In this document: piece by piece, positions 1 to 64,000 of the stretch | How the letters are laid out: each line of letters begins with the position of its first letter | Position numbering within the stretch: the stretch's first letter is position 1 | DNA from: an uncultured Clostridia bacterium | Lineage (GTDB): Bacteria; Bacillota; Clostridia; Christensenellales; Borkfalkiaceae | Assembly (NCBI GenBank): GCA_947589085.1 | Contig: CANPZD010000003.1 | Location: 1-64,000 of the forward strand | Length of the DNA stretch: 64,000 nt | Direction of reading: 5' to 3' | Position numbers and translations under genes: made by a program | Notes under the pieces: model-generated | Database searches by the model: none | Seen by the model: the letters and a program-made list of their open reading frames with translations, nothing else | Told to the model about the DNA's origin: nothing

Positions 1-708
1 AGCCGATTTGAGAAGTACTATCTTCGCCTGTTCACGGATGAGCGCCAGATGCATGTGCAGATCTTTCTCGACTGCTCTGCTTCGATGGGGTATGATTGTC
101 CCGAGAAGGGAGAGTATGCCGTGATGGCAGCTGCCGCGCTCGGTTTTCTCGCCGTGCAGAATATGGACAAACTCACGTTCCACTTCATGAAGGAAGGAAG
201 AGCGGAAAATCCCTTTGGCACCATTGTGGGCAAGAATTCTTTCTTCAGGGCAATGGGGTCTTTCACCGATCTCGAGTTCGACGGAGACGTCGATATTGAG
301 GCTTGCGTGACCGGCTGCCCCAATGTGACGGAGAACAACGGACTTTCTGTGATTATTTCCGACCTCTGCACAGACTATGATTGGAAAAAGGCAGTGGATT
401 TCCTGTGCTATAAAAAGAGACAGGTTCTCGTCATTCAAGTGCTTACGCCCGAGGAACGCGATCCGCTTTACGACGGAAGGGTACACTTGATGGACTCCGA
501 AGCGCCCGATATCTCGGATGGGAAAAACATGAAACTGAAGATCACCCGTGCGATGCAGGAGGCATACCGGGAAGCGCTCAACGAATTCATTGAGGATGCA
601 AAACAGTTTTGCAGGAAGAGAGGGGCCGGATTTCTGTCCGTTCCCACGGATGCGCCCATCGAACGCGTACTCTTCGGCGAACTTATGAAGGCAGGTGTGA
701 TGTCATGA
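1..708 (+). CDS. DUF58 domain protein, 5'-truncated by window edge
   Basis: The frame is open from base 1, so the track start at base 49 is an internal Met and the N-terminus lies outside the window. The visible 235 residues form the C-terminal half of a DUF58/von Willebrand A-like fold. They carry a metal-site motif DCSASMG (DxSxS) and a second acidic strand at IISDLCTDYDW, then the LTPEERDP segment typical of DUF58. DUF58 proteins usually sit beside a MoxR AAA+ ATPase and BatA-like VWA proteins. The VWA pair follows here, and MoxR would be expected just upstream of the window. The stop overlaps the next start by four bases (ATGA), which indicates translational coupling. The molecular role of DUF58 is not established; a chaperone or metal-insertion role with MoxR is the usual guess. 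Confidence 0.85.
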   Translation, partial: SRFEKYYLRLFTDERQMHVQIFLDCSASMGYDCPEKGEYAVMAAAALGFLAVQNMDKLTFHFMKEGRAENPFGTIVGKNSFFRAMGSFTDLEFDGDVDIEACVTGCPNVTENNGLSVIISDLCTDYDWKKAVDFLCYKKRQVLVIQVLTPEERDPLYDGRVHLMDSEAPDISDGKNMKLKITRAMQEAYREALNEFIEDAKQFCRKRGAGFLSVPTDAPIERVLFGELMKAGVMS

Positions 709-2750
709 GTTTTGAATTTTTGCTTCCTCTCGGGCTTGTGGGACTCCTGGGCATCGTGGCACTCATCATTATCTATATCATCCGCCCCAACTACCTTGTG
801 CAGCATATCCCTTCTACCTATGTGTGGAGGCTCAGTCTGCGCTACAAAAAGCGCCGCCTTCCCACAAGTAAGTTGAGGAATATCCTGCTCTTTCTCTTTC
901 AGGTGCTCATCCTCACCTCCATTGCGGGCATTCTTGCGCAGCCCGCCCTCGTAAAACACAATGCTTCCAATCGGAACGACGTCATTGCCATCATCGATTC
1001 CTCGGCGAGCATGTATGCCGAGACGGACAATGAAACGCGCTTCATGCGGGCCGTGGATGATGTGATCGACCTTGCAACGGAAACTTTCGCGAAAGGCGGC
1101 ATGGTCTCCGTGATCGTGGCGGACGGCAAACCAGAATATCTGAGCCGCCGTGTGGCGCCCGAAGCAAGCGTGCAGCTCTTTTCGGAACTCCGAGCACTCC
1201 ACGACAACGAACAGGCCTGCTACTACGGCTCTTCCGACATCAACGCAGCGATGAAGCTGACCGAGGAAGTTCTTGACGAAAATCCCTCCGCAAACATCTA
1301 TCTCTATACCGACGAAGTCTACAATGAGACGTATGCGGAACAGCTTGAAGAGCGGCGAAATATCCATATCATGAACGTCAACGACGTTTCCGAATGGAAC
1401 GCCGCGGTGCTCGGCGCATCGGCCGAGATCGTGGATACCTACTGCGAACTTACCGTGGAGATCGCTTCCTATAATATGACGCGCGAACTTGATCTCTATG
1501 TGGAGATTTCTGGACCCGACGTCACGGCGCTCAATCCCGATAAACAGCCCATTGTCATCTTAAAACCCGTCTTCTGCGAGAAAGATACGGTGAAGAAGAT
1601 CGTTTTCCGCTACGGCGGCGCAGGGGACGAGACAGACGTTCTCTATCATGAATTGGGCGTTGAGCAGCGTTTTCAGACTTTCCAATCTATCAATATCTCT
1701 CTGAGAACGGGCGGGGATTCGCTCAGCGCAGACGACAGTTTCAATCTTTACGGAGGAAGGTTGCCCGTCCTGAAAGTGCAGTATGCAAGCTCGCGGCATA
1801 TTCCCGCAAGCGGCAGCGATAAGGACAATCCCGGCCCCAATCCCTTTGTGAACGGCGCACTCGGCATGGTGAAAAACGCTTTCTCACGTCTGCAGCGCTA
1901 TGATGTGCAGATTACGGAAGTCCAGCAGGGTAAGGAACCTGCGCTCACCGGCTTTGATTTCTATGTGTTTGAGCACGATATGCCCGACGTTCTTCCCAAC
2001 GACGGCGTCGTGTTCCTGCTCGATCCGAATGTCGGTTGGACGGGGGCAGGCCTCAATGTGATTTCTGTCAACGACTTCAACAAGACGCTCACTTCATGCA
2101 TGGCGAATGTGGACAATGAGAATCACTTTGTAATGAACGATCCGAATGGGTTCAGACTTGTCCCGGATAGGATCGGGGTATCGAGTTACAAAGTGCTCAC
2201 CTGCGATCCCTCCTACGATGTCCTCATGACGTGCGATTCCGATCCTGTTCTTGCCGTGCGGAAGGATGAAAAGAATCAGGTGGCCGTACTCTCTTTCAGT
2301 GTGCATAATTCGACGCTTCCCCGCGAGATCGAAATGGGTGCGCTCTTCTTCAACCTTTTCGATTACTACTTCCCCGGGATCGTTTCTGATTTCTCCACGG
2401 AAGTGGGGGGAAGTGTGGAAGTCAATTCCCGCGGCGAAAGTATCTCTGCAACGGGTCCCGCGGAGTTCTCGCAAGAGATCACCGAATTTCCCGGTGAGAT
2501 CTCATTCTCTCTGCCCGGAACATATACCTTTACGGGTACAACATGGTACGACCAGACGCTCACCGCGCAGGTGTTTGTAAAAATGCCCGCCGGGGAAAGC
2601 GATATTTTCAAGTCCCGAGAGATCCTTGCCGAGCCGGACAAAAAGCTCGCGGAAGGGGAAATCACCAGCGGTCTCATCATCTATTTTGCGGCGGCGCTTG
2701 TTGCGTTGGCATTTGCGGAGTGGTGGCTCCACATGCATGAGGGGAGGTAA
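705..2750 (+). CDS. BatA-like membrane protein with VWA domain
   Basis: This is a 681-residue protein. I chose the ATG at 705 over the track start at 609 because it overlaps the upstream stop (ATGA) and opens directly into a membrane segment. Residues 5-26 and 60-79 are hydrophobic helices, the N-terminal layout of BatA/aerotolerance-type proteins. A VWA domain begins near residue 92 with an intact MIDAS (IIDSSASM) and continues to about residue 250. The middle is a long extracytoplasmic region, and a C-terminal helix (about 655-675) precedes a short charged tail. It is the second gene of the five-gene operon and probably partners DUF58 and the next VWA protein. No specific substrate can be read from the sequence. 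Confidence 0.85.
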   Translation: MSFEFLLPLGLVGLLGIVALIIIYIIRPNYLVQHIPSTYVWRLSLRYKKRRLPTSKLRNILLFLFQVLILTSIAGILAQPALVKHNASNRNDVIAIIDSSASMYAETDNETRFMRAVDDVIDLATETFAKGGMVSVIVADGKPEYLSRRVAPEASVQLFSELRALHDNEQACYYGSSDINAAMKLTEEVLDENPSANIYLYTDEVYNETYAEQLEERRNIHIMNVNDVSEWNAAVLGASAEIVDTYCELTVEIASYNMTRELDLYVEISGPDVTALNPDKQPIVILKPVFCEKDTVKKIVFRYGGAGDETDVLYHELGVEQRFQTFQSINISLRTGGDSLSADDSFNLYGGRLPVLKVQYASSRHIPASGSDKDNPGPNPFVNGALGMVKNAFSRLQRYDVQITEVQQGKEPALTGFDFYVFEHDMPDVLPNDGVVFLLDPNVGWTGAGLNVISVNDFNKTLTSCMANVDNENHFVMNDPNGFRLVPDRIGVSSYKVLTCDPSYDVLMTCDSDPVLAVRKDEKNQVAVLSFSVHNSTLPREIEMGALFFNLFDYYFPGIVSDFSTEVGGSVEVNSRGESISATGPAEFSQEITEFPGEISFSLPGTYTFTGTTWYDQTLTAQVFVKMPAGESDIFKSREILAEPDKKLAEGEITSGLIIYFAAALVALAFAEWWLHMHEGR

Positions 2751-2756
2751 GGAGCA

Positions 2757-5561
2757 GTGAGTCAATTCCGGATCCAATTTGCCTACCCGTGGTCGGGCTG
2801 GTTACTTCTGTTACTCATCCCCGCGATCGTCGTGCCCCTGATTCTCCACTTCAAAGTGGCGAAAAGATACCGCCGCACACGCAATCGCATCATCTCCCTC
2901 GTGTTGCATCTTGCGGTGATGGTTCTCTCCGTGTGCGCCCTTTCGGGGATGATCTTCACGTTCCATGTGGACAATCCCGACAATGAAATTCTTCTTCTTG
3001 TCGATGTTTCCGATACGGAGGAGGAGTCCCGGGAGAAGCGCGATGAATTCGTGGAGGCCATTCTCGAGGACTGCGGTTACGACGGATTTAAGACGGGGGT
3101 CGTCACTTTCGGCTTCGATCAGGTATATGCCGTTCCCTTCGGTTACGATACCTCAGGCATGTTCGAAGCCTACAGGAAGGCGGATCTTCCCGACACGAGC
3201 GCCACAAACATCGCGGCGGCTCTCAACTACACGGCATCTCTCTTTTCGGGGAAGGGCACCTCGAAGATCGTGCTCATCACCGACGGAAAGGAGACCGATG
3301 AAGCGGCATCTGCCGTCATCGGCACCATCGCTGCCCAAGGCGTGCGCGTAGACGCTGTCTGCGTTTCCTCCGAGTATGACGATACCGTGCAAGTTGTGGA
3401 TGTGGAGCTTCCCGAATATCATGTCAACGTGGGGGAAGAGTGCACCGTCGGCGTTTCGCTCAAGAGCAAAGCCGCTACGAAGGACACCGTCATCGAGCTT
3501 TACGACAATGACGTTCTGAACGAGACATCCCAGACGTTGGATCTCCCCCAGGGGAGTCAACTTGTGAATTTCCGCTGCACTTTCGATACGCAGGGACTTC
3601 ATGAACTCAAAGTGCGCATCCGCCAGCAGGGGGATAAGCTCGAGGACAACGACGAATATTTCTCTTATATCTATCTCGAAGTCTACAATAAGATACTCAT
3701 CCTTGAGCGCTTCGAAGGGGAATCGAATGAACTTGTCTCTCTTCTCACGACAAACGGCGCAGAGTATGAAGTCGATGTCAAAAACCTTGTTTCGAGCGAC
3801 GACATTCCGTCTGATATCGACACACTCAGAAAATACGATCAGGTCATCCTCAACAATGTATCCAATGCCGACCTTCAGATTCATGAGGGACTCGACAGGC
3901 TTCTGAATACCTATGTGAACGAGTACGGCGGAGGCCTGCTCACTGTGGGCGGAAGCGAAGAAGATGATCCGGACACGGCGCACGCATACAACCGCGAAGA
4001 TATGGCCGGCACGCTCTATCAGCAGTTGCTTCCCGTGCAAGCGATCGACTATACCCCGCCCGTCGGTGTGATTTTCATCCTCGATACATCGAGTTCTATG
4101 GATTCGAACACGGGATTGGGAGAAACCAAGCGCAAGGCGTCGAAGGAGGGCCTCATCGACCTTGTGCGCAATCAGGTGCTCTCCGAAAGGGATTATTTCG
4201 GTCTGATGACCCTTGATACCACCTATAGCGTGGTACTTCCCCTGACGAGATTTACCCAGCAGGACGTAATTATCAACGCCATCAACAGTGTCGACAGCAC
4301 GGGCGGCACGCTGTATTCGCAGGCCATCGCGCGTGCACGGCAGCTTCTCTTCGAACTCAAAGAGGTGGAGCGCCGCCACATCGTGATCATCACCGACGGC
4401 GAACCGGCCGGCAATGATAAGGCATCCTATCTCGATGAGGCGAAGAACTGCTGGAACACCAACGGGACGACGCTCTCCGTGATCGGATTCTTCAGCGAGG
4501 GAAGCGCGGCTTACCAAACCATGGACGATCTAGTTACCGAAGGCCACGGCGGACTCTATCCGACGAGCGGCAAGCTCAGCGACGTTGCGGAAAAGATCCG
4601 CGGGGATCTTCTCGAACACGCCCTTCAGGAAGTCGTGCCCGAGCCATTCAATCCCATCGTCACCAATTCCCATTCCAACGTATTCAACGGCGTTGAATAC
4701 GGCACGGACCACGACAGAGACGAGATGCGTGCCCAACTCGGAGGCTTCTACGGCGTAAAGGTCCGCGACAGCGACTACCTTCTCCTCGAAGGGCAGTATT
4801 CCGTTCCCATCTATGCCCAGTGGAAATACGGCGCGGGGAGTGTTGGCTCCTTTATGTGCGATCTCAATGGGCGATGGTCTTCGGAATTCATGCATGACGA
4901 CAACGGCCGAAGGTTCCTCCTCAATCTGGTGGGGGGACTGATGCCAATCGAGAATATTCACCCTAGGGATATCACGTATACGCTCACGGAGGGGAACTAT
5001 ATCAACCGCCTGAGCGTGGATGCAAAGCTGAAGGAAGGGGAGTATGTTCGGGCGGAGATCGTGCCGGTTGCGGGCGGTGACCCCCTCTCGCTGAATACGG
5101 CGCCGGCGACGGCAGACAAAGCTTTTTACGTCACCGAGTACCTTACGGAGGGAAACGGATACAGCGGGTGCTCCTTTGTGATCAAGCGGAGCGGAACATA
5201 CCGAATCGTCATTGAAAAATGCGCGGCCGACGGCACTGTCATTGAAAAGCTCGAAATCTATAAATCCTTTTCTTTCTCGAAAGAATACGATCTGTTCGCC
5301 GAAGCGGAGGATGTCCCGGCCCGAGATGCGCTTGCGTCCCTTGCGGCAAGGGGCGGCGGAAAGTTCATAGAGGCCATCGAGGACCGCTTTGATATCTTCG
5401 AAGGCATCAACATCACGCTTGAACGGCAATTCAATCCCACCATGCTCTTTATGATCCTGGCAATGGTGTTCTTCCTGCTTGATATCATCGTCAGGAAGTT
5501 CAAGTTCAAATGGCCGCACGAGCTATACCGCGAACACAAGGCAAAGAAAACACACGGCTGA
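2757..5561 (+). CDS. Large membrane protein with two VWA domains
   Basis: This 934-residue protein starts at GTG 2757, six bases after the previous stop, with GGAGG/AGGAG just upstream. Two N-terminal hydrophobic helices (about 13-32 and 44-66) are followed by a first VWA-like domain. Its metal motif is a DVSDT variant (DxSxT), and LITDGKETD lies further on. A second VWA domain near residue 435 has a canonical DTSSSMDS and IITDGEPAG. Between them lies a glutamine-amidotransferase-like stretch (YGGGLLTVGGSEED), as in YegL/BatA-type and other VWA membrane proteins. A single helix near residue 895-915 and a basic tail end the protein. With its neighbours it looks like an extracytoplasmic metal-dependent adhesion or scaffold module. 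The function is inferred only from domain type. Confidence 0.85.
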   Translation: MSQFRIQFAYPWSGWLLLLLIPAIVVPLILHFKVAKRYRRTRNRIISLVLHLAVMVLSVCALSGMIFTFHVDNPDNEILLLVDVSDTEEESREKRDEFVEAILEDCGYDGFKTGVVTFGFDQVYAVPFGYDTSGMFEAYRKADLPDTSATNIAAALNYTASLFSGKGTSKIVLITDGKETDEAASAVIGTIAAQGVRVDAVCVSSEYDDTVQVVDVELPEYHVNVGEECTVGVSLKSKAATKDTVIELYDNDVLNETSQTLDLPQGSQLVNFRCTFDTQGLHELKVRIRQQGDKLEDNDEYFSYIYLEVYNKILILERFEGESNELVSLLTTNGAEYEVDVKNLVSSDDIPSDIDTLRKYDQVILNNVSNADLQIHEGLDRLLNTYVNEYGGGLLTVGGSEEDDPDTAHAYNREDMAGTLYQQLLPVQAIDYTPPVGVIFILDTSSSMDSNTGLGETKRKASKEGLIDLVRNQVLSERDYFGLMTLDTTYSVVLPLTRFTQQDVIINAINSVDSTGGTLYSQAIARARQLLFELKEVERRHIVIITDGEPAGNDKASYLDEAKNCWNTNGTTLSVIGFFSEGSAAYQTMDDLVTEGHGGLYPTSGKLSDVAEKIRGDLLEHALQEVVPEPFNPIVTNSHSNVFNGVEYGTDHDRDEMRAQLGGFYGVKVRDSDYLLLEGQYSVPIYAQWKYGAGSVGSFMCDLNGRWSSEFMHDDNGRRFLLNLVGGLMPIENIHPRDITYTLTEGNYINRLSVDAKLKEGEYVRAEIVPVAGGDPLSLNTAPATADKAFYVTEYLTEGNGYSGCSFVIKRSGTYRIVIEKCAADGTVIEKLEIYKSFSFSKEYDLFAEAEDVPARDALASLAARGGGKFIEAIEDRFDIFEGINITLERQFNPTMLFMILAMVFFLLDIIVRKFKFKWPHELYREHKAKKTHG

Positions 5562-5587
5562 GACACGCCCCCTGCAAGGAGGAATCC

Positions 5588-8398
5588 ATGAAAAAATTCA
5601 ATTCAACGCTTGCACTCATCGTCGCGCTCTTTGCGGCGTTTGCGTTCTCGGCATGCTCGGGCGCGAAGCTGGATAAACCCGCCGGTTTTTCGATCGATGA
5701 GAACAATGTGCTCTCCTGGAATGAAGTGGAAGGGGCCCGTAGCTACACCGTGAGCATCCGAGATCTGCAGACGGAGACCGAATCGGAGGCGACTACACGC
5801 AAGACTTCCTACACGCTTTCCGACCTCGCGGAAGGAGACTATGAGATCAAGGTGATGGCCTTGGGGGGAAGCCAAAACAGTCTCCGCTCCGAATGGTCTG
5901 AAATCCAGAACTTCCACAAAGATTACGAAACAGGACTTATCTATACCCTCATCAACGGGGATACGGAGTATGCCATCTCCCAATCGGGGACGGCGCGGGG
6001 GACAGTCCGGATCGAGGAAGTCTACCGCGGAAAGCCTGTCACAGCCATTCTCGACGCAGCTTTCCGTGCCTCGGGAAGGATCGAAAATCTCATTGTGGGC
6101 GCCAATGTGCGCACCGTAGGAGCAAATGCTTTCTATCAATGCCCGCGGCTTGTGTCCGTTGAACTTCCGGACAGCGTTGTCTCTATCGGCGAGAGTGCTT
6201 TCCAAGGATGCAGCAGCCTCACATCCGTCAGACTTCCCGCCCATCTTCAAGCGATTGCCCCCACGACCTTTGCCTATTGCAGAGGACTCAAGGAGATCAC
6301 ATTCGATGAAGATCTTCTCTCCATCGGCGATACGGCGTTTTACTCCTGCACGGGTATCGCTTCGCTCGAATTTCCCGATTCATTGCAGGCCATCGGCACA
6401 GACGCCTTCTCCGCCTCCTCTTCGTCGGAGGATGCGCTCACTTCGGTATCTTTCGGAAGCGGACTGCTCTCGATCGGCGAAAACGCCTTTTCCAACCGTC
6501 TGAACCTCGCGAAGGTGTCATTCGTCGAGACAGATGGACTCTCCATCGGCGCCAGAGCTTTCAACGGCTGTAAAGCGCTCAAGGAAGTCGTGTTTGCGGA
6601 GGGACTAACATCAATCGGGAATTACGTTTTTTCCGGCTGTGAATTGCTTGAGGAAATAAAGCTTCCCGGATCGGTCAGTGCGATAGGCCGCGACGTATTT
6701 TTCGGGACGGAGCTTTACCGGAAGCAGGTCGTCAACAACACCCACAACGGTTTCGTTTATGCAGGAGACTGGCTCGTAGGCGCCACGGCGGAGAGCAAAT
6801 CCGTCACCGATTTCACGGCAGCAAATTTCAAAGAAAATACGGTCGGCATTGCCTCCAGAGTTTTTCAGGCCTGTCCAGAGCTTGGTACGGTAAGGCTTCC
6901 GGTGAGCGTGAAATACGTGGGCACCTATGCCTTTGCGGATTCTCCCAAGCTCCGTAGTCTGATCACCGACGAAGGAAGCATGCTCGAGGAGATCGGCAAC
7001 TATGCTTTCTATAATTGCGGCACGCTCAGCAATATCGTCTTTCAGAGAAGAGGATTAAAGCGTATCGGCAGTGGCGCTTTCGCAAATTGCCTGAGCGTGA
7101 GCAACAACCAGGATAATGTCTACCTCCTCGTTCCCGAGACTGTGGAACACATCGGGCAGCAAGCCTATTACGGCACCGCGCTTTGGAACAATCCCACGGA
7201 GGAGGGTATCATCTATGCGGGAAATTGGGTCGTAGGGTATGCAAATATCACGCAGAGCGAAGTTGCGCTTTCGGAAAACGTGGAAGGGATCGCAGACGCT
7301 GCGTTTGCAAACTGTGAGATTATCACGGGCGTGCAGAACCTTAACCGCGTCAGATGCATCGGTGTTGCCGCATTCTCCGGCTGTACCGCGCTGACTTCCG
7401 TCTCTCTCAGCCGAAATCTGCAGAGCATCGGGGCGCAAACATTCTTCGGCTGTTCCTCTTTGATCTCGCTTGGGACGTCGCTTCCCCGCTCGCTTGAAGA
7501 GGTGGGCGCTCTCGCCTTTGCAGGATGTTCGGCGCTTACAACGCTCGATTTCTCCGTGACCGCGCTCAAGACTCTTGACGTGGGCGCTTTCTGGGGTTGC
7601 AGCAGCCTCAACGAACTGACCTTCGGCGATGAGTTGAAGGCCGTGGGGGCCTATGCTTTCTGTCAGTGCGCGGCTCTTACATCCGTCAAGCTGCCTGCCT
7701 CCGTCACCTATGTGGGAGAGCGTGCTTTCAGCAACTGTGATTCACTCGCCGAACTCGATCTCGGCAGCACGGAGATTATCGGCGCTCTTGCGTTCTGCAA
7801 ATGTATCTCCCTGAAAGAACTCACCCTTCCCGCCACCGTGAAGGAAGTGGGGGATTTCGCGTTCTTCCGTTCGGGGATCGAAAAGATCAACTTCTCGGAG
7901 GGGCTTGAGAGGATCGGGGTATGTGCGTTTTACAGGCTCGAAGGACTGACTTCTCTGTCGCTACCCGCGAGCCTCGAATATATCGGCGAAAGTGCGTTCC
8001 GCGATTGTGTGCAGCTCGGCTCCGTTATCATGCGCGGAGAGATCGGCTACATCGGACCGCACGCGTTCTATAAATGTTTTAATATGACTGTCTATTCCGC
8101 CGCTCCCATGAACGTTTCGGCAGCATGGGACAGCTTGTGGAATTCCTCTTTCCGCCCTGTTTTTTGGGGCTGCACGTTGGATGAAGCGGGAAATGTCCTC
8201 AGCGTAATGGCGGGGCAGGTATCCAATCCCTATGCGCGTTTCGGGGCAGTCGCGCCCCATAAAGATGGCTTTGAGTTCGTCGGATGGGCAACCTCCGCAG
8301 ACGGAGAAGCTGCATACGACGCGCAGAATTGGCGAGATGCTGCGGAGGGTACCGTGCTCTATGCCCTCTATGCCGAGCATTCGGCGGAAAATCAGTAA
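5588..8398 (+). CDS. BspA-type LRR surface lipoprotein
   Basis: The start at ATG 5588 (not 5510) is fixed by AAGGAGGAATCC and by the signal peptide it opens: MKKFNS, a hydrophobic stretch, then lipobox FSAC at residue 20. The 936-residue protein has a fibronectin-III-like domain (about 25-110), then about thirty LRR_5 units of the BspA/Treponema type. These recur as IGxxAFxxCxxLxxxxLPxS between about residues 145 and 870. The last 60 residues resemble an InlB/Listeria-Bacteroides repeat (FEFVGWATSADG). Such proteins are surface-anchored and often bind host or matrix proteins or glycans. The position 26 bp behind the VWA genes, with no terminator between, makes it part of that operon. The ligand is unknown. 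Confidence 0.9.
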   Translation: MKKFNSTLALIVALFAAFAFSACSGAKLDKPAGFSIDENNVLSWNEVEGARSYTVSIRDLQTETESEATTRKTSYTLSDLAEGDYEIKVMALGGSQNSLRSEWSEIQNFHKDYETGLIYTLINGDTEYAISQSGTARGTVRIEEVYRGKPVTAILDAAFRASGRIENLIVGANVRTVGANAFYQCPRLVSVELPDSVVSIGESAFQGCSSLTSVRLPAHLQAIAPTTFAYCRGLKEITFDEDLLSIGDTAFYSCTGIASLEFPDSLQAIGTDAFSASSSSEDALTSVSFGSGLLSIGENAFSNRLNLAKVSFVETDGLSIGARAFNGCKALKEVVFAEGLTSIGNYVFSGCELLEEIKLPGSVSAIGRDVFFGTELYRKQVVNNTHNGFVYAGDWLVGATAESKSVTDFTAANFKENTVGIASRVFQACPELGTVRLPVSVKYVGTYAFADSPKLRSLITDEGSMLEEIGNYAFYNCGTLSNIVFQRRGLKRIGSGAFANCLSVSNNQDNVYLLVPETVEHIGQQAYYGTALWNNPTEEGIIYAGNWVVGYANITQSEVALSENVEGIADAAFANCEIITGVQNLNRVRCIGVAAFSGCTALTSVSLSRNLQSIGAQTFFGCSSLISLGTSLPRSLEEVGALAFAGCSALTTLDFSVTALKTLDVGAFWGCSSLNELTFGDELKAVGAYAFCQCAALTSVKLPASVTYVGERAFSNCDSLAELDLGSTEIIGALAFCKCISLKELTLPATVKEVGDFAFFRSGIEKINFSEGLERIGVCAFYRLEGLTSLSLPASLEYIGESAFRDCVQLGSVIMRGEIGYIGPHAFYKCFNMTVYSAAPMNVSAAWDSLWNSSFRPVFWGCTLDEAGNVLSVMAGQVSNPYARFGAVAPHKDGFEFVGWATSADGEAAYDAQNWRDAAEGTVLYALYAEHSAENQ

Positions 8399-8421
8399 GG
8401 TCGAAAGGAGATATATCCGTT

Positions 8422-11400
8422 ATGAAAAAGATGAGAAAAAGTCTTGCCCTGGTTCTGATGGCAGTGCTTGCAGTCCTGTGTTTTGCCATTGCGGCATGCG
8501 CGGGCGGCATTACTTTCAAATTTGAGACGAACGGCGGCAATGCGATCGAAAGCATGAAAGTGACGAAAGGAGAGGAGATCACGCTACCCGTTCCGGAGCG
8601 CGAAGGATACAGCTTCGAAGGCTGGTTCGAAAACGCAGAGCTATCCGGAAATCCCGTTGCAGAGGAGCAGACGGCAAAGCAAAGCCGCACTTTCTATGCG
8701 AAGTGGGAGAAGATGTACCTCGTTACCCTCGATCTTGCGGGCGGCTCCATATCCTCCACGTCTTTCTATCTGAAGAAAGGGACCAATCTGCTTACTGCGC
8801 TCGAAGATTATGTGCCTGTCAAGGAGAACTTCCAATTCGGGGAGTGGCTCTATAACGGCAAGGCGCTCAATACCACGAATACGATGCCCGAAGAGGACAT
8901 CACGCTCACCGCACATTACATGGTCGGCTATACCGTGGAACGCTATCTCCAAAGTCTCGACGATCCCGATACGTATGAGAAGGGAGAGAACTACGTGGGA
9001 TATGCGTACGCGAGCAATTCCGTTTTTGAACTCGACCCCGGTGAAGTCGCGCCCACGGGGTTCAATGTCATACAGCATGAGGGAGAGATTACGCAAAAAA
9101 CGCTCAGCGAAACTCCCTCCGAGAACCTCTTTAAGTTGTATTTTAACCGCGCGGAGATCCACGTCCGCCTTTACTCCAACTATCCCGACGGGGAAGAAAA
9201 GACGGCAGAGATCAGCGGTCTGTACGGCAAAGAGGTGCTTTTGCCCGAGGACAGCTTCTATGCAAGCGGGTATTGCCTGACAGGATGGAGCAAGAGCGTC
9301 ACGGGCGAAGACGCCATCCCCTCCAACTATCTGAACACCTTCCTCTTCGGCGGAAAGGATGAAGATCTCTATTACTACAAACTCGAAGAGAGCGTGTCGC
9401 TCTATGGCGTCTGGGCCAAGGGCTATATCGATAATTTCGAGGGTATCGACTATATTTATCATTTCTCTGCCGACGCCAAGGAGGTCTATCTCCAACGTGC
9501 AGGCACTTTCTTAAAGGGCGAATACGATGCGAAGACCAACGGCTTCCTCTTCTACGACGATGCCCGAAAGACCATTCTTGAAGGAGCTTTCAACGACGCA
9601 AACGGCACTTTTGCCTATTATGTGACGGCCCGCCAACGCAATCTTTCGCTTTATGTGATGGGTACCGGGTTGGATTCGTATACAGTGCTTATCCTCGATG
9701 AGCTTAACAATGTTACCTATTCACGGAACAAGGACAACGGACAGGGCGGCAAGACTCTCATCGCCGAATCCAAGGGGACGTATACCTATCGTGGGGGTGT
9801 AGAATACGAGGCAAAGTTTACGAGCGGCGAACTCGCAGGCAAATCTTTCGTATTCATTCAGGGACTTGCCACCGTCAACAATGTGGATACGCCCGTATTC
9901 AGCATCCGCGACGACGCGTCCTATTCGATGGGTAGCCTTGCCTATGTCGCAATGAATCAGGGTGCACCTTTGGTCTACCCGCAGAACCTCAATGCAATTG
10001 AGTTCGACGGATACGGCGTCGCGACCCTAAATGCGGGAACCTCCACCGCGAATTACTACTACCGTTTCGCCGAGCAGAAGGACACTTTCTATCTTTACAA
10101 TACCAGCACGGGCAGGCTTCTCGAAACCTGCAAGATCGTGGATATTTCGGGTCAGAAAGCGTATTGTATCTATAACGAGTCGTTCGACAACACTTTCACG
10201 TCTGGAACGGAGACGCTCAAGCTTGACGGCCTCTACAATGCCACATATACGGGTACGTCGGTCGTAAATGGATATTACACTTCTACGGCGTCTGCGTTCG
10301 GCGGATATATCGTCACCGTCTACGGCACTTCGGAGCCTCTCATGTTTCATGTCTATGCTACGCAGGAGATGGTGAATAATCAGGTCGTCGTTGAGTATCA
10401 CTTTGATAAGAAAGCTGCCGGTTACAGCGAATATTATTACAAAGATGACCAGCAGGGAGTCTACTTCCATTATGCGCCTCTCATCGTGCTCAATGAGAGC
10501 AAACAAAGAGAGTTCTCCCTCTATGCGATCGATACCGCCAGCACGACCGCCCGCATCTTTGTGAAGGTCGCCGAAGGCACATATACGGTGGAGAACGGAA
10601 AACGCCGTGCCACCATCACGAAGTATTTTGAGGCAGTTTCCTACGCCAGTACACCCATCGATATCTCCAACCTTGCGGAGATAGTCTTCGACACTGCATA
10701 CATCAGCAGGTCGGATTCCGGTCCCATCCCCGTCGCCTATTGGTTCTCCGTAACCCCCAAGGATGGAAAAGAGGAGACCTATGATACTGTCTATCGCGAG
10801 AAAGATGGCACGTCGAGTCTTTCCCTGATCGCCGGCTTTGCGGTGCTCACCTACGAGAGAAACGGCGTGAGGAGCGAAATCATCGGTTCCTATACGCGCA
10901 AGGATAACATCCTTGTAATCATTACCTCTTCGGGAAATCTTTCTCTCGAGATGAACGATGAGGACGGAACTTTCGTCATCCTCAGCTCGCTGTTGGGGAC
11001 CGTGTATGCCATGGGAGATGACGGCGCTGTGACCCGGCTCGAATACATCGACTTCGACGGCAAAGACGGCGCTGTTTACAGTATCGTTACGCCCGCCGCC
11101 GAGGGCGGAAATGCCGAGGTTACGAGCTATCAGGGTACCTTTAAGAGTACGGGCAGACAGACGGATTTCGGAAGCGTAACCTATCACTTCACGGGGACGT
11201 TGAACGGGGCTGCGGACGCCGAGAAAAAGGAATTTGATTTCCTTCTCCTGCAGTTGGGGAACACCATGCTCTTCACGAAGTACAACGGGGACTTCGCAGG
11301 TAAATACATTGGCACTGACGCAGGTGCCGGAATTCTTACGCTCGATGGGTTTGGCTTCAATGCAAGTCTCTCCGTCGGCAGTAAAGTTCAGAATGGCTTC

Positions 11401-13422
11401 TACTACGTCCTCGACAAGGAACTGAAAGTGATCTGCTTCATCGCGAATGAGACTACGTTCTACTTCGACATTACCGACGAGAGAACCTTCACACAGCGCG
11501 GAACGGAGTTTGCCTCCTACCTTGTCATGCGCAACCAGGGCATGAAGGATGAGACCCTCGAGTTAGACGGCCATGGTCATTTTACCGTCTATACGATCAC
11601 GGAGGGCGAGCGCAAGCAGGCCTATAGCGGCACTTATACCTATGAAATGTCCGGGGGCACACAGCTCTTCACTCTTGTTTACGAAGAGGGATCGCAAAAA
11701 CACACCGTCCGCGGGATCCGGAGTTCGATTACGATTGACTCCGTCAGCTACAACGCATTTGTTGTCTACAACGAGGAAATCGTCACCATTCTCGTCAACG
11801 AGGCGGATCTCTCCATGCTTGCGCTCGACGGCTTCGGCAACGCCATCCGCTATAACAATTTCGGCATTCCCGAACTTGGCCAGTATGTGCTCATTAATGA
11901 GAATCTGCTCTATTATGCAAATCGTGCTGGTTCGGATGCCTGCATCTATACCTACGATCTCGAAAAGGGCACTGCCGTTCCGAGCGACTTTACGCCCCGC
12001 AGCTATTTCACACAGGATCTCGATGCGATGGTCTTCTACAGCTACGGTTTCATGATCTACGGTGGAGAGACGCAATACTACTATAATATCAAAAATCAAA
12101 AAGTATATCTGTACCACCGTGATGACGACGATCCGTTGGCAAACAAATACGGCTTTGTTGAGGAGGAGTTCGGCACTTTCGGATCCTCGATCACGTGGAA
12201 GCAGAAGACGTATTATGTTACCAATGGCTACCAGCTCATGTTTACGCGTGCCGCGGGGAACAAGGACGCCTATCCTCTTACGATGAGCGATGGCAGCAAG
12301 GCGCAGCTCGAGAATCTCACTTTTACGCCTACGGGTGCAGCGGAGTTCAGAGTGCGGGGAAGCGTTGTCCTCAACGGGAGGCCGTATTCTTGCTATGTTG
12401 AGCGTGCCGTGGATCAAGCGGAGAACACGACGATGACCCTCATTTTGGGTTCCTACCGCTTTGCTCTCGAAGTGACATATTTGGGGGAGGCCGCCGACGG
12501 CACCTCCAACAATACCTACACACTGACTTCGATGCGTCTTGAACAGCAACTTCCGTCCGTTCTCTATATGGCCAGCGTCTACATCTACGCGATGCAGGGC
12601 CTCACGCAGCCGCAGAATGTGTTCGGTGTAATCACAATTCTGGATACCTATAACGAAGAAGGCGCCGTCACCTCTCGGAAGGTTACGGGAGAGTTCGGAG
12701 CCTATTCCGGCCTTGTTGACTCTGAGGGCAAGGTCATCGGCTTCAAGGATGCCGATTATACCTTGGAAGGTGGACTCTATACGGTAGAGGTCACGGGCAG
12801 CGATCATGCAACCTATCGTCTCCACTTCACTGTCGACGGTACATTTGTAAATATCTTCGGCTTGTACGGTTATAGCACCTTTGCTTTCACCCGCGCGGAG
12901 AAATTGTCGGCAGACGGTGGCTATGAGATGGAGATCGAGCGCGTGATTGCAACCGACAGTGAAAGGGTCAAGGTCGGCGGTGTCTACGACGTGATATTAA
13001 AGAAAGACGGCAAAGTCATCGAGGCAACCGAAGCCTACTTCAACAGCGAAGATTTGGTTATCACCCATATTGTCCGTACTTTCAATGACGGGGTCCGTAC
13101 GGGAGCGACCTATTATGTGATCACACTCACGGAGAAGAAGACGGAGGGGGCGGAGGAAGTGCTTGAAGTGCCGTTCCTCGCGTCGGCTACCGTTACAGAG
13201 AAGACTGTGTCCACTGTAAACGGCGTAGAATCGAACACTTATGCGGATTACAGCACCGATGCAGAAGGAAAGAAGAAAGTCGAATTAGTTGTATTCCAAG
13301 GTGCCGCATATTTCGCTGAAACGACGGAGGAGAGGGACGGAGTGTTGTATGTTACAACGAAATCCGGACTTCACTTTACGGTCGATGTGGATAATCACAG
13401 TATCGCGCGTCTCAAGGATTAA
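8422..13422 (+). CDS. Giant InlB-repeat lipoprotein with LDGxG repeats
   Basis: This is a 1666-residue exported lipoprotein. The start at 8422 follows a GAAAGGAGATATATCC ribosome site, 23 bp after the LRR gene. The signal peptide ends at lipobox IAAC (about residue 26). Residues 30-95 are a clear Listeria-Bacteroides (InlB B) repeat (GYSFEGWFENAE, FYAKW), and a second copy follows to about 175. The remainder is beta-rich and low in Cys. It carries at least six degenerate motifs of the form LxLDGxG followed 15-25 residues later by GxY, near residues 527, 599, 875, 972, 1046 and 1132. No C-terminal anchor is seen. It is the last gene of the operon and is followed by a strong terminator. A surface adhesin or structural role is inference. 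Confidence 0.88.
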   Translation: MKKMRKSLALVLMAVLAVLCFAIAACAGGITFKFETNGGNAIESMKVTKGEEITLPVPEREGYSFEGWFENAELSGNPVAEEQTAKQSRTFYAKWEKMYLVTLDLAGGSISSTSFYLKKGTNLLTALEDYVPVKENFQFGEWLYNGKALNTTNTMPEEDITLTAHYMVGYTVERYLQSLDDPDTYEKGENYVGYAYASNSVFELDPGEVAPTGFNVIQHEGEITQKTLSETPSENLFKLYFNRAEIHVRLYSNYPDGEEKTAEISGLYGKEVLLPEDSFYASGYCLTGWSKSVTGEDAIPSNYLNTFLFGGKDEDLYYYKLEESVSLYGVWAKGYIDNFEGIDYIYHFSADAKEVYLQRAGTFLKGEYDAKTNGFLFYDDARKTILEGAFNDANGTFAYYVTARQRNLSLYVMGTGLDSYTVLILDELNNVTYSRNKDNGQGGKTLIAESKGTYTYRGGVEYEAKFTSGELAGKSFVFIQGLATVNNVDTPVFSIRDDASYSMGSLAYVAMNQGAPLVYPQNLNAIEFDGYGVATLNAGTSTANYYYRFAEQKDTFYLYNTSTGRLLETCKIVDISGQKAYCIYNESFDNTFTSGTETLKLDGLYNATYTGTSVVNGYYTSTASAFGGYIVTVYGTSEPLMFHVYATQEMVNNQVVVEYHFDKKAAGYSEYYYKDDQQGVYFHYAPLIVLNESKQREFSLYAIDTASTTARIFVKVAEGTYTVENGKRRATITKYFEAVSYASTPIDISNLAEIVFDTAYISRSDSGPIPVAYWFSVTPKDGKEETYDTVYREKDGTSSLSLIAGFAVLTYERNGVRSEIIGSYTRKDNILVIITSSGNLSLEMNDEDGTFVILSSLLGTVYAMGDDGAVTRLEYIDFDGKDGAVYSIVTPAAEGGNAEVTSYQGTFKSTGRQTDFGSVTYHFTGTLNGAADAEKKEFDFLLLQLGNTMLFTKYNGDFAGKYIGTDAGAGILTLDGFGFNASLSVGSKVQNGFYYVLDKELKVICFIANETTFYFDITDERTFTQRGTEFASYLVMRNQGMKDETLELDGHGHFTVYTITEGERKQAYSGTYTYEMSGGTQLFTLVYEEGSQKHTVRGIRSSITIDSVSYNAFVVYNEEIVTILVNEADLSMLALDGFGNAIRYNNFGIPELGQYVLINENLLYYANRAGSDACIYTYDLEKGTAVPSDFTPRSYFTQDLDAMVFYSYGFMIYGGETQYYYNIKNQKVYLYHRDDDDPLANKYGFVEEEFGTFGSSITWKQKTYYVTNGYQLMFTRAAGNKDAYPLTMSDGSKAQLENLTFTPTGAAEFRVRGSVVLNGRPYSCYVERAVDQAENTTMTLILGSYRFALEVTYLGEAADGTSNNTYTLTSMRLEQQLPSVLYMASVYIYAMQGLTQPQNVFGVITILDTYNEEGAVTSRKVTGEFGAYSGLVDSEGKVIGFKDADYTLEGGLYTVEVTGSDHATYRLHFTVDGTFVNIFGLYGYSTFAFTRAEKLSADGGYEMEIERVIATDSERVKVGGVYDVILKKDGKVIEATEAYFNSEDLVITHIVRTFNDGVRTGATYYVITLTEKKTEGAEEVLEVPFLASATVTEKTVSTVNGVESNTYADYSTDAEGKKKVELVVFQGAAYFAETTEERDGVLYVTTKSGLHFTVDVDNHSIARLKD

Positions 13423-13441
13423 CGATATTTCATCGCATAAA

Positions 13442-13478
13442 AATCGCACGGACAAATTGTCCGTGCGATTTTTTTTAT
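13442..13478 (+). terminator. Intrinsic terminator of the VWA-lipoprotein operon
   Basis: A perfect 14-bp stem (AATCGCACGGACAA and its complement around one base) is followed by eight T. It lies 19 bp after the stop codon. Confidence 0.95.
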
Positions 13479-13491
13479 TATGATGAGATTG

Positions 13492-13534
13492 CTGAGCCGT
13501 GCGCCCGCCGTTTTACGGCGGGCGCACGGCTCAG
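13492..13534. repeat. Perfect 20-bp stem hairpin repeat (copy 1)
   Basis: An inverted repeat beginning CTGAGCCGTGCGCCCGCCGT has a 3-base loop. The inner part (GTGCGCCCGCCGT-TTT-complement) recurs exactly at 62186-62214, in both places beside the larger interspersed repeat described at 13564. It has no coding potential. Flanking GGATGAC matches the ends of intergenic CATCC/GGATGA-type repeats seen in many gut bacteria (recollection, not a search). Confidence 0.85.
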
Positions 13535-13563
13535 GATGACGGGAGAGGGACGGAGGCTTTTCT

Positions 13564-13680
13564 TGGCGCCCCCTTTGAGGGGGAGCTGTCGAGGCGAAGC
13601 CGAGACTGAGGGGGTGTTGTTCCGCATTGCGTATGCCCCTCCTTCCGTCTCGCCGCACAGCTTAGGAACGAGGGAGCAGG
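13564..13680 (-). repeat. Interspersed MITE-like repeat, copy A
   Basis: It reads on the minus strand as ..CCCCCTCAGTCTCGGCTTCG..CAGCTCCCCCTCAAAGGGGGCGCC. That core of about 52 bases is nearly identical to 28986-29040 and 62307-62357. The distal part of this copy differs from B and C: it carries CCCCTCCTTCCGTCTCGCCG instead of the GTGGCGTGCCGC hairpin. No ORF is seen. Confidence 0.8.
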
Positions 13681-13730
13681 CTGCGCGCGCTTCACGCTTT
13701 CTGTCATTTCGAATCCGCATATTTTTTCCT

Positions 13731-13800
13731 GTCATTTCGAGGAGCGAAGCGACGAGAAATCTCGCTTTTTTGAGATCCACTCACTTCGTTCGGGATGACA
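13731..13800. repeat. CATTTCGA...GGGATGACA intergenic repeat
   Basis: The stretch runs GTCATTTCGAGGAGCGAAGC ... GAGAAATCTCG ... TTCGTTCGGGATGACAGG. It contains a hairpin (CGAGAAATCTCG) and near-complementary ends. Related but degenerate sequence (GTCATTCCGAACGAATG..GAGGAATCTC) occurs at about 62135-62165. It looks like an old palindromic intergenic repeat. No gene is present. Confidence 0.6.
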
Positions 13801-13850
13801 GGGGGGGGAACGCACAGCGGCACGCCGAAATGAATGGGAGTGGTTATGTA

Positions 13851-13895
13851 CCCCTCCTTCCGTCTCGCCGCTGTGCGGCGAGACGGAAGGAGGGG
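13851..13895. repeat. Perfect 21-bp stem hairpin
   Basis: CCCCTCCTTCCGTCTCGCCG plus C pairs perfectly with its complement around a TGT loop. The same arm sequence forms the variable part of repeat copy A at about 13639-13660, so this is a rearranged piece of the same repeat cluster. Confidence 0.85.
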
Positions 13896-13896
13896 A

Positions 13897-13922
13897 GAAA
13901 AAATCCCCCCGAGACGGGGGGA
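13897..13922 (-). terminator. Terminator of the sigma factor/C39-like gene group
   Basis: On the minus strand CCCCCC-GTCTC-GGGGGG is followed by ATTTTTT, 16 bp after the stop of the 13938-14612 gene. Confidence 0.75.
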
Positions 13923-13937
13923 GATACGAACAAGTTT

Positions 13938-14612
13938 TTATGATTCGGCAGGTTGAATAAACTCTTGAATCGCCTGCGGGAATGTCTCTTCGGGATCGTT
14001 TAACCTTTTACTGAATGATGTAATATAAATCGATTCGCGTACGCCTCGAATGCATGCCGAGCCAATCAGCCTTATGTTATCCGATGAATTGAAATCTTTT
14101 TCGGATTTGTAATAAATCGTACATTTTTCAAATTTATCTTTTATAAATTCATTTGTTATCTCAAACTCGTCAAAGGAATAATGCGGGTTGCAAACAGCAA
14201 CAATTTTTATTTTTACAACAGAATTTTGTATGTTTATTCTATAATAAATCGTATCGCCGCTTTCGCGATCAAAAATTTTCTCAATCGTAAATTCATTTGT
14301 ATTTACGATAGTAAACTCGTGTAGACTTTCATTCAGTTCCGTGATATCCGAAATGCAGGAATCAAAGTTTTCTTTCGAGTAATCCTTTGAATATTGATTG
14401 GACGGGCAGAATACTACCACGGAGACCAGAAGGATCACGGAGGCAACCAGCCCCGCAAGGCATGCCCAAAACGGTTTGGAGCGCGCCGCGCGGGCACGCG
14501 CGGGCCGCTCTTCGAGTTCCGCTTCCAGATTTTCCAATATGCTGCCGCTCTTCGCGAGAAGGGATTTTTCATCCGCTGCGGCATGGGTTTTGAGATATTT
14601 TTTTCCTTTCAT
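13938..14612 (-). CDS. Single-pass membrane protein of unknown function
   Basis: The track start at 14618 is a TTG; I prefer the ATG at 14612, which lies three bases past the upstream stop (TGAATATG) and suggests translational coupling. The 224-residue protein has a charged cytoplasmic head of about 48 residues (ENLEAELEERPARARAARSK), one membrane helix (about 50-70) and an extracellular domain of about 150 residues rich in Ile, Asn and Glu. No family is recognised. The topology and position behind an ECF sigma factor are what one expects of an anti-sigma factor, but the ZAS motif (HxxxCxxC) is absent. Codon and base composition is visibly more AT-rich than in neighbouring genes. Confidence 0.7.
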   Translation of the reverse strand: MKGKKYLKTHAAADEKSLLAKSGSILENLEAELEERPARARAARSKPFWACLAGLVASVILLVSVVVFCPSNQYSKDYSKENFDSCISDITELNESLHEFTIVNTNEFTIEKIFDRESGDTIYYRINIQNSVVKIKIVAVCNPHYSFDEFEITNEFIKDKFEKCTIYYKSEKDFNSSDNIRLIGSACIRGVRESIYITSFSKRLNDPEETFPQAIQEFIQPAES

Positions 14613-14614
14613 AT

Positions 14615-15409
14615 TCAATAAATGAGCACGGCGAGCGCGTCGTCGATTTGGGTATTGTAACTGATATCAAATAAGCCGTTCGGCCGTACATCCAATCCCG
14701 AGGAAACCTCTAAAAAATTATAGGTGATCGTGCCGTCGTTCGTATTGTACACATACACGTCGAAGCCGAATGCCACCATCACGTGATTTTCGGGGGAAAC
14801 ATAATAGGAAATGCTGTCCTCGTTTTCGCCCGTATAAATATGTCCTACGTTGAATCCATCCAAAAACAGGACAATGGGCTGATTGTTCTGAATATAGTCG
14901 AGGCAAGTATAATAGTTGAGTTTTCCGGATTCCATGCAGGAGGAAAACAGGATGGATTTTCCCTTTTCCTTGCAGTATCGCTCCATTCCGCTCTTGAAGT
15001 TTGCCTCGGTCGTCCCCGCCGAAGTCGTTTTCATATACTTCGTCAAGAGATCGATCGCCGCTTCGGCGCCCGCATCCTCCATGTAATAAACATAAGAAGT
15101 GTTGCAAGGAAAGCCGGAGACATGGTTGGGGATGAGGTTTTCATCCATGCGGTCGTAATAGGCAAGCAAATTGCCTCCGGCCGTATTCGCGCAGCTGCCC
15201 TCCGGGGGAGCATAGGTAAAATCCGGATTTTCCAATGCGAGATCATAATAGAGCTTTCGCTGTTTGGAGATATAGGGGACGTAAATTACATCTGTCGCGT
15301 TGACGCTTGCGACGTTTTCCCGATAGGCGGTCGCACCGGAAACCGTGGGCGCTGCCAAACTGCTGAGAAGCATAAGAGAACTCAAAGCGATTTTTGCGAA
15401 GTGGATCAT
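14615..15409 (-). CDS. Exported peptidase C39-like protein
   Basis: The start at ATG 15409 (rather than 15550) follows AAGGAGAAGAAC and opens a signal peptide (MIHFAKIALSSLMLLSSLAAPTV, cleavage probably after SGA). The mature part of about 240 residues resembles papain-fold C39-type cysteine peptidases. GSCANTAGGNLLAYYD carries a candidate catalytic Cys, NHVMVAFGFDVY the candidate His, and a following Asn (YNTNDG) could complete the triad. The QPIVLFLD strand before the His is also typical. It lies between the ECF sigma factor (52 bp upstream) and the membrane protein (overlapping), so the three are probably one transcript. Activity is inferred; the family assignment is by motif only. Confidence 0.7.
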   Translation of the reverse strand: MIHFAKIALSSLMLLSSLAAPTVSGATAYRENVASVNATDVIYVPYISKQRKLYYDLALENPDFTYAPPEGSCANTAGGNLLAYYDRMDENLIPNHVSGFPCNTSYVYYMEDAGAEAAIDLLTKYMKTTSAGTTEANFKSGMERYCKEKGKSILFSSCMESGKLNYYTCLDYIQNNQPIVLFLDGFNVGHIYTGENEDSISYYVSPENHVMVAFGFDVYVYNTNDGTITYNFLEVSSGLDVRPNGLFDISYNTQIDDALAVLIY

Positions 15410-15461
15410 GTTCTTCTCCTTAGTTGCACTGAAATGATTGACGATTGAACGGCAAAAATAG

Positions 15462-15965
15462 TTACAAATATTTCCGAAGATCTTTATAGGCGCGGTGAGC
15501 CTTGATCCGAACATTGCCGCAGGAGAGATGCAATACTTCGGCGATCTCACGGTACTCGTAACCTTCCCAATGGTGCAGGTACAGAATCCTTTGCGACACG
15601 GGATCGAGATGAGAGAGGATCTCTTTGACGTCGGCCTGTAATATGGTGTTGTCGATGGAAAAGGAAGTATCGGGCAGAATCTCCGGAAGGGCGGCCGTAT
15701 CGCGGCGCGCTTTCAACATATCGATCGCCCGATTATCGACAAGTCTCAACAGCCATGCGGTAGGGCGTTCGATAAATTTGATTTCCTTGAGTTTCATGAG
15801 AGTCAGAAAAATGTCTTGTGCGACGTCTTCGCCGTTCACAAGTCGGCCGAAACGCCTTCCCACATGCGCCACGATTTTCGGATAATATTCCTCGAAAATT
15901 TCGTTGAGCGCTTGTTTGTCATACTTGAGTTTTTCAAGCAGCCGGTTAAACTTTTGTGGATCCAT
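15462..15965 (-). CDS. ECF-type RNA polymerase sigma factor
   Basis: This 167-residue protein has the two-domain layout of group 4 sigma factors. Region 2 covers about residues 15-85 (FEEYYPKIVAHVGRRF, GEDVAQDIFLTLMK, TAWLLRLVDNRAIDMLKARR), and region 4 about 110-165 (DPVSQRILYLHHWEGYEYREIAEVLHLS, VRIKAHRAYKDLRKYL). The linker is short and there is no extra C-terminal domain. It starts at ATG 15965 behind GAAGAAAG. It probably directs transcription of its own group (C39-like protein and membrane protein). A dedicated promoter motif was not found upstream of it, and read-through from argF 128 bp upstream is possible because no terminator is evident there. Confidence 0.93.
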   Translation of the reverse strand: MDPQKFNRLLEKLKYDKQALNEIFEEYYPKIVAHVGRRFGRLVNGEDVAQDIFLTLMKLKEIKFIERPTAWLLRLVDNRAIDMLKARRDTAALPEILPDTSFSIDNTILQADVKEILSHLDPVSQRILYLHHWEGYEYREIAEVLHLSCGNVRIKAHRAYKDLRKYL

Positions 15966-16093
15966 CTTTCTTCAATGAATGTCTCGTACGGAAATGATTG
16001 CTTCTGTGTTCTTTTCTCCGATCCGGAAGAAACTCCGGGGTTCATGCAAATCTTCCATTCGCATGATGATAAATTTTCAAATGATAATACCTT

Positions 16094-17077
16094 TCAGAGC
16101 GTCGCCGCCATAACGGCTTTGATCGTGTGCATGCGGTTTTCGGCCTCGTCGAATACAATGGAAGCCTTACTTTCGAATACTTCGTCGGTCACTTCCATTT
16201 CGGGAAGGCCGAACTTTTCGTAAATTTCCTTGCCGATCTTCGTCTTTCGGTCGTGGAACGCCGGCAGACAGTGCATAAAGCGGCACTGCTCGCCCGCGTT
16301 TTGCATGAGCGCCGCATTCACCCGATAGGGGAGAAGATCTTCGATGCGTTCCCGCCAGACTTCGTCCGGCTCGCCCATGGAGACCCACACGTCGGTATAG
16401 AGGATATCCGCGTTCTTTGTCGCCTTCACGGGATCTGTTTCGAATTCGAGTTCGGCGCCCGTCTGCGCCGCAAGATCGCGGCAGACGGAGATCAACGCCT
16501 TGTCCGGGAAATACTTTTCGGGCGCGCATGCCGTATAGCGCATGCCCATTTTTGCCGCGCCCACCATGAGAGAATTGCCCATGTTGTAGCGCGCGTCGCC
16601 CAAATAGACGAGTTTTTTGCCCTTGAGCTTTCCGAAATGCTCGCGGATCGTGAGCAGATCCGCCAAAATCTGAGTGGGATGAAATTCGTTCGTGAGACCG
16701 TTCCAGACGGGAACGCCGGCATAGCGGGCAAGCTCTTCCACGATCTCCTGCCCGAACCCGCGGTATTCGATCCCGTCGAACATTCTTCCGAGGACGCGCG
16801 CCGTATCGGCTATGCTCTCCTTTTTCCCGATCTGCGAACCCGCGGGGTCGAGATAGACCGCGCGGATCCCGAGGTCGGCCGCCGCCACCTCAAAACTGCA
16901 CCGCGTACGCGTGCTCGTCTTTTCGAAGATCAGCGCGATATTCTTTCCCTCGAAATCGCGGTGGGGGATCCCGCGTCTCTTTTTTTCCTTTAATTCCGCG
17001 GCAAGATCGAGGAGCCAAAGGATCTCCTCGGACGTAAAATCCAACAGTTTCAGGAAACTTCTGCCATGTAAGTCCAT
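16094..17077 (-). CDS. argF: Ornithine carbamoyltransferase
   Basis: The 327-residue enzyme joins carbamoyl phosphate and ornithine to give citrulline in the cytoplasm. The carbamoyl-phosphate site STRTRCSFE, the FHPTQ loop and the ornithine-loop HCLPAFHD are all present, and the length is normal for a catalytic ArgF. It is the last gene of the arg operon, 15 bp after argD. The HCLPAFHD signature separates it from putrescine and aspartate carbamoyltransferases. No carAB genes are visible, so carbamoyl phosphate must be supplied from elsewhere. Confidence 0.96.
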
Positions 17078-17092
17078 ATGCGTACCTCGCGT

Positions 17093-18259
17093 TTATTCGG
17101 CAAGCGCGTCTTTGATCGCCGCAACCGCTCTTTGCAGTGTTTCAAAGGGAATGTTCAGCGCGGGAAGCAGCCGTACGCGGTCCTTTGCCGTGAGACAGAG
17201 AACGCCCCGGTCGATACAGCGCTGTACGACCTCTCTCGCGGGCTTCTCCGGCAGGATCCCGATCATCAGTCCCATGCCGCTGACCGAAACCGCGCCCTTT
17301 GCGCCGCGCAGCTCCCGGAAGAGATATGCGCTCTTTTCGCGCACTTCGGCAAGCAGGCGATCGTCGATCCGGTTGAGAATATTCAGCGCCCCCGCACAGC
17401 ATACGGGATTTGCGCCGAACGTCGAGCCGTGATCTCCGCAGCCGAGAACGTTTTCCGCCCGTTCCCCGATCAGGCATGCGCCGATGGGAAGTCCGCCGCC
17501 CAGTCCCTTTGCCGTGGTGACGAGATCTGGCTGTACGCCGAAGTTCATATACGAATAGAGCGCGCCGGATCTGCCGTTTCCCGTCTGTACTTCATCGACG
17601 ATGAACAGTAGATCGCGCTCGCGGCAAATGCGTTCGACCGCCTTTACGAATTCCGCGTCGAGTGCCTTTACTCCGCCTTCGCCCTGCACCGTCTCGATCA
17701 TGATCGCCGCGGGATCGCACGAAGCGACCAGCGCTTCGAGGCCTTGCGTGTCGTCCGGCTCCGCATGCACGAACCCGGGCGTCAGCGGCTGAAATTTCTC
17801 GTGAAAGACTTCCTGCCCCGTTGCGGCGAGCGTGGTGAGCGTTCTGCCGTGGAAACTGTTTTTCAGCGTGACGATCGTATAGCATTTCGGCCCTTTGCGC
17901 TCGGCGGCGTACTTTCTCGCGACCTTGATGGCGCATTCGTTTGCTTCCGCGCCCGAATTGCCGAAGAATACTTTTTTCATGCCCGTGCGCAGGCAAAGCG
18001 CCTTTGCAAGCTCCGTGCAGGGTTTTGTATAGTACAGGTTGGAAGTGTGCTGCACGGCGTTCAGCTGTCCGATGACCGCGCGCTTCCATTCTTCGTCGGC
18101 GATCCCGAACGCCGTTACGCCGATTCCGGCCCCCATGTCGATATATTCCGTTCCGTCCGGCGCGTATACGAGCGAACCTTTCCCGCGTTCGATCTCCACA
18201 TTGAAACGGGCATAGGTGTTCGCGATATACTCGCGGTCGTTTCGAATCACTTCTGTCAT
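17093..18259 (-). CDS. argD: Acetylornithine aminotransferase
   Basis: A 388-residue class-III PLP aminotransferase that converts N-acetylglutamate semialdehyde to N-acetylornithine. Visible signatures are FFGNSGAEANECAIK (phosphate loop), IVDEVQTGNGRSG (PLP-ring Asp) and the PLP lysine in TTAKGLGGGLPIGA. It starts at ATG 18259, one base after argB, preceded by GGAGAATGAT. The arginine-operon context favours ArgD over ornithine or GABA aminotransferases. Confidence 0.95.
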   Translation of the reverse strand: MTEVIRNDREYIANTYARFNVEIERGKGSLVYAPDGTEYIDMGAGIGVTAFGIADEEWKRAVIGQLNAVQHTSNLYYTKPCTELAKALCLRTGMKKVFFGNSGAEANECAIKVARKYAAERKGPKCYTIVTLKNSFHGRTLTTLAATGQEVFHEKFQPLTPGFVHAEPDDTQGLEALVASCDPAAIMIETVQGEGGVKALDAEFVKAVERICRERDLLFIVDEVQTGNGRSGALYSYMNFGVQPDLVTTAKGLGGGLPIGACLIGERAENVLGCGDHGSTFGANPVCCAGALNILNRIDDRLLAEVREKSAYLFRELRGAKGAVSVSGMGLMIGILPEKPAREVVQRCIDRGVLCLTAKDRVRLLPALNIPFETLQRAVAAIKDALAE

Positions 18260-18260
18260 A

Positions 18261-19124
18261 TCATTCTCCTACGACCATGGTGCCGGCGCCTTCGTCCGTG
18301 AACAGTTCCATAAGAATGGAATGGGGGATGCGCCCGTCCATGACGGTAACTTTCTTTACGCCGCGGCGGATCGCCTCTACGCAGCAGTCCACTTTGGGGA
18401 TCATGCCGCCCGAGATCACGCCGCTCTCTTTGAGCCGTGCGGCTTCATCCAGCGTAATGCGGGGGATCAGCGTGGAGGGGTCGTCTTTATCTTTGAGGAC
18501 CCCGGCGATGTCCGTCATCATGATCAGACTTTCCGCGCCGAGTGCGCCCGCGATCCACGCCGCCGCCGTATCGCCGTTGATATTATATGCGTTTCCCGCC
18601 CGGTCGCACCCGACGGTGGAAACGACGGGTATGTAATCTTTTTCCAGAAGATCGCAGATCGGACGGATGTTGATGCCCGTGATCTCCCCGACATAGCCGA
18701 GGCGTTCATCCTTCATGCGGGCCTCGATGAGATGCCCGTCCATGCCGGAAAGCCCGATGGCCGTACCGCCCTGCATGAGAATGTAGTTGACAAGCATTTT
18801 ATTGATCTTGCCCGCCAAAACCATCTGCACGATATCCATCGTCTCGCGGTCGGTCACGCGGAGGCCGTCGACGAATTCCGCTTTTTTGCCGAGCCGCTGC
18901 ATCATTTCGCTGATCTCGGGGCCGCCGCCGTGCACCAGCACGACTTTTACGCCCGTCAGATGCAGGAGCACAACGTCCTCCATGACCTGTTCTTTCAGCG
19001 AAGCCGAGGTCATGGCGTTCCCGCCGTATTTTACGACGACGATCTTTCCCCGATAGCGTTTGATATAGGGCAGCGCCTGCGTAAGAACTTCCGCGCGCTG
19101 CGCGTTGGTAAAATTCCGGTCCAT
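18261..19124 (-). CDS. argB: Acetylglutamate kinase
   Basis: A 287-residue amino-acid kinase that phosphorylates N-acetylglutamate, the second step of arginine synthesis. VVVKYGGNAM and VLVHGGGPEI are the nucleotide and substrate loops; VDCCVEAIRRGVKKV is near the C-terminus. The N-terminal helix (AEVLTQALPYIKRYRGK) is the extension found in arginine-inhibited hexameric NAGKs, so feedback inhibition is likely (inference). It lies 10 bp after argJ and 1 bp before argD. Confidence 0.95.
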   Translation of the reverse strand: MDRNFTNAQRAEVLTQALPYIKRYRGKIVVVKYGGNAMTSASLKEQVMEDVVLLHLTGVKVVLVHGGGPEISEMMQRLGKKAEFVDGLRVTDRETMDIVQMVLAGKINKMLVNYILMQGGTAIGLSGMDGHLIEARMKDERLGYVGEITGINIRPICDLLEKDYIPVVSTVGCDRAGNAYNINGDTAAAWIAGALGAESLIMMTDIAGVLKDKDDPSTLIPRITLDEAARLKESGVISGGMIPKVDCCVEAIRRGVKKVTVMDGRIPHSILMELFTDEGAGTMVVGE

Positions 19125-19134
19125 GCGTCCTCCC

Positions 19135-20349
19135 TCACGAACGGTAATCGCCGTTGATCTTCACGTAATCGTATGTCAGATCGCATCCCCATGCCCGCGA
19201 CGTCTCCGCGCCGTCATGAAGATCGACCAAAATCGAGATCTCTTTCTGCGAGAGAATGTCTTTGGCGGTCTCTTCGGAAAAAGCGCACCCTGCGCCGTTC
19301 CTGCACACCGTGATCTCTCCTTTGCAGGACCGGAACGCCACGTCGATCTTTCCGACGTCCACGTCGGCGCCGCTGTAACCGATGGCGCAGAGCACGCGCC
19401 CCCAATTCGCGTCCGCGCCGAACATTGCGGCTTTCAGAAGATTCGAGCAGATCACGCTCTTTGCGACCGTTCTCGCAACGAACTTATCGCGTGCGCCCGC
19501 AACTTCGCATTCGAGCAGCTTTGTCGCGCCTTCGCCGTCTGCGGCAATGGCGCGGCACAAGAACAGATTCACGGTGTTCAGCGCGCGCATAAATTCCGCA
19601 AAATCCGGGGTTTCGGCAGTGATCTCGTCGTTTCCGGCCAAACCGTTCGCAAGAACGGCTACCATGTCGTTGGTGGAGGTGTCTCCGTCCACGCTGACCA
19701 TGTTGAAGGTATCGCGGATATCGCTGCGCAGCGCCTTCTCGAGCATGGTTGCCGAAATCGCCGCGTCGGTGGTAATGAACACGAGCATGGTGGCCATGTT
19801 CGGGTGGATCATGCCGCTGCCCTTTGCGATCCCGCCCATGCGACAGAGCTTGCCGCCCAGCGTGAATTCCACGGCGATCTCTTTGAGGGCCGTGTCCGTC
19901 GTCATAATGCCCTCTGCCGCGAATTTACCGCCCTGCGGAGACAGTCCTTTCACGAGCGAAGGGATCCCGTGCGCGATGGGGGAGAGGTCGAGCGGCTGCC
20001 CGATCACGCCCGTAGACGCAACCACGACGTCCTCCGCGCGGATGCCGAGTTCGTGGCCGAGCAGGCGGCACATTTCCTCTGCCACCTCTTCGCCGCCGGC
20101 GTTGCAGGTATTTGCGTTGCCGCTGTTGCACACGACGGCCTGCGCTTTCCCGTCCGCAAGATGGCGCGCGGTGACGAGCAGGGGCGCGCCCTTCACGAGG
20201 TTAGTGGTATAAACGGCCGCGGCGGACGCCGGGCAGGCGCTGTAAATGAGCGCGAGATCGCGTTTGGATTGGTTGCGCCGGATGCCGCAATGCACGCCGT
20301 TGGCAGAAAATCCTTTTGCGGCGCACACGCCGCCTTCAATCACTTTCAT
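19135..20349 (-). CDS. argJ: Bifunctional glutamate/ornithine acetyltransferase
   Basis: A 404-residue ArgJ precursor, which recycles the acetyl group from N-acetylornithine to glutamate. The self-cleavage region AKGSGMIHPNMATMLVF is intact, with Thr as the new N-terminal nucleophile of the beta chain. The C-terminal TYDYVKINGDYRS is canonical. It overlaps the argC stop by 14 bp. Whether it also uses acetyl-CoA (bifunctional form) cannot be decided by eye, but no separate argA is present here. Confidence 0.95.
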   Translation of the reverse strand: MKVIEGGVCAAKGFSANGVHCGIRRNQSKRDLALIYSACPASAAAVYTTNLVKGAPLLVTARHLADGKAQAVVCNSGNANTCNAGGEEVAEEMCRLLGHELGIRAEDVVVASTGVIGQPLDLSPIAHGIPSLVKGLSPQGGKFAAEGIMTTDTALKEIAVEFTLGGKLCRMGGIAKGSGMIHPNMATMLVFITTDAAISATMLEKALRSDIRDTFNMVSVDGDTSTNDMVAVLANGLAGNDEITAETPDFAEFMRALNTVNLFLCRAIAADGEGATKLLECEVAGARDKFVARTVAKSVICSNLLKAAMFGADANWGRVLCAIGYSGADVDVGKIDVAFRSCKGEITVCRNGAGCAFSEETAKDILSQKEISILVDLHDGAETSRAWGCDLTYDYVKINGDYRS

Positions 20350-21280
20350 TGCAAACTCCTTTCAGATTCAGCCCCGTTGTCTCATTTTCGCCGAGGAGGA
20401 GATTCATATTCTGGACGGCCGCGCCCGAAGCGCCTTTGCCGAGATTGTCGAAGAGAGCCACGGGCAGGAGCCGTTCGTCGTTGCCGTACAGCGCGATCAG
20501 CATATCGTCGTAACCCGCCATGAGATCGGCGGGCAAAAACCCGTCCTGCGGAACGAGATCCGCAAAGCGGACGACGTTCCCGGGATACGCGTTTCGGTAA
20601 ATTTCCGCAAGGTCGCGCCTGTTTGCGCGGACGCGCGATTGAGGCAGGGGCACCGCGACCTGCATCCCGCGCGGGAAATCCGCCACGACGGGGCAGAACA
20701 GCGGGGGAGAAGAGAGGCCGCAGACCGCCTGCATCTCGGGCAAGTGCTTGTGCGCCTGAGAAAGGCCGTACTGACGGGGCGCCCGCAGCCACTGCGCGCC
20801 GGGTTCCTCGTATTGCGCGATCATCTTTTTTCCGCCGCCCGTATAGCCCGTGATCGAAAAGCAGGCGAGCGCTTCCGTACGGTCGAGGACGCCCGCTTCG
20901 ATCAAGGGCGCCACGAGGGCGATGAATCCGCTTGCGTGACAGCCGGGGTTTGCGATGCGCATGCTGTTTCGGATGCGCTCTCTTTGATTGCGCAACTCGG
21001 GAAATCCGTACGTCCAAGCGGGGTCGACGCGGTGCGCGGTGGAAGTGTCGATCACGCGCACGCGGGGATTTTCGATCATGCCGACGGCTTCGCGCGCGGC
21101 GTCGTCCGGCAGGCACAGAAACACGATATCCGCGCTGTTGAGGGCCTCTTTGCGGGCATGGGGGTCCTTTCTGCGCTCTTCGGGCAAATTGATGACGGAG
21201 AGATCGGCGCGGCGGGAGAGCCTTTGACGGATCTCCAACCCCGTCGTGCCGGCGCTGCCGTCGACGAAAACGCTATACAT
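20336..21280 (-). CDS. argC: N-acetyl-gamma-glutamyl-phosphate reductase, short type
   Basis: The 314-residue NADPH-dependent reductase makes N-acetylglutamate semialdehyde. FVDGSAGTTGLEIRQRL is the dinucleotide-binding loop, and NPGCHASGFIA holds the catalytic Cys. Its length and the GSAGTTG start match the shorter type-2 ArgC rather than the roughly 345-residue type 1. It overlaps argH by 8 bp and argJ by 14 bp. Confidence 0.95.
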   Translation of the reverse strand: MYSVFVDGSAGTTGLEIRQRLSRRADLSVINLPEERRKDPHARKEALNSADIVFLCLPDDAAREAVGMIENPRVRVIDTSTAHRVDPAWTYGFPELRNQRERIRNSMRIANPGCHASGFIALVAPLIEAGVLDRTEALACFSITGYTGGGKKMIAQYEEPGAQWLRAPRQYGLSQAHKHLPEMQAVCGLSSPPLFCPVVADFPRGMQVAVPLPQSRVRANRRDLAEIYRNAYPGNVVRFADLVPQDGFLPADLMAGYDDMLIALYGNDERLLPVALFDNLGKGASGAAVQNMNLLLGENETTGLNLKGVCNESD

Positions 21281-22652
21281 TGCGAAGTTTTCCTCTGACG
21301 TATGCGATTTGTTTTTCGACGGAACTGCGGGAAGTTCCGCCCTCCGAAATACGTTTTTCCACGCACGTATCGAGGCGGATCTCGTCGTAGAGGTCCTGCC
21401 CGAAAGCGTTGCTGAACTTCTTGTATTCGGAAAGCGGCAAAGTTTCGAGGGTCTTGCCGGACTCGATGCAGGCTGCGACGATCTTACCGCAGAGTTGATA
21501 GGCGGTTCTGAACGGCACGCCCTTTTTCACGAGATAATCGGCGAGGTCGGTGGCGTTGATGAACCCGTTACGGGCGGCGGAGAGCATATTATCTTCGAGG
21601 ACGTTCATGGTATCCACCATGGGCGTGAACACGTCGAGGCACATTTTTACGGTGTCTGCGGCGTCAAAGACGCTCTCCTTATCCTCCTGCATATCTTTAT
21701 TATAGGCGAGGGGAAGGCCTTTGAGGGCGGTGAGCATGGCGAAGAGGTCGCCGTACACTCTGCCGGTTTTTCCGCGGGCGAGTTCGGCCATATCGGGATT
21801 TTTCTTCTGCGGCATGATGGAAGAGCCTGTGGTAAAGGCGTCGGAGAGTTCGATAAATTTGAACTCCCAGCTCGACCATAGCACGATCTCCTCGGAAAAT
21901 CTCGAGAGGTGCATCATGAGGAGCGAGCAGCAGGAGAGGAATTCGATGCAGAAATCGCGGTCGGAGACGCCGTCGATGCTGTTTTGGGAAATATCCGCAA
22001 AGCCGAGGCTCTCCGCTTCGGCGAGGCGGTCGGTGTCGTAGGTGGTGCCGGCGAGCGCGCAGCAGCCGATGGGGCAGACGTTGACGCGGCGTGCGCAGTC
22101 TGAAAAGCGATCGGCGTCGCGGAGCAGCATCATGGCGTATGCCATGAGATGGTGCCCGAATGTGACGGGCTGGGCGCGTTGGAGATGGGTATACCCGGGC
22201 ATGACGGCGCCGGCGTATTTTTCCGCTTTGTCGGTAACGGCTTCGGTCAGGGCGCGGATCTTGCGGAGGATGAGGGCGATCTCGTCTTTGAGATACATGC
22301 GCAAATCGAGCGCGACCTGATCGTTGCGGCTGCGCGCGGTATGGAGCTTTTTCCCGACGTCGCCGAGGCGGGCGGTGAGTTCCTGTTCCACGAACATATG
22401 GATATCTTCGCAGGAGGGGTCGATCTGCAATTTGCCCTGCGAAAGGTCCTCGTAAATGCCGCCCAGACCCGCGATGAGCGCTTCGGCGTCGGCGGGGGCG
22501 ATGATGTTTTTCGCGCCGAGCATGGCGGCATGGGCCATGCTGCCGCGGATATCCTGCCGCCAGAGGCGGGAATCGAATTTGATAGACGAATTAAAGGCGT
22601 CCGCGTTGTGATCGAGGGCGCCTTCGGATCGTCCCGTCCATAATTTCGCCAT
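21273..22652 (-). CDS. argH: Argininosuccinate lyase
   Basis: The 459-residue enzyme cleaves argininosuccinate to arginine and fumarate. I set the start at ATG 22652 (MAKLWTGRSEG), preceded by CCGGAGAAACT, instead of the track's 22679. The aspartase/fumarase superfamily signature GSSIMPQKKNPD is complete, and TARSRNDQVALDLR and HLQRAQPVTFGHH are typical. It is the second gene of the operon, 33 bp after argG. Confidence 0.96.
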   Translation of the reverse strand: MAKLWTGRSEGALDHNADAFNSSIKFDSRLWRQDIRGSMAHAAMLGAKNIIAPADAEALIAGLGGIYEDLSQGKLQIDPSCEDIHMFVEQELTARLGDVGKKLHTARSRNDQVALDLRMYLKDEIALILRKIRALTEAVTDKAEKYAGAVMPGYTHLQRAQPVTFGHHLMAYAMMLLRDADRFSDCARRVNVCPIGCCALAGTTYDTDRLAEAESLGFADISQNSIDGVSDRDFCIEFLSCCSLLMMHLSRFSEEIVLWSSWEFKFIELSDAFTTGSSIMPQKKNPDMAELARGKTGRVYGDLFAMLTALKGLPLAYNKDMQEDKESVFDAADTVKMCLDVFTPMVDTMNVLEDNMLSAARNGFINATDLADYLVKKGVPFRTAYQLCGKIVAACIESGKTLETLPLSEYKKFSNAFGQDLYDEIRLDTCVEKRISEGGTSRSSVEKQIAYVRGKLRNV

Positions 22653-22685
22653 AGTTTCTCCGGAAGGGTAAATGCGCAAAGCGCG

Positions 22686-23906
22686 TTATTTTTTCGCGGC
22701 GTCCGCCTTTGCCTGCACCTGAATGGGAAGGCCGTAGAGATTGATGAATCCTTCGGCGTCCTTCTGATTGTAATCGCTTTCGCCGAAGGTGGCGATCTCT
22801 TCGCTGTAAAGGGAGCAGGGACTCCAAACGCCAGCGTTGATGAGATTGCCCTTGTAGAGTTTGAGGCGCACTTTACCGTTGACGCGTTCCTGCGTTTTAT
22901 CGACGAACGCGGAGAGCGCTTCGCGCAGGGGGGTGAACCACTGGCCGTTGTAAACGAGTTCGCCGAACGTGATGGCGAGCTTTTGTTTTTCGTGCAGAGT
23001 GAGCTTATCGAGGCAGACGGATTCGAGCACGCTGTGCGCCTTGTAGAGAATGGTGCCGCCGGGCGTTTCGTATACGCCGCGGCACTTCATGCCCACGAGG
23101 CGGTTTTCGACGATATCGAGCAGTCCTATGCCGTTTTCACCGCCGAGACGGTTGAGTTTAAGAATGATCTCTTTGGCGCTCATCTTTTTGCCGTCGACGG
23201 CGACGGGCGCGCCCTGCTCGAATTCGATCTCGACGTACGTCGGCCGATCGGGCGCGGCGACGGGGGAGACGCCCATTTCGAGGAAGCCCTTTTTCTCATA
23301 TTGGGGTTCGTTTCCGGTGTCCTCGAGGTCGAGTCCCTCATGGGAGAGGTGCCAGAGATTTTTATCCTTGGAATAGTTGGTCTCGCGGTTGATCTTCAGA
23401 GGGATGTTGTGCGCTTCGGCGTAATCGATCTCTTCCTCGCGCGATCTGATGCTCCATTCGCGCCACGGCGCGATGATGGGCATATCGGGGAGGAAGTGCT
23501 TGATGGCGAGTTCGAAGCGGACCTGATCGTTGCCTTTCCCGGTGCAGCCGTGGGCGATGGCGTCGGCGCCCTCCTTTACGGCGATCTCCGCGAGCGCCTT
23601 GGCGATGCAGGGGCGCGCGTGGCTGGTGCCGAGCAGATATTCTTCATACACGGCGCCCGCTTTGAGGCATGGTATGATGTAATTGTCTGCATAGTCGTCG
23701 GTAAGGTCGAGGACATAGAGTTTGGAAGCGCCGGTTTTGAGCGCTTTTTCTTCGAGGCCTTCCAGCTCGTCGGCCTGCCCCACGTTGCCGGAGACGGCGA
23801 TCACTTCGCAGTTGTTGTAATTTTCTTTGAGCCACGGAATGATGATGGAGGTGTCCAGACCGCCCGAGTAGGCGAGGACGACTTTTTTGATCTTTTCTTT
23901 GTTCAT
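22686..23906 (-). CDS. argG: Argininosuccinate synthase
   Basis: The 406-residue ATP-dependent ligase joins citrulline and aspartate. [18 protein letters not shown] is the PP-loop, and [13 protein letters not shown] and the [10 protein letters not shown] segment are standard for ArgG. It is the first gene of the operon, with its own sigma-A promoter 36-64 bp upstream and a CCGGAG ribosome site. The operon order GHCJBDF places the last two steps of the pathway first. Confidence 0.97.
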
Positions 23907-23941
23907 AGAATGCTCCGGAAAAATGAAAATACTTTTTGGTT

Positions 23942-23970
23942 ATTATATTCCATTTTTCGGGACAAGTCAA
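23942..23970 (-). promoter_or_regulatory. Sigma-A promoter of the arg operon
   Basis: On the minus strand TTGACT-17 bp-TATAAT ends 36 bp before argG. Just downstream the leader reads CCAAAAAGTATTTTC, which resembles half of the palindrome at 24187-24210. I could not find a convincing ARG box. Confidence 0.88.
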
Positions 23971-24072
23971 ACGTTTTTTTCCGGAATCGGGCAAGAAAGG
24001 CAATTCTTTGAAGTTTTGCCGTTTTTTGCAGGAAACGGCGGTGCGAAAAATCGGAAAAAAGCCCTGTGAAAC

Positions 24073-24143
24073 CAAAAACTCTCCCAAAAAGTATACCTTT
24101 TGAGAGAGGCGGTTCCGAGCTGCAAAAATAAGCTCCCGGCACG
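24073..24143 (-). ncRNA. Putative small RNA, copy 1 (promoter-hairpin element)
   Basis: A strong promoter (24150-24178) is followed on the minus strand by a transcript of about 70 nt. It begins near CGTGCCGGGAGC and ends in a terminator-like hairpin (CTCTCAAAAGGTATAC and its partner) plus TTTTTGG. The argG promoter lies further downstream, so this unit is self-contained. The 5' part is identical to copy 2 at 62423-62488; the middle differs. It could be an sRNA or simply the inside of a mobile repeat. Confidence 0.5.
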
Positions 24144-24210
24144 TTTTTGAGTATATCACAGGCTCATTTTGCTGTCAAGAGGTTTTTCTCAAAAAGTATA
24201 CTTTTTGAGA
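24079..24210. repeat. Palindrome-bounded element, copy 1
   Basis: The element is about 132 bp long. Its right boundary (24187-24210) is a perfect 24-bp palindrome centred on AAAAAGTATACTTTTT. Its left boundary (24079-24108) is a near-perfect version of the same sequence. The two ends are also inverted repeats of each other. Copy 2 lies at 62424-62557 in the same orientation and in the same place relative to a paralogous lipoprotein gene. Confidence 0.85.
24150..24178 (-). promoter_or_regulatory. Consensus promoter inside the palindromic element, copy 1
   Basis: TTGACA-17 bp-TATACT on the minus strand, preceded by TG at the -10 (TGTGATATACT). No ORF starts between it and the hairpin. Confidence 0.8.
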
Positions 24211-24376
24211 CAGTTAATACGAACATTCGGAGGGCAGGTCTTGCCGCCGAATGGCAAAAGACGCGGATTTTGGAGGAAATTTGTCGTTTTTTGCGGTGGT
24301 TTCGGGTCGTTTCAAGAACTTCGGGCGCGGGGAAAATCGGAAATATTCCGCAAGGAATAAATAAAGGAGGAAGTAT

Positions 24377-27300
24377 ATGAAAAAAAGAACAAAACTCTTG
24401 CTCGTTCTTGTAGCGGCATTGTGTTTGTGTCTTGGATTCGGCGTATTTGCGGCGTGCAAAAAAGACGATTCCGGCAAGAAACACGTGCACGATTACAGCG
24501 AATGGGCATACAACGGCACGGAACACTGGAAAGTGTGTCCTGTGGACGACGCAGAGCAGGAGGGCACGCGCGAAGAGCACACGATCGTGGACGGAAAGTG
24601 CGAGTGCGGCTATCAGGAAGCTCTGCCCGCGCACGTACATACGTATACGAAGCTCCAATCGGACGTGACGTATCACTGGATGGAATGCCCGGATGATAAC
24701 GATTACGTCGATCGTTTCGGCCATATTTACCGGGACGGCAAGTGTATCGTCTGCCAGAAGGCGGGCACGGCGCCCGAAGGCGAGCTCGATACGCGCAAGT
24801 GGTACGTTGCGGGCAGCGGCGCCGGCGATCTGAACGGCGTCGGCTGGGATACGTTGTCGACCCTGAAGCAGTTCGCCAAGATGGTGACGTTAGATGCGAC
24901 GGGCAACACGGTATATACGATCGAGCTTGAGCTGTATTCGGGCGACGAATTCAAGTTCGTGCAGGATCTCGACTGGGACGAAGGTCTCGGCTACTACGGA
25001 TTCAGCAGCCTTGCCAACGGCGCCAACGACTTCAAAGACGCGGGCAGCGGCGGCAATATCACGCCTCTTGCGGGGCACGACGGCGTGTATGAATTCTATA
25101 TCCGCACGACGCCCGAAGGCGGCGCGACGGCGAACATGGTGGAATATCGCCTTGTCGAGCATCTCGATCCGTTGGATATCACCGCACAGTACGATATGTA
25201 TATCATCGGCGCGATCGGTGCGCTCGGTTCCAACTGGCAGGAAACGACGGATAAGATGCAGAAGATGGAGCTTCAGCCGGACGGCGTAACGTTCCGCGGC
25301 GAAATCAAGCTCACGACGGCGGATAAATTCAAGGTTTACAACCTGGTCACCGACAACTACTATCCCACGGGCACGAACAACGACCTGTTCGTCACGCAGG
25401 AAGCGCTGTATGTGGTCACATGGAAAGTCGGCGACGCCATGCCGAAGGTAGAGGAGTGGAAACACATCCACGACTTCTCGAGCTACAATCACGACGACAC
25501 GAACCACTGGGGCGTCTGCCTCGATGACGGCGTCGAGGATAAGGAAAACCCGGTCGCGCACGACTTCGGCGACGACGCTTACTGCGACGTCTGCGGCTAT
25601 GAGAAGGCGGATAAACCCGAATGCGCGAAGCACACCTGGACGACGGAGAACGTCTGTTCCGTCTGCGGCCGTCACTGGCGCTACACGGAGAATCTGACGT
25701 ACAAGATCACCTCCGATCACAAGGGTTATATCGTCACGGGGTACGACAGCGACAAACTTCCCGCAGATCTCACCGAGATCGTAGTACCTTATTACTATAA
25801 GGGGCTTCCCGTTACGGAAATCGGATCAAGCGCGTTCCTGTACGCAGACAGAACGAACACGAAGTTCCAGCAGATCAGAAGCGTTGTGCTGCCCGACAGC
25901 ATCACGAAGATCGGCGGGAGCGCATTCAAAGCTTTGAGTCTCAAGAAGATCGACATCGGCGACGGCGTCAAGACGATCGGAGCTTCCGCGTTCCAGAACA
26001 TTAAGACCCTTACGGCGATCGACCTTCCCGAAACGGTGACCAGCATCGGCAAGGAAGCGTTCAGCGGGTGTCTGCTGCTCTACAGCCTGAAGATTCCCGC
26101 AGGTCTTACGACGATCGAAGAGAAAACGTTCTACGGTACGCGCGTGGTCGAACTCACGATCCCGGCAGGCGTTACGTTTATCGGCAAAGACGCGTTCGGA
26201 GGCTGCACGAGCCTTACGAAATTAGAGTTCGAAACGGGTTCCCAACTCAAAGAGATCGACCAGTTGGCGTTCGAGGGCACCGAGAAGCTCGAGACCATCG
26301 AACTGCCCGAAGGGCTTGAAACGATCGGCGCGCAGTGCTTCGGTATGATACAGGGCACGACGGTGGCTCGTTGCGGCTTGAAACAGATCACGATCCCCGC
26401 AAGCGTCAAATCGATCGGCGTGATGGGATTCTGGGGCGCCCAGAGCCTCGAATCGTTCGCATTCGCGGATCCCGAAGGCTGGCTCTACACGCAGAGCGGC
26501 GAACAGATCGTGCTCGGCGGCGAAATGATGTCCGATCCCGCTGCCTTTGCGGCATGGATGGTAACGTTGAGAACCAAACAGCCCAAGATGGCGAAGGTCG
26601 AAACGCCCCATACGCATGAATTCAAGGTCCGCTTCACCGAGACGGAGCACTGGCAGCGCTGCTCGATCTGCCTTGCGCTCAAAGAACCCGTCTCCAAACA
26701 CACCTACGATCTTCAGGGCTACTGCACCGTGTGCGATTTCAAGCACGAGCACACCTATGCGGATACCTGGACCACGGATAAAGAAGGGCATTGGCATGCA
26801 GCGACCTGCGGCTGCGATCTCAAGAAAGATTACGCGGCGCACACGCTCAATGCTTCCACCTACAAGTGCACGACGTGCGACTATCAGCACACGCATACGT
26901 ACGGCAATACCTATGAGTACGACGATACGAACCATTGGCGCGTCGCGACCTGCCACCCGACGGTGAAGTACAATGAAACGGCGCACAGCTACTCGTCCGG
27001 AAGAGACACCTGCCGCTACTGCGGGTACGAGCGCGTTCTGCAGGGCGACGACAACGGCACGCCGAACCTGATGTTCAAGATCAACGATGAATACACGGGC
27101 GCGATCGTCACGGGATTCAGCGAATATCCCGAAGATCTTGCCACGTTCACCGAGATCGTCATTCCCGAAAAGGTCGGCAAGTGGGACGTCGTGGAGATCG
27201 CTGCCGACGCGTTCATCAACACGAGCCAGTACGGCGCTCCCGATAAGTGGAAGAAGTTCGACAACATCACGAAAGTCGTGATCCCGAATACGGTCACGAG

Positions 27301-28792
27301 GATCGGCAACAACGCGTTCAAGGGCTTCCCGGCGCTCGCCGACCTCACGCTTCCTACGGGTCAGCTCCGTCTCGTCGGTACGTACGCCTTCTCTGGTTCG
27401 CTGGTCACGTCCGTGACGCTGAAAGCGCAGATCATCGGCGATTACGCCTTCCAGAACTGCACCAACCTCACGACTGCGAATATCACCGCAAACGAGATCG
27501 GCAAGGAAGCGTTCTCCGGCTGCGCGCAGCTTTCCACGCTCACCCTCGGCGAAGGACTGGAAACGTTGTCGACCAGCGTGTTCAAGGGCCTCGCGATCTC
27601 GACCGTCACGCTTCCCGCAAGCCTCAAGACGCTCAGCAATTCGACGTTCGAAGGCTGCACGGAACTTGCTACCGTCAACTTCGGCGGCGTCGTAACGCTC
27701 GGCACGGGTGTGTTCAAGGGTTGCACAAGCCTTGAAAAGATCGCTCTGCCCGCCGGCATCACCGAACTTCCCGAATCGACCTTCGAAGGCTGCGAAAAGC
27801 TCACACAGGTCACCGGCTTCGAGAACTACACGTCGATCGGCAAGAACGGGTTCAAGGGCTGCAAGCTGTTCACCTTCACGTCGCTTCCCGCCAAACTCAA
27901 CACGTTCGGCGACAGCGCGTTCGAGGGCTGCGAAGCCATCACTTCCATCAAACTTCCCGATTCGATCAAGACGATCGGCCAGAACGTGTTCAAGGATTGC
28001 ATCAATCTCAAGACGATCGACCTCGGCACGAAGATCAGCAAGCTCGGCACGGGTATGTTCCAGGGCTGCCTTGCGTTCGAATCCTTCACGCTGCCCGCGC
28101 AGGTCGTAGCGGTTCCCGCTTCCCTGCTCGCCGGGTGCACCAACATCACGACCGTCACCCTCCACGCGAACGTGGAAACCATCGGCGGAAGCGCGTTCAA
28201 GGGTCTCGAAAAGATCACGAAGATCGACATCCCGACCAAAGTTACGTCGATCGGAGCGAACGCGTTCCAGAACTGCAAGCTGCTCGACGGCGTGAAACTG
28301 CCCGCGGGCGTCAAGACGATCGCCAACTATCTGTTCGACGGCTGCGCCGCCCTCAGCGCGATCGAGATCCCCGCAGACGTTACGTCGATCGGGAACTATG
28401 CGTTCCGCGGCTGCGTGAAGCTCACCCAGATCACGGTGCCCGATAAGGTCACCTCGATCGGCACGAACGCGTTCCAGAACTGCACGATGCTTGCAACGGT
28501 CAAACTCGGCGCTGCGCTCACGACGATCGACAAGCTTGCATTCGACGGCTGCACGTCGCTCACCTCGATCGAGATCCCCGCAAAGGTCAACACGATTAGC
28601 GTGACGGCGTTCAGAAATACGGGTCTCACGAGCGTAACGTTCGCGACCACGTCGGGCTGGTTCATTGCAACGAGCAAGACCGGCACGAGCGGTACCTCCG
28701 TTGCTTCCACCAAGACTTCGGACGCTGCAGAAGCTGCGAAGTTGCTCAAGGACAACACGGAGACCACGTCGAAGTATTACAGAAGAAAGTAA
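24377..28792 (+). CDS. BspA-type LRR lipoprotein with H/W/C-rich repeats
   Basis: This is a 1471-residue surface lipoprotein. The start at 24377 is supported by AAAGGAGGAAGTAT and a signal peptide ending in lipobox FAAC (residue 27). Residues 35-135 hold two His/Trp/Cys modules of the form HxYxxW..HWxxCP..H..CxCG. About 140-365 looks like paired starch-binding/SusE-type beta domains (KWYVAGSGAGDLNG, YIIGAIGALGSNWQ). LRR_5 units fill about 440-720, three more H/W/C modules lie at about 745-885, and a second LRR block runs to about 1430. It is paralogous to the gene at 62710. No promoter is evident on the plus strand within the leader, although CGGAAATATTCCG is conserved just before the ribosome site in both paralogues. 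Confidence 0.9.
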   Translation: MKKRTKLLLVLVAALCLCLGFGVFAACKKDDSGKKHVHDYSEWAYNGTEHWKVCPVDDAEQEGTREEHTIVDGKCECGYQEALPAHVHTYTKLQSDVTYHWMECPDDNDYVDRFGHIYRDGKCIVCQKAGTAPEGELDTRKWYVAGSGAGDLNGVGWDTLSTLKQFAKMVTLDATGNTVYTIELELYSGDEFKFVQDLDWDEGLGYYGFSSLANGANDFKDAGSGGNITPLAGHDGVYEFYIRTTPEGGATANMVEYRLVEHLDPLDITAQYDMYIIGAIGALGSNWQETTDKMQKMELQPDGVTFRGEIKLTTADKFKVYNLVTDNYYPTGTNNDLFVTQEALYVVTWKVGDAMPKVEEWKHIHDFSSYNHDDTNHWGVCLDDGVEDKENPVAHDFGDDAYCDVCGYEKADKPECAKHTWTTENVCSVCGRHWRYTENLTYKITSDHKGYIVTGYDSDKLPADLTEIVVPYYYKGLPVTEIGSSAFLYADRTNTKFQQIRSVVLPDSITKIGGSAFKALSLKKIDIGDGVKTIGASAFQNIKTLTAIDLPETVTSIGKEAFSGCLLLYSLKIPAGLTTIEEKTFYGTRVVELTIPAGVTFIGKDAFGGCTSLTKLEFETGSQLKEIDQLAFEGTEKLETIELPEGLETIGAQCFGMIQGTTVARCGLKQITIPASVKSIGVMGFWGAQSLESFAFADPEGWLYTQSGEQIVLGGEMMSDPAAFAAWMVTLRTKQPKMAKVETPHTHEFKVRFTETEHWQRCSICLALKEPVSKHTYDLQGYCTVCDFKHEHTYADTWTTDKEGHWHAATCGCDLKKDYAAHTLNASTYKCTTCDYQHTHTYGNTYEYDDTNHWRVATCHPTVKYNETAHSYSSGRDTCRYCGYERVLQGDDNGTPNLMFKINDEYTGAIVTGFSEYPEDLATFTEIVIPEKVGKWDVVEIAADAFINTSQYGAPDKWKKFDNITKVVIPNTVTRIGNNAFKGFPALADLTLPTGQLRLVGTYAFSGSLVTSVTLKAQIIGDYAFQNCTNLTTANITANEIGKEAFSGCAQLSTLTLGEGLETLSTSVFKGLAISTVTLPASLKTLSNSTFEGCTELATVNFGGVVTLGTGVFKGCTSLEKIALPAGITELPESTFEGCEKLTQVTGFENYTSIGKNGFKGCKLFTFTSLPAKLNTFGDSAFEGCEAITSIKLPDSIKTIGQNVFKDCINLKTIDLGTKISKLGTGMFQGCLAFESFTLPAQVVAVPASLLAGCTNITTVTLHANVETIGGSAFKGLEKITKIDIPTKVTSIGANAFQNCKLLDGVKLPAGVKTIANYLFDGCAALSAIEIPADVTSIGNYAFRGCVKLTQITVPDKVTSIGTNAFQNCTMLATVKLGAALTTIDKLAFDGCTSLTSIEIPAKVNTISVTAFRNTGLTSVTFATTSGWFIATSKTGTSGTSVASTKTSDAAEAAKLLKDNTETTSKYYRRK

Positions 28793-28860
28793 TACGATCA
28801 ATCTGTAGCCATTTCTCCCAATGTACGGACTGAAATAATTTAGTCCGACTTCCCCCAACC

Positions 28861-28897
28861 ATTCTCCCTGCGCACCACGCAGGGAGAAAATTTTTTT
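28861..28897 (+). terminator. Terminator after the 24377 lipoprotein gene
   Basis: TTCTCCCTGCG-CACCA-CGCAGGGAGAA followed by AATTTTTTT, 70 bp after the stop. Confidence 0.92.
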
Positions 28898-28913
28898 GCC
28901 TTAAATTTCCTTG

Positions 28914-29040
28914 CTGTCCCCTTGAGGGGAAAGTGGCGTGCCGCTTTGCGGCACGACGAAAGGGGTGGCGTACCCCCAATCGGAACGCCACCCCCTCAGT
29001 CTCGGCTTCGCCTCGCCAGCTCCCCCTCAAAGGGGGCGCC
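28914..29040 (+). repeat. Interspersed MITE-like repeat, copy B
   Basis: It begins CTGTCCCCTTGAGGGGAAAG and ends CTCAAAGGGGGCGCC, with an internal GTGCCGC..GCGGCAC hairpin. It is about 85-90% alike to copy C (62231-62357) by eye and shares its last 55 bases with copy A. It fills most of the gap between two convergent terminators. No ORF is seen. Confidence 0.85.
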
Positions 29041-29084
29041 GAGAAAAATGCGGTGTCAAATCCCCCCGGTCGATGAAAAAGGGC

Positions 29085-29112
29085 AATAAAAAACGCCTCC
29101 CGAAAGAGGCGT
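29085..29112 (-). terminator. Terminator of the isc operon
   Basis: On the minus strand ACGCCTC-TTTCGG-GAGGCGT is followed by TTTTTATT, 12 bp after the rrf2 stop. Confidence 0.92.
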
Positions 29113-29123
29113 ATCAAAATCGG

Positions 29124-29525
29124 TCATTGTTTCGGCATGAGATCGAGCAGCGTATAGCCGGATAAAAACTGCGTCACCGTCTCATCGAGGGCGCGCCATA
29201 CGGGGAGCGTGGGGCACGTGGCCGCCCGCGGACATTCCGCCTCCTTGCGCCCCGTGCAATCGGTCGCGGCAAGCGAGGTCTCCGCGGCTTTCAGCACCTC
29301 CGCAAGCGTATATTCCCCCGGCCTGCGCGTGAGCGAATAGCCGCCGTTCTTCCCGCGCGCACTCTCGATCAACCCTTCTTTCACCAGAGAGCGGACAATG
29401 CTCTCCGCATACTTGTAGGGGACGTCCTGTTCGGCGGCAAGCTCCCGCAGAGAGGAACTTTTTCCGCGCTGCCCGAGCGCCGTCATGATCCGCAGCGCAT
29501 AGCGGCCGCGCGTGGATATGATCAT
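29124..29525 (-). CDS. Rrf2-family transcriptional regulator (IscR-like)
   Basis: A 133-residue winged-helix regulator. The N-terminal recognition region (STRGRYALRIMTALGQ, SLRELAAEQDVPYKYAESIV) and wing (GKNGGYSLTRRPGEYTLAEVL) are standard for Rrf2. Three cysteines spaced C-x7-C-x5-C (about residues 90-104) fit the Fe-S binding loop of IscR-type members. It is the third gene of the iscS-iscU-rrf2 operon and overlaps iscU by four bases. A perfect 25-bp palindrome over the operon promoter is the likely operator, which would give autorepression tuned by Fe-S or cysteine status (inference). CymR-like sulfur control is the alternative. Confidence 0.92.
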   Translation of the reverse strand: MIISTRGRYALRIMTALGQRGKSSSLRELAAEQDVPYKYAESIVRSLVKEGLIESARGKNGGYSLTRRPGEYTLAEVLKAAETSLAATDCTGRKEAECPRAATCPTLPVWRALDETVTQFLSGYTLLDLMPKQ

Positions 29526-29971
29526 TCTTCCTCACCTTCCGGGTGATCGTGCTCATGCGCGCAAAGCGCACACTTGAACTGACTTTCGTCATAGGGGATA
29601 TTGTTTCTCTTGTAATAGTCGAGCACGGCCGCCTGCACCGCCTGTTCGGCAAGCACCGAACAGTGCAGTTTGTAGGCGGGCAAGCCGCCCAACGCCTCCG
29701 TCACGGCGCGATTCGTAAGCTCCAGCGCCTCGGAGAGGGGTTTGCCCTTGATCATCTCCGTCGCCATCGAGCTGGAAGCGATCGCGCTTCCGCAGCCGAA
29801 CGTCTCGAATTTAACGTCCGTGAGGATCCCGTTTTCGACTTTGATGTACATCTTCATGATATCGCCGCACTTGGCGTTGCCCACTTCGCCCACGCCGTCC
29901 GCGTTTTCGATCACGCCCACGTTGCGCGGGTGCCTGAAATGATCCATGACTTTTTCGCTGTAAAGTGACAT
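29522..29971 (-). CDS. iscU: Fe-S cluster scaffold protein IscU/NifU-like
   Basis: This 149-residue scaffold assembles Fe-S clusters from the sulfur delivered by IscS. I chose ATG 29971 (MSLYSEKVMDHF), the conserved family start; the track start at 30076 lies inside iscS. The three cluster-binding cysteines are in GNAKCGD, FGCGSAIASS and LHCSVLAEQA. The C-terminal tail (FKCALCAHEHDHPEGEEE) adds a CxxC plus His/Glu cluster beyond the usual end. It lies 28 bp after iscS, and its stop overlaps the rrf2 start. Confidence 0.93.
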   Translation of the reverse strand: MSLYSEKVMDHFRHPRNVGVIENADGVGEVGNAKCGDIMKMYIKVENGILTDVKFETFGCGSAIASSSMATEMIKGKPLSEALELTNRAVTEALGGLPAYKLHCSVLAEQAVQAAVLDYYKRNNIPYDESQFKCALCAHEHDHPEGEEE

Positions 29972-29999
29972 TTCCGCTTCCATCCTTTTCCGAAGAATT

Positions 30000-31190
30000 T
30001 TATAGAATAAATTTGCGCTTTCCTTCCTGCAAGTCCCGCCATACGGGCGAGAACGAGCGCACTTTCTGCACAACATAGGGGATCTTTTCGAGGAGATAAT
30101 CGACTTCCTCTTCCGTGTTCTCCGCCCCGAGCGTCAGCCGCAGCGAGCCGTGCGCCACATCGTGCACCCGCCCGATCGCCAGCAATACGTGCGAAGGATC
30201 CAGAGACCCCGACGTGCATGCCGATCCCGACGAGGCGCAGATCCCTTCGTCGTCGAGGTACAGAAGCAGCGCTTCGCCCTCCACGCCCTCAAAACAAAAA
30301 CTCACGTTCCCCGGAAGGCGGTTCGCCCTGTCGCCGTTGAGCGAGCAGTGCGAAATCCGCGCTTCGATGCCTTCGATGAGCTTGCGCTGCAACTTCCGCA
30401 AATGCGCGCAGGAGGCATCCATGTCCGCAACCGACGCCTTCAACGCGGCTACCATGCCCGCGATCGAGGGGAGATCTTCCGTCCCCGCGCGCTTGTTCCG
30501 TTCCTGCGCCCCGCCCTCGATCAAGGGCGAGAGGGGAGCGCCCGTGCGCGCATACAGTACGCCCGTTCCTTTCGGCCCGCCGAACTTGTGCGCCGAAAGC
30601 GCAAGATAGTCGCACCCGAGTTCGTTCACGTTCACGGGTATGTGCCCCACGGCCTGCACGGCGTCGGTATGCAGCGGCACGCCGCATGCCTTGCAGATTT
30701 CCGCAATTTCCCGCACAGGCTGGATCGTGCCGATCTCGTTGTTCGCAAGCATCACGCTCACGAGCGCGGTGTCGCGGTCGATCGCGCGCCGTGCGTCGTC
30801 CGCCGAAACGATCCCGCTCTCCCCGACGGGAAGCAAAACGATCTCAAATCCCTCTTTTTCCAATTTTTTGAGCGTATGCAGCACCGCATGATGTTCGATG
30901 GCCGTGGATACGATCTTTTTTTTGCCCTTCTTTGCGCCCGCGTACGCGGCGGAAAGAAGCGCCTGGTTGTCCGATTCGCTTCCGCCCGAAGTAAAATAGA
31001 TCTCCCGCGGGGATGCGCCGAGGATCGCCGCGACCTCTTCGCGGCAGGATGTAAGCAGCTCCTGCGCCCGCTGCCCGACCGTATGAAGGCTGGAAGGATT
31101 GCCGAAGATCAGATCGGCGGTCTTTGTATAGGCCTGCACGGCGATGGGAAGCATGCGCGTCGTCGCCGCGTGATCCGCATAGACAAACAT
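30000..31190 (-). CDS. iscS: Cysteine desulfurase
   Basis: A 396-residue PLP enzyme of the NifS/IscS group that frees sulfur from cysteine as a persulfide. YADHAATTRM is the N-terminal signature, LSAHKFGGPKGTGVLY contains the PLP lysine, and the mobile catalytic Cys sits in SSGSACTSGSLDPSH. It starts at ATG 31190 behind ACGGAGAATCACACT and is the first gene of the operon. Adjacent iscU supports a general Fe-S assembly role rather than tRNA thiolation alone. Confidence 0.95.
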   Translation of the reverse strand: MFVYADHAATTRMLPIAVQAYTKTADLIFGNPSSLHTVGQRAQELLTSCREEVAAILGASPREIYFTSGGSESDNQALLSAAYAGAKKGKKKIVSTAIEHHAVLHTLKKLEKEGFEIVLLPVGESGIVSADDARRAIDRDTALVSVMLANNEIGTIQPVREIAEICKACGVPLHTDAVQAVGHIPVNVNELGCDYLALSAHKFGGPKGTGVLYARTGAPLSPLIEGGAQERNKRAGTEDLPSIAGMVAALKASVADMDASCAHLRKLQRKLIEGIEARISHCSLNGDRANRLPGNVSFCFEGVEGEALLLYLDDEGICASSGSACTSGSLDPSHVLLAIGRVHDVAHGSLRLTLGAENTEEEVDYLLEKIPYVVQKVRSFSPVWRDLQEGKRKFIL

Positions 31191-31213
31191 AGTGTGATTC
31201 TCCGTAAAAAATA

Positions 31214-31238
31214 AATTCCTATCGATTCGATAGGAATT
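31214..31238. promoter_or_regulatory. Perfect 25-bp palindrome, likely Rrf2 operator
   Basis: Two 12-bp arms (AATTCCTATCGA and its complement) lie around a single base. The palindrome overlaps the last three bases of the -10 box and covers the expected transcription start of iscS-iscU-rrf2. Position and symmetry fit repression by the Rrf2 protein encoded in the same operon. Confidence 0.75.
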
Positions 31239-31264
31239 ATAGCATGCCGCAATCCGGCTGTCAA
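31236..31264 (-). promoter_or_regulatory. Sigma-A promoter of iscS-iscU-rrf2
   Basis: TTGACA-17 bp-TATAAT on the minus strand, both hexamers perfect. Confidence 0.95.
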
Positions 31265-31301
31265 GCGTTTCTCAGCGGAATTTGACAAAGCGGGGTGGTT
31301 T

Positions 31302-31336
31302 TGAAAAGAAAAACCCCGCCGTGAAAGCGGGGGTTC
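31302..31336 (-). terminator. Terminator of rpsF-ssb-rpsR
   Basis: On the minus strand AACCCC(C)GC-TTTCAC-GGCGGGGTT is followed by TTTCTTTTC, 14 bp after the rpsR stop. Confidence 0.85.
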
Positions 31337-31349
31337 CGATTGAAATTTT

Positions 31350-31688
31350 TCAGTCTGCCTTGAAGGGCAAAAGCGCCGCGATGCGCGCGCGTTTGATGGC
31401 GACGGCAAGTTCCCGCTGGTGCTTTGCACAGGTGCCCGTCATTCTGCGGGGCAGGATCTTTCCGCCTTCCGCAACGAACTTGCGGAGCTTTGCAACGTCT
31501 TTATAATCGATCTTCGATTTTTCCTGGCAGAAGAGGCAAACTTTTTTGAAGTTCTGCTTCTTGAATCCTTTCTTTGCGGGCCGCTCGCCTTTTTCCCGAT
31601 CTTCGCGAGGCGCTGCGGCGGGTTCGGCCGCGGGCGCTGCGGGCGCTGCGGGCGCTTCTTCGGCGGCCTTTACTTCGTTCTCTTCCAT
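31350..31688 (-). CDS. rpsR: 30S ribosomal protein S18
   Basis: The C-terminal 75 residues are a normal S18 ([37 protein letters not shown]). They are preceded by an unusual 35-residue Ala/Glu/Pro extension ([20 protein letters not shown]), so the protein is 112 residues instead of 75-80. S18 binds the 30S platform as a pair with S6, which is encoded in the same operon. It is last in rpsF-ssb-rpsR, the standard Bacillota order. Confidence 0.95.
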
Positions 31689-31743
31689 AACGATGTCTCC
31701 TTATTTTGATAGAATGGGGGAGGATTTTCCCTCCGAATGCCCG

Positions 31744-32178
31744 TCAGAACGGAATGTCGCCGTCGTCGTCGAAAGATTCGAGCTGCGGCTTTTTCCGCGC
31801 GGGCGTGCCGCCTCCTGCGGCAGGTGCGGGTGTATCGTAGAAATCTTCCGCGCCGCCCGCCGATTTGGTCGTGAGGAATTCCACATCCTGCGCGATCACG
31901 TCTACGGCTGTGCGGCGGTTGCCCTGATTATCCTCGTAGTTCCGGATCTGAACGCTTCCGGAAACGGCAACCTTGCTGCCTTTTTTGCAGTACCGCGCAA
32001 TGTTGTCGGCAAGTCCGCGCCATGCCGTTACATTAAAGAAATCGGTCTGGCGTTCCCCGTCCGACGACGTATACGAACGGTTGACTGCAATCGCAAAATG
32101 GCATACGCTTACCCCGCCGGAAGTCTCCGAAAGTTCGGGGTCGCGCGTGAGATTTCCAATCAAAAACACCTTGTTCAT
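31744..32178 (-). CDS. ssb: Single-stranded DNA-binding protein
   Basis: A 144-residue SSB. The OB-fold starts MNKVFLIGNLTRDPE and spans to about residue 105. A Gly/Pro/Ala linker leads to the acidic protein-interaction tip FDDDGDIPF, which recruits repair and replication partners. It lies one base after rpsF and before rpsR. Confidence 0.96.
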   Translation of the reverse strand: MNKVFLIGNLTRDPELSETSGGVSVCHFAIAVNRSYTSSDGERQTDFFNVTAWRGLADNIARYCKKGSKVAVSGSVQIRNYEDNQGNRRTAVDVIAQDVEFLTTKSAGGAEDFYDTPAPAAGGGTPARKKPQLESFDDDGDIPF

Positions 32179-32179
32179 C

Positions 32180-32470
32180 TTATTTTTCCTCTACTTTGGT
32201 GATAACGCGGCGCAGAACGTCGCTCGAAATTCCCGCAATGCGGTCGAGCTCCAGAATCGCGTCGCCATTTGCTTCGAAACTCATGAGAGCATAGAAAGCT
32301 TCCGACTTATAGGCAATGGGGTAGGCCGTCTTGCGAACGCCCCATTTGTCGTATGCTTTCACGCTCCCGCCCATGGAAGTCACGATATCGGCGTATTTTT
32401 TGAGTTCCGCCTCTCTCGCTTCGTCCTCCATGTCGCTTCTGAGCAGAATGAGCATTTCGTATTTCTGCAT
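32180..32470 (-). CDS. rpsF: 30S ribosomal protein S6
   Basis: A 96-residue S6 (MQKYEMLILLRSDMED, WGVRKTAYPIAYKSEAFY). The start at ATG 32470 follows GGGAGGTAAAACTGAT; the track start at 32548 is an artefact of an open leader. The long GC-rich leader (about 100 nt) is consistent with the S6:S18 autoregulatory mRNA site known in this operon. Confidence 0.95.
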   Translation of the reverse strand: MQKYEMLILLRSDMEDEAREAELKKYADIVTSMGGSVKAYDKWGVRKTAYPIAYKSEAFYALMSFEANGDAILELDRIAGISSDVLRRVITKVEEK

Positions 32471-32568
32471 ATCAGTTTTACCTCCCGGTCTTAATCGGCA
32501 TGCCTTTGCGCGAACTCCTCGGATGTTTCCGGGCGCGCCGCGCGGCATGCAAGGCTTGCGACTTTTGT
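32471..32568 (-). promoter_or_regulatory. Structured rpsF leader, candidate S6:S18 site
   Basis: The leader contains complementary segments around TTGCATGCCGCGCGGC and GGCATGCCGATT and repeated CCG triplets, as expected for the S6:S18-binding leader. I could not fold it, so the call is tentative. Confidence 0.45.
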
Positions 32569-32574
32569 TGTACT

Positions 32575-32603
32575 ATTATACTTCATTTTTTCGGCGAAGT
32601 CAA
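32575..32603 (-). promoter_or_regulatory. Sigma-A promoter of rpsF-ssb-rpsR
   Basis: TTGACT-17 bp-TATAAT on the minus strand, followed by the GC-rich leader. Confidence 0.93.
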
Positions 32604-32647
32604 CGCGTTTCATGTCTCTTTTCCCGAAAAATCCCTGTTTTTCTCCG

Positions 32648-35482
32648 TTAAAGGCCCAAGGAAGGCAATTTCGAGATCTGATCGTTCAGTGAGCTGATGA
32701 GCGCAAACGTTTCGCTCAGAGAGACTTCGATGAGATTTTTCACGACGCGCGTCTTATGATTGCCTTTCGAATCCGTATGCTCGAACGCGATCCCGTCTTT
32801 GAACAGGTTGGTCGCAAGAGGGGCATAGGGGTTTTCTTCGAGGATCCCGTGGAACCAGAGTTCCGCAAACAGCGCGTCGTTCATCGTGTTGGCCACGTCC
32901 GAGATCAGCGAATCCACGTTGAGAATGGGCGTTTCGGTGAGCGGTTTGCCGTCCGTCGTCTTGCCGTTGAACAGCAGATACCACACGCCCGAAAGATACC
33001 GGTCGACATTCACCTTTTGCTCGCCGCTCATGTAGAAATAGCGCTCGGACGTCTGATCTTTTTGGAATACTTCGCCCGTTTCCGCGCGGAACAGCTCGTA
33101 AGCCGCCGTGCGCACCGTGATGTAATCGTATGCCGGGCCGTCCGCGGGTTTCGCGCTGCGCACCGTGTAAGAAGCGCCCTCGTATTCGATCTTGCCGTTC
33201 GCGGGCTTGTAGGTCTTGCCGTCGGCTCGATAGGATTCGATCACGCGTTCGAGATCGATCCGCTCGGTCTTTCCGTCGATCGATGTTTCATAATAGAACC
33301 CGTAGTCGTCCTCTTTTACGGTAACGTCGAGGGCTTCGCCCTTGATCGCGCCCGCGGCATAGTCGTATTCGTAGTAAGCATAGACGGGTTCCAGCTTCAC
33401 GACCGTGTCGAAGCCGTAGGTTTTCGACTTCGAATCGTACGATACGGTTGCGCCTTCGGGAACGGGGGTTCTTCCGTCCGCGTCGAGATAAAATTTGCGG
33501 ACAACTTCCTTTTCCGCGCCGTCCCCGCCCGCATAGAGCGCACTCTGAACGGAGACGGAGGAAAGATCGAGCGCCTTCGGCCGATATACCATATGGTCGG
33601 TATTTCCCTCCGCGTCCTCCGTGTTGTAGTTGTATTTTTGCTCGTGAAAATTATAGAGCTGCACTTCGACCGACTGCAAGCCGTTTTTGCGGGTTTCCTT
33701 TCCGGCTTCCGCGAAGTAGGTGCTTTCCAGCCAATCGTAGGTCACGGTGACGGCTTTCCCGTCAATCTCTTTGGAATATTCCGCCATATAGGAGTACATT
33801 TCGTCGCCGAACACCTGACTGACGGTCAGAAGCGCCAGATCGTCGGCAAGCGTGGTCACGGAACTGTCGCCGAGATGTTTGAGGATCTTGTTGCCCGCGC
33901 AGGCCTCTTCGCCGAGGATCTCGCTGAGGCGCAGCGTCTGCACGCGGTCGTTCAGTTCGCCGATGGGGGAATCGGCAAGTGCCGCCAAAATGCCCGAAGG
34001 GTCCGTTCCGAGGTCGATCACGTCGCGCAGGGTGAGGGAATCGATCTTGCTTTGGTCGGTGAGGTCGGAGATGCGCCAATCCCGCATCGCTTTCATGATC
34101 GCGGAGCTGTCGTCGTCGATCCCGAGGATCTGGCCGATCTTCAGGCGTTGGATCCGGTTCATATTCTGCAGATCGGAGATCTTCCAGCCGGCTGCCGCCT
34201 TCATAAATCCGGACGCGTCCGGGTCGATATCGAGAATGTCCTCGATCTTCAGACTTTCGATCTTCTCTTTTTGCGCAAAGTCGTTCAGGCTCCAATCCTT
34301 TACCGCTTGCAGGAATTTGGAAGAATGTTCGTCCACGGAGATGATATCGCTCACTTTGAGATCGGAGAAATCATCTTCGGTAAGGTCCTTTATCGTGCGT
34401 TTGCGGAATCCTTCGCGCATGGTGACGGTGATCTTGCCTTCGCCGTCCGGCTCGGATCTGTCGTAACGGTCGGAGGGGCCGTAGAGTACATAGAACATGA
34501 CGTCGTTCGTCTTAACGGTGGGGCTGCCGAGCAGCGCTTCGAGTTCGAGGCGCTGAATGATCTCGTCGGAACCGCCGATAAAATCCCCGATCGTGGTGGC
34601 GCTGTGCCCCTCGGCCATTTTGATCTTGCCGTTTTCGATCGTATAGTCGGAGCCGTAGCTGCCGTATGAGAGGGCGTACATGGCGGAATTCTTCCGGATC
34701 TTCTCCTCCGTCACTTCGCGGTTGATGCCCAACAGGCTGCCCAGCTGCATGGTTTCGAAGATCCCGTCCAATCCTTCCCGGCTCGTCAGCTTTTTGATGG
34801 TCAGTACGGCGTCTTCGTTGAGAACGGCGACGGACCCGTTCGCCTCGAACCGATAGTCGACGTCCTCTTCGCCGAAGCAGAACGTGAGCATGAGCGCACT
34901 CGAATTGACGTCGAGGCCGAGCGCCTTGCCCAGAGAGACGTTCATCAGCACGTCGTCTTTCAAATACGAGCCGAGTTCGGAAAACTTTTTGCTCATCAGA
35001 GTCTCTTTATCCGCTTCGACGCCGAAATCTTTCAGTTTGTTTAAGAGCTTATCCATGGTCTCGTCGAAGAACGGCGAGTATTTGCTCACATCGTTGAGAC
35101 AGTTGAAGGGGTTGTTGATCACATCTTTCAGAAGGTCGAGCACGGACATCTCGGCATATGCGTCGTCGAGATATTTCGAGTATGTATCCTGCCCGATCCC
35201 CGCAAGGGAGAGAACGGAACCGATGGATTTTTTCGTGCCCAGCCACACGCCTACGCCGAGCAGACCGCCGATCCCGATGAAGATGCCGAGAAACAGCGCA
35301 AGGCACACGGCAAGGATCCCGCGGAAGCGCCCGCGCGGCATATAGTGCGCGCGAGGATAGATCTTTCCCTCCCGCACCAAGCGTTCTTCCAATAAAAGTT
35401 TGTCGCGGTCGTCGAGCCGTCTCTGCTTTTTGCGTTGCTCGGCTTCGCGTTTTTTCCGGATATAATTTTCCTTTCTGCTCAT
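32648..35482 (-). CDS. Membrane-anchored tandem-repeat protein, unknown
   Basis: This 944-residue protein has a very basic cytoplasmic head (residues 1-50, KKREAEQRKKQRR), one membrane helix at about 53-80 and a large extracellular part. Residues about 365-560 hold five to six tandem units of 35-36 residues with the pattern IxxLxIxDILxIDxDSSxxxKAxxDWxISDL. Weaker copies appear earlier, near LGSYLKDDVLMNVSLGKALG and MQLGSLLGI. The C-terminal 330 residues are beta-rich (many Tyr, Lys, Asp). It has its own promoter at 35530-35558 and is monocistronic. I recognise no family; a cell-surface structural or envelope role is a guess. Confidence 0.8.
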   Translation of the reverse strand: MSRKENYIRKKREAEQRKKQRRLDDRDKLLLEERLVREGKIYPRAHYMPRGRFRGILAVCLALFLGIFIGIGGLLGVGVWLGTKKSIGSVLSLAGIGQDTYSKYLDDAYAEMSVLDLLKDVINNPFNCLNDVSKYSPFFDETMDKLLNKLKDFGVEADKETLMSKKFSELGSYLKDDVLMNVSLGKALGLDVNSSALMLTFCFGEEDVDYRFEANGSVAVLNEDAVLTIKKLTSREGLDGIFETMQLGSLLGINREVTEEKIRKNSAMYALSYGSYGSDYTIENGKIKMAEGHSATTIGDFIGGSDEIIQRLELEALLGSPTVKTNDVMFYVLYGPSDRYDRSEPDGEGKITVTMREGFRKRTIKDLTEDDFSDLKVSDIISVDEHSSKFLQAVKDWSLNDFAQKEKIESLKIEDILDIDPDASGFMKAAAGWKISDLQNMNRIQRLKIGQILGIDDDSSAIMKAMRDWRISDLTDQSKIDSLTLRDVIDLGTDPSGILAALADSPIGELNDRVQTLRLSEILGEEACAGNKILKHLGDSSVTTLADDLALLTVSQVFGDEMYSYMAEYSKEIDGKAVTVTYDWLESTYFAEAGKETRKNGLQSVEVQLYNFHEQKYNYNTEDAEGNTDHMVYRPKALDLSSVSVQSALYAGGDGAEKEVVRKFYLDADGRTPVPEGATVSYDSKSKTYGFDTVVKLEPVYAYYEYDYAAGAIKGEALDVTVKEDDYGFYYETSIDGKTERIDLERVIESYRADGKTYKPANGKIEYEGASYTVRSAKPADGPAYDYITVRTAAYELFRAETGEVFQKDQTSERYFYMSGEQKVNVDRYLSGVWYLLFNGKTTDGKPLTETPILNVDSLISDVANTMNDALFAELWFHGILEENPYAPLATNLFKDGIAFEHTDSKGNHKTRVVKNLIEVSLSETFALISSLNDQISKLPSLGL

Positions 35483-35529
35483 AAGATACCTCGCATTTGA
35501 GAGAACAGGGATTTCCTGTATGCGGAACT

Positions 35530-35558
35530 ATTATAATATACGCGCGCGGAAAATGCAA
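35530..35558 (-). promoter_or_regulatory. Promoter of the 944-residue protein gene
   Basis: TTGCAT-17 bp-TATAAT on the minus strand. The leader carries a small ACAGG..CCTGT hairpin, and the ribosome site is GAGGTATCTT. Confidence 0.8.
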
Positions 35559-35630
35559 GCAATTTTTCGATTTCGCGCGCAATCGGCCCTATGGGAAGTT
35601 CTCCCACGGCAAGCGCAAAAACCGACGCGG

Positions 35631-36983
35631 TCAATTTGGCGTAAATTTCCGCGCGTAATTGAGAAGCTGCGTTCGGTTGTTTCTGGCGCCGTTCTCCGTG
35701 CAGAAGCGGAGCAGCTCTTCCAGCGCTTCCGCCGTACGGACTTCGGGGACGCCCGCCGCCTGCAGATCCCTGCCGTTCACGGCCAGCTCTTTGATCGTAA
35801 ACGGCACGCCTTCCGCGCGCATCTCGCCGCGGATCCGGTTCCATTTTACGACGGTGGGCGCGGGGGAAAGATCGCCTTTGCAGGCGGAAAAGTCCGCCTG
35901 TTTGAGCGCCATAAGAAGCGAAAAATCCGCCCCCAGGTCAACAATTTCGCGCCGCACTTTCAAATCCCGCATGCGGCAGTCGAGGTCGAGCATGTGTTTT
36001 TTTACCAACATGCAGGTGACGGCCGTGAGTTGTTTGGGCGCTTTCAGCCGCGCGAGGATCTCCCGCGCGATGCGCGCGCCTTCCTCCGCATGTGCGTGGA
36101 AGTTTCCATCCCGAAGCATGCAATAGGGTTTGCCGACGTCGTGCAGCAGCGCCGCGAAACGGATTTCGGGGGGGGCATGTCGCACACAGAGCAGCGAGTG
36201 TTCGAGCACATCGTGGTCATGGTAGTCGCTTCTCTGCGCCATGCCGTCGCCTGCGGCGAGTTCGGGCAGGATCATTTGCATCACGCCGCTTTCGTGCAGC
36301 AGTTTCAGTCCGCGGTAGGGCGCTTCGGGCGCGCCGTGTTTGCGATCGGAGAGGAGGATGAGCCGAAGTTCCGCAAAGATGCGTTCGGGGGAGATATCCG
36401 AAATCAGCGCGGCGTTTCTGCGCGCCCCCGTAAGGCATTCTTCGTCCGGCGAAAAACCCGTCTCCGCGGCGATGCGGGCGAGCCGCATGAGACGAAGTCC
36501 GTCCTCGCCGAAAACCCGCTCCGCTTCGCGCACGGTCCGCAGCGTTTTGACGCGTATGTCCGCGATCCCGCCGAGGGGATCGAGAAATTCGCCTTCGCGG
36601 ATCGCGTAATAGACGGCGTTCGCGCGGAAGTCCCGGCGCCGTGCGTCAAGCAGGGGATCCTCCGTGAAGGAGATCTCCGCGGGGGTATGTTCGCCGCGCA
36701 CGTACTTATCCGACCGGAAACGCGTAAATTCGTATCCGCGGCCTTCGGCGTCCTCCAGCTTTACCGTACCGGTATGGCGATAGACGGCGCGCACGGCGAA
36801 ACCGCAAGCGCGGGCATGTGACAAAAAGACTTCTTCCGTCATCGGCGACGAGAGATCCCAATCCGTTTGTTCGTTCAAAGGGAAACCCGCGAGGAAGTCC
36901 CGCACGCTCCCGCCGACGACGTAAAGAGGTTCCTTACACGCGTCCGCAAGTTTGATCAATGGTACCGGAAGAAAACGTTTCAT
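35631..36983 (-). CDS. cca: CCA tRNA nucleotidyltransferase with HD domain
   Basis: This 450-residue protein adds or repairs the CCA end of tRNA. The nucleotidyltransferase head shows VVGGSVRDFLAG and the catalytic DWD in QTDWDLSSP; FRSDKYVRGEH and DARRRDFRANAVYY follow. An HD phosphohydrolase-like domain (ALLHDVGKPYCM) lies at about 240-370. Class-II CCA or poly(A) polymerase are the two family choices, and CCA is favoured as the single copy seen. It is divergent from the lipid kinase gene and shares the promoter region. Confidence 0.88.
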   Translation of the reverse strand: MKRFLPVPLIKLADACKEPLYVVGGSVRDFLAGFPLNEQTDWDLSSPMTEEVFLSHARACGFAVRAVYRHTGTVKLEDAEGRGYEFTRFRSDKYVRGEHTPAEISFTEDPLLDARRRDFRANAVYYAIREGEFLDPLGGIADIRVKTLRTVREAERVFGEDGLRLMRLARIAAETGFSPDEECLTGARRNAALISDISPERIFAELRLILLSDRKHGAPEAPYRGLKLLHESGVMQMILPELAAGDGMAQRSDYHDHDVLEHSLLCVRHAPPEIRFAALLHDVGKPYCMLRDGNFHAHAEEGARIAREILARLKAPKQLTAVTCMLVKKHMLDLDCRMRDLKVRREIVDLGADFSLLMALKQADFSACKGDLSPAPTVVKWNRIRGEMRAEGVPFTIKELAVNGRDLQAAGVPEVRTAEALEELLRFCTENGARNNRTQLLNYARKFTPN

Positions 36984-37013
36984 ACTGTTTCCCGAAATTT
37001 TTTCTTGAATTAC

Positions 37014-37042
37014 AGTATAGCAAATCCGGAAAAAAATTGCAA
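37014..37042 (-). promoter_or_regulatory. Promoter of cca, sharing its -35 box
   Basis: TTGCAA-17 bp-TATACT on the minus strand. The -35 hexamer TTGCAA is its own reverse complement and is also the -35 of the divergent promoter. Confidence 0.75.
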
Positions 37043-37065
37043 TTCCCGAAAAGATAATGTATAAT
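37037..37065 (+). promoter_or_regulatory. Promoter of the lipid kinase-phosphatase pair
   Basis: TTGCAA-17 bp-TATAAT on the plus strand, 31 bp before the start codon, with GGAGGGGAGAAA as ribosome site. Confidence 0.85.
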
Positions 37066-37096
37066 ATCTGTAAAAGTTTCTTGCGGAGGGGAGAAA

Positions 37097-37957
37097 ATGC
37101 TGAATTTCATCGTCAATCCCCATGCAAAACACGCCCGGAAAGCGCTCGCGGAGATTTCCCCGCGTCTCAAAGAGACCGAGGAGACGTGCCGGATCATTCA
37201 GACGGAGAGCCGGGAACAGATGAAAGAGACCGTGAAGCGCCTCTGCGCCGCGGGGGAACGGCAATTCGTGGCCGTCGGCGGCGACGGTACGCTGAATGCG
37301 CTTCTGGAATCTCTCGAGGATCCCGACCTTTCCGTGCTGGGACTCATCCCCGCGGGGACGGGGAACGATTTTGCGGCGGCGGCGCGCATTCCGTTCGGCG
37401 CAGTGGCGCTCGATCTCATTCTCGGGGGCGTTCCCAAACCGACGGATTATATTGCGTGCGGCGACATGCGGTGCATGAATATCGCCGGACTGGGGATCGA
37501 CGTGGATGTGCTGGAACGCTGTTACCGCATGAAGCACGGAAGCGAAAAGGGCAAATACATCCGCGGACTTCTGACTTCGCTGCGGAAGTACAGGGGGCAG
37601 AATGTCACGGTGATCGCAGACGGCGAGCGGATCTCCGGAAAGACCCTGATCGCGGCCGTGTGCAACGGATCGCAATTCGGCGGCGGGATCCGGCTCTGTC
37701 CGCCCGCAGAGATCGGAGACGGTAAGCTCGATCTTGTCGTGGCGGACTGCCCCAAGCGGTGGAAGATCCCGTATTATCTTTTCAAACTCATGAAGGGAAA
37801 GGCGATGAGGCTGCCCATCGTCAAACACAGGCTCTGTGAAGAAGTGCGGATCGAGCAATCGGAGGGGACTTTTGTCCAGCTCGACGGGGAATTGAGAACT
37901 TCCCGCATTCTTACGGCGCGCGTTGTGCACGGCAAACTTCAAATGTTCCGAGGCTGA
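37097..37957 (+). CDS. Diacylglycerol kinase-family lipid kinase
   Basis: A 286-residue DagK/YegS-type kinase. It has the nucleotide loop VGGDGTLNALLESL, the PAGTGNDFAAAARIP segment and the C-terminal GGGIRLCPPAEIGDGKLDLVV region. In Bacillota such enzymes phosphorylate diacylglycerol left by lipoteichoic-acid synthesis, returning it to phospholipid. Substrate choice here is inferred. It is the first gene of a two-gene operon; the next gene starts two bases after its stop. Confidence 0.92.
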   Translation: MLNFIVNPHAKHARKALAEISPRLKETEETCRIIQTESREQMKETVKRLCAAGERQFVAVGGDGTLNALLESLEDPDLSVLGLIPAGTGNDFAAAARIPFGAVALDLILGGVPKPTDYIACGDMRCMNIAGLGIDVDVLERCYRMKHGSEKGKYIRGLLTSLRKYRGQNVTVIADGERISGKTLIAAVCNGSQFGGGIRLCPPAEIGDGKLDLVVADCPKRWKIPYYLFKLMKGKAMRLPIVKHRLCEEVRIEQSEGTFVQLDGELRTSRILTARVVHGKLQMFRG

Positions 37958-37958
37958 A

Positions 37959-39017
37959 ATGACAAATCTGTACAGAGATGTGCTCAACAATATCCCCACG
38001 GCGGCGATCGTCGTGGATAAAAATCTCCGGGTGCGGTATATGAACCGTGCGTTCGGGGCGTATTTCCGTTCGGGAAAGCTCAAGGGAACGCTCCGCGAAG
38101 TGACCGCTTGCAAAGAGGCGGAGGGGGAATGCGGGCAAGGCGTAAGATGCGCGTACTGTCCGCTGCGCAATCTGTTTTCCGAGGCGGCCGCTTCGGGCAA
38201 GACGGCGTTCCGCAAGATCATTCTCGGCAACGGAGAGGAAGGCCTTGCGCTCCGCATGAAAGTACAGCCGCTCGGGAAATTTTTATTGGGCGTCGTGGAT
38301 AACGCCTATGAGACGGAGATCGCGCGCGAACTGCATTCCGCGCAGGATATCCAGCAGCGTCTGCTTCCGCCCGCGTCGTCGAGAGGGGGAACGCCCTATT
38401 CCTTTGCGTATATTCCCTGCCGCGAGATCGGCGGCGATCTGCCCGATGTGTACGAGGTGAACGGCAACACGATGGGGGTGCTTTCGGACGTCTCGGGGAA
38501 GGGCGTGGCCGCCGGCATGCTGTCTGCGTTCGTGCGCGCGGGTTGGGACCGTTCCGATCCTTCCCCCGCGGATGCGCTGCGCGGCCTCAACGCCAAATTT
38601 CAGGAACTCAATCTCGACGAGCGATCCTATATCACGGCGGCGGCGGTGCTCATTCTGAACAAGGAGAGGAAGCTGCGCTACTGCATTGCGGGCCACAACG
38701 CCCCGCTGCTTCTGAAAGGAGAATACGGGATCGCGGAGATCGTGATGAACGCGCCGCCCGTGTCCAACTGGATGCCCGGATTCCGCTATGAGGACCGCAC
38801 GATCGATTATCGCAAAGGCGATATTCTCGTACTTCTCACCGACGGCGTGACGGAGAGCCGCAACGAGAACGGGGAAGAATTTTCGCTCGAACGCGTGGAG
38901 GAGATCCTGCAGCGCTCGGAAAACGCGGAGCGATTCATCGAACGCCTGAAATCGGCGCTCAAAGATTTCTGCGGCAGCTATCACGACGACATCACGGCGA
39001 TCGCATTCGATCTATAA
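37959..39017 (+). CDS. PAS-PP2C (SpoIIE-type) serine/threonine phosphatase
   Basis: A 352-residue protein. The start at 37959 gives the natural PAS opening (LYRDVLNNIPTAAIVVDKN). The N-terminal PAS domain (1-115) contains a cysteine cluster, CKEAEGECGQGVRCAYCPLRN, a variant seen in some redox or Fe-S sensing PAS domains. A short coiled segment (ELHSAQDIQQRLLPP) leads to a PP2C/SpoIIE phosphatase domain. The metal-binding acids are in GGDLPDVYE, LLTDGVTES and YHDDITAIAF. Typical targets are anti-sigma-factor antagonists in partner-switching systems, but no such partner is in the window. Confidence 0.9.
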   Translation: MTNLYRDVLNNIPTAAIVVDKNLRVRYMNRAFGAYFRSGKLKGTLREVTACKEAEGECGQGVRCAYCPLRNLFSEAAASGKTAFRKIILGNGEEGLALRMKVQPLGKFLLGVVDNAYETEIARELHSAQDIQQRLLPPASSRGGTPYSFAYIPCREIGGDLPDVYEVNGNTMGVLSDVSGKGVAAGMLSAFVRAGWDRSDPSPADALRGLNAKFQELNLDERSYITAAAVLILNKERKLRYCIAGHNAPLLLKGEYGIAEIVMNAPPVSNWMPGFRYEDRTIDYRKGDILVLLTDGVTESRNENGEEFSLERVEEILQRSENAERFIERLKSALKDFCGSYHDDITAIAFDL

Positions 39018-39050
39018 AAAAACCGCTCCCGGTAGGGGAGCGGTTTTTTT
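39016..39050. terminator. Bidirectional terminator
   Basis: AAAACCGCTCCC-GGTA-GGGGAGCGGTTTTTTT, flanked by A and T runs, serves both the phosphatase gene (+) and the small membrane protein gene (-). Confidence 0.93.
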
Positions 39051-39056
39051 GATTCG

Positions 39057-39296
39057 TTAATCTTCGAGGAACAGCTTGTTGTTGAGCGCAATGAAGATCG
39101 CGTCGAGGATCGTAAGGATCCAGAATTCGCCGAAGAACGTGATCAAAAGCGCCATGACGAGGTTGACGCCACTCTTATTTTTCAGGAATGCAGACCATCT
39201 GACCAAAAGGTCGACAATCCAACCGATGAGCGGAAGGATGAGAAGAACGATCTGAATTACCTTGCTCTGCTTATGAAACCAAGTATCAAAATTCAT
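39057..39296 (-). CDS. Small membrane protein, paralogue 1
   Basis: A 79-residue protein with two hydrophobic segments (about 14-32 and 45-70). It shares the pattern W(F/H)xKQSxxxQIxLLxxP..W..x(L/I)LVRWSAFxKxKS with the gene at 39455. No family is recognised. It has its own promoter (39331-39359) and an AAGGAGATATATGTT ribosome site. The function is unknown. Confidence 0.75.
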   Translation of the reverse strand: MNFDTWFHKQSKVIQIVLLILPLIGWIVDLLVRWSAFLKNKSGVNLVMALLITFFGEFWILTILDAIFIALNNKLFLED

Positions 39297-39330
39297 AACA
39301 TATATCTCCTTATAGGATATTTATATTTTC

Positions 39331-39359
39331 ATTTTATACGCTCTATGACAAAATGTCAA
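39331..39359 (-). promoter_or_regulatory. Promoter of small membrane protein 1
   Basis: TTGACA-17 bp-TAAAAT on the minus strand. Confidence 0.75.
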
Positions 39360-39416
39360 GAGCCTTGCAAAAATTTTTCCTCTTTTTTTTGCAAGAACGG
39401 TCATATTTCGCTTTGC

Positions 39417-39447
39417 GCAAAAAAAAGCCCGCCGGGAGAGCGGGCCT
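39417..39447 (-). terminator. Terminator after small membrane protein 2
   Basis: On the minus strand GCCCGC-TCTCCCG-GCGGGC is followed by TTTTTTTT. Confidence 0.85.
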
Positions 39448-39454
39448 TGCGATC

Positions 39455-39685
39455 TTACGCCTTTGCAAAGATGAGATGCTTGAACAGCAGGCACCAGAGA
39501 AGGTCGATCCAGCCGAATACGAGGCCGAGGAAGGTGACGAGAAACGCAACGATAAAGGTAACGAGGCTCTTCGTTTTGAAGAACGCCGACCATCTTACCA
39601 AAATCTCGACGACCCAGTTGACGACGGGGATCAGAAGCAAGAGGATCTGAACGAGCCTGCTCTGTTTGTTAAACCATGTAGCCAT
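39455..39685 (-). CDS. Small membrane protein, paralogue 2
   Basis: A 76-residue protein. ATG 39685 (MATWFNKQSR) is chosen because AAAGGAGATTTTCAT precedes it and it aligns with paralogue 1; the track start at 39718 is upstream of the ribosome site. It has two hydrophobic segments and the shared LVRWSAFFKTKS turn. It has its own promoter and terminator, so the pair is regulated separately. The function is unknown. Confidence 0.75.
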   Translation of the reverse strand: MATWFNKQSRLVQILLLLIPVVNWVVEILVRWSAFFKTKSLVTFIVAFLVTFLGLVFGWIDLLWCLLFKHLIFAKA

Positions 39686-39716
39686 ATGAAAATCTCCTTT
39701 TTTGTAGATTGATTTC

Positions 39717-39745
39717 ATTCTAACTTACAGGGCGCAATTTGTCAA
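39717..39745 (-). promoter_or_regulatory. Promoter of small membrane protein 2
   Basis: TTGACA-17 bp-TAGAAT on the minus strand. Confidence 0.8.
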
Positions 39746-39763
39746 GTACTTAATAATAAAATT

Positions 39764-40303
39764 TTATTTTTTCAGCGTTTCCCGCCGGAAGATCCCGCCC
39801 GACTCGAGATCCTTCCAGAGCAGTCTTCTTCCGTCGAGCACAAGGCAGGAATGGGGCGAGCCGTCTTTCGGAATGGAAACGGAGCCGCAATTTACATAAA
39901 TATAATTTTCCCGTTCCTCAAAGGCGGGAACGTGAAAGTGTCCGTTGAGATACACGTCGCCCTTTGCGAGGCAGGGAGGCGGATTGTGCCCGTGCGCGAG
40001 CACGATCGTGCGATCCTCCCAAGGCAGAATGCAGAATGCGGCGTCGATGGGGAATTCCAGAACGAGCGCGTCGACCTCGCTGTCGCAGTTGCCCTTTACG
40101 CACAGGATCTTCTGTTTCATCGAATTGAGGATGCGTGCGCATTCCGTCGTGGAATATTCCCGCGGAAGAGGATTGCGCGCGCCGTGATAGAGCAGGTCGC
40201 CCAGAAGAATGAGCTTTTCGGCGCGTTCCTTTTCGAATTGCTCCTTCAAGAGGCGGCAGTAATAGGCCGAGCCGTGGATATCCGAAGCGATCATATACTT
40301 CAT
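39764..40303 (-). CDS. YfcE-type metallophosphoesterase
   Basis: The real gene is 179 residues from ATG 40303 (MKYMIASDIHGSAYYC), with AAAGGAGAAACCGCC upstream; the 392-residue track ORF is an open upstream frame. The calcineurin-like metal ligands are all present: DIH, GDLL, GNCD, AHGH and NGHFH. The YfcE/MJ0936 group hydrolyses phosphodiesters. It follows cardiolipin synthase by 29 bp and the MDR gene further up, probably one transcript. Confidence 0.93.
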   Translation of the reverse strand: MKYMIASDIHGSAYYCRLLKEQFEKERAEKLILLGDLLYHGARNPLPREYSTTECARILNSMKQKILCVKGNCDSEVDALVLEFPIDAAFCILPWEDRTIVLAHGHNPPPCLAKGDVYLNGHFHVPAFEERENYIYVNCGSVSIPKDGSPHSCLVLDGRRLLWKDLESGGIFRRETLKK

Positions 40304-40332
40304 GGCGGTTTCTCCTTTTCGGGTCAAGTAAA

Positions 40333-41775
40333 TTATGTCAACGGGGCGAACAACATGCAGAGCCGCCCCAGAAAACGGCGGAACAAAGAAACTTTTTTCA
40401 ATTCCGTACCCTGCTCCCAGCAGGAGAGGAAATCCTGTTCGAGCGAGGCGGCAAGGGGGGCGGATTCGGCAAAGACTCCGCATTCGGCCTGCACATACAG
40501 ACTGCGGAAATCGAGGTTGTAACTCGAAACGAGGGCGTATTTCCCGTCGGCGACCACGCTTTTGGCATGCAGAAATCCCGCGGTATATTCGCGCACTTTC
40601 ACCCCCGCCCGCTGTAATTCGCGGCAATATGCGCGCGTCAGGAAGAATACGGCCCGTTTGTCGGGGATATGCGGGATCATAAGGCGGACGTCCACGCCGG
40701 AAAGCGCCGCTCCCGCGATCGCTTCCGCAAGCGCGTTCGGCAGCGAGAGATAGGGCGTAAAGAGATAGAGCGAGCTTTCTGCGGAAGCCGCGATCGCCGT
40801 GAGCACTTTCACGCCGAGCCGTTCGCTCAGAGACGAGGGATCGGAGATCACGGCCGCCGAAGCCGCGTCGGGCGGCGTTCCGCGGGCGGCGGCGGGAAAC
40901 GCCTTGTCTTTTTCCCGGTCGGAAGGCCGAAGGGCATACCATGTCCGAAGATACAGCGTTTCAAATGCAGCCATGTCGCCCTTTAAGCGCACGGCGGAAT
41001 CCTTCCAATGGCCGAACCGGATGAGTTCGCCCACATATTCGTCCGCGAGATTGATCCCGCCCGTATAGCACACGTCGTCGATCAGGCAAAGTTTCCGATG
41101 ATCTCTTCTTGTAACGCCGCGGGAGAAACGGATGCGGCGGGAAACGGCCGTACGGATGCCCCGTTTTTCCATTTCCGAGGCGTATTTGCGGGGCAGGGAA
41201 AAGCTGCATCCGAAGTCGTCGTAGAGCAGCCTTACGTCCGTTCCGTCCCGCGCTTTTTCCTCGAGGATGGCGAGGATCTCGTTCCAGAATTTCCCCTGCG
41301 CAATGATGTAATATTCAAGCCAGATACGCGTTTTGGCCTGTTTGAGATCGGAGATGAGGGCGCGGCGCATTTCTTCACCGACGGGAAAGTACGCCATGGT
41401 TTCTGCGCGGACAGGCCCGATCCCGCTCATGCGGGAGGCAAGCGCCGCAACGCGGGCGAACAGCCCCGTCCGGCACCGTTCGCCGTTTCCGCATGCGGCG
41501 ACCGGAATGCGTTCCGTAAACCACAGCACGACGCATGCGCCCACCCACGGCAGAAAGCACAGGAGCGTGAGTTTTGCGATCTTGCGTTCGGGCAGATCGC
41601 GGATCGTCAGCACGACGATTGCCGCGACGAAGGAAAACGCCCGTTCCGCAAGAGCGACGGGCGCCAGCAACCGGGGCAGCCGGACGGACAGGATCACGCC
41701 GCAGATCGCGACGGCCGTGGCCATACAAGCGCAGGGAAACAATCTGCCGCGCAAAAAAAAACGAAACTTCCGCAT
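40333..41775 (-). CDS. cls: Cardiolipin synthase (phospholipase D family)
   Basis: A 480-residue membrane enzyme that condenses phosphatidylglycerol into cardiolipin. Two to three N-terminal hydrophobic helices (about 13-35, 43-60, 68-88) are followed by two phospholipase-D motifs: HRKLCLIDD (about residue 225) and [18 protein letters not shown] (about 400). The linker between TM3 and the catalytic part is Cys- and Arg-rich. It lies 30 bp after the MDR gene. Confidence 0.93.
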
Positions 41776-41805
41776 ATGTACCCGCTGCGGATCCCGGGGC
41801 GGGCG

Positions 41806-42816
41806 TTACAGCAGATCGATGAAATTCACCTCGTCGGCGTCGCGGTCCGCGCGCGAGGGATATCCGGCGAGCAGAGATTCCAGCTGAGCCGCCTTGATCA
41901 CGTTCGCGCGGTATTGAGTAGGATCTACGGCCTTGTTTGCCATCAGGTTGATCGCAGTCTCGAGAAACCCGTAGCCGTTCGTGACGCAGTAGACCGAGAT
42001 CTGTTTCTCGATCGCGATGCCGAGATTGACGGAAAAGCCGCTTGCGCTCGGCCCGTACACGACGACGTTTCTTCCGCGCGCCGTGAGACGGAAGGGGATC
42101 TCGGGGTCGTTGCCGCTCGCGGTCGAAACATATACGGCGCCGTCTGCCAGCCGGCCTCCCGTAACGGAACCTACCGTATCGAGCAATTTATCGCCCACGG
42201 GAAGCGTGTAATAGATGCCGCATCTTCTTGCAAATTCGAGATGCGATTCCACGGTGTCCACGAGGATGGGGGCAGCCTGTTGGTAGATGAGCAGCTGACA
42301 GATCAAAATGCCGATGAGATTTGCGCCCACCACGGCGATATGCTGGCCTTTTTTTGCGCCGAGTTTTTCGCAAACGGCTTTGGCGATCGCCACGTGATGC
42401 AACAGGAGGGCGCGCTCGTCGGAGACGGAAGCCGGAAGCGCGGTCATATCTTTGGGAGAGACGGGCACAAAGTCGGCGAGGAACCCGTCGGCCGTGCGGC
42501 CGCAGATCTCATAGTCGTCGGCGGAAAAATCCCGTTTCTCGGTGCCGTTGGTATCGACGGGCCGGAACGTATGCAGAAGAACGCGCGTCCCGCGGGGCAG
42601 ATAGCTGCTGGCGCCCTCTTCGGAAACGACGCCGACGGCATATCTTCCCGGAATGAGAGGGAGCCGTGCGGGCGTTTTCCCCGCATAGATATCGGCGTCC
42701 ACACTGTTGATGAGCACCTTGGTGACGCGTACGCGGATCTTTCCGTCGACATGCTCGGGAAGGGGCGCTTCCGAGCGCTGAAGCTTTTTGGGACCCGTGA
42801 GTTTCCAAAGATACAT
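41806..42816 (-). CDS. MDR-superfamily protein lacking zinc-site residues
   Basis: A 336-residue GroES/Rossmann medium-chain dehydrogenase-like protein; ATG 42816 (MYLWKLTG) follows TTAAGGAGAGCGG. The N-terminal fold shows [18 protein letters not shown] and [15 protein letters not shown]. The family consensus has GHE here and a zinc-binding Cys before it; this protein has GRY and no matching Cys. The cofactor domain is visible as [20 protein letters not shown]. It may be a zinc-independent reductase or a non-catalytic relative. It has its own promoter and heads the group with cls. Confidence 0.8.
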
Positions 42817-42857
42817 TCCGCTCTCCTTAACCAGCAATTTTTGCTTTGTTTTATCAT

Positions 42858-42886
42858 ATTATACCGCAAGGATCGCCGTTTTGCAA
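42858..42886 (-). promoter_or_regulatory. Promoter of the MDR-cls-phosphodiesterase group
   Basis: TTGCAA-17 bp-TATAAT on the minus strand, 42 bp before the start codon. Confidence 0.85.
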
Positions 42887-42976
42887 GGCTTTTTCGTATC
42901 TTTTCCCAAGTTCGTGCCGATCGACAAAAAAACGGGCGTATTTTTGTGGGAATTTCAGATTGCCTTTCAAAATCAG

Positions 42977-43005
42977 TTGACGAAACAAAAAAAAACGGAT
43001 ATAAT
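42977..43005 (+). promoter_or_regulatory. Promoter of rpmE
   Basis: TTGACG-17 bp-TATAAT on the plus strand. Confidence 0.92.
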
Positions 43006-43044
43006 AGTCAAGTAAATTCAGAAATACGGAGCGAGGTGAACGAA

Positions 43045-43248
43045 ATGAAACCCGACATTCATCCCAAATATCACGAGGTGACGGTCGTATGCGCTTGCGG
43101 CGCAACGTTCAAAACGGGTACGACCAAGGATGTGGAAACGCTGAAAGTGGATATTTGCAGCAAGTGCCACCCTTTCTTTACGGGAAGACAGAAGCTCGTC
43201 GATACCGGCGGACGCGTCGATAAGTTCAAGAAAAGATACGGAATTTAA
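43045..43248 (+). CDS. rpmE: 50S ribosomal protein L31, zinc-binding form
   Basis: A 67-residue L31 with the four zinc cysteines of the C+ form (CACG and CSKCHPF) and a normal C-terminus ([13 protein letters not shown]). The track's 746-residue ORF ending here is an open frame antisense to the MDR and cls genes; the real start is ATG 43045 behind GAGCGAGGTGAACGAA. It is followed by a weak terminator and the DUF1385-PrmC gene. Confidence 0.97.
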
Positions 43249-43255
43249 GCACGTT

Positions 43256-43284
43256 ACAGCCTCTTTTGCGGAGGCTGTTTTGTT
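43256..43284 (+). terminator. Weak terminator/attenuator after rpmE
   Basis: ACAGCCTC-TTTTGCG-GAGGCTGT followed by TTTGTT. The short T tract may allow partial read-through to the next gene. Confidence 0.65.
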
Positions 43285-43308
43285 ATGGACGACGATGGAG
43301 TGGAGAGC

Positions 43309-45156
43309 ATGAAGAAAAAAACCAACCGAACTTATATCGGGGGACAGGCCGTCATACAGGGCGTGATGATGCGCTCGAAACACGGCATGGCGACCGTTGT
43401 GCGCGACGACAACGGCCGGTTGCAGACGGAGATCGTCCGCATCAAGGCCCCCGAAGAGCGGCCGCGTTGGCAGCGCGTTCCGTTTCTCCGCGGCATCGTC
43501 AGTTTTGCAAGCTCGCTCGTCGGCGGCATGAAAGTGCTCATGCGCAGTTCGGAAGTTGTTTTTCCGGATGAGGAAGAGCAGAAAAAGAGCAAGCTTTCCA
43601 AGTGGATGGCCGAGAAATGGAAAGTGAGCGCGGGAGACATCGTGACGTCCGTCTCGCTTGTTTTGGGGATCGTGCTTGCGGTGGGGCTGTTCGTCTATCT
43701 GCCGCTTCTGTTCACGCGGCTGATCGCGGGCGCGGCGCCCGCCGTCGGCAAAGACAGGATGTACGGCCTCTGGTACTACCTCATCGAGGGGGGATTCCGG
43801 CTGGCCATCTTTGTGCTGTACGTATTATTTACGCTGTTGTTCCGATCTCTCCGGGAGACGTATATGTATCACGGCGCGGAACACAAGACGATCAACTGCT
43901 TTGAATACGGCTTGCCGCTCACCGTGGAGAACGTGAAGAAGTGCTCGCGGCTCCACGACCGCTGCGGCACGACGTTTTTGTTTCTCGTGCTCATCATTTC
44001 GATCGTCGTGTTTGCTTTGGCGGGGGTTCCGCTCGACATGCTGTTCCGCTATGCGGGGATCGCCGGATTTGCGGAGACGCTGCTCTCCATTCTGTTCCGC
44101 ATCCTGCTTCTTCCGCTGGTCGCGGGGGTCTCTTACGAAATTCTCAAATTGCTCTCCTATACGGATTCTCCGCTCGTCTTTCCCCTGAAGGCGCCCGGAT
44201 ATCTGCTGCAAAAACTTACGACGCGCGAACCGGACGACGGAATGATCGAATGCGCCATTCTCGCGTTCGAACATGCGAAAGAAATGGATGATAACCCGGA
44301 ATGCAAAGAAAAATTCTTTGCCACAGAGACGAAACTTTCCAAGCTCATGGAAAAGATGAAGCGCTGCTTTGCCGCGAACGGCATCGACGAATCGGACGCG
44401 GAATGGATCCTCTCCATTTCGCTGGGGATCCGCCGCAGCGCGCTTTCCGAGGAACGGGTCGTGACGCGGGCGGAGTGTAAAAAAGTTCTCGACGTGTTCG
44501 AACAGCGTCTGACGGGCCGTCCGCTCTGGTACGTTTACGGCGACGCGGAATTTTACGGTTACACGTTCAAAGTGGATGAGCGCGCGCTCATTCCCCGTCC
44601 CGAAACGGAGATTTTGGTGCAGCAGGCGGTTGCGGCGCTGAAAGAGGGCGATCGCATGCTCGATCTCTGCACGGGCAGCGGCGCCATTGCCGTCGCGGCG
44701 TTCTGCGAGGCCTCCAAAGACAGGAACGTCTCCGTGACCGCCTCCGATATTTCGGAGCAGGCGCTCGAACTTGCGCGCGAAAATGCGCGCCTGAACAAGG
44801 CCAATATCCAATTCGTGAAGAGCGATCTGTTTGAAAATATCCGCGGGAGATTCGAACTCATCACGGTCAATCCTCCTTACGTAAAGAGCGGCGAGATCGC
44901 GTCTCTTCCCAAGGACGTCCGCGATTTCGAACCCCATATTGCGCTCGACGGCGGAGAGGACGGTCTGGATTTTTACCGCGCGATTGCGGAAAAGGCCGGG
45001 CGCTATATCGCGCGCGGCGGCATGATCATTCTCGAATGCGGCGAAGGTCAGGCGCAGGATATCATAAAGATCTTCCGTCAGACGGCGCACTGCGACTTTG
45101 CAATGGTCGTTAAAGATCTTGCGGGCGCGGACCGCGTCGTAAAGTTGGGGTTCTGA
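43309..45156 (+). CDS. prmC: DUF1385 (YqhQ-like) / PrmC fusion protein
   Basis: This is a 615-residue two-part protein. Residues 1-300 are DUF1385: YIGGQAVIQGVMMRSKHGMA, several membrane helices, and YHGAEHKTINCFEYG. Residues about 330-615 are the release-factor glutamine methyltransferase PrmC/HemK: an N-terminal helical domain, PLWYVYGDAEFYG, LIPRPETEIL, the SAM site LDLCTGSGAIAVA and the catalytic NPPY. PrmC methylates the GGQ glutamine of release factors, and prfA follows with a one-base overlap. I chose ATG 43309 (GGAG 8 bases upstream) over 43285, whose ribosome site would lie in the terminator arm. The frame is continuous through the junction. Confidence 0.92.
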   Translation: MKKKTNRTYIGGQAVIQGVMMRSKHGMATVVRDDNGRLQTEIVRIKAPEERPRWQRVPFLRGIVSFASSLVGGMKVLMRSSEVVFPDEEEQKKSKLSKWMAEKWKVSAGDIVTSVSLVLGIVLAVGLFVYLPLLFTRLIAGAAPAVGKDRMYGLWYYLIEGGFRLAIFVLYVLFTLLFRSLRETYMYHGAEHKTINCFEYGLPLTVENVKKCSRLHDRCGTTFLFLVLIISIVVFALAGVPLDMLFRYAGIAGFAETLLSILFRILLLPLVAGVSYEILKLLSYTDSPLVFPLKAPGYLLQKLTTREPDDGMIECAILAFEHAKEMDDNPECKEKFFATETKLSKLMEKMKRCFAANGIDESDAEWILSISLGIRRSALSEERVVTRAECKKVLDVFEQRLTGRPLWYVYGDAEFYGYTFKVDERALIPRPETEILVQQAVAALKEGDRMLDLCTGSGAIAVAAFCEASKDRNVSVTASDISEQALELARENARLNKANIQFVKSDLFENIRGRFELITVNPPYVKSGEIASLPKDVRDFEPHIALDGGEDGLDFYRAIAEKAGRYIARGGMIILECGEGQAQDIIKIFRQTAHCDFAMVVKDLAGADRVVKLGF

Positions 45157-46223
45157 TGCTGAAAAAACTTGCGGAAATTGCAGCCCGTTTCGATGAACTT
45201 ACCCGCCGTCTCGACGCGCCGGAAGCCTATCTCGACGCGGATTATGCCCGTCTCTCAAAGGAGCGCGCGGAGCTTGGGGAGATCGTAACGGCCTATCGCG
45301 CCTACGAGCGCACGCAGAAAGAAATGGAAGCCGCGCTTGCGGAGGCGGAGGGCGAATCGGAAGAGATGCGCGAGCTGCTGCTCGAAGAGGCGCATGCGCT
45401 CAAAGAACGCCTGAAAGAAGAGGAGGCGGCCTTAAAGCTTCTTCTGCTTCCCAAAGATAAAAACGATGAGAGAAATTGCACGCTCGAGATCCGTGCGGGC
45501 GCGGGCGGCGAGGAGGCCGCTCTCTTTGCCTATGAACTCTACCGCATGTACATGGGGTATTGCGAAAAGCACAGGCTCTCGTGGGAGGTCGTCTCGCTCT
45601 CCGAGACGGAACTCGGGGGCGTGAAGGAAGCCGTCGTGCTCATCGGCGGGAAAAACGCCTATAAGCGCCTCAAATATGAGAGCGGCGTCCACCGCGTTCA
45701 GCGCGTTCCCGAAACGGAATCGCAGGGGCGGATCCATACGTCCACTTGTACCGTGGCCGTTCTTCCGGAGGCGGAAGAGGTCGAAGTGGAGCTGGACGAA
45801 AAGGACGTGCGAGTCGATCTGTTCCGTTCCTCGGGCGCGGGCGGCCAGAAGGTCAACAAAACGGAGACGGCCATCCGTCTGACGCATTTCCCCACGGGGA
45901 TCGTCGTGACCTGTCAGGATGAGCGCAGCCAGCTCAAAAACAAGGAAAAGGCATACCGTGTGCTCAAAACGCGGCTGTACGATTATTATCGGAGCCGGGC
46001 GGCGGGCGCGGAAGCCGAAAATCGGCGGAGCCTTGTCGGCACGGGGGACCGGAGCGAACGGATCCGCACATATAACTTTCCGCAGAGCCGGATCACGGAT
46101 CACAGGATCGGTCTTTCTCTGCACGATATGGAAGGGTTTCTCGCGGGCGGCCTCGACGAGATGATCGATGCGCTCGCCCGGGCGGAGACCGAACGGAAAT
46201 TATCCTCTTCTAACGAAGAATGA
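45156..46223 (+). CDS. prfA: Peptide chain release factor 1
   Basis: A 355-residue RF1 that reads UAA and UAG. The codon-recognition PxT tripeptide is PET in RVPETESQGRIHTS. The catalytic GGQ lies in RSSGAGGQKVNKTETAIR; its glutamine is the substrate of PrmC encoded just before. Length and domain order are normal. The start codon overlaps the previous stop by one base. Confidence 0.97.
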   Translation: MLKKLAEIAARFDELTRRLDAPEAYLDADYARLSKERAELGEIVTAYRAYERTQKEMEAALAEAEGESEEMRELLLEEAHALKERLKEEEAALKLLLLPKDKNDERNCTLEIRAGAGGEEAALFAYELYRMYMGYCEKHRLSWEVVSLSETELGGVKEAVVLIGGKNAYKRLKYESGVHRVQRVPETESQGRIHTSTCTVAVLPEAEEVEVELDEKDVRVDLFRSSGAGGQKVNKTETAIRLTHFPTGIVVTCQDERSQLKNKEKAYRVLKTRLYDYYRSRAAGAEAENRRSLVGTGDRSERIRTYNFPQSRITDHRIGLSLHDMEGFLAGGLDEMIDALARAETERKLSSSNEE

Positions 46224-46298
46224 GGGGGGCATGTCTGCGACGGGGTCGTGATCCCCGGAAGATCTGCCGCCCGCGCGATTGACTCACAGGAGGCGATT

Positions 46299-47495
46299 AT
46301 GGAACGACTTGCGAAACGTATGCGCACGCTTTCGCCCTCGCAGACGCTGGCGATCAGCGCAAAGGCAAAGGCGATGAAGGCGGCGGGAGAGGACGTCATC
46401 TCTTTCGGCGTGGGCGAACCGGATTTTTCGACGCCGGAACACATTGTTGCCGCGGCCGTCGAAGCGCTCGAAAAGGGACATACGAAATATACGCCCTCTT
46501 CCGGGCTTATGGAACTGCGCCGCGCCATTTGCAGCAAGTTCCGGCGCGACAACGGTCTGGAATACGAACCCTCCCAGATCATTGTGTCCAACGGCGCGAA
46601 GCATTCCATCTTCAACGTGTGCTTTGCGCTGATCGACGAGGGGGACGAAGTGATCATCCCCGCGCCCTATTGGCTGACCTATCCCGAGGTCGTAAAGGTG
46701 TGCGGCGGCGTGCCGGTGTTCGTGGAAGCCGGCAAACGCGCGGGATTCAAGATCACGCCCGAACAGCTCCGCGCGGCGATCACGCCGAAAACCAAACTTT
46801 TCATCTTCAATTCTCCCTGCAACCCCACGGGCGCGGTGTATTCGGAGAAAGAAGTGCGCGCGCTCGCCGAAGTGTGCGTGGAAGCGGGCATCTTTGTTCT
46901 TTCCGACGAAATATACGAAAAGTTGGTGTACGGAGAAGTCCGTCCGTTCTCGTTTGCGGCCTGCTCGGAAGCGGCTAAGGCGCAGACGATCACGGTGAAC
47001 GGCGTTTCGAAAACGTATGCCATGACGGGATGGAGGATCGGCTATCTCGCCGCGCCGCCCGATATCGCCAAGGCGATCGATTCCTTTCAGAGCCATGCGA
47101 CGAGCAACCCCAACTCGATCGCGCAGTATGCGACAATCAAGGCGCTGTCCTCTCCGGAGGCCGCGGTCGAGGAGATGGTAGCGCGGTTTGCGCGCAGGCG
47201 GCTCGCCATGATCGAGCGGATCTCCGAGATGCAGGGGGCGTATTGCATCATTCCGGACGGCGCGTTCTACGCCATGCTTGTGGTGAGCGGCGCCTACGGG
47301 AAAAAATTCGGAAGCCGGCAGATCAACAATTCCACGGACTTTGCGGAGGTGCTTCTGGACGCCGCGAAGGTCGCCGTGGTGCCGGGCGTTTCGTTCGGCG
47401 CGGACGACTGCGTGCGGCTCTCCTATTCGCTCTCCATGAAAGACATGCTCGAAGGACTTGAACGGATCGACGCATTTTTACAGAGTCTGCAATAA
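46299..47495 (+). CDS. Class I/II aspartate-type aminotransferase
   Basis: A 398-residue PLP aminotransferase of the AspC/PatA group (subgroup I-gamma). The start at 46299 follows CAGGAGGCGATT. SFGVGEPDFSTPEHI, NSPCNPTGAVYSEKE and the PLP lysine in NGVSKTYAMTGWRIGYLAAP are diagnostic; RLSYSLSMKDMLEG is near the C-terminus. It most likely interconverts aspartate and oxaloacetate, possibly also prephenate; this cannot be resolved by eye. It lies 75 bp after prfA with no terminator between. Confidence 0.93.
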   Translation: MERLAKRMRTLSPSQTLAISAKAKAMKAAGEDVISFGVGEPDFSTPEHIVAAAVEALEKGHTKYTPSSGLMELRRAICSKFRRDNGLEYEPSQIIVSNGAKHSIFNVCFALIDEGDEVIIPAPYWLTYPEVVKVCGGVPVFVEAGKRAGFKITPEQLRAAITPKTKLFIFNSPCNPTGAVYSEKEVRALAEVCVEAGIFVLSDEIYEKLVYGEVRPFSFAACSEAAKAQTITVNGVSKTYAMTGWRIGYLAAPPDIAKAIDSFQSHATSNPNSIAQYATIKALSSPEAAVEEMVARFARRRLAMIERISEMQGAYCIIPDGAFYAMLVVSGAYGKKFGSRQINNSTDFAEVLLDAAKVAVVPGVSFGADDCVRLSYSLSMKDMLEGLERIDAFLQSLQ

Positions 47496-47531
47496 AAGCG
47501 GGAGCAAAGGCAAAAATTTTCCGCAAACCTC

Positions 47532-47560
47532 TTGAATGTTTACGGATTATTTGATAAAAT
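47532..47560 (+). promoter_or_regulatory. Promoter of the P-loop protein gene
   Basis: TTGAAT-17 bp-TAAAAT on the plus strand, 39 bp before the start. Confidence 0.7.
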
Positions 47561-47599
47561 AACATCAGAAAACCGCCGGAAGGCGTGAAGGAGGATCTC

Positions 47600-48007
47600 A
47601 TGATCAAAATCATCTGCGGGCCGAAGGGCACGGGCAAGACAAAGCGCATTATCGACAAGGCAAACGCGTCCGTCGCCGACGCCAAAGGACACTTGATTTT
47701 CATTACCGATACGAAAAGATACATGTACGACTTAAAGCGCGAAATCCGCTTTATCGACGTAACGGACTATGCGATCGCGGGCGAGGAAGCGCTCTGCGGC
47801 TTCATCAAGGGCGCGATCGCGGGCAATTACGACAACGAATACATCTTTGTGGACGGTGTCGCGCGCATTGCGGGGAAAAATCTCAAGGATATGGCGCAGC
47901 TTTTCTACATGCTCGAGAAGGTATCCGAGCACCGCGGACTGGAGATCTGGATCACGTGCAGCTGCGCGGAAGAAGATCTTCCCGATTTTGCGAAAAAATA
48001 TCTTTAA
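47600..48007 (+). CDS. Small P-loop ATP-binding protein
   Basis: A 135-residue protein starting at ATG 47600 after GGAGGATCTC. It has a Walker A motif at the very N-terminus (ICGPKGTGKTKRI) and a likely Walker B strand (EYIFVDGVARI). It is too short for a helicase or transporter ATPase; similar short proteins of unknown role are common in Clostridia. It is followed by a perfect hairpin (48022-48047) and thrC. Confidence 0.8.
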   Translation: MIKIICGPKGTGKTKRIIDKANASVADAKGHLIFITDTKRYMYDLKREIRFIDVTDYAIAGEEALCGFIKGAIAGNYDNEYIFVDGVARIAGKNLKDMAQLFYMLEKVSEHRGLEIWITCSCAEEDLPDFAKKYL

Positions 48008-48021
48008 TGGAACGCATGCAG

Positions 48022-48047
48022 CCGCAAGCCGGGGACCCGGCTTGCGG
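48022..48047. repeat. Perfect 12-bp stem hairpin before thrC
   Basis: CCGCAAGCCGGG-GA-complement. The following sequence TATGCCGTATTTT has only a short T run, so it is a weak terminator at best. Confidence 0.6.
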
Positions 48048-48134
48048 TATGCCGTATTTTGAAACGAATTTCGGCAGAAGAATCCCGTCCCGCCGCGCGC
48101 GGGGCGTCCGCCGATCCCGGAAGGCAGGCAAATT

Positions 48135-49628
48135 ATGTATTTTATCAGCACGAGAGGAAACGAGAGGGCAACGGGTCCGGAGGCGGTCGTAAGAGGCATG
48201 GCCTCGGGCGGAGGCCTGTTTGTTCCCGAATATTTTCCGGAAGTGACCGCAGAAGAAATGGAGGCCATGCGCGGGTTCGATTATCCCGAGCGCGCTGCGC
48301 TGATCCTCGGCAAATTTTTCGATGAATACGATCGCGGCGAGCTTTCGGAGGCGCTCCGCAACGCATATGCGTCGTTCGAAGGGGACGATCCGGCGCCGCT
48401 CGTGCGTATGGATAACGGCACGTATCTTCTGGAGCTGTTTCACGGCCCCACCTGTGCATTCAAGGACATGGCGCTCACCGTTTTGCCCTATCTTTTGCGC
48501 AAGGGATCCGATCTGCTCGGGCTGAAAGAACAGTTGCTTCTGCTCGCCGCGACGAGCGGCGACACCGGCAAAGCCGCGCTCGAGAGTTTTCGGGACAAAA
48601 AGGGCATCAAAGTCGTCGTATTCTACCCCGAAGAGGGCGTTTCGAAGATGCAGAAATTGCAGATGTGCACGCAGGAGGGGGAGAACGTCGACGTCGTCGC
48701 CGTCCGCGGAAATTTCGACGAATGCCAGAGCGGCGTCAAGCGGATCTTCCGTTCGGAAAAGTGCGCGGCGGCGCTCAAAGAGAGGGGATATCTGCTGACT
48801 TCGGCGAATTCCATCAACGTCGGGCGGCTGTTGCCGCAGGTATGTTATTATTTTTCCGCGTATCTCGACCTCGTGACGGCCGATCAGATCCGGTTCGGAG
48901 AAAAGGTCGACTTCACGGTGCCGACGGGCAATTTCGGCAATATTCTCGCCGGATATTATGCAAAACGCATGGGGCTTCCCATCGGGAAACTGCTCTGCGC
49001 CTCGAATAAGAACAACGTGCTCACGGATTTCTTCCGCACGGGAACGTACGACGCAAAGCGGCCGTTTTACCGCACGATGTCGCCCTCGATGGATATTCTG
49101 ATATCCTCCAACCTCGAACGGCTGCTGTTCGAACTGTGCGGCAGAGATCCCGCGCTGACGGCGGAACGGATGAAATCGCTTTCCGCAACGGGCAGGTTTT
49201 CCGTCCGCCCCGAGGAACTTGCCAAGCTCGGCGAAACGTTTTACGCGGGATCGACCTCCGAGGACGATACCGTGGAATGCATCTATGAATTCTTCGAGGA
49301 ATACGGATATCCGATGGATACGCATACCGGGGTGGCCATGAACGTCGCCCGGCGGTATCTCGAAAAGCTCGAAGAAGATCCCGAGAGCGAAAAACGTCCC
49401 ATGGTCGTGATCTCGACGGCGAGTCCCTATAAGTTCCCGCAGGACGTACTGTATGCGCTCACGGGCAACGACGTAAAGGATTCCTTCAAGGGCGTCAAGC
49501 GGATCCACCTGCTCACGGCCATGAAGGTCCCCGAGGCGCTGAAAGCGGTGCGCTATAAACCGATCCGTTTCAAGACGACGGTTTCGGCGGAAAAAATGTT
49601 CGACGAAGTTCTCGCCTTCCTCTGCTGA
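48135..49628 (+). CDS. thrC: Threonine synthase
   Basis: A 497-residue PLP enzyme that converts O-phosphohomoserine to threonine. The PLP lysine sits in HGPTCAFKDMALTVLP, and LLAATSGDTGKAAL and FTVPTGNFGNILAGYYAKRM are conserved. Length and N-terminal YFISTRGNERATG mark it as the longer class of ThrC (E. coli/yeast-like). No other threonine genes are adjacent. It starts at ATG 48135 and ends at a clear terminator. Confidence 0.96.
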   Translation: MYFISTRGNERATGPEAVVRGMASGGGLFVPEYFPEVTAEEMEAMRGFDYPERAALILGKFFDEYDRGELSEALRNAYASFEGDDPAPLVRMDNGTYLLELFHGPTCAFKDMALTVLPYLLRKGSDLLGLKEQLLLLAATSGDTGKAALESFRDKKGIKVVVFYPEEGVSKMQKLQMCTQEGENVDVVAVRGNFDECQSGVKRIFRSEKCAAALKERGYLLTSANSINVGRLLPQVCYYFSAYLDLVTADQIRFGEKVDFTVPTGNFGNILAGYYAKRMGLPIGKLLCASNKNNVLTDFFRTGTYDAKRPFYRTMSPSMDILISSNLERLLFELCGRDPALTAERMKSLSATGRFSVRPEELAKLGETFYAGSTSEDDTVECIYEFFEEYGYPMDTHTGVAMNVARRYLEKLEEDPESEKRPMVVISTASPYKFPQDVLYALTGNDVKDSFKGVKRIHLLTAMKVPEALKAVRYKPIRFKTTVSAEKMFDEVLAFLC

Positions 49629-49656
49629 ACGGATTTTCAGAGAAAAAATTTTTCGG

Positions 49657-49685
49657 AAGCACGGAAGAAATTCCGTGCTTTTCTT
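49657..49685 (+). terminator. Terminator of thrC
   Basis: AAGCACGGAA-GAAA-TTCCGTGCTT followed by TTCTT. Confidence 0.88.
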
Positions 49686-49764
49686 GTAAGATCCGTCGAT
49701 CCCGGCGGGCGTTCCCATGCGGCGGGTTTCCTGCCAAAAAGATACAAAAAAAATAATTTTTCTC

Positions 49765-49793
49765 TTGACATGAGGGGAAAAATGCCCTATTAT
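49765..49793 (+). promoter_or_regulatory. Promoter of the 49823 lipoprotein gene
   Basis: TTGACA-17 bp-TATTAT on the plus strand, with AAGGAGGAATTTC as ribosome site. Confidence 0.88.
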
Positions 49794-49822
49794 ATAGTCA
49801 TATAGGCGTAAGGAGGAATTTC

Positions 49823-52165
49823 ATGAAAAAGAAAATCTGGCTCGTATTGCTTTCTGCCGCGGCGGTCATGTGCACCGTATTCGGGCTTGCGGGCTGCGGA
49901 GGCAAAAAGAAGGATACGGCGGTCAATATAGGGGATACCGAAGGCTCGGTGAGAACCCAGCTTGGCGAGCCGGACGAGATAGAAGATGAGGGCAGCCTCT
50001 TCCGCTATTTCAGCGAGGACGAGGCGCAGATGACGGAGATCAGATTCGAGAACTTCGTTGTGGACGAAAAGCCGTCGAAATTGGTCGTTTCCATCTACTT
50101 CGACGCCGATTGCAAGAACCCTGCGGAGAAAGAACCGGACAGCGCGTACATCGCTTCCACCAAAGATTTTACCCGCACGGAGGTCTGGAGCTTCACGATC
50201 GCGAACATCTCCGTTCACCACACGTTTACGGACGGTAGCTATCGGCGGGAGAAGCTCGGCGATACGGAGCTTGCTTTCGAGATCGAAACGCACAACGTCC
50301 ATTGGACCTGGCAAGACGAATGCGGCGAACACACCGCGACCGATAAATTCATGGACGCGCTTACCGGCGCGACCGCAAAGGGCGTTTACGGCAAGGAAGT
50401 GACCGTCGAGGTCGATCCCGAACTTACCGAGGTCGCGACGGACGCCTTCAAGGGCTGCAGCATGAAATCGATCGAGCTTCCCGATACGGTGACGTCGATC
50501 GGCAAACGCGCGTTTGCGGACTGCACGCAACTTGAGAGCATCAGGATCCCCGCCGCCGTCAAAACGGTGGATATCGACGCGTTCCGGAATTGCACGTCGC
50601 TCAAAAAGGCGGAGACGCCCGATCTCGAAGCGTGGTGCCGGATCGACTTTACCAACTATTGGAGCAATCCCACTCTTTACGCGAAAGATCTCTATGTCAA
50701 CGGCGCGCTTCTGACCGAACTCGTTCTTCCCGAAAAGACGCAATTCGTCGGGAACTTTCTGTTCTATAATTGCGGCTCTGTCGAGAGCATCAAATTCCCG
50801 GAAGGCGTGATGGGGATCGGGTTGGCTTCCTTCGACGGCTGCGCGGGCCTCACGAACGTCGTGATCCCGGATACGGTCGAATATATCGGCGACTATGCTT
50901 TCTATGCCTGCGATTCGCTCACGGGCGTCACGTTGGGCGAGAGCCTTACCTCGATCGGGACAGGCGCGTTCGGCCGCTGCGATAAACTTCTGGAGATCTG
51001 GAACAATTCGCAGCTTACGATCATTTTGGGCGCCGCGGAGGAAAACGGCGGGATCGGGCAGAACGCCAAAAATCTCTATCAGGCAGGGGAAAAGACGAAG
51101 CAGGTCTTGACCGAGGACAAATTCCTCTTCTACGGCGACGCGCTCATCGGCTACCGCGGCACGGAGACGGATCTTGTGCTTCCGGATCAAAGCCCGAACG
51201 GAAACCCGTATGAAATTTACAAGAGCGCGTTCTATTCCTTGCAGAACAACAAAACGCTGCATAGCGTGAAGATCCCCGCGACGGTGACGAGGATCGGCGC
51301 GAAGGCATTCCAGAATTGCGTTTCGCTCGCCAAAGTCGAGATCGCGTCGAAGGACACCGAGATCGCGGCCGACGCGTTTACGGGAAGTCCCGTTGAGGAA
51401 GTCAAGGCGTCCGCGTCGCAGCTTACCCTCTTCGGGAAAGATTATTTGCAATCCGCTACGGTGACGGCGGGCGAGCTGGGAAGAGCGCTGTCGAACGCCA
51501 AACTTCTCAAAACCGTCGTCCTTGCCGATGACGTCACGAAGATCAACGACCAAGCGTTTTCCGGCTGCGCAATGCTCGAGAGCGTTTCGATCGGGAGCGG
51601 CGTGGAAGAGATCGGCAGCAGCATCTTTTCTTCCTGCGCGGCGCTGGAAAGCGTTACGGTAGCGCAGGGCAACGCGAAATATTCGGGCGCGGGAAACTGC
51701 GTCGTTGAGAAGGCGACCAACACGTTGATCGCGGGCTGCAAGGGAAGCGCGATCCCCGCGACCGTCAAGACGATCGGAAACGAAGCGTTCTACGGAAGCG
51801 GAATCACCGCCCTCACGATCCCCGCCTCCGTCAATACGATCGGATCCTCGGCGTTCGCTTCGTGCGAGGCGCTCGAGAGCGTTACGATCGGGAGCGGCGT
51901 GACCGAGATCGGTTCGTTTGCGTTCGAGAACTGCACGAAGCTGGAGACGGTCTCTGTTCCCTCGAACGTCCGCGCGATCAACGCCAAGGCGTTCTCCGGC
52001 TGCACCGCGCTGAAATCCGTGACCTTTGCGGGCGGCAGCTGGTACTATGCAGAGGATTCCGAGGCGACGCAGGGAGATGCGGTAGACTTCTCGAAACCCG
52101 AAGACGCCGCGGCGCTGCTTGCGAACAACGACTATTCCTCGATCGGCTATTTCAAGAAGAAATAA
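49823..52165 (+). CDS. BspA-type LRR lipoprotein with BamE-like head
   Basis: A 780-residue lipoprotein with a signal peptide ending in lipobox LAGC (about residue 26). Residues 35-100 (NIGDTEGSVRTQLGEPDEIE, then FRYFSEDE) resemble the small SmpA/OmlA-type fold, in which a Gly-rich turn precedes VxxxLGxPd. LRR_5 units (IGxxAFxxCxxLxSVxI) run from about 190 to 745, interrupted near 390-480 by a unit without repeats. The C-terminus has no anchor. It is monocistronic, with clear promoter and terminator. A surface-binding role is expected from the family; the ligand is unknown. Confidence 0.9.
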   Translation: MKKKIWLVLLSAAAVMCTVFGLAGCGGKKKDTAVNIGDTEGSVRTQLGEPDEIEDEGSLFRYFSEDEAQMTEIRFENFVVDEKPSKLVVSIYFDADCKNPAEKEPDSAYIASTKDFTRTEVWSFTIANISVHHTFTDGSYRREKLGDTELAFEIETHNVHWTWQDECGEHTATDKFMDALTGATAKGVYGKEVTVEVDPELTEVATDAFKGCSMKSIELPDTVTSIGKRAFADCTQLESIRIPAAVKTVDIDAFRNCTSLKKAETPDLEAWCRIDFTNYWSNPTLYAKDLYVNGALLTELVLPEKTQFVGNFLFYNCGSVESIKFPEGVMGIGLASFDGCAGLTNVVIPDTVEYIGDYAFYACDSLTGVTLGESLTSIGTGAFGRCDKLLEIWNNSQLTIILGAAEENGGIGQNAKNLYQAGEKTKQVLTEDKFLFYGDALIGYRGTETDLVLPDQSPNGNPYEIYKSAFYSLQNNKTLHSVKIPATVTRIGAKAFQNCVSLAKVEIASKDTEIAADAFTGSPVEEVKASASQLTLFGKDYLQSATVTAGELGRALSNAKLLKTVVLADDVTKINDQAFSGCAMLESVSIGSGVEEIGSSIFSSCAALESVTVAQGNAKYSGAGNCVVEKATNTLIAGCKGSAIPATVKTIGNEAFYGSGITALTIPASVNTIGSSAFASCEALESVTIGSGVTEIGSFAFENCTKLETVSVPSNVRAINAKAFSGCTALKSVTFAGGSWYYAEDSEATQGDAVDFSKPEDAAALLANNDYSSIGYFKKK

Positions 52166-52178
52166 AATAAGCAAAAAA

Positions 52179-52214
52179 ACTTCTTCCCTGATAAGAGGGG
52201 AGAAGTTTTTTTTG
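52179..52214 (+). terminator. Terminator of the 49823 lipoprotein gene
   Basis: ACTTCTTCCCT-GATAAG-AGGGGAGAAGT followed by TTTTTTT; one G-T pair in the stem. Confidence 0.9.
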
Positions 52215-52233
52215 TGAAAAAAAGCAGGAGCGC

Positions 52234-52266
52234 AAAAAAATTCCGCCCGCGTCGGCGGGCGGAACA
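52234..52266 (-). terminator. Terminator of the 52278 lipoprotein gene
   Basis: On the minus strand GTTCCGCCCGC-CGAC-GCGGGCGGAAT followed by TTTTTT. Confidence 0.92.
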
Positions 52267-52277
52267 TGATCGGGCAA

Positions 52278-53210
52278 TTACTTATCGATGAAATTTGCGG
52301 AGACGAGCTGATAGACAAACGTTCCGTAGGCGTTCGAGGTGGCGAGATGAAGAAGCGCGTTGCGGAATCCCGCGGCGGAGTTCGCATAAGTCGCCGTCTG
52401 CTGCGCACCCGCCTGCTCGTCCGTATAGCCGAACTGAAAGGTATACGAGGGGATCTTGATCTCTCCCGTCATCGTGCCGTTCTTTTCGAGGGAAAGGATC
52501 TGCTCGGATTCCGTCTGGGAGAAGGTCGCGATCTGCGTTTTTTTCTGCGTGACGGGATTCACGGTGCGGAAGGATACGGCCGTGCCGAGATCGACGGCGC
52601 GCAGGGCGAACAGGAACTGTTCGTTATCGAGGAAGGGGGCGCTTCCGCTCAATTTGAGCGTCTTTTCGATGTCGCCGGAGGGAAGCCCTTTTACTTCGAT
52701 CGTCGTCTTTGACAGCTTGTCGTTATACGAAGCGGTATACGTATAATTATATTTTTCCACCTTTCCGTTGTAGGCCGATGTGACCGAATAGGTTTTTTTG
52801 CTCTGAACGGGGCAGAGGTCGTACGCGGCGCTCAAGAACACGACTTCGGAGAAAATGCTGTCCTCGAAGTCCGTTTTTTCTTCGCCGAGATAGTAGCTCC
52901 CCTTAATGGAAAATTCGGTCGTATAGATATATCCCGCCGCGTTTACGCCGTACTGCACGAGCGTGGAACCCTCCTGCAGCGTTGCGGTATAGCTGCCCGT
53001 CTCGTATTCGAAGCGCAGATTCCCCGGATCCTTTGCGGGAATGAACTTCACTTCGTAGGCGAGTTCCTCGCGCGCGCTTTCGATGTGCGCATGCGTGGGA
53101 GCCGAATACCAGTTGGCCGTAAATTCGATCGCGGCGGAACCGCCGCCGCAGCCGGCCAAAAGTGCAAGCGGCGCGACCAGCAGAACGGGGGCGAAGCGTT
53201 TGATTTTCAT
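52278..53210 (-). CDS. Lipoprotein of unknown function
   Basis: A 310-residue protein with a signal peptide and lipobox LAGC (about residue 21), then GGGS. The mature part is beta-rich with many Thr, Ser and Tyr, two Cys in all including the lipobox one (the other in YDLCPVQS), and no recognisable domain. It has its own promoter and terminator, and the ribosome site GGAAGGAGTTTTTTT is strong. It is convergent with the LRR lipoprotein and divergent from addBA. The function is unknown. Confidence 0.8.
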   Translation of the reverse strand: MKIKRFAPVLLVAPLALLAGCGGGSAAIEFTANWYSAPTHAHIESAREELAYEVKFIPAKDPGNLRFEYETGSYTATLQEGSTLVQYGVNAAGYIYTTEFSIKGSYYLGEEKTDFEDSIFSEVVFLSAAYDLCPVQSKKTYSVTSAYNGKVEKYNYTYTASYNDKLSKTTIEVKGLPSGDIEKTLKLSGSAPFLDNEQFLFALRAVDLGTAVSFRTVNPVTQKKTQIATFSQTESEQILSLEKNGTMTGEIKIPSYTFQFGYTDEQAGAQQTATYANSAAGFRNALLHLATSNAYGTFVYQLVSANFIDK

Positions 53211-53266
53211 AAAAAAACTCCTTCCCGGAGGGCGCGCGGCGCTTGCCGGGACATACGATTTTTCTT

Positions 53267-53295
53267 ATTATACCATAAAATTTTGGGTTTGTAAA
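53267..53295 (-). promoter_or_regulatory. Promoter of the 52278 lipoprotein gene
   Basis: TTTACA-17 bp-TATAAT on the minus strand. Confidence 0.85.
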
Positions 53296-53369
53296 AATAA
53301 AACGCTCAAATCCGCGGAAATTTTTCCGTTTTATGATATAATAAAGAAAAATTCATGCAAGGTACGGCA

Positions 53370-56300
53370 ATGACGAAGATCATCGGCGCGCCCACGCTGG
53401 ACGATGCGCTTTCGGCGCTCAAAGCGGAGGTCGCGGAAAACGAGGGGAAGGGCGAGCGCACGCTCGTCTTTTGCGAGGACAGGCTCACGCTTCTTGCGGA
53501 ACGCGCGATTCTGGAAGAGCGCGGGGGGACCTTTCTTACGGAGGTCTCCACATTTGCGCGCTTTCTCCGGGGCGAAAAGCGCGTGCTCTCCAAACACGGC
53601 TCCGTGATGGAAATTTCCGCGCTCCTCGCAGAATACAGAGGAGAACTCGGCTGTTTCGGAGAAAATTCCGCGCAGGCCGTCTATGAAACCATTGCCCAGC
53701 TCTCCGCTTCCCGCGTGACGCCGGAGATGCTCGCCGAGAGCGCGGAGACGTGCGAAGGACTTCTCCGCCTGAAACTGAAAGATCTGTCCAAGCTGTTCGC
53801 CGCATACGAATCATTCCTGTCCGATCGGGGACTGCTCGACGAAAACGGCTATCTCGGGCTGCTTCCCTCGCGCATCGAGGGGGGCGGACTTGAAACTACG
53901 CACGTGATCTTTTTTGCCTTTCCCTCGTTTACGCGGCAGGCCTGCGAAGGCGTCCGCGCCGCGATCCGCGCCGCGCGCTCCGTTGCCGGGATCTTTCTTG
54001 CGGGGCGGGAAAACTTTTATACCAACGAGGCGCCGGCTGCTTTCCGCAGGATCGCCGAAGCGTTCGGAGACGTCGTTGTGCAGCAGCGCGCAAGCACGCT
54101 CTCGGGAGAGGCCGAGCGTCTCCGCAAAATTCTCTTTTCCCCGGAAGGCGCGCCGGGCGGCGCCGATTCCGAGGCGATCCGCATGTTTTCCGCAGCGGAT
54201 CCCGCAGACGAGATGAACACGATCGCCGCGCTGATCCGGAAGTATGTCGCCGAGGGGAAGCGCTACCGCGATCTTGCCGTGCTCATCGGCGACGCATGCT
54301 ATTATCCGGCGGCGTGCAAGGCGTTTGAGGCGTACGGGATCCCGTATTATGCCGACCGCAAGCGCCCGTATTCGGAGCATCCGTTCTGCGCCTTTGCGCT
54401 TGCGGTGCTTTCCGCCGTCGCGCCTTCTCCCGACGAAGCGGAAGCCGTGGCGGCGAGCGTGTATTTCGGCGACGACGGAAGATACCGGAACTATCTTTCC
54501 AAGTACGGCGCATATCGCGGCGCCGTGCGGCGCGAGATCAAACAGACGGCCGCGGATCCCGAAGATCTCGGATATCTTCTGCGCTGCCGCGACCGCATGA
54601 ACGCGGCGCTCGGGCTGTTCCGCGCAAAGGACGATGCGGCTGCCTATGCGGAGGGTCTGCGGAAACTTTGGCGGCTCGTCGGCGGCGAGGAGATCACAAA
54701 ACGTATGCAGGAAAGCGCGGGGGATGAGGAAAAGAGCTTTCTCGGGATCGAGCGGCTTGAAGAGGTGCTCTCGGAGACGGAACAAATCGCGGGCGGCCGC
54801 GTGTTTTCCGCGCGCGAATTCGCAACATTGCTGAAAAACGGTCTGGAAGCCGTGGAGGTCTCCATGTTTCCCCGCCGGTCTGACGCCGTTTTCGTCGGCG
54901 ACGTCACAGAGAGCAGGATCTGCCGTTCTCCCGTGCTCTTCTGCGCGGGACTTACGGAGGAACTCCCCGGGATCACGCAGGATACCGCCGTCATCACAGA
55001 CGGGGAGATCGAAAAATTGAAATCGCTGCAAGTGGAGATCGAGCCGGCCATTGCGGTCGTCAATGCGCGCGCGCGCGAATCGCTCGCGCTCAACCTTTGC
55101 GCCTTCCGCGACGCGCTCTATCTCAGCTGTCCGGTCTGTAAAAACGGCGGCGAGACGGCGCCGAGCGAGATCTTTGCGGAGATCGGACAGGCGTTTCCGT
55201 CTGCGCCGCTTCCGCAGCTCTTCCCTTACAACGTCTCGCGGCCCGATCCCGCGATGCTCGCATATTTTACGCTCTGCGACGATGCGAAGGGAAGATCGGA
55301 CGAGCAAACCTCCCGTCTGATCGCCCGTTATTCCTCCTTGCGGGAGGCTTTTCTGCGGGGGTATTTCGGACATGGTACCTCCCGCGATCCCGAATCGTTG
55401 CGCCGCGATCTCGAAAAACCGGCGGTGCCGGAGGCGGGCATGCTGTACTTCGGCAAAGAGATCTCGCCCACGCTTCTGGAGAACTATTTCGCATGCCCCT
55501 ATAAGAGTTTCGCCGAGCGCGGCCTGCGGCTTGCGGAGCGCGAAGAGCGCACGGCGCTCGACGCCGCCGACGCCGGCACGTTCGTTCATGCGGTTCTGGA
55601 AAGCGCCGCGCGTCGCTTCCATGAATTTCCCGACGAAGAGGCATGCGGCGCGTGCGCGGAGGAGATCGCGCGGAAACTATTGGAAACTACTCGGTTCTCC
55701 TCGATTCCCGATACGGCCGCGGGAGATTATGCCGCAGGCCGTCTGGTCGAGGAGGCCGTCGCCGTGACGAAGGCGTCGTATCGGCAGTTGGTCGGATCGA
55801 AGTACCGCGTGCGCGCGCTGGAAGAGGAGATCAGGATCCCCGCCCTGCGTCTCGGCGGCAAGGCCGACCGGGTCGACGAATCGGAAAACGGCGTGCGCGT
55901 CATCGACTATAAGACGGGCGGGTTCGACGATTCGCCCACGGCGTACTATACGGGCAGAAGATTGCAGCTCGAACTGTATCTTCTCGCGGCCGCAAAGGGG
56001 AAACGTCCGGACGGCGCTTTTTATTTCCCCGCCGCCGATGATTTTACGCGGGCGAACGACAGCGATGGGAAATTCCGCATGAAGGGATTCTTTTGCAGCG
56101 ACCCGGAGATCGTCAAAGGCATGGATCTCACGCGGGACGAAGGACAGAAGAGCATGTTTTTCGATGGCGGCGGAAAAACGGAAAAGGGCATGAGCCGCGA
56201 GGAATTCGACAACTTCCTCGCCTATTCCCTGCTCGTTTCGGGACAGGCGGAAGAAGAAATGCGGGCGGGGAATATCCGTCCTTCGCCCTACGAGGGCGTA

Positions 56301-56420
56301 TGCGCCTATTGCACGCTCAAGGGACTGTGCGGGTTTTCCGGAGAGCCGAGGAAAGAGGGCGCGGTTCGTTGCGGGGAGATCGCCTCCATCGCGCGCGGCC
56401 CGAAGGAGGACAAGGAATGA
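53370..56420 (+). CDS. addB: AddB subunit of the AddAB helicase-nuclease
   Basis: This 1016-residue partner of AddA degrades double-strand ends and loads RecA at recombination hotspots. I prefer ATG 53370 (AAGGTACGGCA upstream) to 53355, which has no ribosome site. The N-terminal part is an inactivated UvrD-like fold (TLVFCEDRLTLLAER, FAFPSFTRQ), as usual for AddB. The C-terminus is a RecB-like nuclease: YFACPYKSF, GKADRVDE and VIDYKTGG. The Fe-S staple cysteines are the one in YFACPY plus the VCAYCTLKGLC triplet near residue 985. The stop overlaps the addA start. Confidence 0.92.
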   Translation: MTKIIGAPTLDDALSALKAEVAENEGKGERTLVFCEDRLTLLAERAILEERGGTFLTEVSTFARFLRGEKRVLSKHGSVMEISALLAEYRGELGCFGENSAQAVYETIAQLSASRVTPEMLAESAETCEGLLRLKLKDLSKLFAAYESFLSDRGLLDENGYLGLLPSRIEGGGLETTHVIFFAFPSFTRQACEGVRAAIRAARSVAGIFLAGRENFYTNEAPAAFRRIAEAFGDVVVQQRASTLSGEAERLRKILFSPEGAPGGADSEAIRMFSAADPADEMNTIAALIRKYVAEGKRYRDLAVLIGDACYYPAACKAFEAYGIPYYADRKRPYSEHPFCAFALAVLSAVAPSPDEAEAVAASVYFGDDGRYRNYLSKYGAYRGAVRREIKQTAADPEDLGYLLRCRDRMNAALGLFRAKDDAAAYAEGLRKLWRLVGGEEITKRMQESAGDEEKSFLGIERLEEVLSETEQIAGGRVFSAREFATLLKNGLEAVEVSMFPRRSDAVFVGDVTESRICRSPVLFCAGLTEELPGITQDTAVITDGEIEKLKSLQVEIEPAIAVVNARARESLALNLCAFRDALYLSCPVCKNGGETAPSEIFAEIGQAFPSAPLPQLFPYNVSRPDPAMLAYFTLCDDAKGRSDEQTSRLIARYSSLREAFLRGYFGHGTSRDPESLRRDLEKPAVPEAGMLYFGKEISPTLLENYFACPYKSFAERGLRLAEREERTALDAADAGTFVHAVLESAARRFHEFPDEEACGACAEEIARKLLETTRFSSIPDTAAGDYAAGRLVEEAVAVTKASYRQLVGSKYRVRALEEEIRIPALRLGGKADRVDESENGVRVIDYKTGGFDDSPTAYYTGRRLQLELYLLAAAKGKRPDGAFYFPAADDFTRANDSDGKFRMKGFFCSDPEIVKGMDLTRDEGQKSMFFDGGGKTEKGMSREEFDNFLAYSLLVSGQAEEEMRAGNIRPSPYEGVCAYCTLKGLCGFSGEPRKEGAVRCGEIASIARGPKEDKE

Positions 56421-59400
56421 GCCTTACGCAGGAACAGGCGCGCGCCGTCGGCGCGCGCGGAAAAATTATTGTCTCCGCCTCGGCCGGAAGCGGCAAGACG
56501 CACGTGATGATCGAACGGTTCGCGGCGATCCTCAAAAGCGGGGAAGCGACCGTCGGGGAGATCCTTGCGGTCACCTTTACCAATAAGGCGGCTTCGCAGA
56601 TGCGCGAGCGCGCGCGGAAAAAGCTTGCCGAGGCATACCGCAGCGCCGGCCCGGAAGAACGCGCGATCCTCAAGAGCCGTCTCGATGAACTTCCGCTTGC
56701 CGAGATCAGCACGATCCATGCCTTTTGCGCGAGGCTGGTGCGGACGTATTTCTATCTTGTCGGCGTGGATCCGCGCTTTACGATCGTCGACGGCGATCAG
56801 GCGGAGGGGAGAGCGGTCTCCGCGCGCGCGGCGGATCTTGCGTTCGAGCGCGCGTATGAGGAGGGCGGCGCATGGTTCGGCGATCTGCTCTCCGCCTATT
56901 TCCGTAATAAAAAAGATAAGCGGCTCAGGCAGACCGTGCTTGCGCTGTATGAAAAAGCGCGCCTTACGGCGGACTATGCGGCCGTTTTGCAAGGCTATGC
57001 CGACGGCGGGACTCCGGAAGAAGAGAGCCGCGATGCGGCGAAAACGGAGTTCGATCGGATCGTCGCGTATCTCGCGGCGGATCTGCGCGACCGCGCCGCG
57101 GAAATCGCCCGCAAGGCCGAGGGGCTCATCTGTTTCGTTTCGGAACACGCGCCGCGCGCGCTTCCCGTCTTGCAGGCGTCGATCGCGGCGGCGAGGCGGC
57201 TTGCCAAAACCGAGGATCTGTTTGCATTCTGTGCGCTGGCGCAGCAGACCGTCTTTTTGCGGAGCTGTGTCCGAAGCAGAAAAGATTCCCCCGCGGCTTT
57301 GCACGCGATCGGGCAGACGCAGGAAATTTCCCATCAGATCAAGGCGCTGTGCGCCGCGGCCGGAGAACAGAAATGCGACCGTTCCGAAGAATATCGGCGC
57401 TATCTCGACGGCAGGAGCCGCGCCGCCGCACTTGCAAAACTTGCGCTCTATTACGACGAAGAATATACCCGTCTCAAACGGGAAGCGAACATTCTGGATT
57501 ACGCCGATCTCGAACATCTCGCATGGGAAGTGCTGCAAAACGGCGAGGCGGCCGCGGCCGTTCGCGCAAAATACCGCTACATCTTTGTGGATGAATATCA
57601 GGACGTCAACCCCATGCAGAGCGCGATCCTCGAGGCGGTCGCGGGAAAGGAAATTTTCTATGTGGGGGATAAAAAACAGGCGATCTACGGGTTTCGGGGC
57701 AGCCGCACGCGCTTCTTCACGCAGAAGGAGAACGAGTTCGGCGGCGCGCTTCCGCTCGATACGAACTTCCGCTCTTCGGACGCCGTGCTCGAAGCGGTGA
57801 ACCGCGTGTTCACGGCGGCGCAGCGGGATTATACCTGCATGACCGGCTGCGGACGATTCGGGGAACATCGCGGCGAAGTATGCGTTCACACGCTCGCGGG
57901 CACGGGAAAACGGGAGCCGGGGCAGCGCCGCGTGTACAGCGTCGCGGGTGCGGCGGAGCGGGCGCGCGAAAACGCGATTGCGGAACAGACGCTTGCCATC
58001 GTGGAGGAAGAGTGCGGCAGGCGGGACGGACTTGGGAAGCAGTGGTTCGATCCGGACGCCGGCAAGGACGTCTGCAAACAGGTGAGCTACGGCGATATCG
58101 CGGTGCTGGTGCGCAAGAATTCGGGCGCGGCTGGGGCGATCGTGCGGACGCTCTCCGAGCGCGGGATCCCCGTTACGGCTTCGGCGGAAGTGAACATCTG
58201 CGATTATTTCGAAGTTCGGCTTCTTCTCGATTGGATCTCCTATTTAGACAATGCGGAACAGGATATTCCGATGGCTTCCGCCATGCTCTCCGCGATCGGC
58301 GGTTTTACGGAGAGCGAACTTGCGCAGATCCGTCTCAAAGCGCCGGCGGCAGGCAGGCCCTTCCGCGCGGCATGCAGAGAATATTTGCGGCAGGCAGGCC
58401 CCGGAAATGCGCTTTCGGAAAAGTTGAACGCGTTCTTCCGGCTTGCGGAACAGTACCGCGCGCTCGCGCGCGTGAAAACGGCGTCGGAGATTTTGATGAA
58501 ACTTCTCGCCGACGGATTGGAAGCGCAGATCGCCGCAAAGGGAGACGGAAGGGGGCGTCTTGCGCGCGTGCGGAGGCTTGTCGCGGAGAGCGCGGATTGC
58601 GGCGATATTCATGCCTTTCTGCGCCGTCTGAAAGACGCGGACTATCACATAGATCTTGCGGAGAGCGGCGGCGAGGATGCGGTGCACGTGCTCACCATGC
58701 ACGCCTCGAAAGGATTGGAATTCCCCGTCGTGATCCTGACGGAGCTGGACGCGCCCTTCCACGGCGCGGATCGCGACGAGATCATGTGGACGGACGAATT
58801 CGGGATCGCGCCGAAGAGCTTCGATTACGAGAACAAGATTTTTTATGAGACCGTAACGCGCCGCGCGGCGGATGTATTCATGCGGCGGGAAGAGATCGAG
58901 GGCGAACGGAATCTCCTGTACGTTGCCATGACGCGCGCAAAATACCGGCTGCATCTGTTGCTCAAAGAGAGCGATACGGGGGACGAGACGGACGTATCTT
59001 ACACGCCGACGCGGGCGAGACGGCTTTCGGACTTTCTTCCGCGCGCACGGCTCCGGGAATACGAGTGCGCGCCCCGCGCGCTTGTGCAGACGGCGGTGAA
59101 ACGCCATGCGTTCGTCTATCAGAGCGATCCGGCGATCGTGCGGCAGATCGGGGAAGCGGCGCGCCCGTACGCGTACGAAGATTCGACCGCGCTCCCCGTG
59201 AAGGATTCGGCGACGGGACTTTTGCGGCGGGTGCATGCGGAGATGCCGTATCCGCGGGACGATGAACCGGAAGCGCCGATCGCCGATCCCGACGCGTGTT
59301 TTTCCGCGGAGACGGGCATCGCATATCACGCGTTTCTCGAACACGTGCGCTTCGGCGAAAAGGTCTCCGAGGAACTCGGCCGCATGAAAAAAGAAGGCCT

Positions 59401-59794
59401 TCTTTCGGCGGAGCAGATTGCGCTTTTGAGCGAAGAGCGGCTTGAGGCGATCCTCAAAATCCCGTGTCTTACGTCGCTTGCGGGAAAAGAGATTCGGCGG
59501 GAACAGACGTTTCTTGTTTCGCTTCCGGCAGGCGAGTTCGAGGAGATCTACGGAACAAAAGTGCAGGACGGGGTCGTTTTTCAGGGCGCGATCGATCTTT
59601 TGGTGCGGGATGAAGCGGGATATCGGATCATCGACTACAAATTCTCTTCGCGCAGCGACGGGGATCTTGCGCGCTTTTACGCGCCGCAGATCAAGCTGTA
59701 CCGGAAGGCGGTGGCCAAAATCGTCGGCGTGGCCGAATCGGATGTGCGCGCGAGCATTGTAAATCTCGTTTCCGGGCGGGAAATTCCCGTTTGA
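56417..59794 (+). CDS. addA: AddA subunit of the AddAB helicase-nuclease
   Basis: This 1125-residue UvrD/RecB-type helicase-nuclease starts at ATG 56417 inside the addB stop (ATGA), not at the track's 56093. Helicase motifs are in order: VSASAGSGKTHVMIERF (Walker A), LAVTFTNKAASQMRERA, STIHAFCARLV, VDEYQDVNPMQ (Walker B), GDKKQAIYGFRGS, VLTMHASKGLEFPVV and LLYVAMTRAKYRL. The C-terminal nuclease carries GAIDLLVRDEAGYRIIDYK. It is slightly shorter than typical AddA (about 1200). It forms a two-gene operon with addB. Confidence 0.95.
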   Translation: MSLTQEQARAVGARGKIIVSASAGSGKTHVMIERFAAILKSGEATVGEILAVTFTNKAASQMRERARKKLAEAYRSAGPEERAILKSRLDELPLAEISTIHAFCARLVRTYFYLVGVDPRFTIVDGDQAEGRAVSARAADLAFERAYEEGGAWFGDLLSAYFRNKKDKRLRQTVLALYEKARLTADYAAVLQGYADGGTPEEESRDAAKTEFDRIVAYLAADLRDRAAEIARKAEGLICFVSEHAPRALPVLQASIAAARRLAKTEDLFAFCALAQQTVFLRSCVRSRKDSPAALHAIGQTQEISHQIKALCAAAGEQKCDRSEEYRRYLDGRSRAAALAKLALYYDEEYTRLKREANILDYADLEHLAWEVLQNGEAAAAVRAKYRYIFVDEYQDVNPMQSAILEAVAGKEIFYVGDKKQAIYGFRGSRTRFFTQKENEFGGALPLDTNFRSSDAVLEAVNRVFTAAQRDYTCMTGCGRFGEHRGEVCVHTLAGTGKREPGQRRVYSVAGAAERARENAIAEQTLAIVEEECGRRDGLGKQWFDPDAGKDVCKQVSYGDIAVLVRKNSGAAGAIVRTLSERGIPVTASAEVNICDYFEVRLLLDWISYLDNAEQDIPMASAMLSAIGGFTESELAQIRLKAPAAGRPFRAACREYLRQAGPGNALSEKLNAFFRLAEQYRALARVKTASEILMKLLADGLEAQIAAKGDGRGRLARVRRLVAESADCGDIHAFLRRLKDADYHIDLAESGGEDAVHVLTMHASKGLEFPVVILTELDAPFHGADRDEIMWTDEFGIAPKSFDYENKIFYETVTRRAADVFMRREEIEGERNLLYVAMTRAKYRLHLLLKESDTGDETDVSYTPTRARRLSDFLPRARLREYECAPRALVQTAVKRHAFVYQSDPAIVRQIGEAARPYAYEDSTALPVKDSATGLLRRVHAEMPYPRDDEPEAPIADPDACFSAETGIAYHAFLEHVRFGEKVSEELGRMKKEGLLSAEQIALLSEERLEAILKIPCLTSLAGKEIRREQTFLVSLPAGEFEEIYGTKVQDGVVFQGAIDLLVRDEAGYRIIDYKFSSRSDGDLARFYAPQIKLYRKAVAKIVGVAESDVRASIVNLVSGREIPV

Positions 59795-59870
59795 CAGAGT
59801 TCGGCAAATCCCGACGCAAATGCAGGAAATTCGACGGGCGCTTTCGTCTATCCTTGAACGGGAGTTTTGT

Positions 59871-60488
59871 ATGAAAGCATTTCAGACCGTTGTCCGCGGA
59901 CTTGCCGCGGTTCCCGCATGGATCCCGCTTTTGCTGTATCCGGCGGTGCTTATTGTATATACCGTGTTGGTGCTTGTGCTGGGCGGGAGAAAAACATATC
60001 CTTACGTAGCCGTGGCTTTGGGTGCGGCGGCGTTCACGCTTTTGTGCTGCAAATCGTTTTCGGGCGAGGCGTTCGTATTTCTCGGATTGTATTCCGCGCT
60101 TGCCGCGGTGCTGAAGCTGTTCTTTTTTATTCCGCCCGTCAAGCGGAAGCGCCGTCCGCGCGTATCGAAGGACGAGCGCATCTATCAGAAGTTTCATGCG
60201 GAGCTTGCGGAAAAGCCGGCGAGGCAGGGTCCGCCGAAGATCTGCCGGTTCGAGGAGCCGGAGCCGGTCGTTTCCGCGCAGGAATGCGGCATGCAGCTGC
60301 GATATGCCGACGAACTTCTGTCGCGGCTGAAAAAAGCGTCGCTGAACGCCTCGGACCGTCTGGAAGCGGAGGTGATCGGGCGGTCGTTGGGCGCCTATCG
60401 GTCGAAGAAACTCACGGAGGAAGAGATCCGCGCGCTGAACGATTGTCTTGCGTCGCTTCTCAAACTCACTGCAAAGTATAAGCTGTAA
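59871..60488 (+). CDS. Membrane protein with charged C-terminal domain
   Basis: A 205-residue protein starting at ATG 59871 (AACGGGAGTTTTGT upstream). Three hydrophobic stretches (about 12-40, 45-60, 65-85) are followed by a basic linker (PPVKRKRRPRVSKDER) and an alpha-helical cytoplasmic part with many Leu/Lys/Glu. No family is recognised. It lies 76 bp after addA without a terminator, so it may be co-transcribed. Confidence 0.72.
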   Translation: MKAFQTVVRGLAAVPAWIPLLLYPAVLIVYTVLVLVLGGRKTYPYVAVALGAAAFTLLCCKSFSGEAFVFLGLYSALAAVLKLFFFIPPVKRKRRPRVSKDERIYQKFHAELAEKPARQGPPKICRFEEPEPVVSAQECGMQLRYADELLSRLKKASLNASDRLEAEVIGRSLGAYRSKKLTEEEIRALNDCLASLLKLTAKYKL

Positions 60489-60529
60489 AAAAAACCGCCC
60501 GCGGCAACAGTCCGCAGGCGGTTTTTTTT
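60487..60529. terminator. Bidirectional terminator
   Basis: AAAACCGCC(C)GCGG..CCGC(A)GGCGGTTTTTTTT with one internal mismatch, flanked by A and T runs; serves the genes on both sides. Confidence 0.9.
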
Positions 60530-60542
60530 ACGGAAAAACGGA

Positions 60543-61334
60543 TCAGACGGTCAGGGTATTCACGGAGAGCTGAAGCAGCCGGTTGCATTTTCTTGCGCGG
60601 GCGAGTACGGCGGGGGTGATCCGCTCCCCGGCGAGGGCGACGGGCACGCCGTAATCGTCGTATACGCTGCGTTTTACGCGTCTGCCGAGCAAGTTGGTGC
60701 GGTTGAGCAGTTGCAGAAACACGGGTTTGGTTTCCGGTTGCGCCTCTTTTGCGATCGGCTTGGGCGCGGCGCTTTGGGGCGCGGGAATTGGTTCCGCGGG
60801 CATGGCGGGCGGCGCTTCTTCGGCGGAAGGCAAATCGGCGGCGGGACGCATTCTTCGGCTTTTGGGGCGATCGGCGCTGTCGGCGGCGGGTTTGCGTTTG
60901 GGAGCGGAGCGGGCGGCGGCGTCCCGAGAGGGTTTGTCGGGATAGAGCACGGCGTGTTCTCCGAGCGTAACGCAGTCTGCGGCGACGGTTGTGCGTACGC
61001 CGTTTTTGGTGACGACGAGAATGGCCTCCGCGCCTTCGTCGAAGAGCAGATCGCACACGGCGCCGAGGTATTCGCCCGTATAGGCAAAGATTTCTTTTCC
61101 GATGGGGGAAGAGATGCCGGAGGGAGCGGCGAGGCGGGTTTTCCCGGCGATGACGGCGTCGTCCATGGAGATCACGGCGCGGGCGGGCAGGAAAAATTCC
61201 TCTTCTTCGGCGTCAGCGCAGACGAGGCAGGAGAGCGTTTTGCAGTCTTTTGCGGGGCGTGCTTCGGTGACGTAACCGAACGCCTCTCCCGCGGGGGATA
61301 AAACGGGTTTTCCGATCAAGGATGAAAGTTGCAT
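60543..61334 (-). CDS. PRC-barrel-like protein with Ala/Pro-rich linker
   Basis: A 263-residue soluble protein. Residues 1-70 (SLIGKPVLSPAGEAFGYVTE, FFLPARAVISMDD) and 75-130 (GKEIFAYTGEYLGAVCDLLF) look like two PRC-barrel units. A low-complexity Ala/Pro/Lys linker (about 135-205) leads to a conserved-looking C-terminal module (LLGRRVKRSVYDDYGVPVAL, GERITPAVLARARK). PRC-barrels bind RNA or other proteins in RimM and photosynthetic proteins; the role here is unknown. No convincing promoter was found upstream. Confidence 0.7.
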   Translation of the reverse strand: MQLSSLIGKPVLSPAGEAFGYVTEARPAKDCKTLSCLVCADAEEEEFFLPARAVISMDDAVIAGKTRLAAPSGISSPIGKEIFAYTGEYLGAVCDLLFDEGAEAILVVTKNGVRTTVAADCVTLGEHAVLYPDKPSRDAAARSAPKRKPAADSADRPKSRRMRPAADLPSAEEAPPAMPAEPIPAPQSAAPKPIAKEAQPETKPVFLQLLNRTNLLGRRVKRSVYDDYGVPVALAGERITPAVLARARKCNRLLQLSVNTLTV

Positions 61335-61469
61335 AATTACCTCTTTGCCTAATGGTATTCTCTTCGGGGACGGAATTTCAGCGGATATTTTGATCGAAAA
61401 CGCGTTATTTTGTCAGAAAGCGAGCGGAAATGAAACGAGGAATGAATATTATAATATATTGAAAAAGAT

Positions 61470-61497
61470 TTGTAATTTTCTTGTGAGGGAATATAAT
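61470..61497 (+). promoter_or_regulatory. Promoter of the 61527 membrane protein gene
   Basis: TTGTAA-16 bp-TATAAT on the plus strand in an AT-rich stretch, with CAGGAGGGGTT as ribosome site. Confidence 0.65.
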
Positions 61498-61526
61498 ATA
61501 CGCGTAATCAACGCGCAGGAGGGGTT

Positions 61527-61976
61527 ATGAAACGCGCGAAAACAGAAAAATTGAACATAATTCTTTTGTTATTTTCGGTTGCGGGGCTGATTCTCGGGAT
61601 CGCGGGGCTATCGTCGCCGTGGTTCCGTCTGAATGCGATCCCGGGCGCATCGAAGCAATTCGGGCTTTTCGGCTTGGATCTGAGCGACGCCGGAAGAGAG
61701 CTTTCCGCAGTGCGGGTATTCGGCCTGCTTGCGTTCTTTTTCACGTTTTCTGCGCTTTCGGGGTCGATCGTGCTCTCGCTGGGGCAGTTCAAAATCAGAT
61801 ATATCTTCCGCATTGCGCTCTGCATTGCAACGATCCTGATGGGTGCGCTCACGTTTTTCTTGGCGCTGGTATTTGCGGAAAATGCCACGCAGACGTATAC
61901 GATTTCCGCGGGGCCGTATTTGGTTGCGATCGGCGCGATCTTGGGGAGCGTGCCGCTGCCGTTTTATAAGGATTAA
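61527..61976 (+). CDS. Four-helix membrane protein, unknown
   Basis: A 149-residue protein with four hydrophobic helices (about 10-30, 60-85, 93-118, 126-145) and a short extracellular loop after helix 1 (SPWFRLNAIPGASKQFG). No catalytic motifs are seen. It is monocistronic with its own promoter and terminator. The function is unknown. Confidence 0.75.
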   Translation: MKRAKTEKLNIILLLFSVAGLILGIAGLSSPWFRLNAIPGASKQFGLFGLDLSDAGRELSAVRVFGLLAFFFTFSALSGSIVLSLGQFKIRYIFRIALCIATILMGALTFFLALVFAENATQTYTISAGPYLVAIGAILGSVPLPFYKD

Positions 61977-61994
61977 GAGAATCGAGCAGACAGA

Positions 61995-62033
61995 AAGCGC
62001 CGTTTCAAACAGAGACGGCGCTTATTTTTATTT
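61995..62033 (+). terminator. Terminator of the 61527 gene
   Basis: AAGCGCCGT-TTCAAACAGAG-ACGGCGCTT followed by ATTTTTATTT. Confidence 0.85.
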
Positions 62034-62185
62034 AATTTGAAATCGCGTGTGCGCGCCCTCGGGCGTTCTCTTTTTCGCCTGTTCTTCCGTCATTCCGAAC
62101 GTCCTTCTCCTGTCATTGCTAACATTTCCTCTCGTCATTCCGAACGAATGTGAGGAATCTCATTCTCAATACGTCATCCTGAGCC

Positions 62186-62214
62186 GTGCGCCCGCCGTTT
62201 TACGGCGGGCGCAC
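62186..62214. repeat. Hairpin repeat (copy 2 of 13492-13534)
   Basis: GTGCGCCCGCCGT-TTT-complement, identical to the core of copy 1, again next to the large interspersed repeat. The outer arms have decayed here. Upstream (62090-62170) lie degenerate GTCATTCCGAAC-type repeat fragments; no gene was seen between 62034 and 62424. Confidence 0.85.
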
Positions 62215-62230
62215 GTGTCGAAGGATCTCG

Positions 62231-62357
62231 CTGTCCCCTTGAGGGGAAAGTGGCGTGCCGCGGAGCGGCACGCCGAAAGGGGTGGCGTACGCAAACGGAA
62301 CGACAACACCCCCTCAGTCTCGGCTTCGCCTCGCCAGCTCCCCCTCAAGGGGGCGCC
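62231..62357 (+). repeat. Interspersed MITE-like repeat, copy C
   Basis: CTGTCCCCTTGAGGGGAAAG ... CTCAAGGGGGCGCC, with an internal GTGCCGC-GGA-GCGGCAC hairpin. Nearly the same as copy B, same orientation; copy A is inverted. Confidence 0.85.
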
Positions 62358-62417
62358 AAGGCAATGCCGGAGGGGTGAAAAAAAACGAAAAAAACCGCGG
62401 AAAAAGCGGTAGGAAAA

Positions 62418-62488
62418 AAATAACTCTCCCAAAAAGTATACTTTTTGAGAGAGCGGAAATCGGGTGGTGAAATCGTGCTCCCGGCACG
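62418..62488 (-). ncRNA. Putative small RNA, copy 2 (promoter-hairpin element)
   Basis: The arrangement matches copy 1: promoter at 62495-62523, a transcript beginning near CGTGCCGGGAGCACG, and a hairpin (CTCTCAAAAAGTATAC and partner) followed by TTATTTTTTT on the minus strand. The next gene downstream (61527) is on the opposite strand, so this promoter has no protein-coding target. Confidence 0.5.
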
Positions 62489-62557
62489 TTTTTGAGTATA
62501 TCACACCCTTTTTTTGCTGTCAAGAGGTTTTTCTCAAAAAGTATACTTTTTGGGAGA
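62424..62557. repeat. Palindrome-bounded element, copy 2
   Basis: About 134 bp, bounded by near-perfect palindromes at 62424-62453 and 62532-62557. The outermost bases form a 17-bp terminal inverted repeat, TCTCCCAAAAAGTATAC. Copy 1 at 24079-24210 has the same layout. Confidence 0.85.
62495..62523 (-). promoter_or_regulatory. Consensus promoter inside the palindromic element, copy 2
   Basis: TTGACA-17 bp-TATACT on the minus strand, identical hexamers and spacing to copy 1. Confidence 0.8.
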
Positions 62558-62601
62558 ATTACATAAAGGCGGGCGGGCGAATTCCCTCATAAAACGCGGA
62601 A

Positions 62602-62633
62602 AAACACGCAAAAAACGTCGTTTTTGCGTGTTT
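62602..62633 (+). repeat. 13-bp stem hairpin in the 62710 leader
   Basis: AAACACGCAAAAA-ACGTCG-complement, 77 bp before the start codon. No T run follows on the plus strand. Only a remnant (GTCGTTTTTTGCG) is in the leader of the paralogue at 24377. Confidence 0.6.
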
Positions 62634-62709
62634 GAGGGCGCGAAGAGGGGCGCTTCCGGGGCAAAAAAACACGGAAAATTCCGAAAGGAATAAATAAAGG
62701 AGGAAGGAT

Positions 62710-64000
62710 ATGAAGAAAAGAACCAGACTTTTGCTCATTCTCGTAGCGGCTCTGTGTTTGTGTCTCGGATTCGGCGTATTTGCTGCGTGCAAGAACGAAC
62801 CGAAGAAACACGTGCACGAGTATACGGCATGGGCGCACGACGGCACATACCATTGGAAGGTGTGTCCGGTGGACGATGCGGCGGACGAAAGTACGCGCGA
62901 AGAGCACACGATGGTAGACGGCAAGTGCACCGTGTGCGACTATGCAGGCGCTCCTGCCGCGCACGTACATAAGTATACAGAACTTCGTTCGGACACGAAG
63001 AACCACTGGTACGAATGTGCGGAGGACGGCGATTACATCACGCAGTTCGGTCATGTTTATGAAAACGGCAAGTGCATCGTATGCGGCAAGGAGGGCACGG
63101 CGCCTGCAGACGCCGAGCTGGATACGCGCAAATGGTACGTTGTCGGGAACGGCGCGGGGTCGCTTCTCAGCATTACGTGGGATAAACTCTTCGGCGATAT
63201 GACGAAGGCGGATCATCCGGACGCGAACGGATACACGGTATACACGCGTACGCTCGATCTGTATAAGGGCGACCAATTCAAATTCGTGCAGGATCTTCTG
63301 TGGGGAGAAGAGGGCGGTCTCGGCTATTACAGTTTGGGCGAAGTTGCCAATTCCGCGGGCGTATTCCAAGACGGCGGTTTGGGCAACATCAAGCTCATGG
63401 AAGGGCAAGACGGCACGTACGAATTCATCATTCGTTCCAAGCCGGGTGAAAATGACACGGCGGTCATGGTGGAGTGGAGACTTGTGAAACCGCTTGAGCC
63501 GCTGAACGTGGAAGAGCAATTCAACATGTACATCATCGGGCACCTTCACTGCACGAACGCGTTGGATCAGAACACGCAGTGGAGCAAGGATCCCTCGTAC
63601 ATGGTGAAGATGAACCTGATGGCGGACGGCGAAACGTTCTATGCGGTTGCCGAGCTGTACGATAACGACGAGTTCAAGGTGTACAACCTCAGAACGAACG
63701 CGTACTTCCCGGACGGCACGAACAACAACCTGAAACCTCCCAAGACGACGCTCTATGTCGTTACATGGAAGATCGGCGACGCAAGCCCGGTATGGGAAGA
63801 ATATCATCACGTCCATAACTATTCCGAATACAAGCACGACGCGAACGAACACTGGTGCGTGTGCGTGCAGGACGGCGAAATGGACGAAACGCACGGAAAA
63901 GCGGCGCACGAGTTCGGAGACGACAACTTCTGCGACGTGTGCGGCTATGAAAAGGCAGAGAAACCGGAGTGCGAAACGCATACTTGGGGTACGGATAACG
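62710..64000 (+). CDS. BspA-like lipoprotein with H/W/C repeats, 3'-truncated
   Basis: This gene is absent from the ORF track because no stop occurs before the window end. ATG 62710 follows AAAGGAGGAAGGAT. The 430 visible residues are clearly paralogous to the 24377 gene: the same signal peptide and lipobox (FGVFAAC), two H/W/C modules (HVHEYTAWAHDGTYHWKVCP, then GKCTVCDY), and paired SusE-like beta domains (KWYVVGNGAGSLLS, NMYIIGHLHC). A third H/W/C module (HNYSEYKHDANEHWCVC) follows. LRR units would be expected beyond the window. Leader and upstream palindromic element are also shared with the paralogue. Confidence 0.9.
   Translation, partial: MKKRTRLLLILVAALCLCLGFGVFAACKNEPKKHVHEYTAWAHDGTYHWKVCPVDDAADESTREEHTMVDGKCTVCDYAGAPAAHVHKYTELRSDTKNHWYECAEDGDYITQFGHVYENGKCIVCGKEGTAPADAELDTRKWYVVGNGAGSLLSITWDKLFGDMTKADHPDANGYTVYTRTLDLYKGDQFKFVQDLLWGEEGGLGYYSLGEVANSAGVFQDGGLGNIKLMEGQDGTYEFIIRSKPGENDTAVMVEWRLVKPLEPLNVEEQFNMYIIGHLHCTNALDQNTQWSKDPSYMVKMNLMADGETFYAVAELYDNDEFKVYNLRTNAYFPDGTNNNLKPPKTTLYVVTWKIGDASPVWEEYHHVHNYSEYKHDANEHWCVCVQDGEMDETHGKAAHEFGDDNFCDVCGYEKAEKPECETHTWGTDN

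Follow-up and report, generated by a model that had tools for sequence, protein, structure and literature searches.

Organization of the locus

The window is the whole 64,000-nucleotide stretch analyzed here, from an uncultured Clostridia bacterium. Within the element at 24,073-24,210, two GTATAC palindromes lie 105 bp apart, centre to centre (24093/24094 and 24198/24199), around a minus-strand TTGACA-17-TATACT promoter. This promoter is of the sigma-70 type (24150..24178, minus strand), was judged by consensus alone (11/12 match), and lies inside the 105-bp segment that runs from one centre to the other (24094..24198, minus strand), which is the predicted invertible segment. In the assembly, the promoter points away from the neighboring lipoprotein gene, an arrangement referred to below as OFF; the reverse is referred to as ON. 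The gene-side palindrome, TCTCAAAAAGTATACTTTTTGAGA, is a perfect 24-bp palindrome (24187..24210) and putative recombination site, T-poor on its outside and carrying no terminator towards the gene. The OFF-side palindrome (24079..24108, minus strand) is an imperfect copy with a 13-bp stem followed by TTTTT (hairpin dG −16.2 kcal/mol, z −4.8), and would serve both as the second recombination site and as an intrinsic terminator. From the positions of promoter and terminator, a short OFF-state transcript is predicted on the minus strand (24079..24143) with its start near CGTGCCGGGAGC, and it would end in the terminator before the arg operon. An earlier note on this DNA had described the palindromes, the promoter and the terminator-like second palindrome, all of which were confirmed at their positions; it had also reported that the element holds no ORF, and the only frame listed inside it was a mechanical 171-aa GTG frame that is not a real ORF.

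The arg operon had been credited in the same note with a promoter of its own, and a promoter-like site was found for argG at 23970-23942. Regulation of the arg operon by the element was considered and rejected, given that a terminator stands between the element and argG and that argG has this promoter-like site. The element is relevant instead to the plus-strand lipoprotein gene that starts at 24377. This gene (24377..28792) encodes a 1471-aa BspA-type leucine-rich-repeat lipoprotein (MKKRTKLLLVLVAALCLC...C; PF13306, E 1.7e-156) and is in the OFF arrangement in the assembly. A second copy of the switch, also OFF, is located at 62413..62561 on the minus strand (centres 62439/62440 and 62544/62545, promoter 62523-62495) and precedes a second plus-strand lipoprotein gene (62710..64000, MKKRTRLLLILVAALCLC...) that continues beyond the window.

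An interspersed repeat of short inverted units (GTGCGCCCGCCG..., CCCCCTCAGTCTCGGCTTCGCC...) was also observed at 13492-13661, 28910-29047, and 62172-62368 of the window, once just after the first lipoprotein gene and once beside the second switch. Sequence resembling this repeat was also present in another genome of the genus (L078).

Copies in the source genome

BLAST searches of the source genome (1.38 Mb in 28 contigs) recovered 8 full copies of the element and 3 halves at contig ends, for a total of at least 11. The element had earlier been described as a self-contained unit, present in multiple copies, in which a promoter and a terminator are combined with palindromic ends; this description was supported, and the count extends well past the two copies in the window. 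The 105-bp spacing between palindrome centres was found in 8/8 full copies, and the −35 and −10 hexamers were identical across all of them. The spaced-pair pattern gave 5 exact matches in this genome and the reversed-pattern control gave 0. Close DNA copies were absent from 36 other genomes of the genus, and no copy was found in the viral contigs searched. Contigs C4, C16, and C25 end inside the element, all on its OFF side, so that further lipoprotein genes and switches are missing from the assembly or split in it.

Each of the 8 full copies precedes a lipoprotein gene, at a distance of 79-401 bp from its start codon. Seven of the adjacent genes belong to one family (MKKRTxLLLxLVAALCLC...C), the long members of which carry BspA-type leucine-rich repeats (PF13306), and the remaining gene (C3:97662) encodes a lipoprotein of 168-171 aa. 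Of the 8 full copies, 7 (both window copies among them) are oriented with the promoter away from the lipoprotein gene, and the copy on contig C17 has it facing the gene and is thus ON. The three half copies are also arranged OFF, with the constant leader abutting the terminator side, so that 10/11 copies count as OFF when judged by where the promoter lies with respect to the terminator side. All 11 copies had a T-run on the outer side of the OFF-side palindrome (7-9 T of 14), and the gene side had 2-3 T of 14 (6 in one copy). From this base composition, the palindrome is predicted to act as a terminator in the OFF direction only, and the calculated hairpin energies agree with this. That one-sidedness would explain why the arg operon is not read through, and also why a fixed 5′ end and a terminator were seen when the element was first read.

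Homology between copies runs into both flanks, past the palindromes, and this allowed the C17 copy to be compared with its paralogs. C17 shares its flanks with the C28 copy and window copy 2, and relative to those flanks its stretch from one palindrome to the other is reversed. Each flank of C17 matches the opposite flank of C28 in reverse complement, over 305 bp at 89% and 300 bp at 94% identity, the inner 91 bp of the two copies are 100% identical, and the breakpoints coincide with the palindromes. Because the breakpoints fall there, the promoter segment would appear to invert, or to have inverted, between them. As in invertons, inverted repeats surround a promoter-bearing segment, and both of its orientations were found against the same flanks when the C17 paralog was set beside C28 and window copy 2, the species being represented by one assembly.

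Site rules across bacterial genomes

A pattern scan (AAAAGTNNACTTTT-N75-105-AAAAGTNNACTTTT) of 84,980 genomes returned at least 80 loci. The matches listed were mostly from metagenome-assembled genomes of gut Clostridia, and also came from Desulfovibrionaceae, Verrucomicrobia, and Christensenella hongkongensis. Serine recombinases with a 2-bp overlap (Hin-type) need an identical central dinucleotide in both sites. Among the matches listed whose central NN is not palindromic, 34 had identical partners in inverted orientation, 5 were direct, and 1 was mismatched, and the inverted identical dinucleotides fit the need of such an enzyme. The six exceptions (Bacteroidetes, Bacillus, and Alkalithermobacter records) look like chance matches.

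Spacings among the matches listed cluster at 94-96, 104-107, and 113-117 bp, and spacings of 95, 105, and 115 bp correspond to 9, 10, and 11 helical turns. With one spacing per record, a Rayleigh test for a 10-10.5-bp period gave p of about 1e-10 among the matches listed, and no phasing signal was present in the six exceptional records. When 396 genomes of the order were scanned separately, pairs at 90-120 bp were found in 10 genomes and pairs at 120-150 bp in only 2, at 135 and 136 bp (13 turns). Five genomes of the same order (G125-G129; genus g77, family f6) each hold 5-14 switches, every one upstream of a large secreted-protein gene, and most of these switches have a different promoter (TTGCAA-17-TATAAT) and a 95-bp spacing.

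Five other genomes (records JAIDRT, CAMWIL, SVKY, DWXX, and JAFVXA) also hold elements of one family in both orientations relative to shared flanks. Across nine multi-copy genomes and the source genome, about 7 of roughly 66 resolved copies were ON, an approximate count that was partly read by eye from flank type and in which paralogs are not independent; the switch state in assemblies is strongly OFF-biased. Exactly one ON copy per genome, as in mutually exclusive expression, was a tempting rule after the first five genomes and was dropped when enumeration gave 0-2 ON copies, with two in G127. At one pair of orthologous loci, two sites in G020 correspond to one site in G071 through a precise deletion between the sites (L077 2149-2268 versus L080). 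This is the product that would be expected when palindromic cores recombine in deletion mode, and deletion should compete with inversion because the core of the site (AT) is palindromic.

The associated recombinase

The source genome encodes a small serine recombinase of 199 aa (C5:5282-5878) with a PF00239 catalytic domain and intact YxRVSS and DRLGR motifs, the RVS and DRLGR signatures that mark a serine recombinase. Its closest solved structure was Sin (2r0q, E 7.7e-28), as against about 1e-10 for DNA-invertase chains. As in known invertons, a site-specific recombinase was tied to the sites, here by association across genomes. In a genome of the same genus (G019), a 58%-identical recombinase gene abuts a GTATAC palindrome pair 114 bp apart with a promoter between, and this is followed by the gene for a 1946-aa secreted protein. 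Among 101 genomes of the genus, 4/4 with exact palindrome pairs have the recombinase (Fisher p 0.0018). Site-like sequence, allowing up to 3 mismatches, was found within 260 bp upstream of 16/19 examined recombinase genes in the genus, compared to a background of 0.05 per 260 bp. Several genomes (G007, G066, G072, and G020) have paired sites around a promoter with the recombinase divergent to a lipoprotein or secreted-protein gene. Beyond the genus and among the matches listed, the recombinase at E<1e-50 was present in 22/25 genomes with inverted or palindromic pairs versus 0/6 others (Fisher p 1.1e-4), and the recombinase gene was located within 100 bp of the element in 9/80 loci.

The best site match at the C5 recombinase gene itself has 3 mismatches, and the gene is unlinked to the element copies. 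Lacking a good site at its own gene, this recombinase would act in trans, and we consider it the likely enzyme for the switches of the source genome. At three loci where the recombinase is divergent to a surface gene (L289 in G140:C36, L072 in G007, and L077 in G020), the OFF promoter points at the recombinase gene. Such loci could form a feedback loop in which the OFF state makes the enzyme and the enzyme flips the promoter back.

A tyrosine recombinase could work the switch in place of the serine enzyme. The source genome has four PF00589 (tyrosine-recombinase domain) matches alongside three large serine recombinases, and a published Clostridia inverton group, number 139, the best studied of those found to have an enzyme assigned, is linked to a tyrosine recombinase (PMC11892184). 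We nevertheless regard this as unlikely, since it is the serine family that co-occurs with and adjoins AAAAGTNNACTTTT pairs across taxa, and since two of the tyrosine recombinase genes are beside pilin-like genes, one of them with a different inverted repeat of its own. These two similar genes (G000:C7:54226-54993, L047 1501-2268, and G000:C5:42298, L046) each neighbor a type IV pilin-like gene, and between recombinase and pilin on C7 lies a 146-bp stretch bounded by a 16-bp inverted repeat (TAGAATAGTCTATTCT). The C7 locus is probably a second, unrelated invertible promoter in this genome.

A probable invertible promoter for surface lipoproteins

Taken together, the reversed segment in C17, the rules that the sites follow, and their association with a recombinase lead to a site-specific inversion switch. 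As judged from sequence comparison, the element is very probably an inverton, an invertible promoter through which surface lipoproteins would undergo phase variation. The small serine recombinase would bind the two GTATAC palindromes, synapsed across ten helical turns, and strand exchange at the central AT would invert the 105-bp segment. In the OFF state, as in both window copies, transcription would run away from the gene and be stopped at the hairpin and T-run of the outer palindrome. In the ON state, as in C17, transcription would cross the gene-side palindrome, which is without a T-run, and enter the lipoprotein gene. We infer that inversion would be active and reversible in cells and would set lipoprotein expression.

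The copies could instead be a former inverton that is now locked, that is, fixed OFF-biased relics kept by gene duplication. The OFF arrangement of 10/11 copies, the lack of a cis-linked recombinase, and a recombinase locus without a clear site of its own would all fit such a history. Relics of this kind seem quite improbable, however, when sites and spacing (105 bp) hardly vary from copy to copy, when the genome encodes a recombinase that retains the YxRVSS and DRLGR motifs, and when the inner segment of the ON copy is 100% identical to that of an OFF copy.

Two further readings had been offered in the earlier note, and neither held up against the copies and relatives. According to the first, the element is a small-RNA gene family in which the minus-strand promoter drives a regulatory RNA of roughly 70 nt whose 5′ end is fixed and whose terminator is palindromic. 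The strong promoter, the conservation of the first 12 nt, and the stable terminator hairpin agree with this, but we found no Rfam family at gathering score and no RNA sequence or structure conserved across species: the CGTGCCGGGAGC 5′ segment is absent in G019, G025, and G083 despite kept sites and promoter, the predicted 5′ fold differs between copy 1 and copy 2, and in C17 the same RNA start leads into mRNA as part of its 5′ UTR, which together make a small RNA very doubtful. The second, a MITE-like miniature mobile element carrying a promoter between palindromic ends, would fit the palindromic ends and the 11 or more near-identical copies, of which three are at contig ends. It is nonetheless scarcely credible, given that all full copies are on the 5′ side of lipoprotein genes, that no target-site duplication was seen by eye at the palindrome ends, that 36 other genomes of the genus lack close copies, and that the flanks align well beyond both ends, so that gene and promoter were duplicated as one unit, which does not end at the terminal repeats.

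Comparison with known systems

The invertible promoters proposed here resemble several described systems in part. In Mycoplasma penetrans, many dispersed lipoprotein genes of the P35/mpl family each have an invertible promoter and switch ON and OFF independently (PMC2268961, describing Horino et al. 2003). The dispersed lipoprotein genes of the source genome likewise have their own promoters of this kind, and the differences are a Sin/Hin-like serine recombinase with GTATAC-core sites and an unrelated host and unrelated proteins. The proposed M. penetrans recombinases (MYPE8180/MYPE2900) we take to be another system, of the tyrosine type.

Mpi of Bacteroides fragilis is a master serine invertase that acts in trans on at least 13 promoters (PMC5903667). 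By analogy, the recombinase described here, at about 200 aa, would act in trans on dispersed promoters of surface structures. It differs from Mpi in its site class, and scores against the Mpi family NF009949 were 31.9 bits (source genome) and 49.9 bits (G019), below the NCBIfam cut-off of 272, which places it outside that family. Hin/hix of Salmonella and the phage invertases share with the present system a serine recombinase, short palindromic sites, a 2-bp core, and promoter inversion, and hix half-sites also read TCAAAAA. Unlike Hin, the C5 recombinase is nearer to Sin than to the DNA invertases, and the helically phased segment of about 95-115 bp contains neither a recombinase gene nor a recognized enhancer.

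Gut invertons identified with PhaseFinder, Clostridia included, also consist of inverted repeats around a promoter beside surface genes (PMC11892184), and the present elements share the repeats, the promoter, and the neighboring surface gene. Serine recombinases and spacing rules are not mentioned in the main text of that study, and AAAAGTNNACTTTT may overlap with a motif in its supplementary lists. A search of open papers for AAAGTATACTTT returned only an unrelated malaria microsatellite paper.

Implications

The family looks like a class of serine-recombinase invertons in which the site is simple, the palindromes also act as terminators on one side, and very short segments are helically phased; it is widespread and apparently little described. 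We put at about even the chance that it forms a phylum-spanning, previously unrecognized inversion system, in which a Sin/Hin-like clade acts on AAAAGT-NN-ACTTTT sites, very short promoters are inverted only at 9, 10, or 11 turns, the sites serve as terminators on one side, and in some species the enzyme serves, in trans, arrays that hold twelve or more surface-protein switches biased towards OFF.

Pairs of AAAAGTNNACTTTT at about 95, 105, or 115 bp provide a simple rule for locating such switches in any assembly, with no need for reads. The recombinases could serve as compact, orthogonal DNA switches, and the strict phasing near 100 bp bears on how serine invertases favor inversion over deletion without a large enhancer complex. 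For the organism itself, a puzzling repeat becomes a predicted phase-variation system in an uncultured lineage of gut Clostridia.
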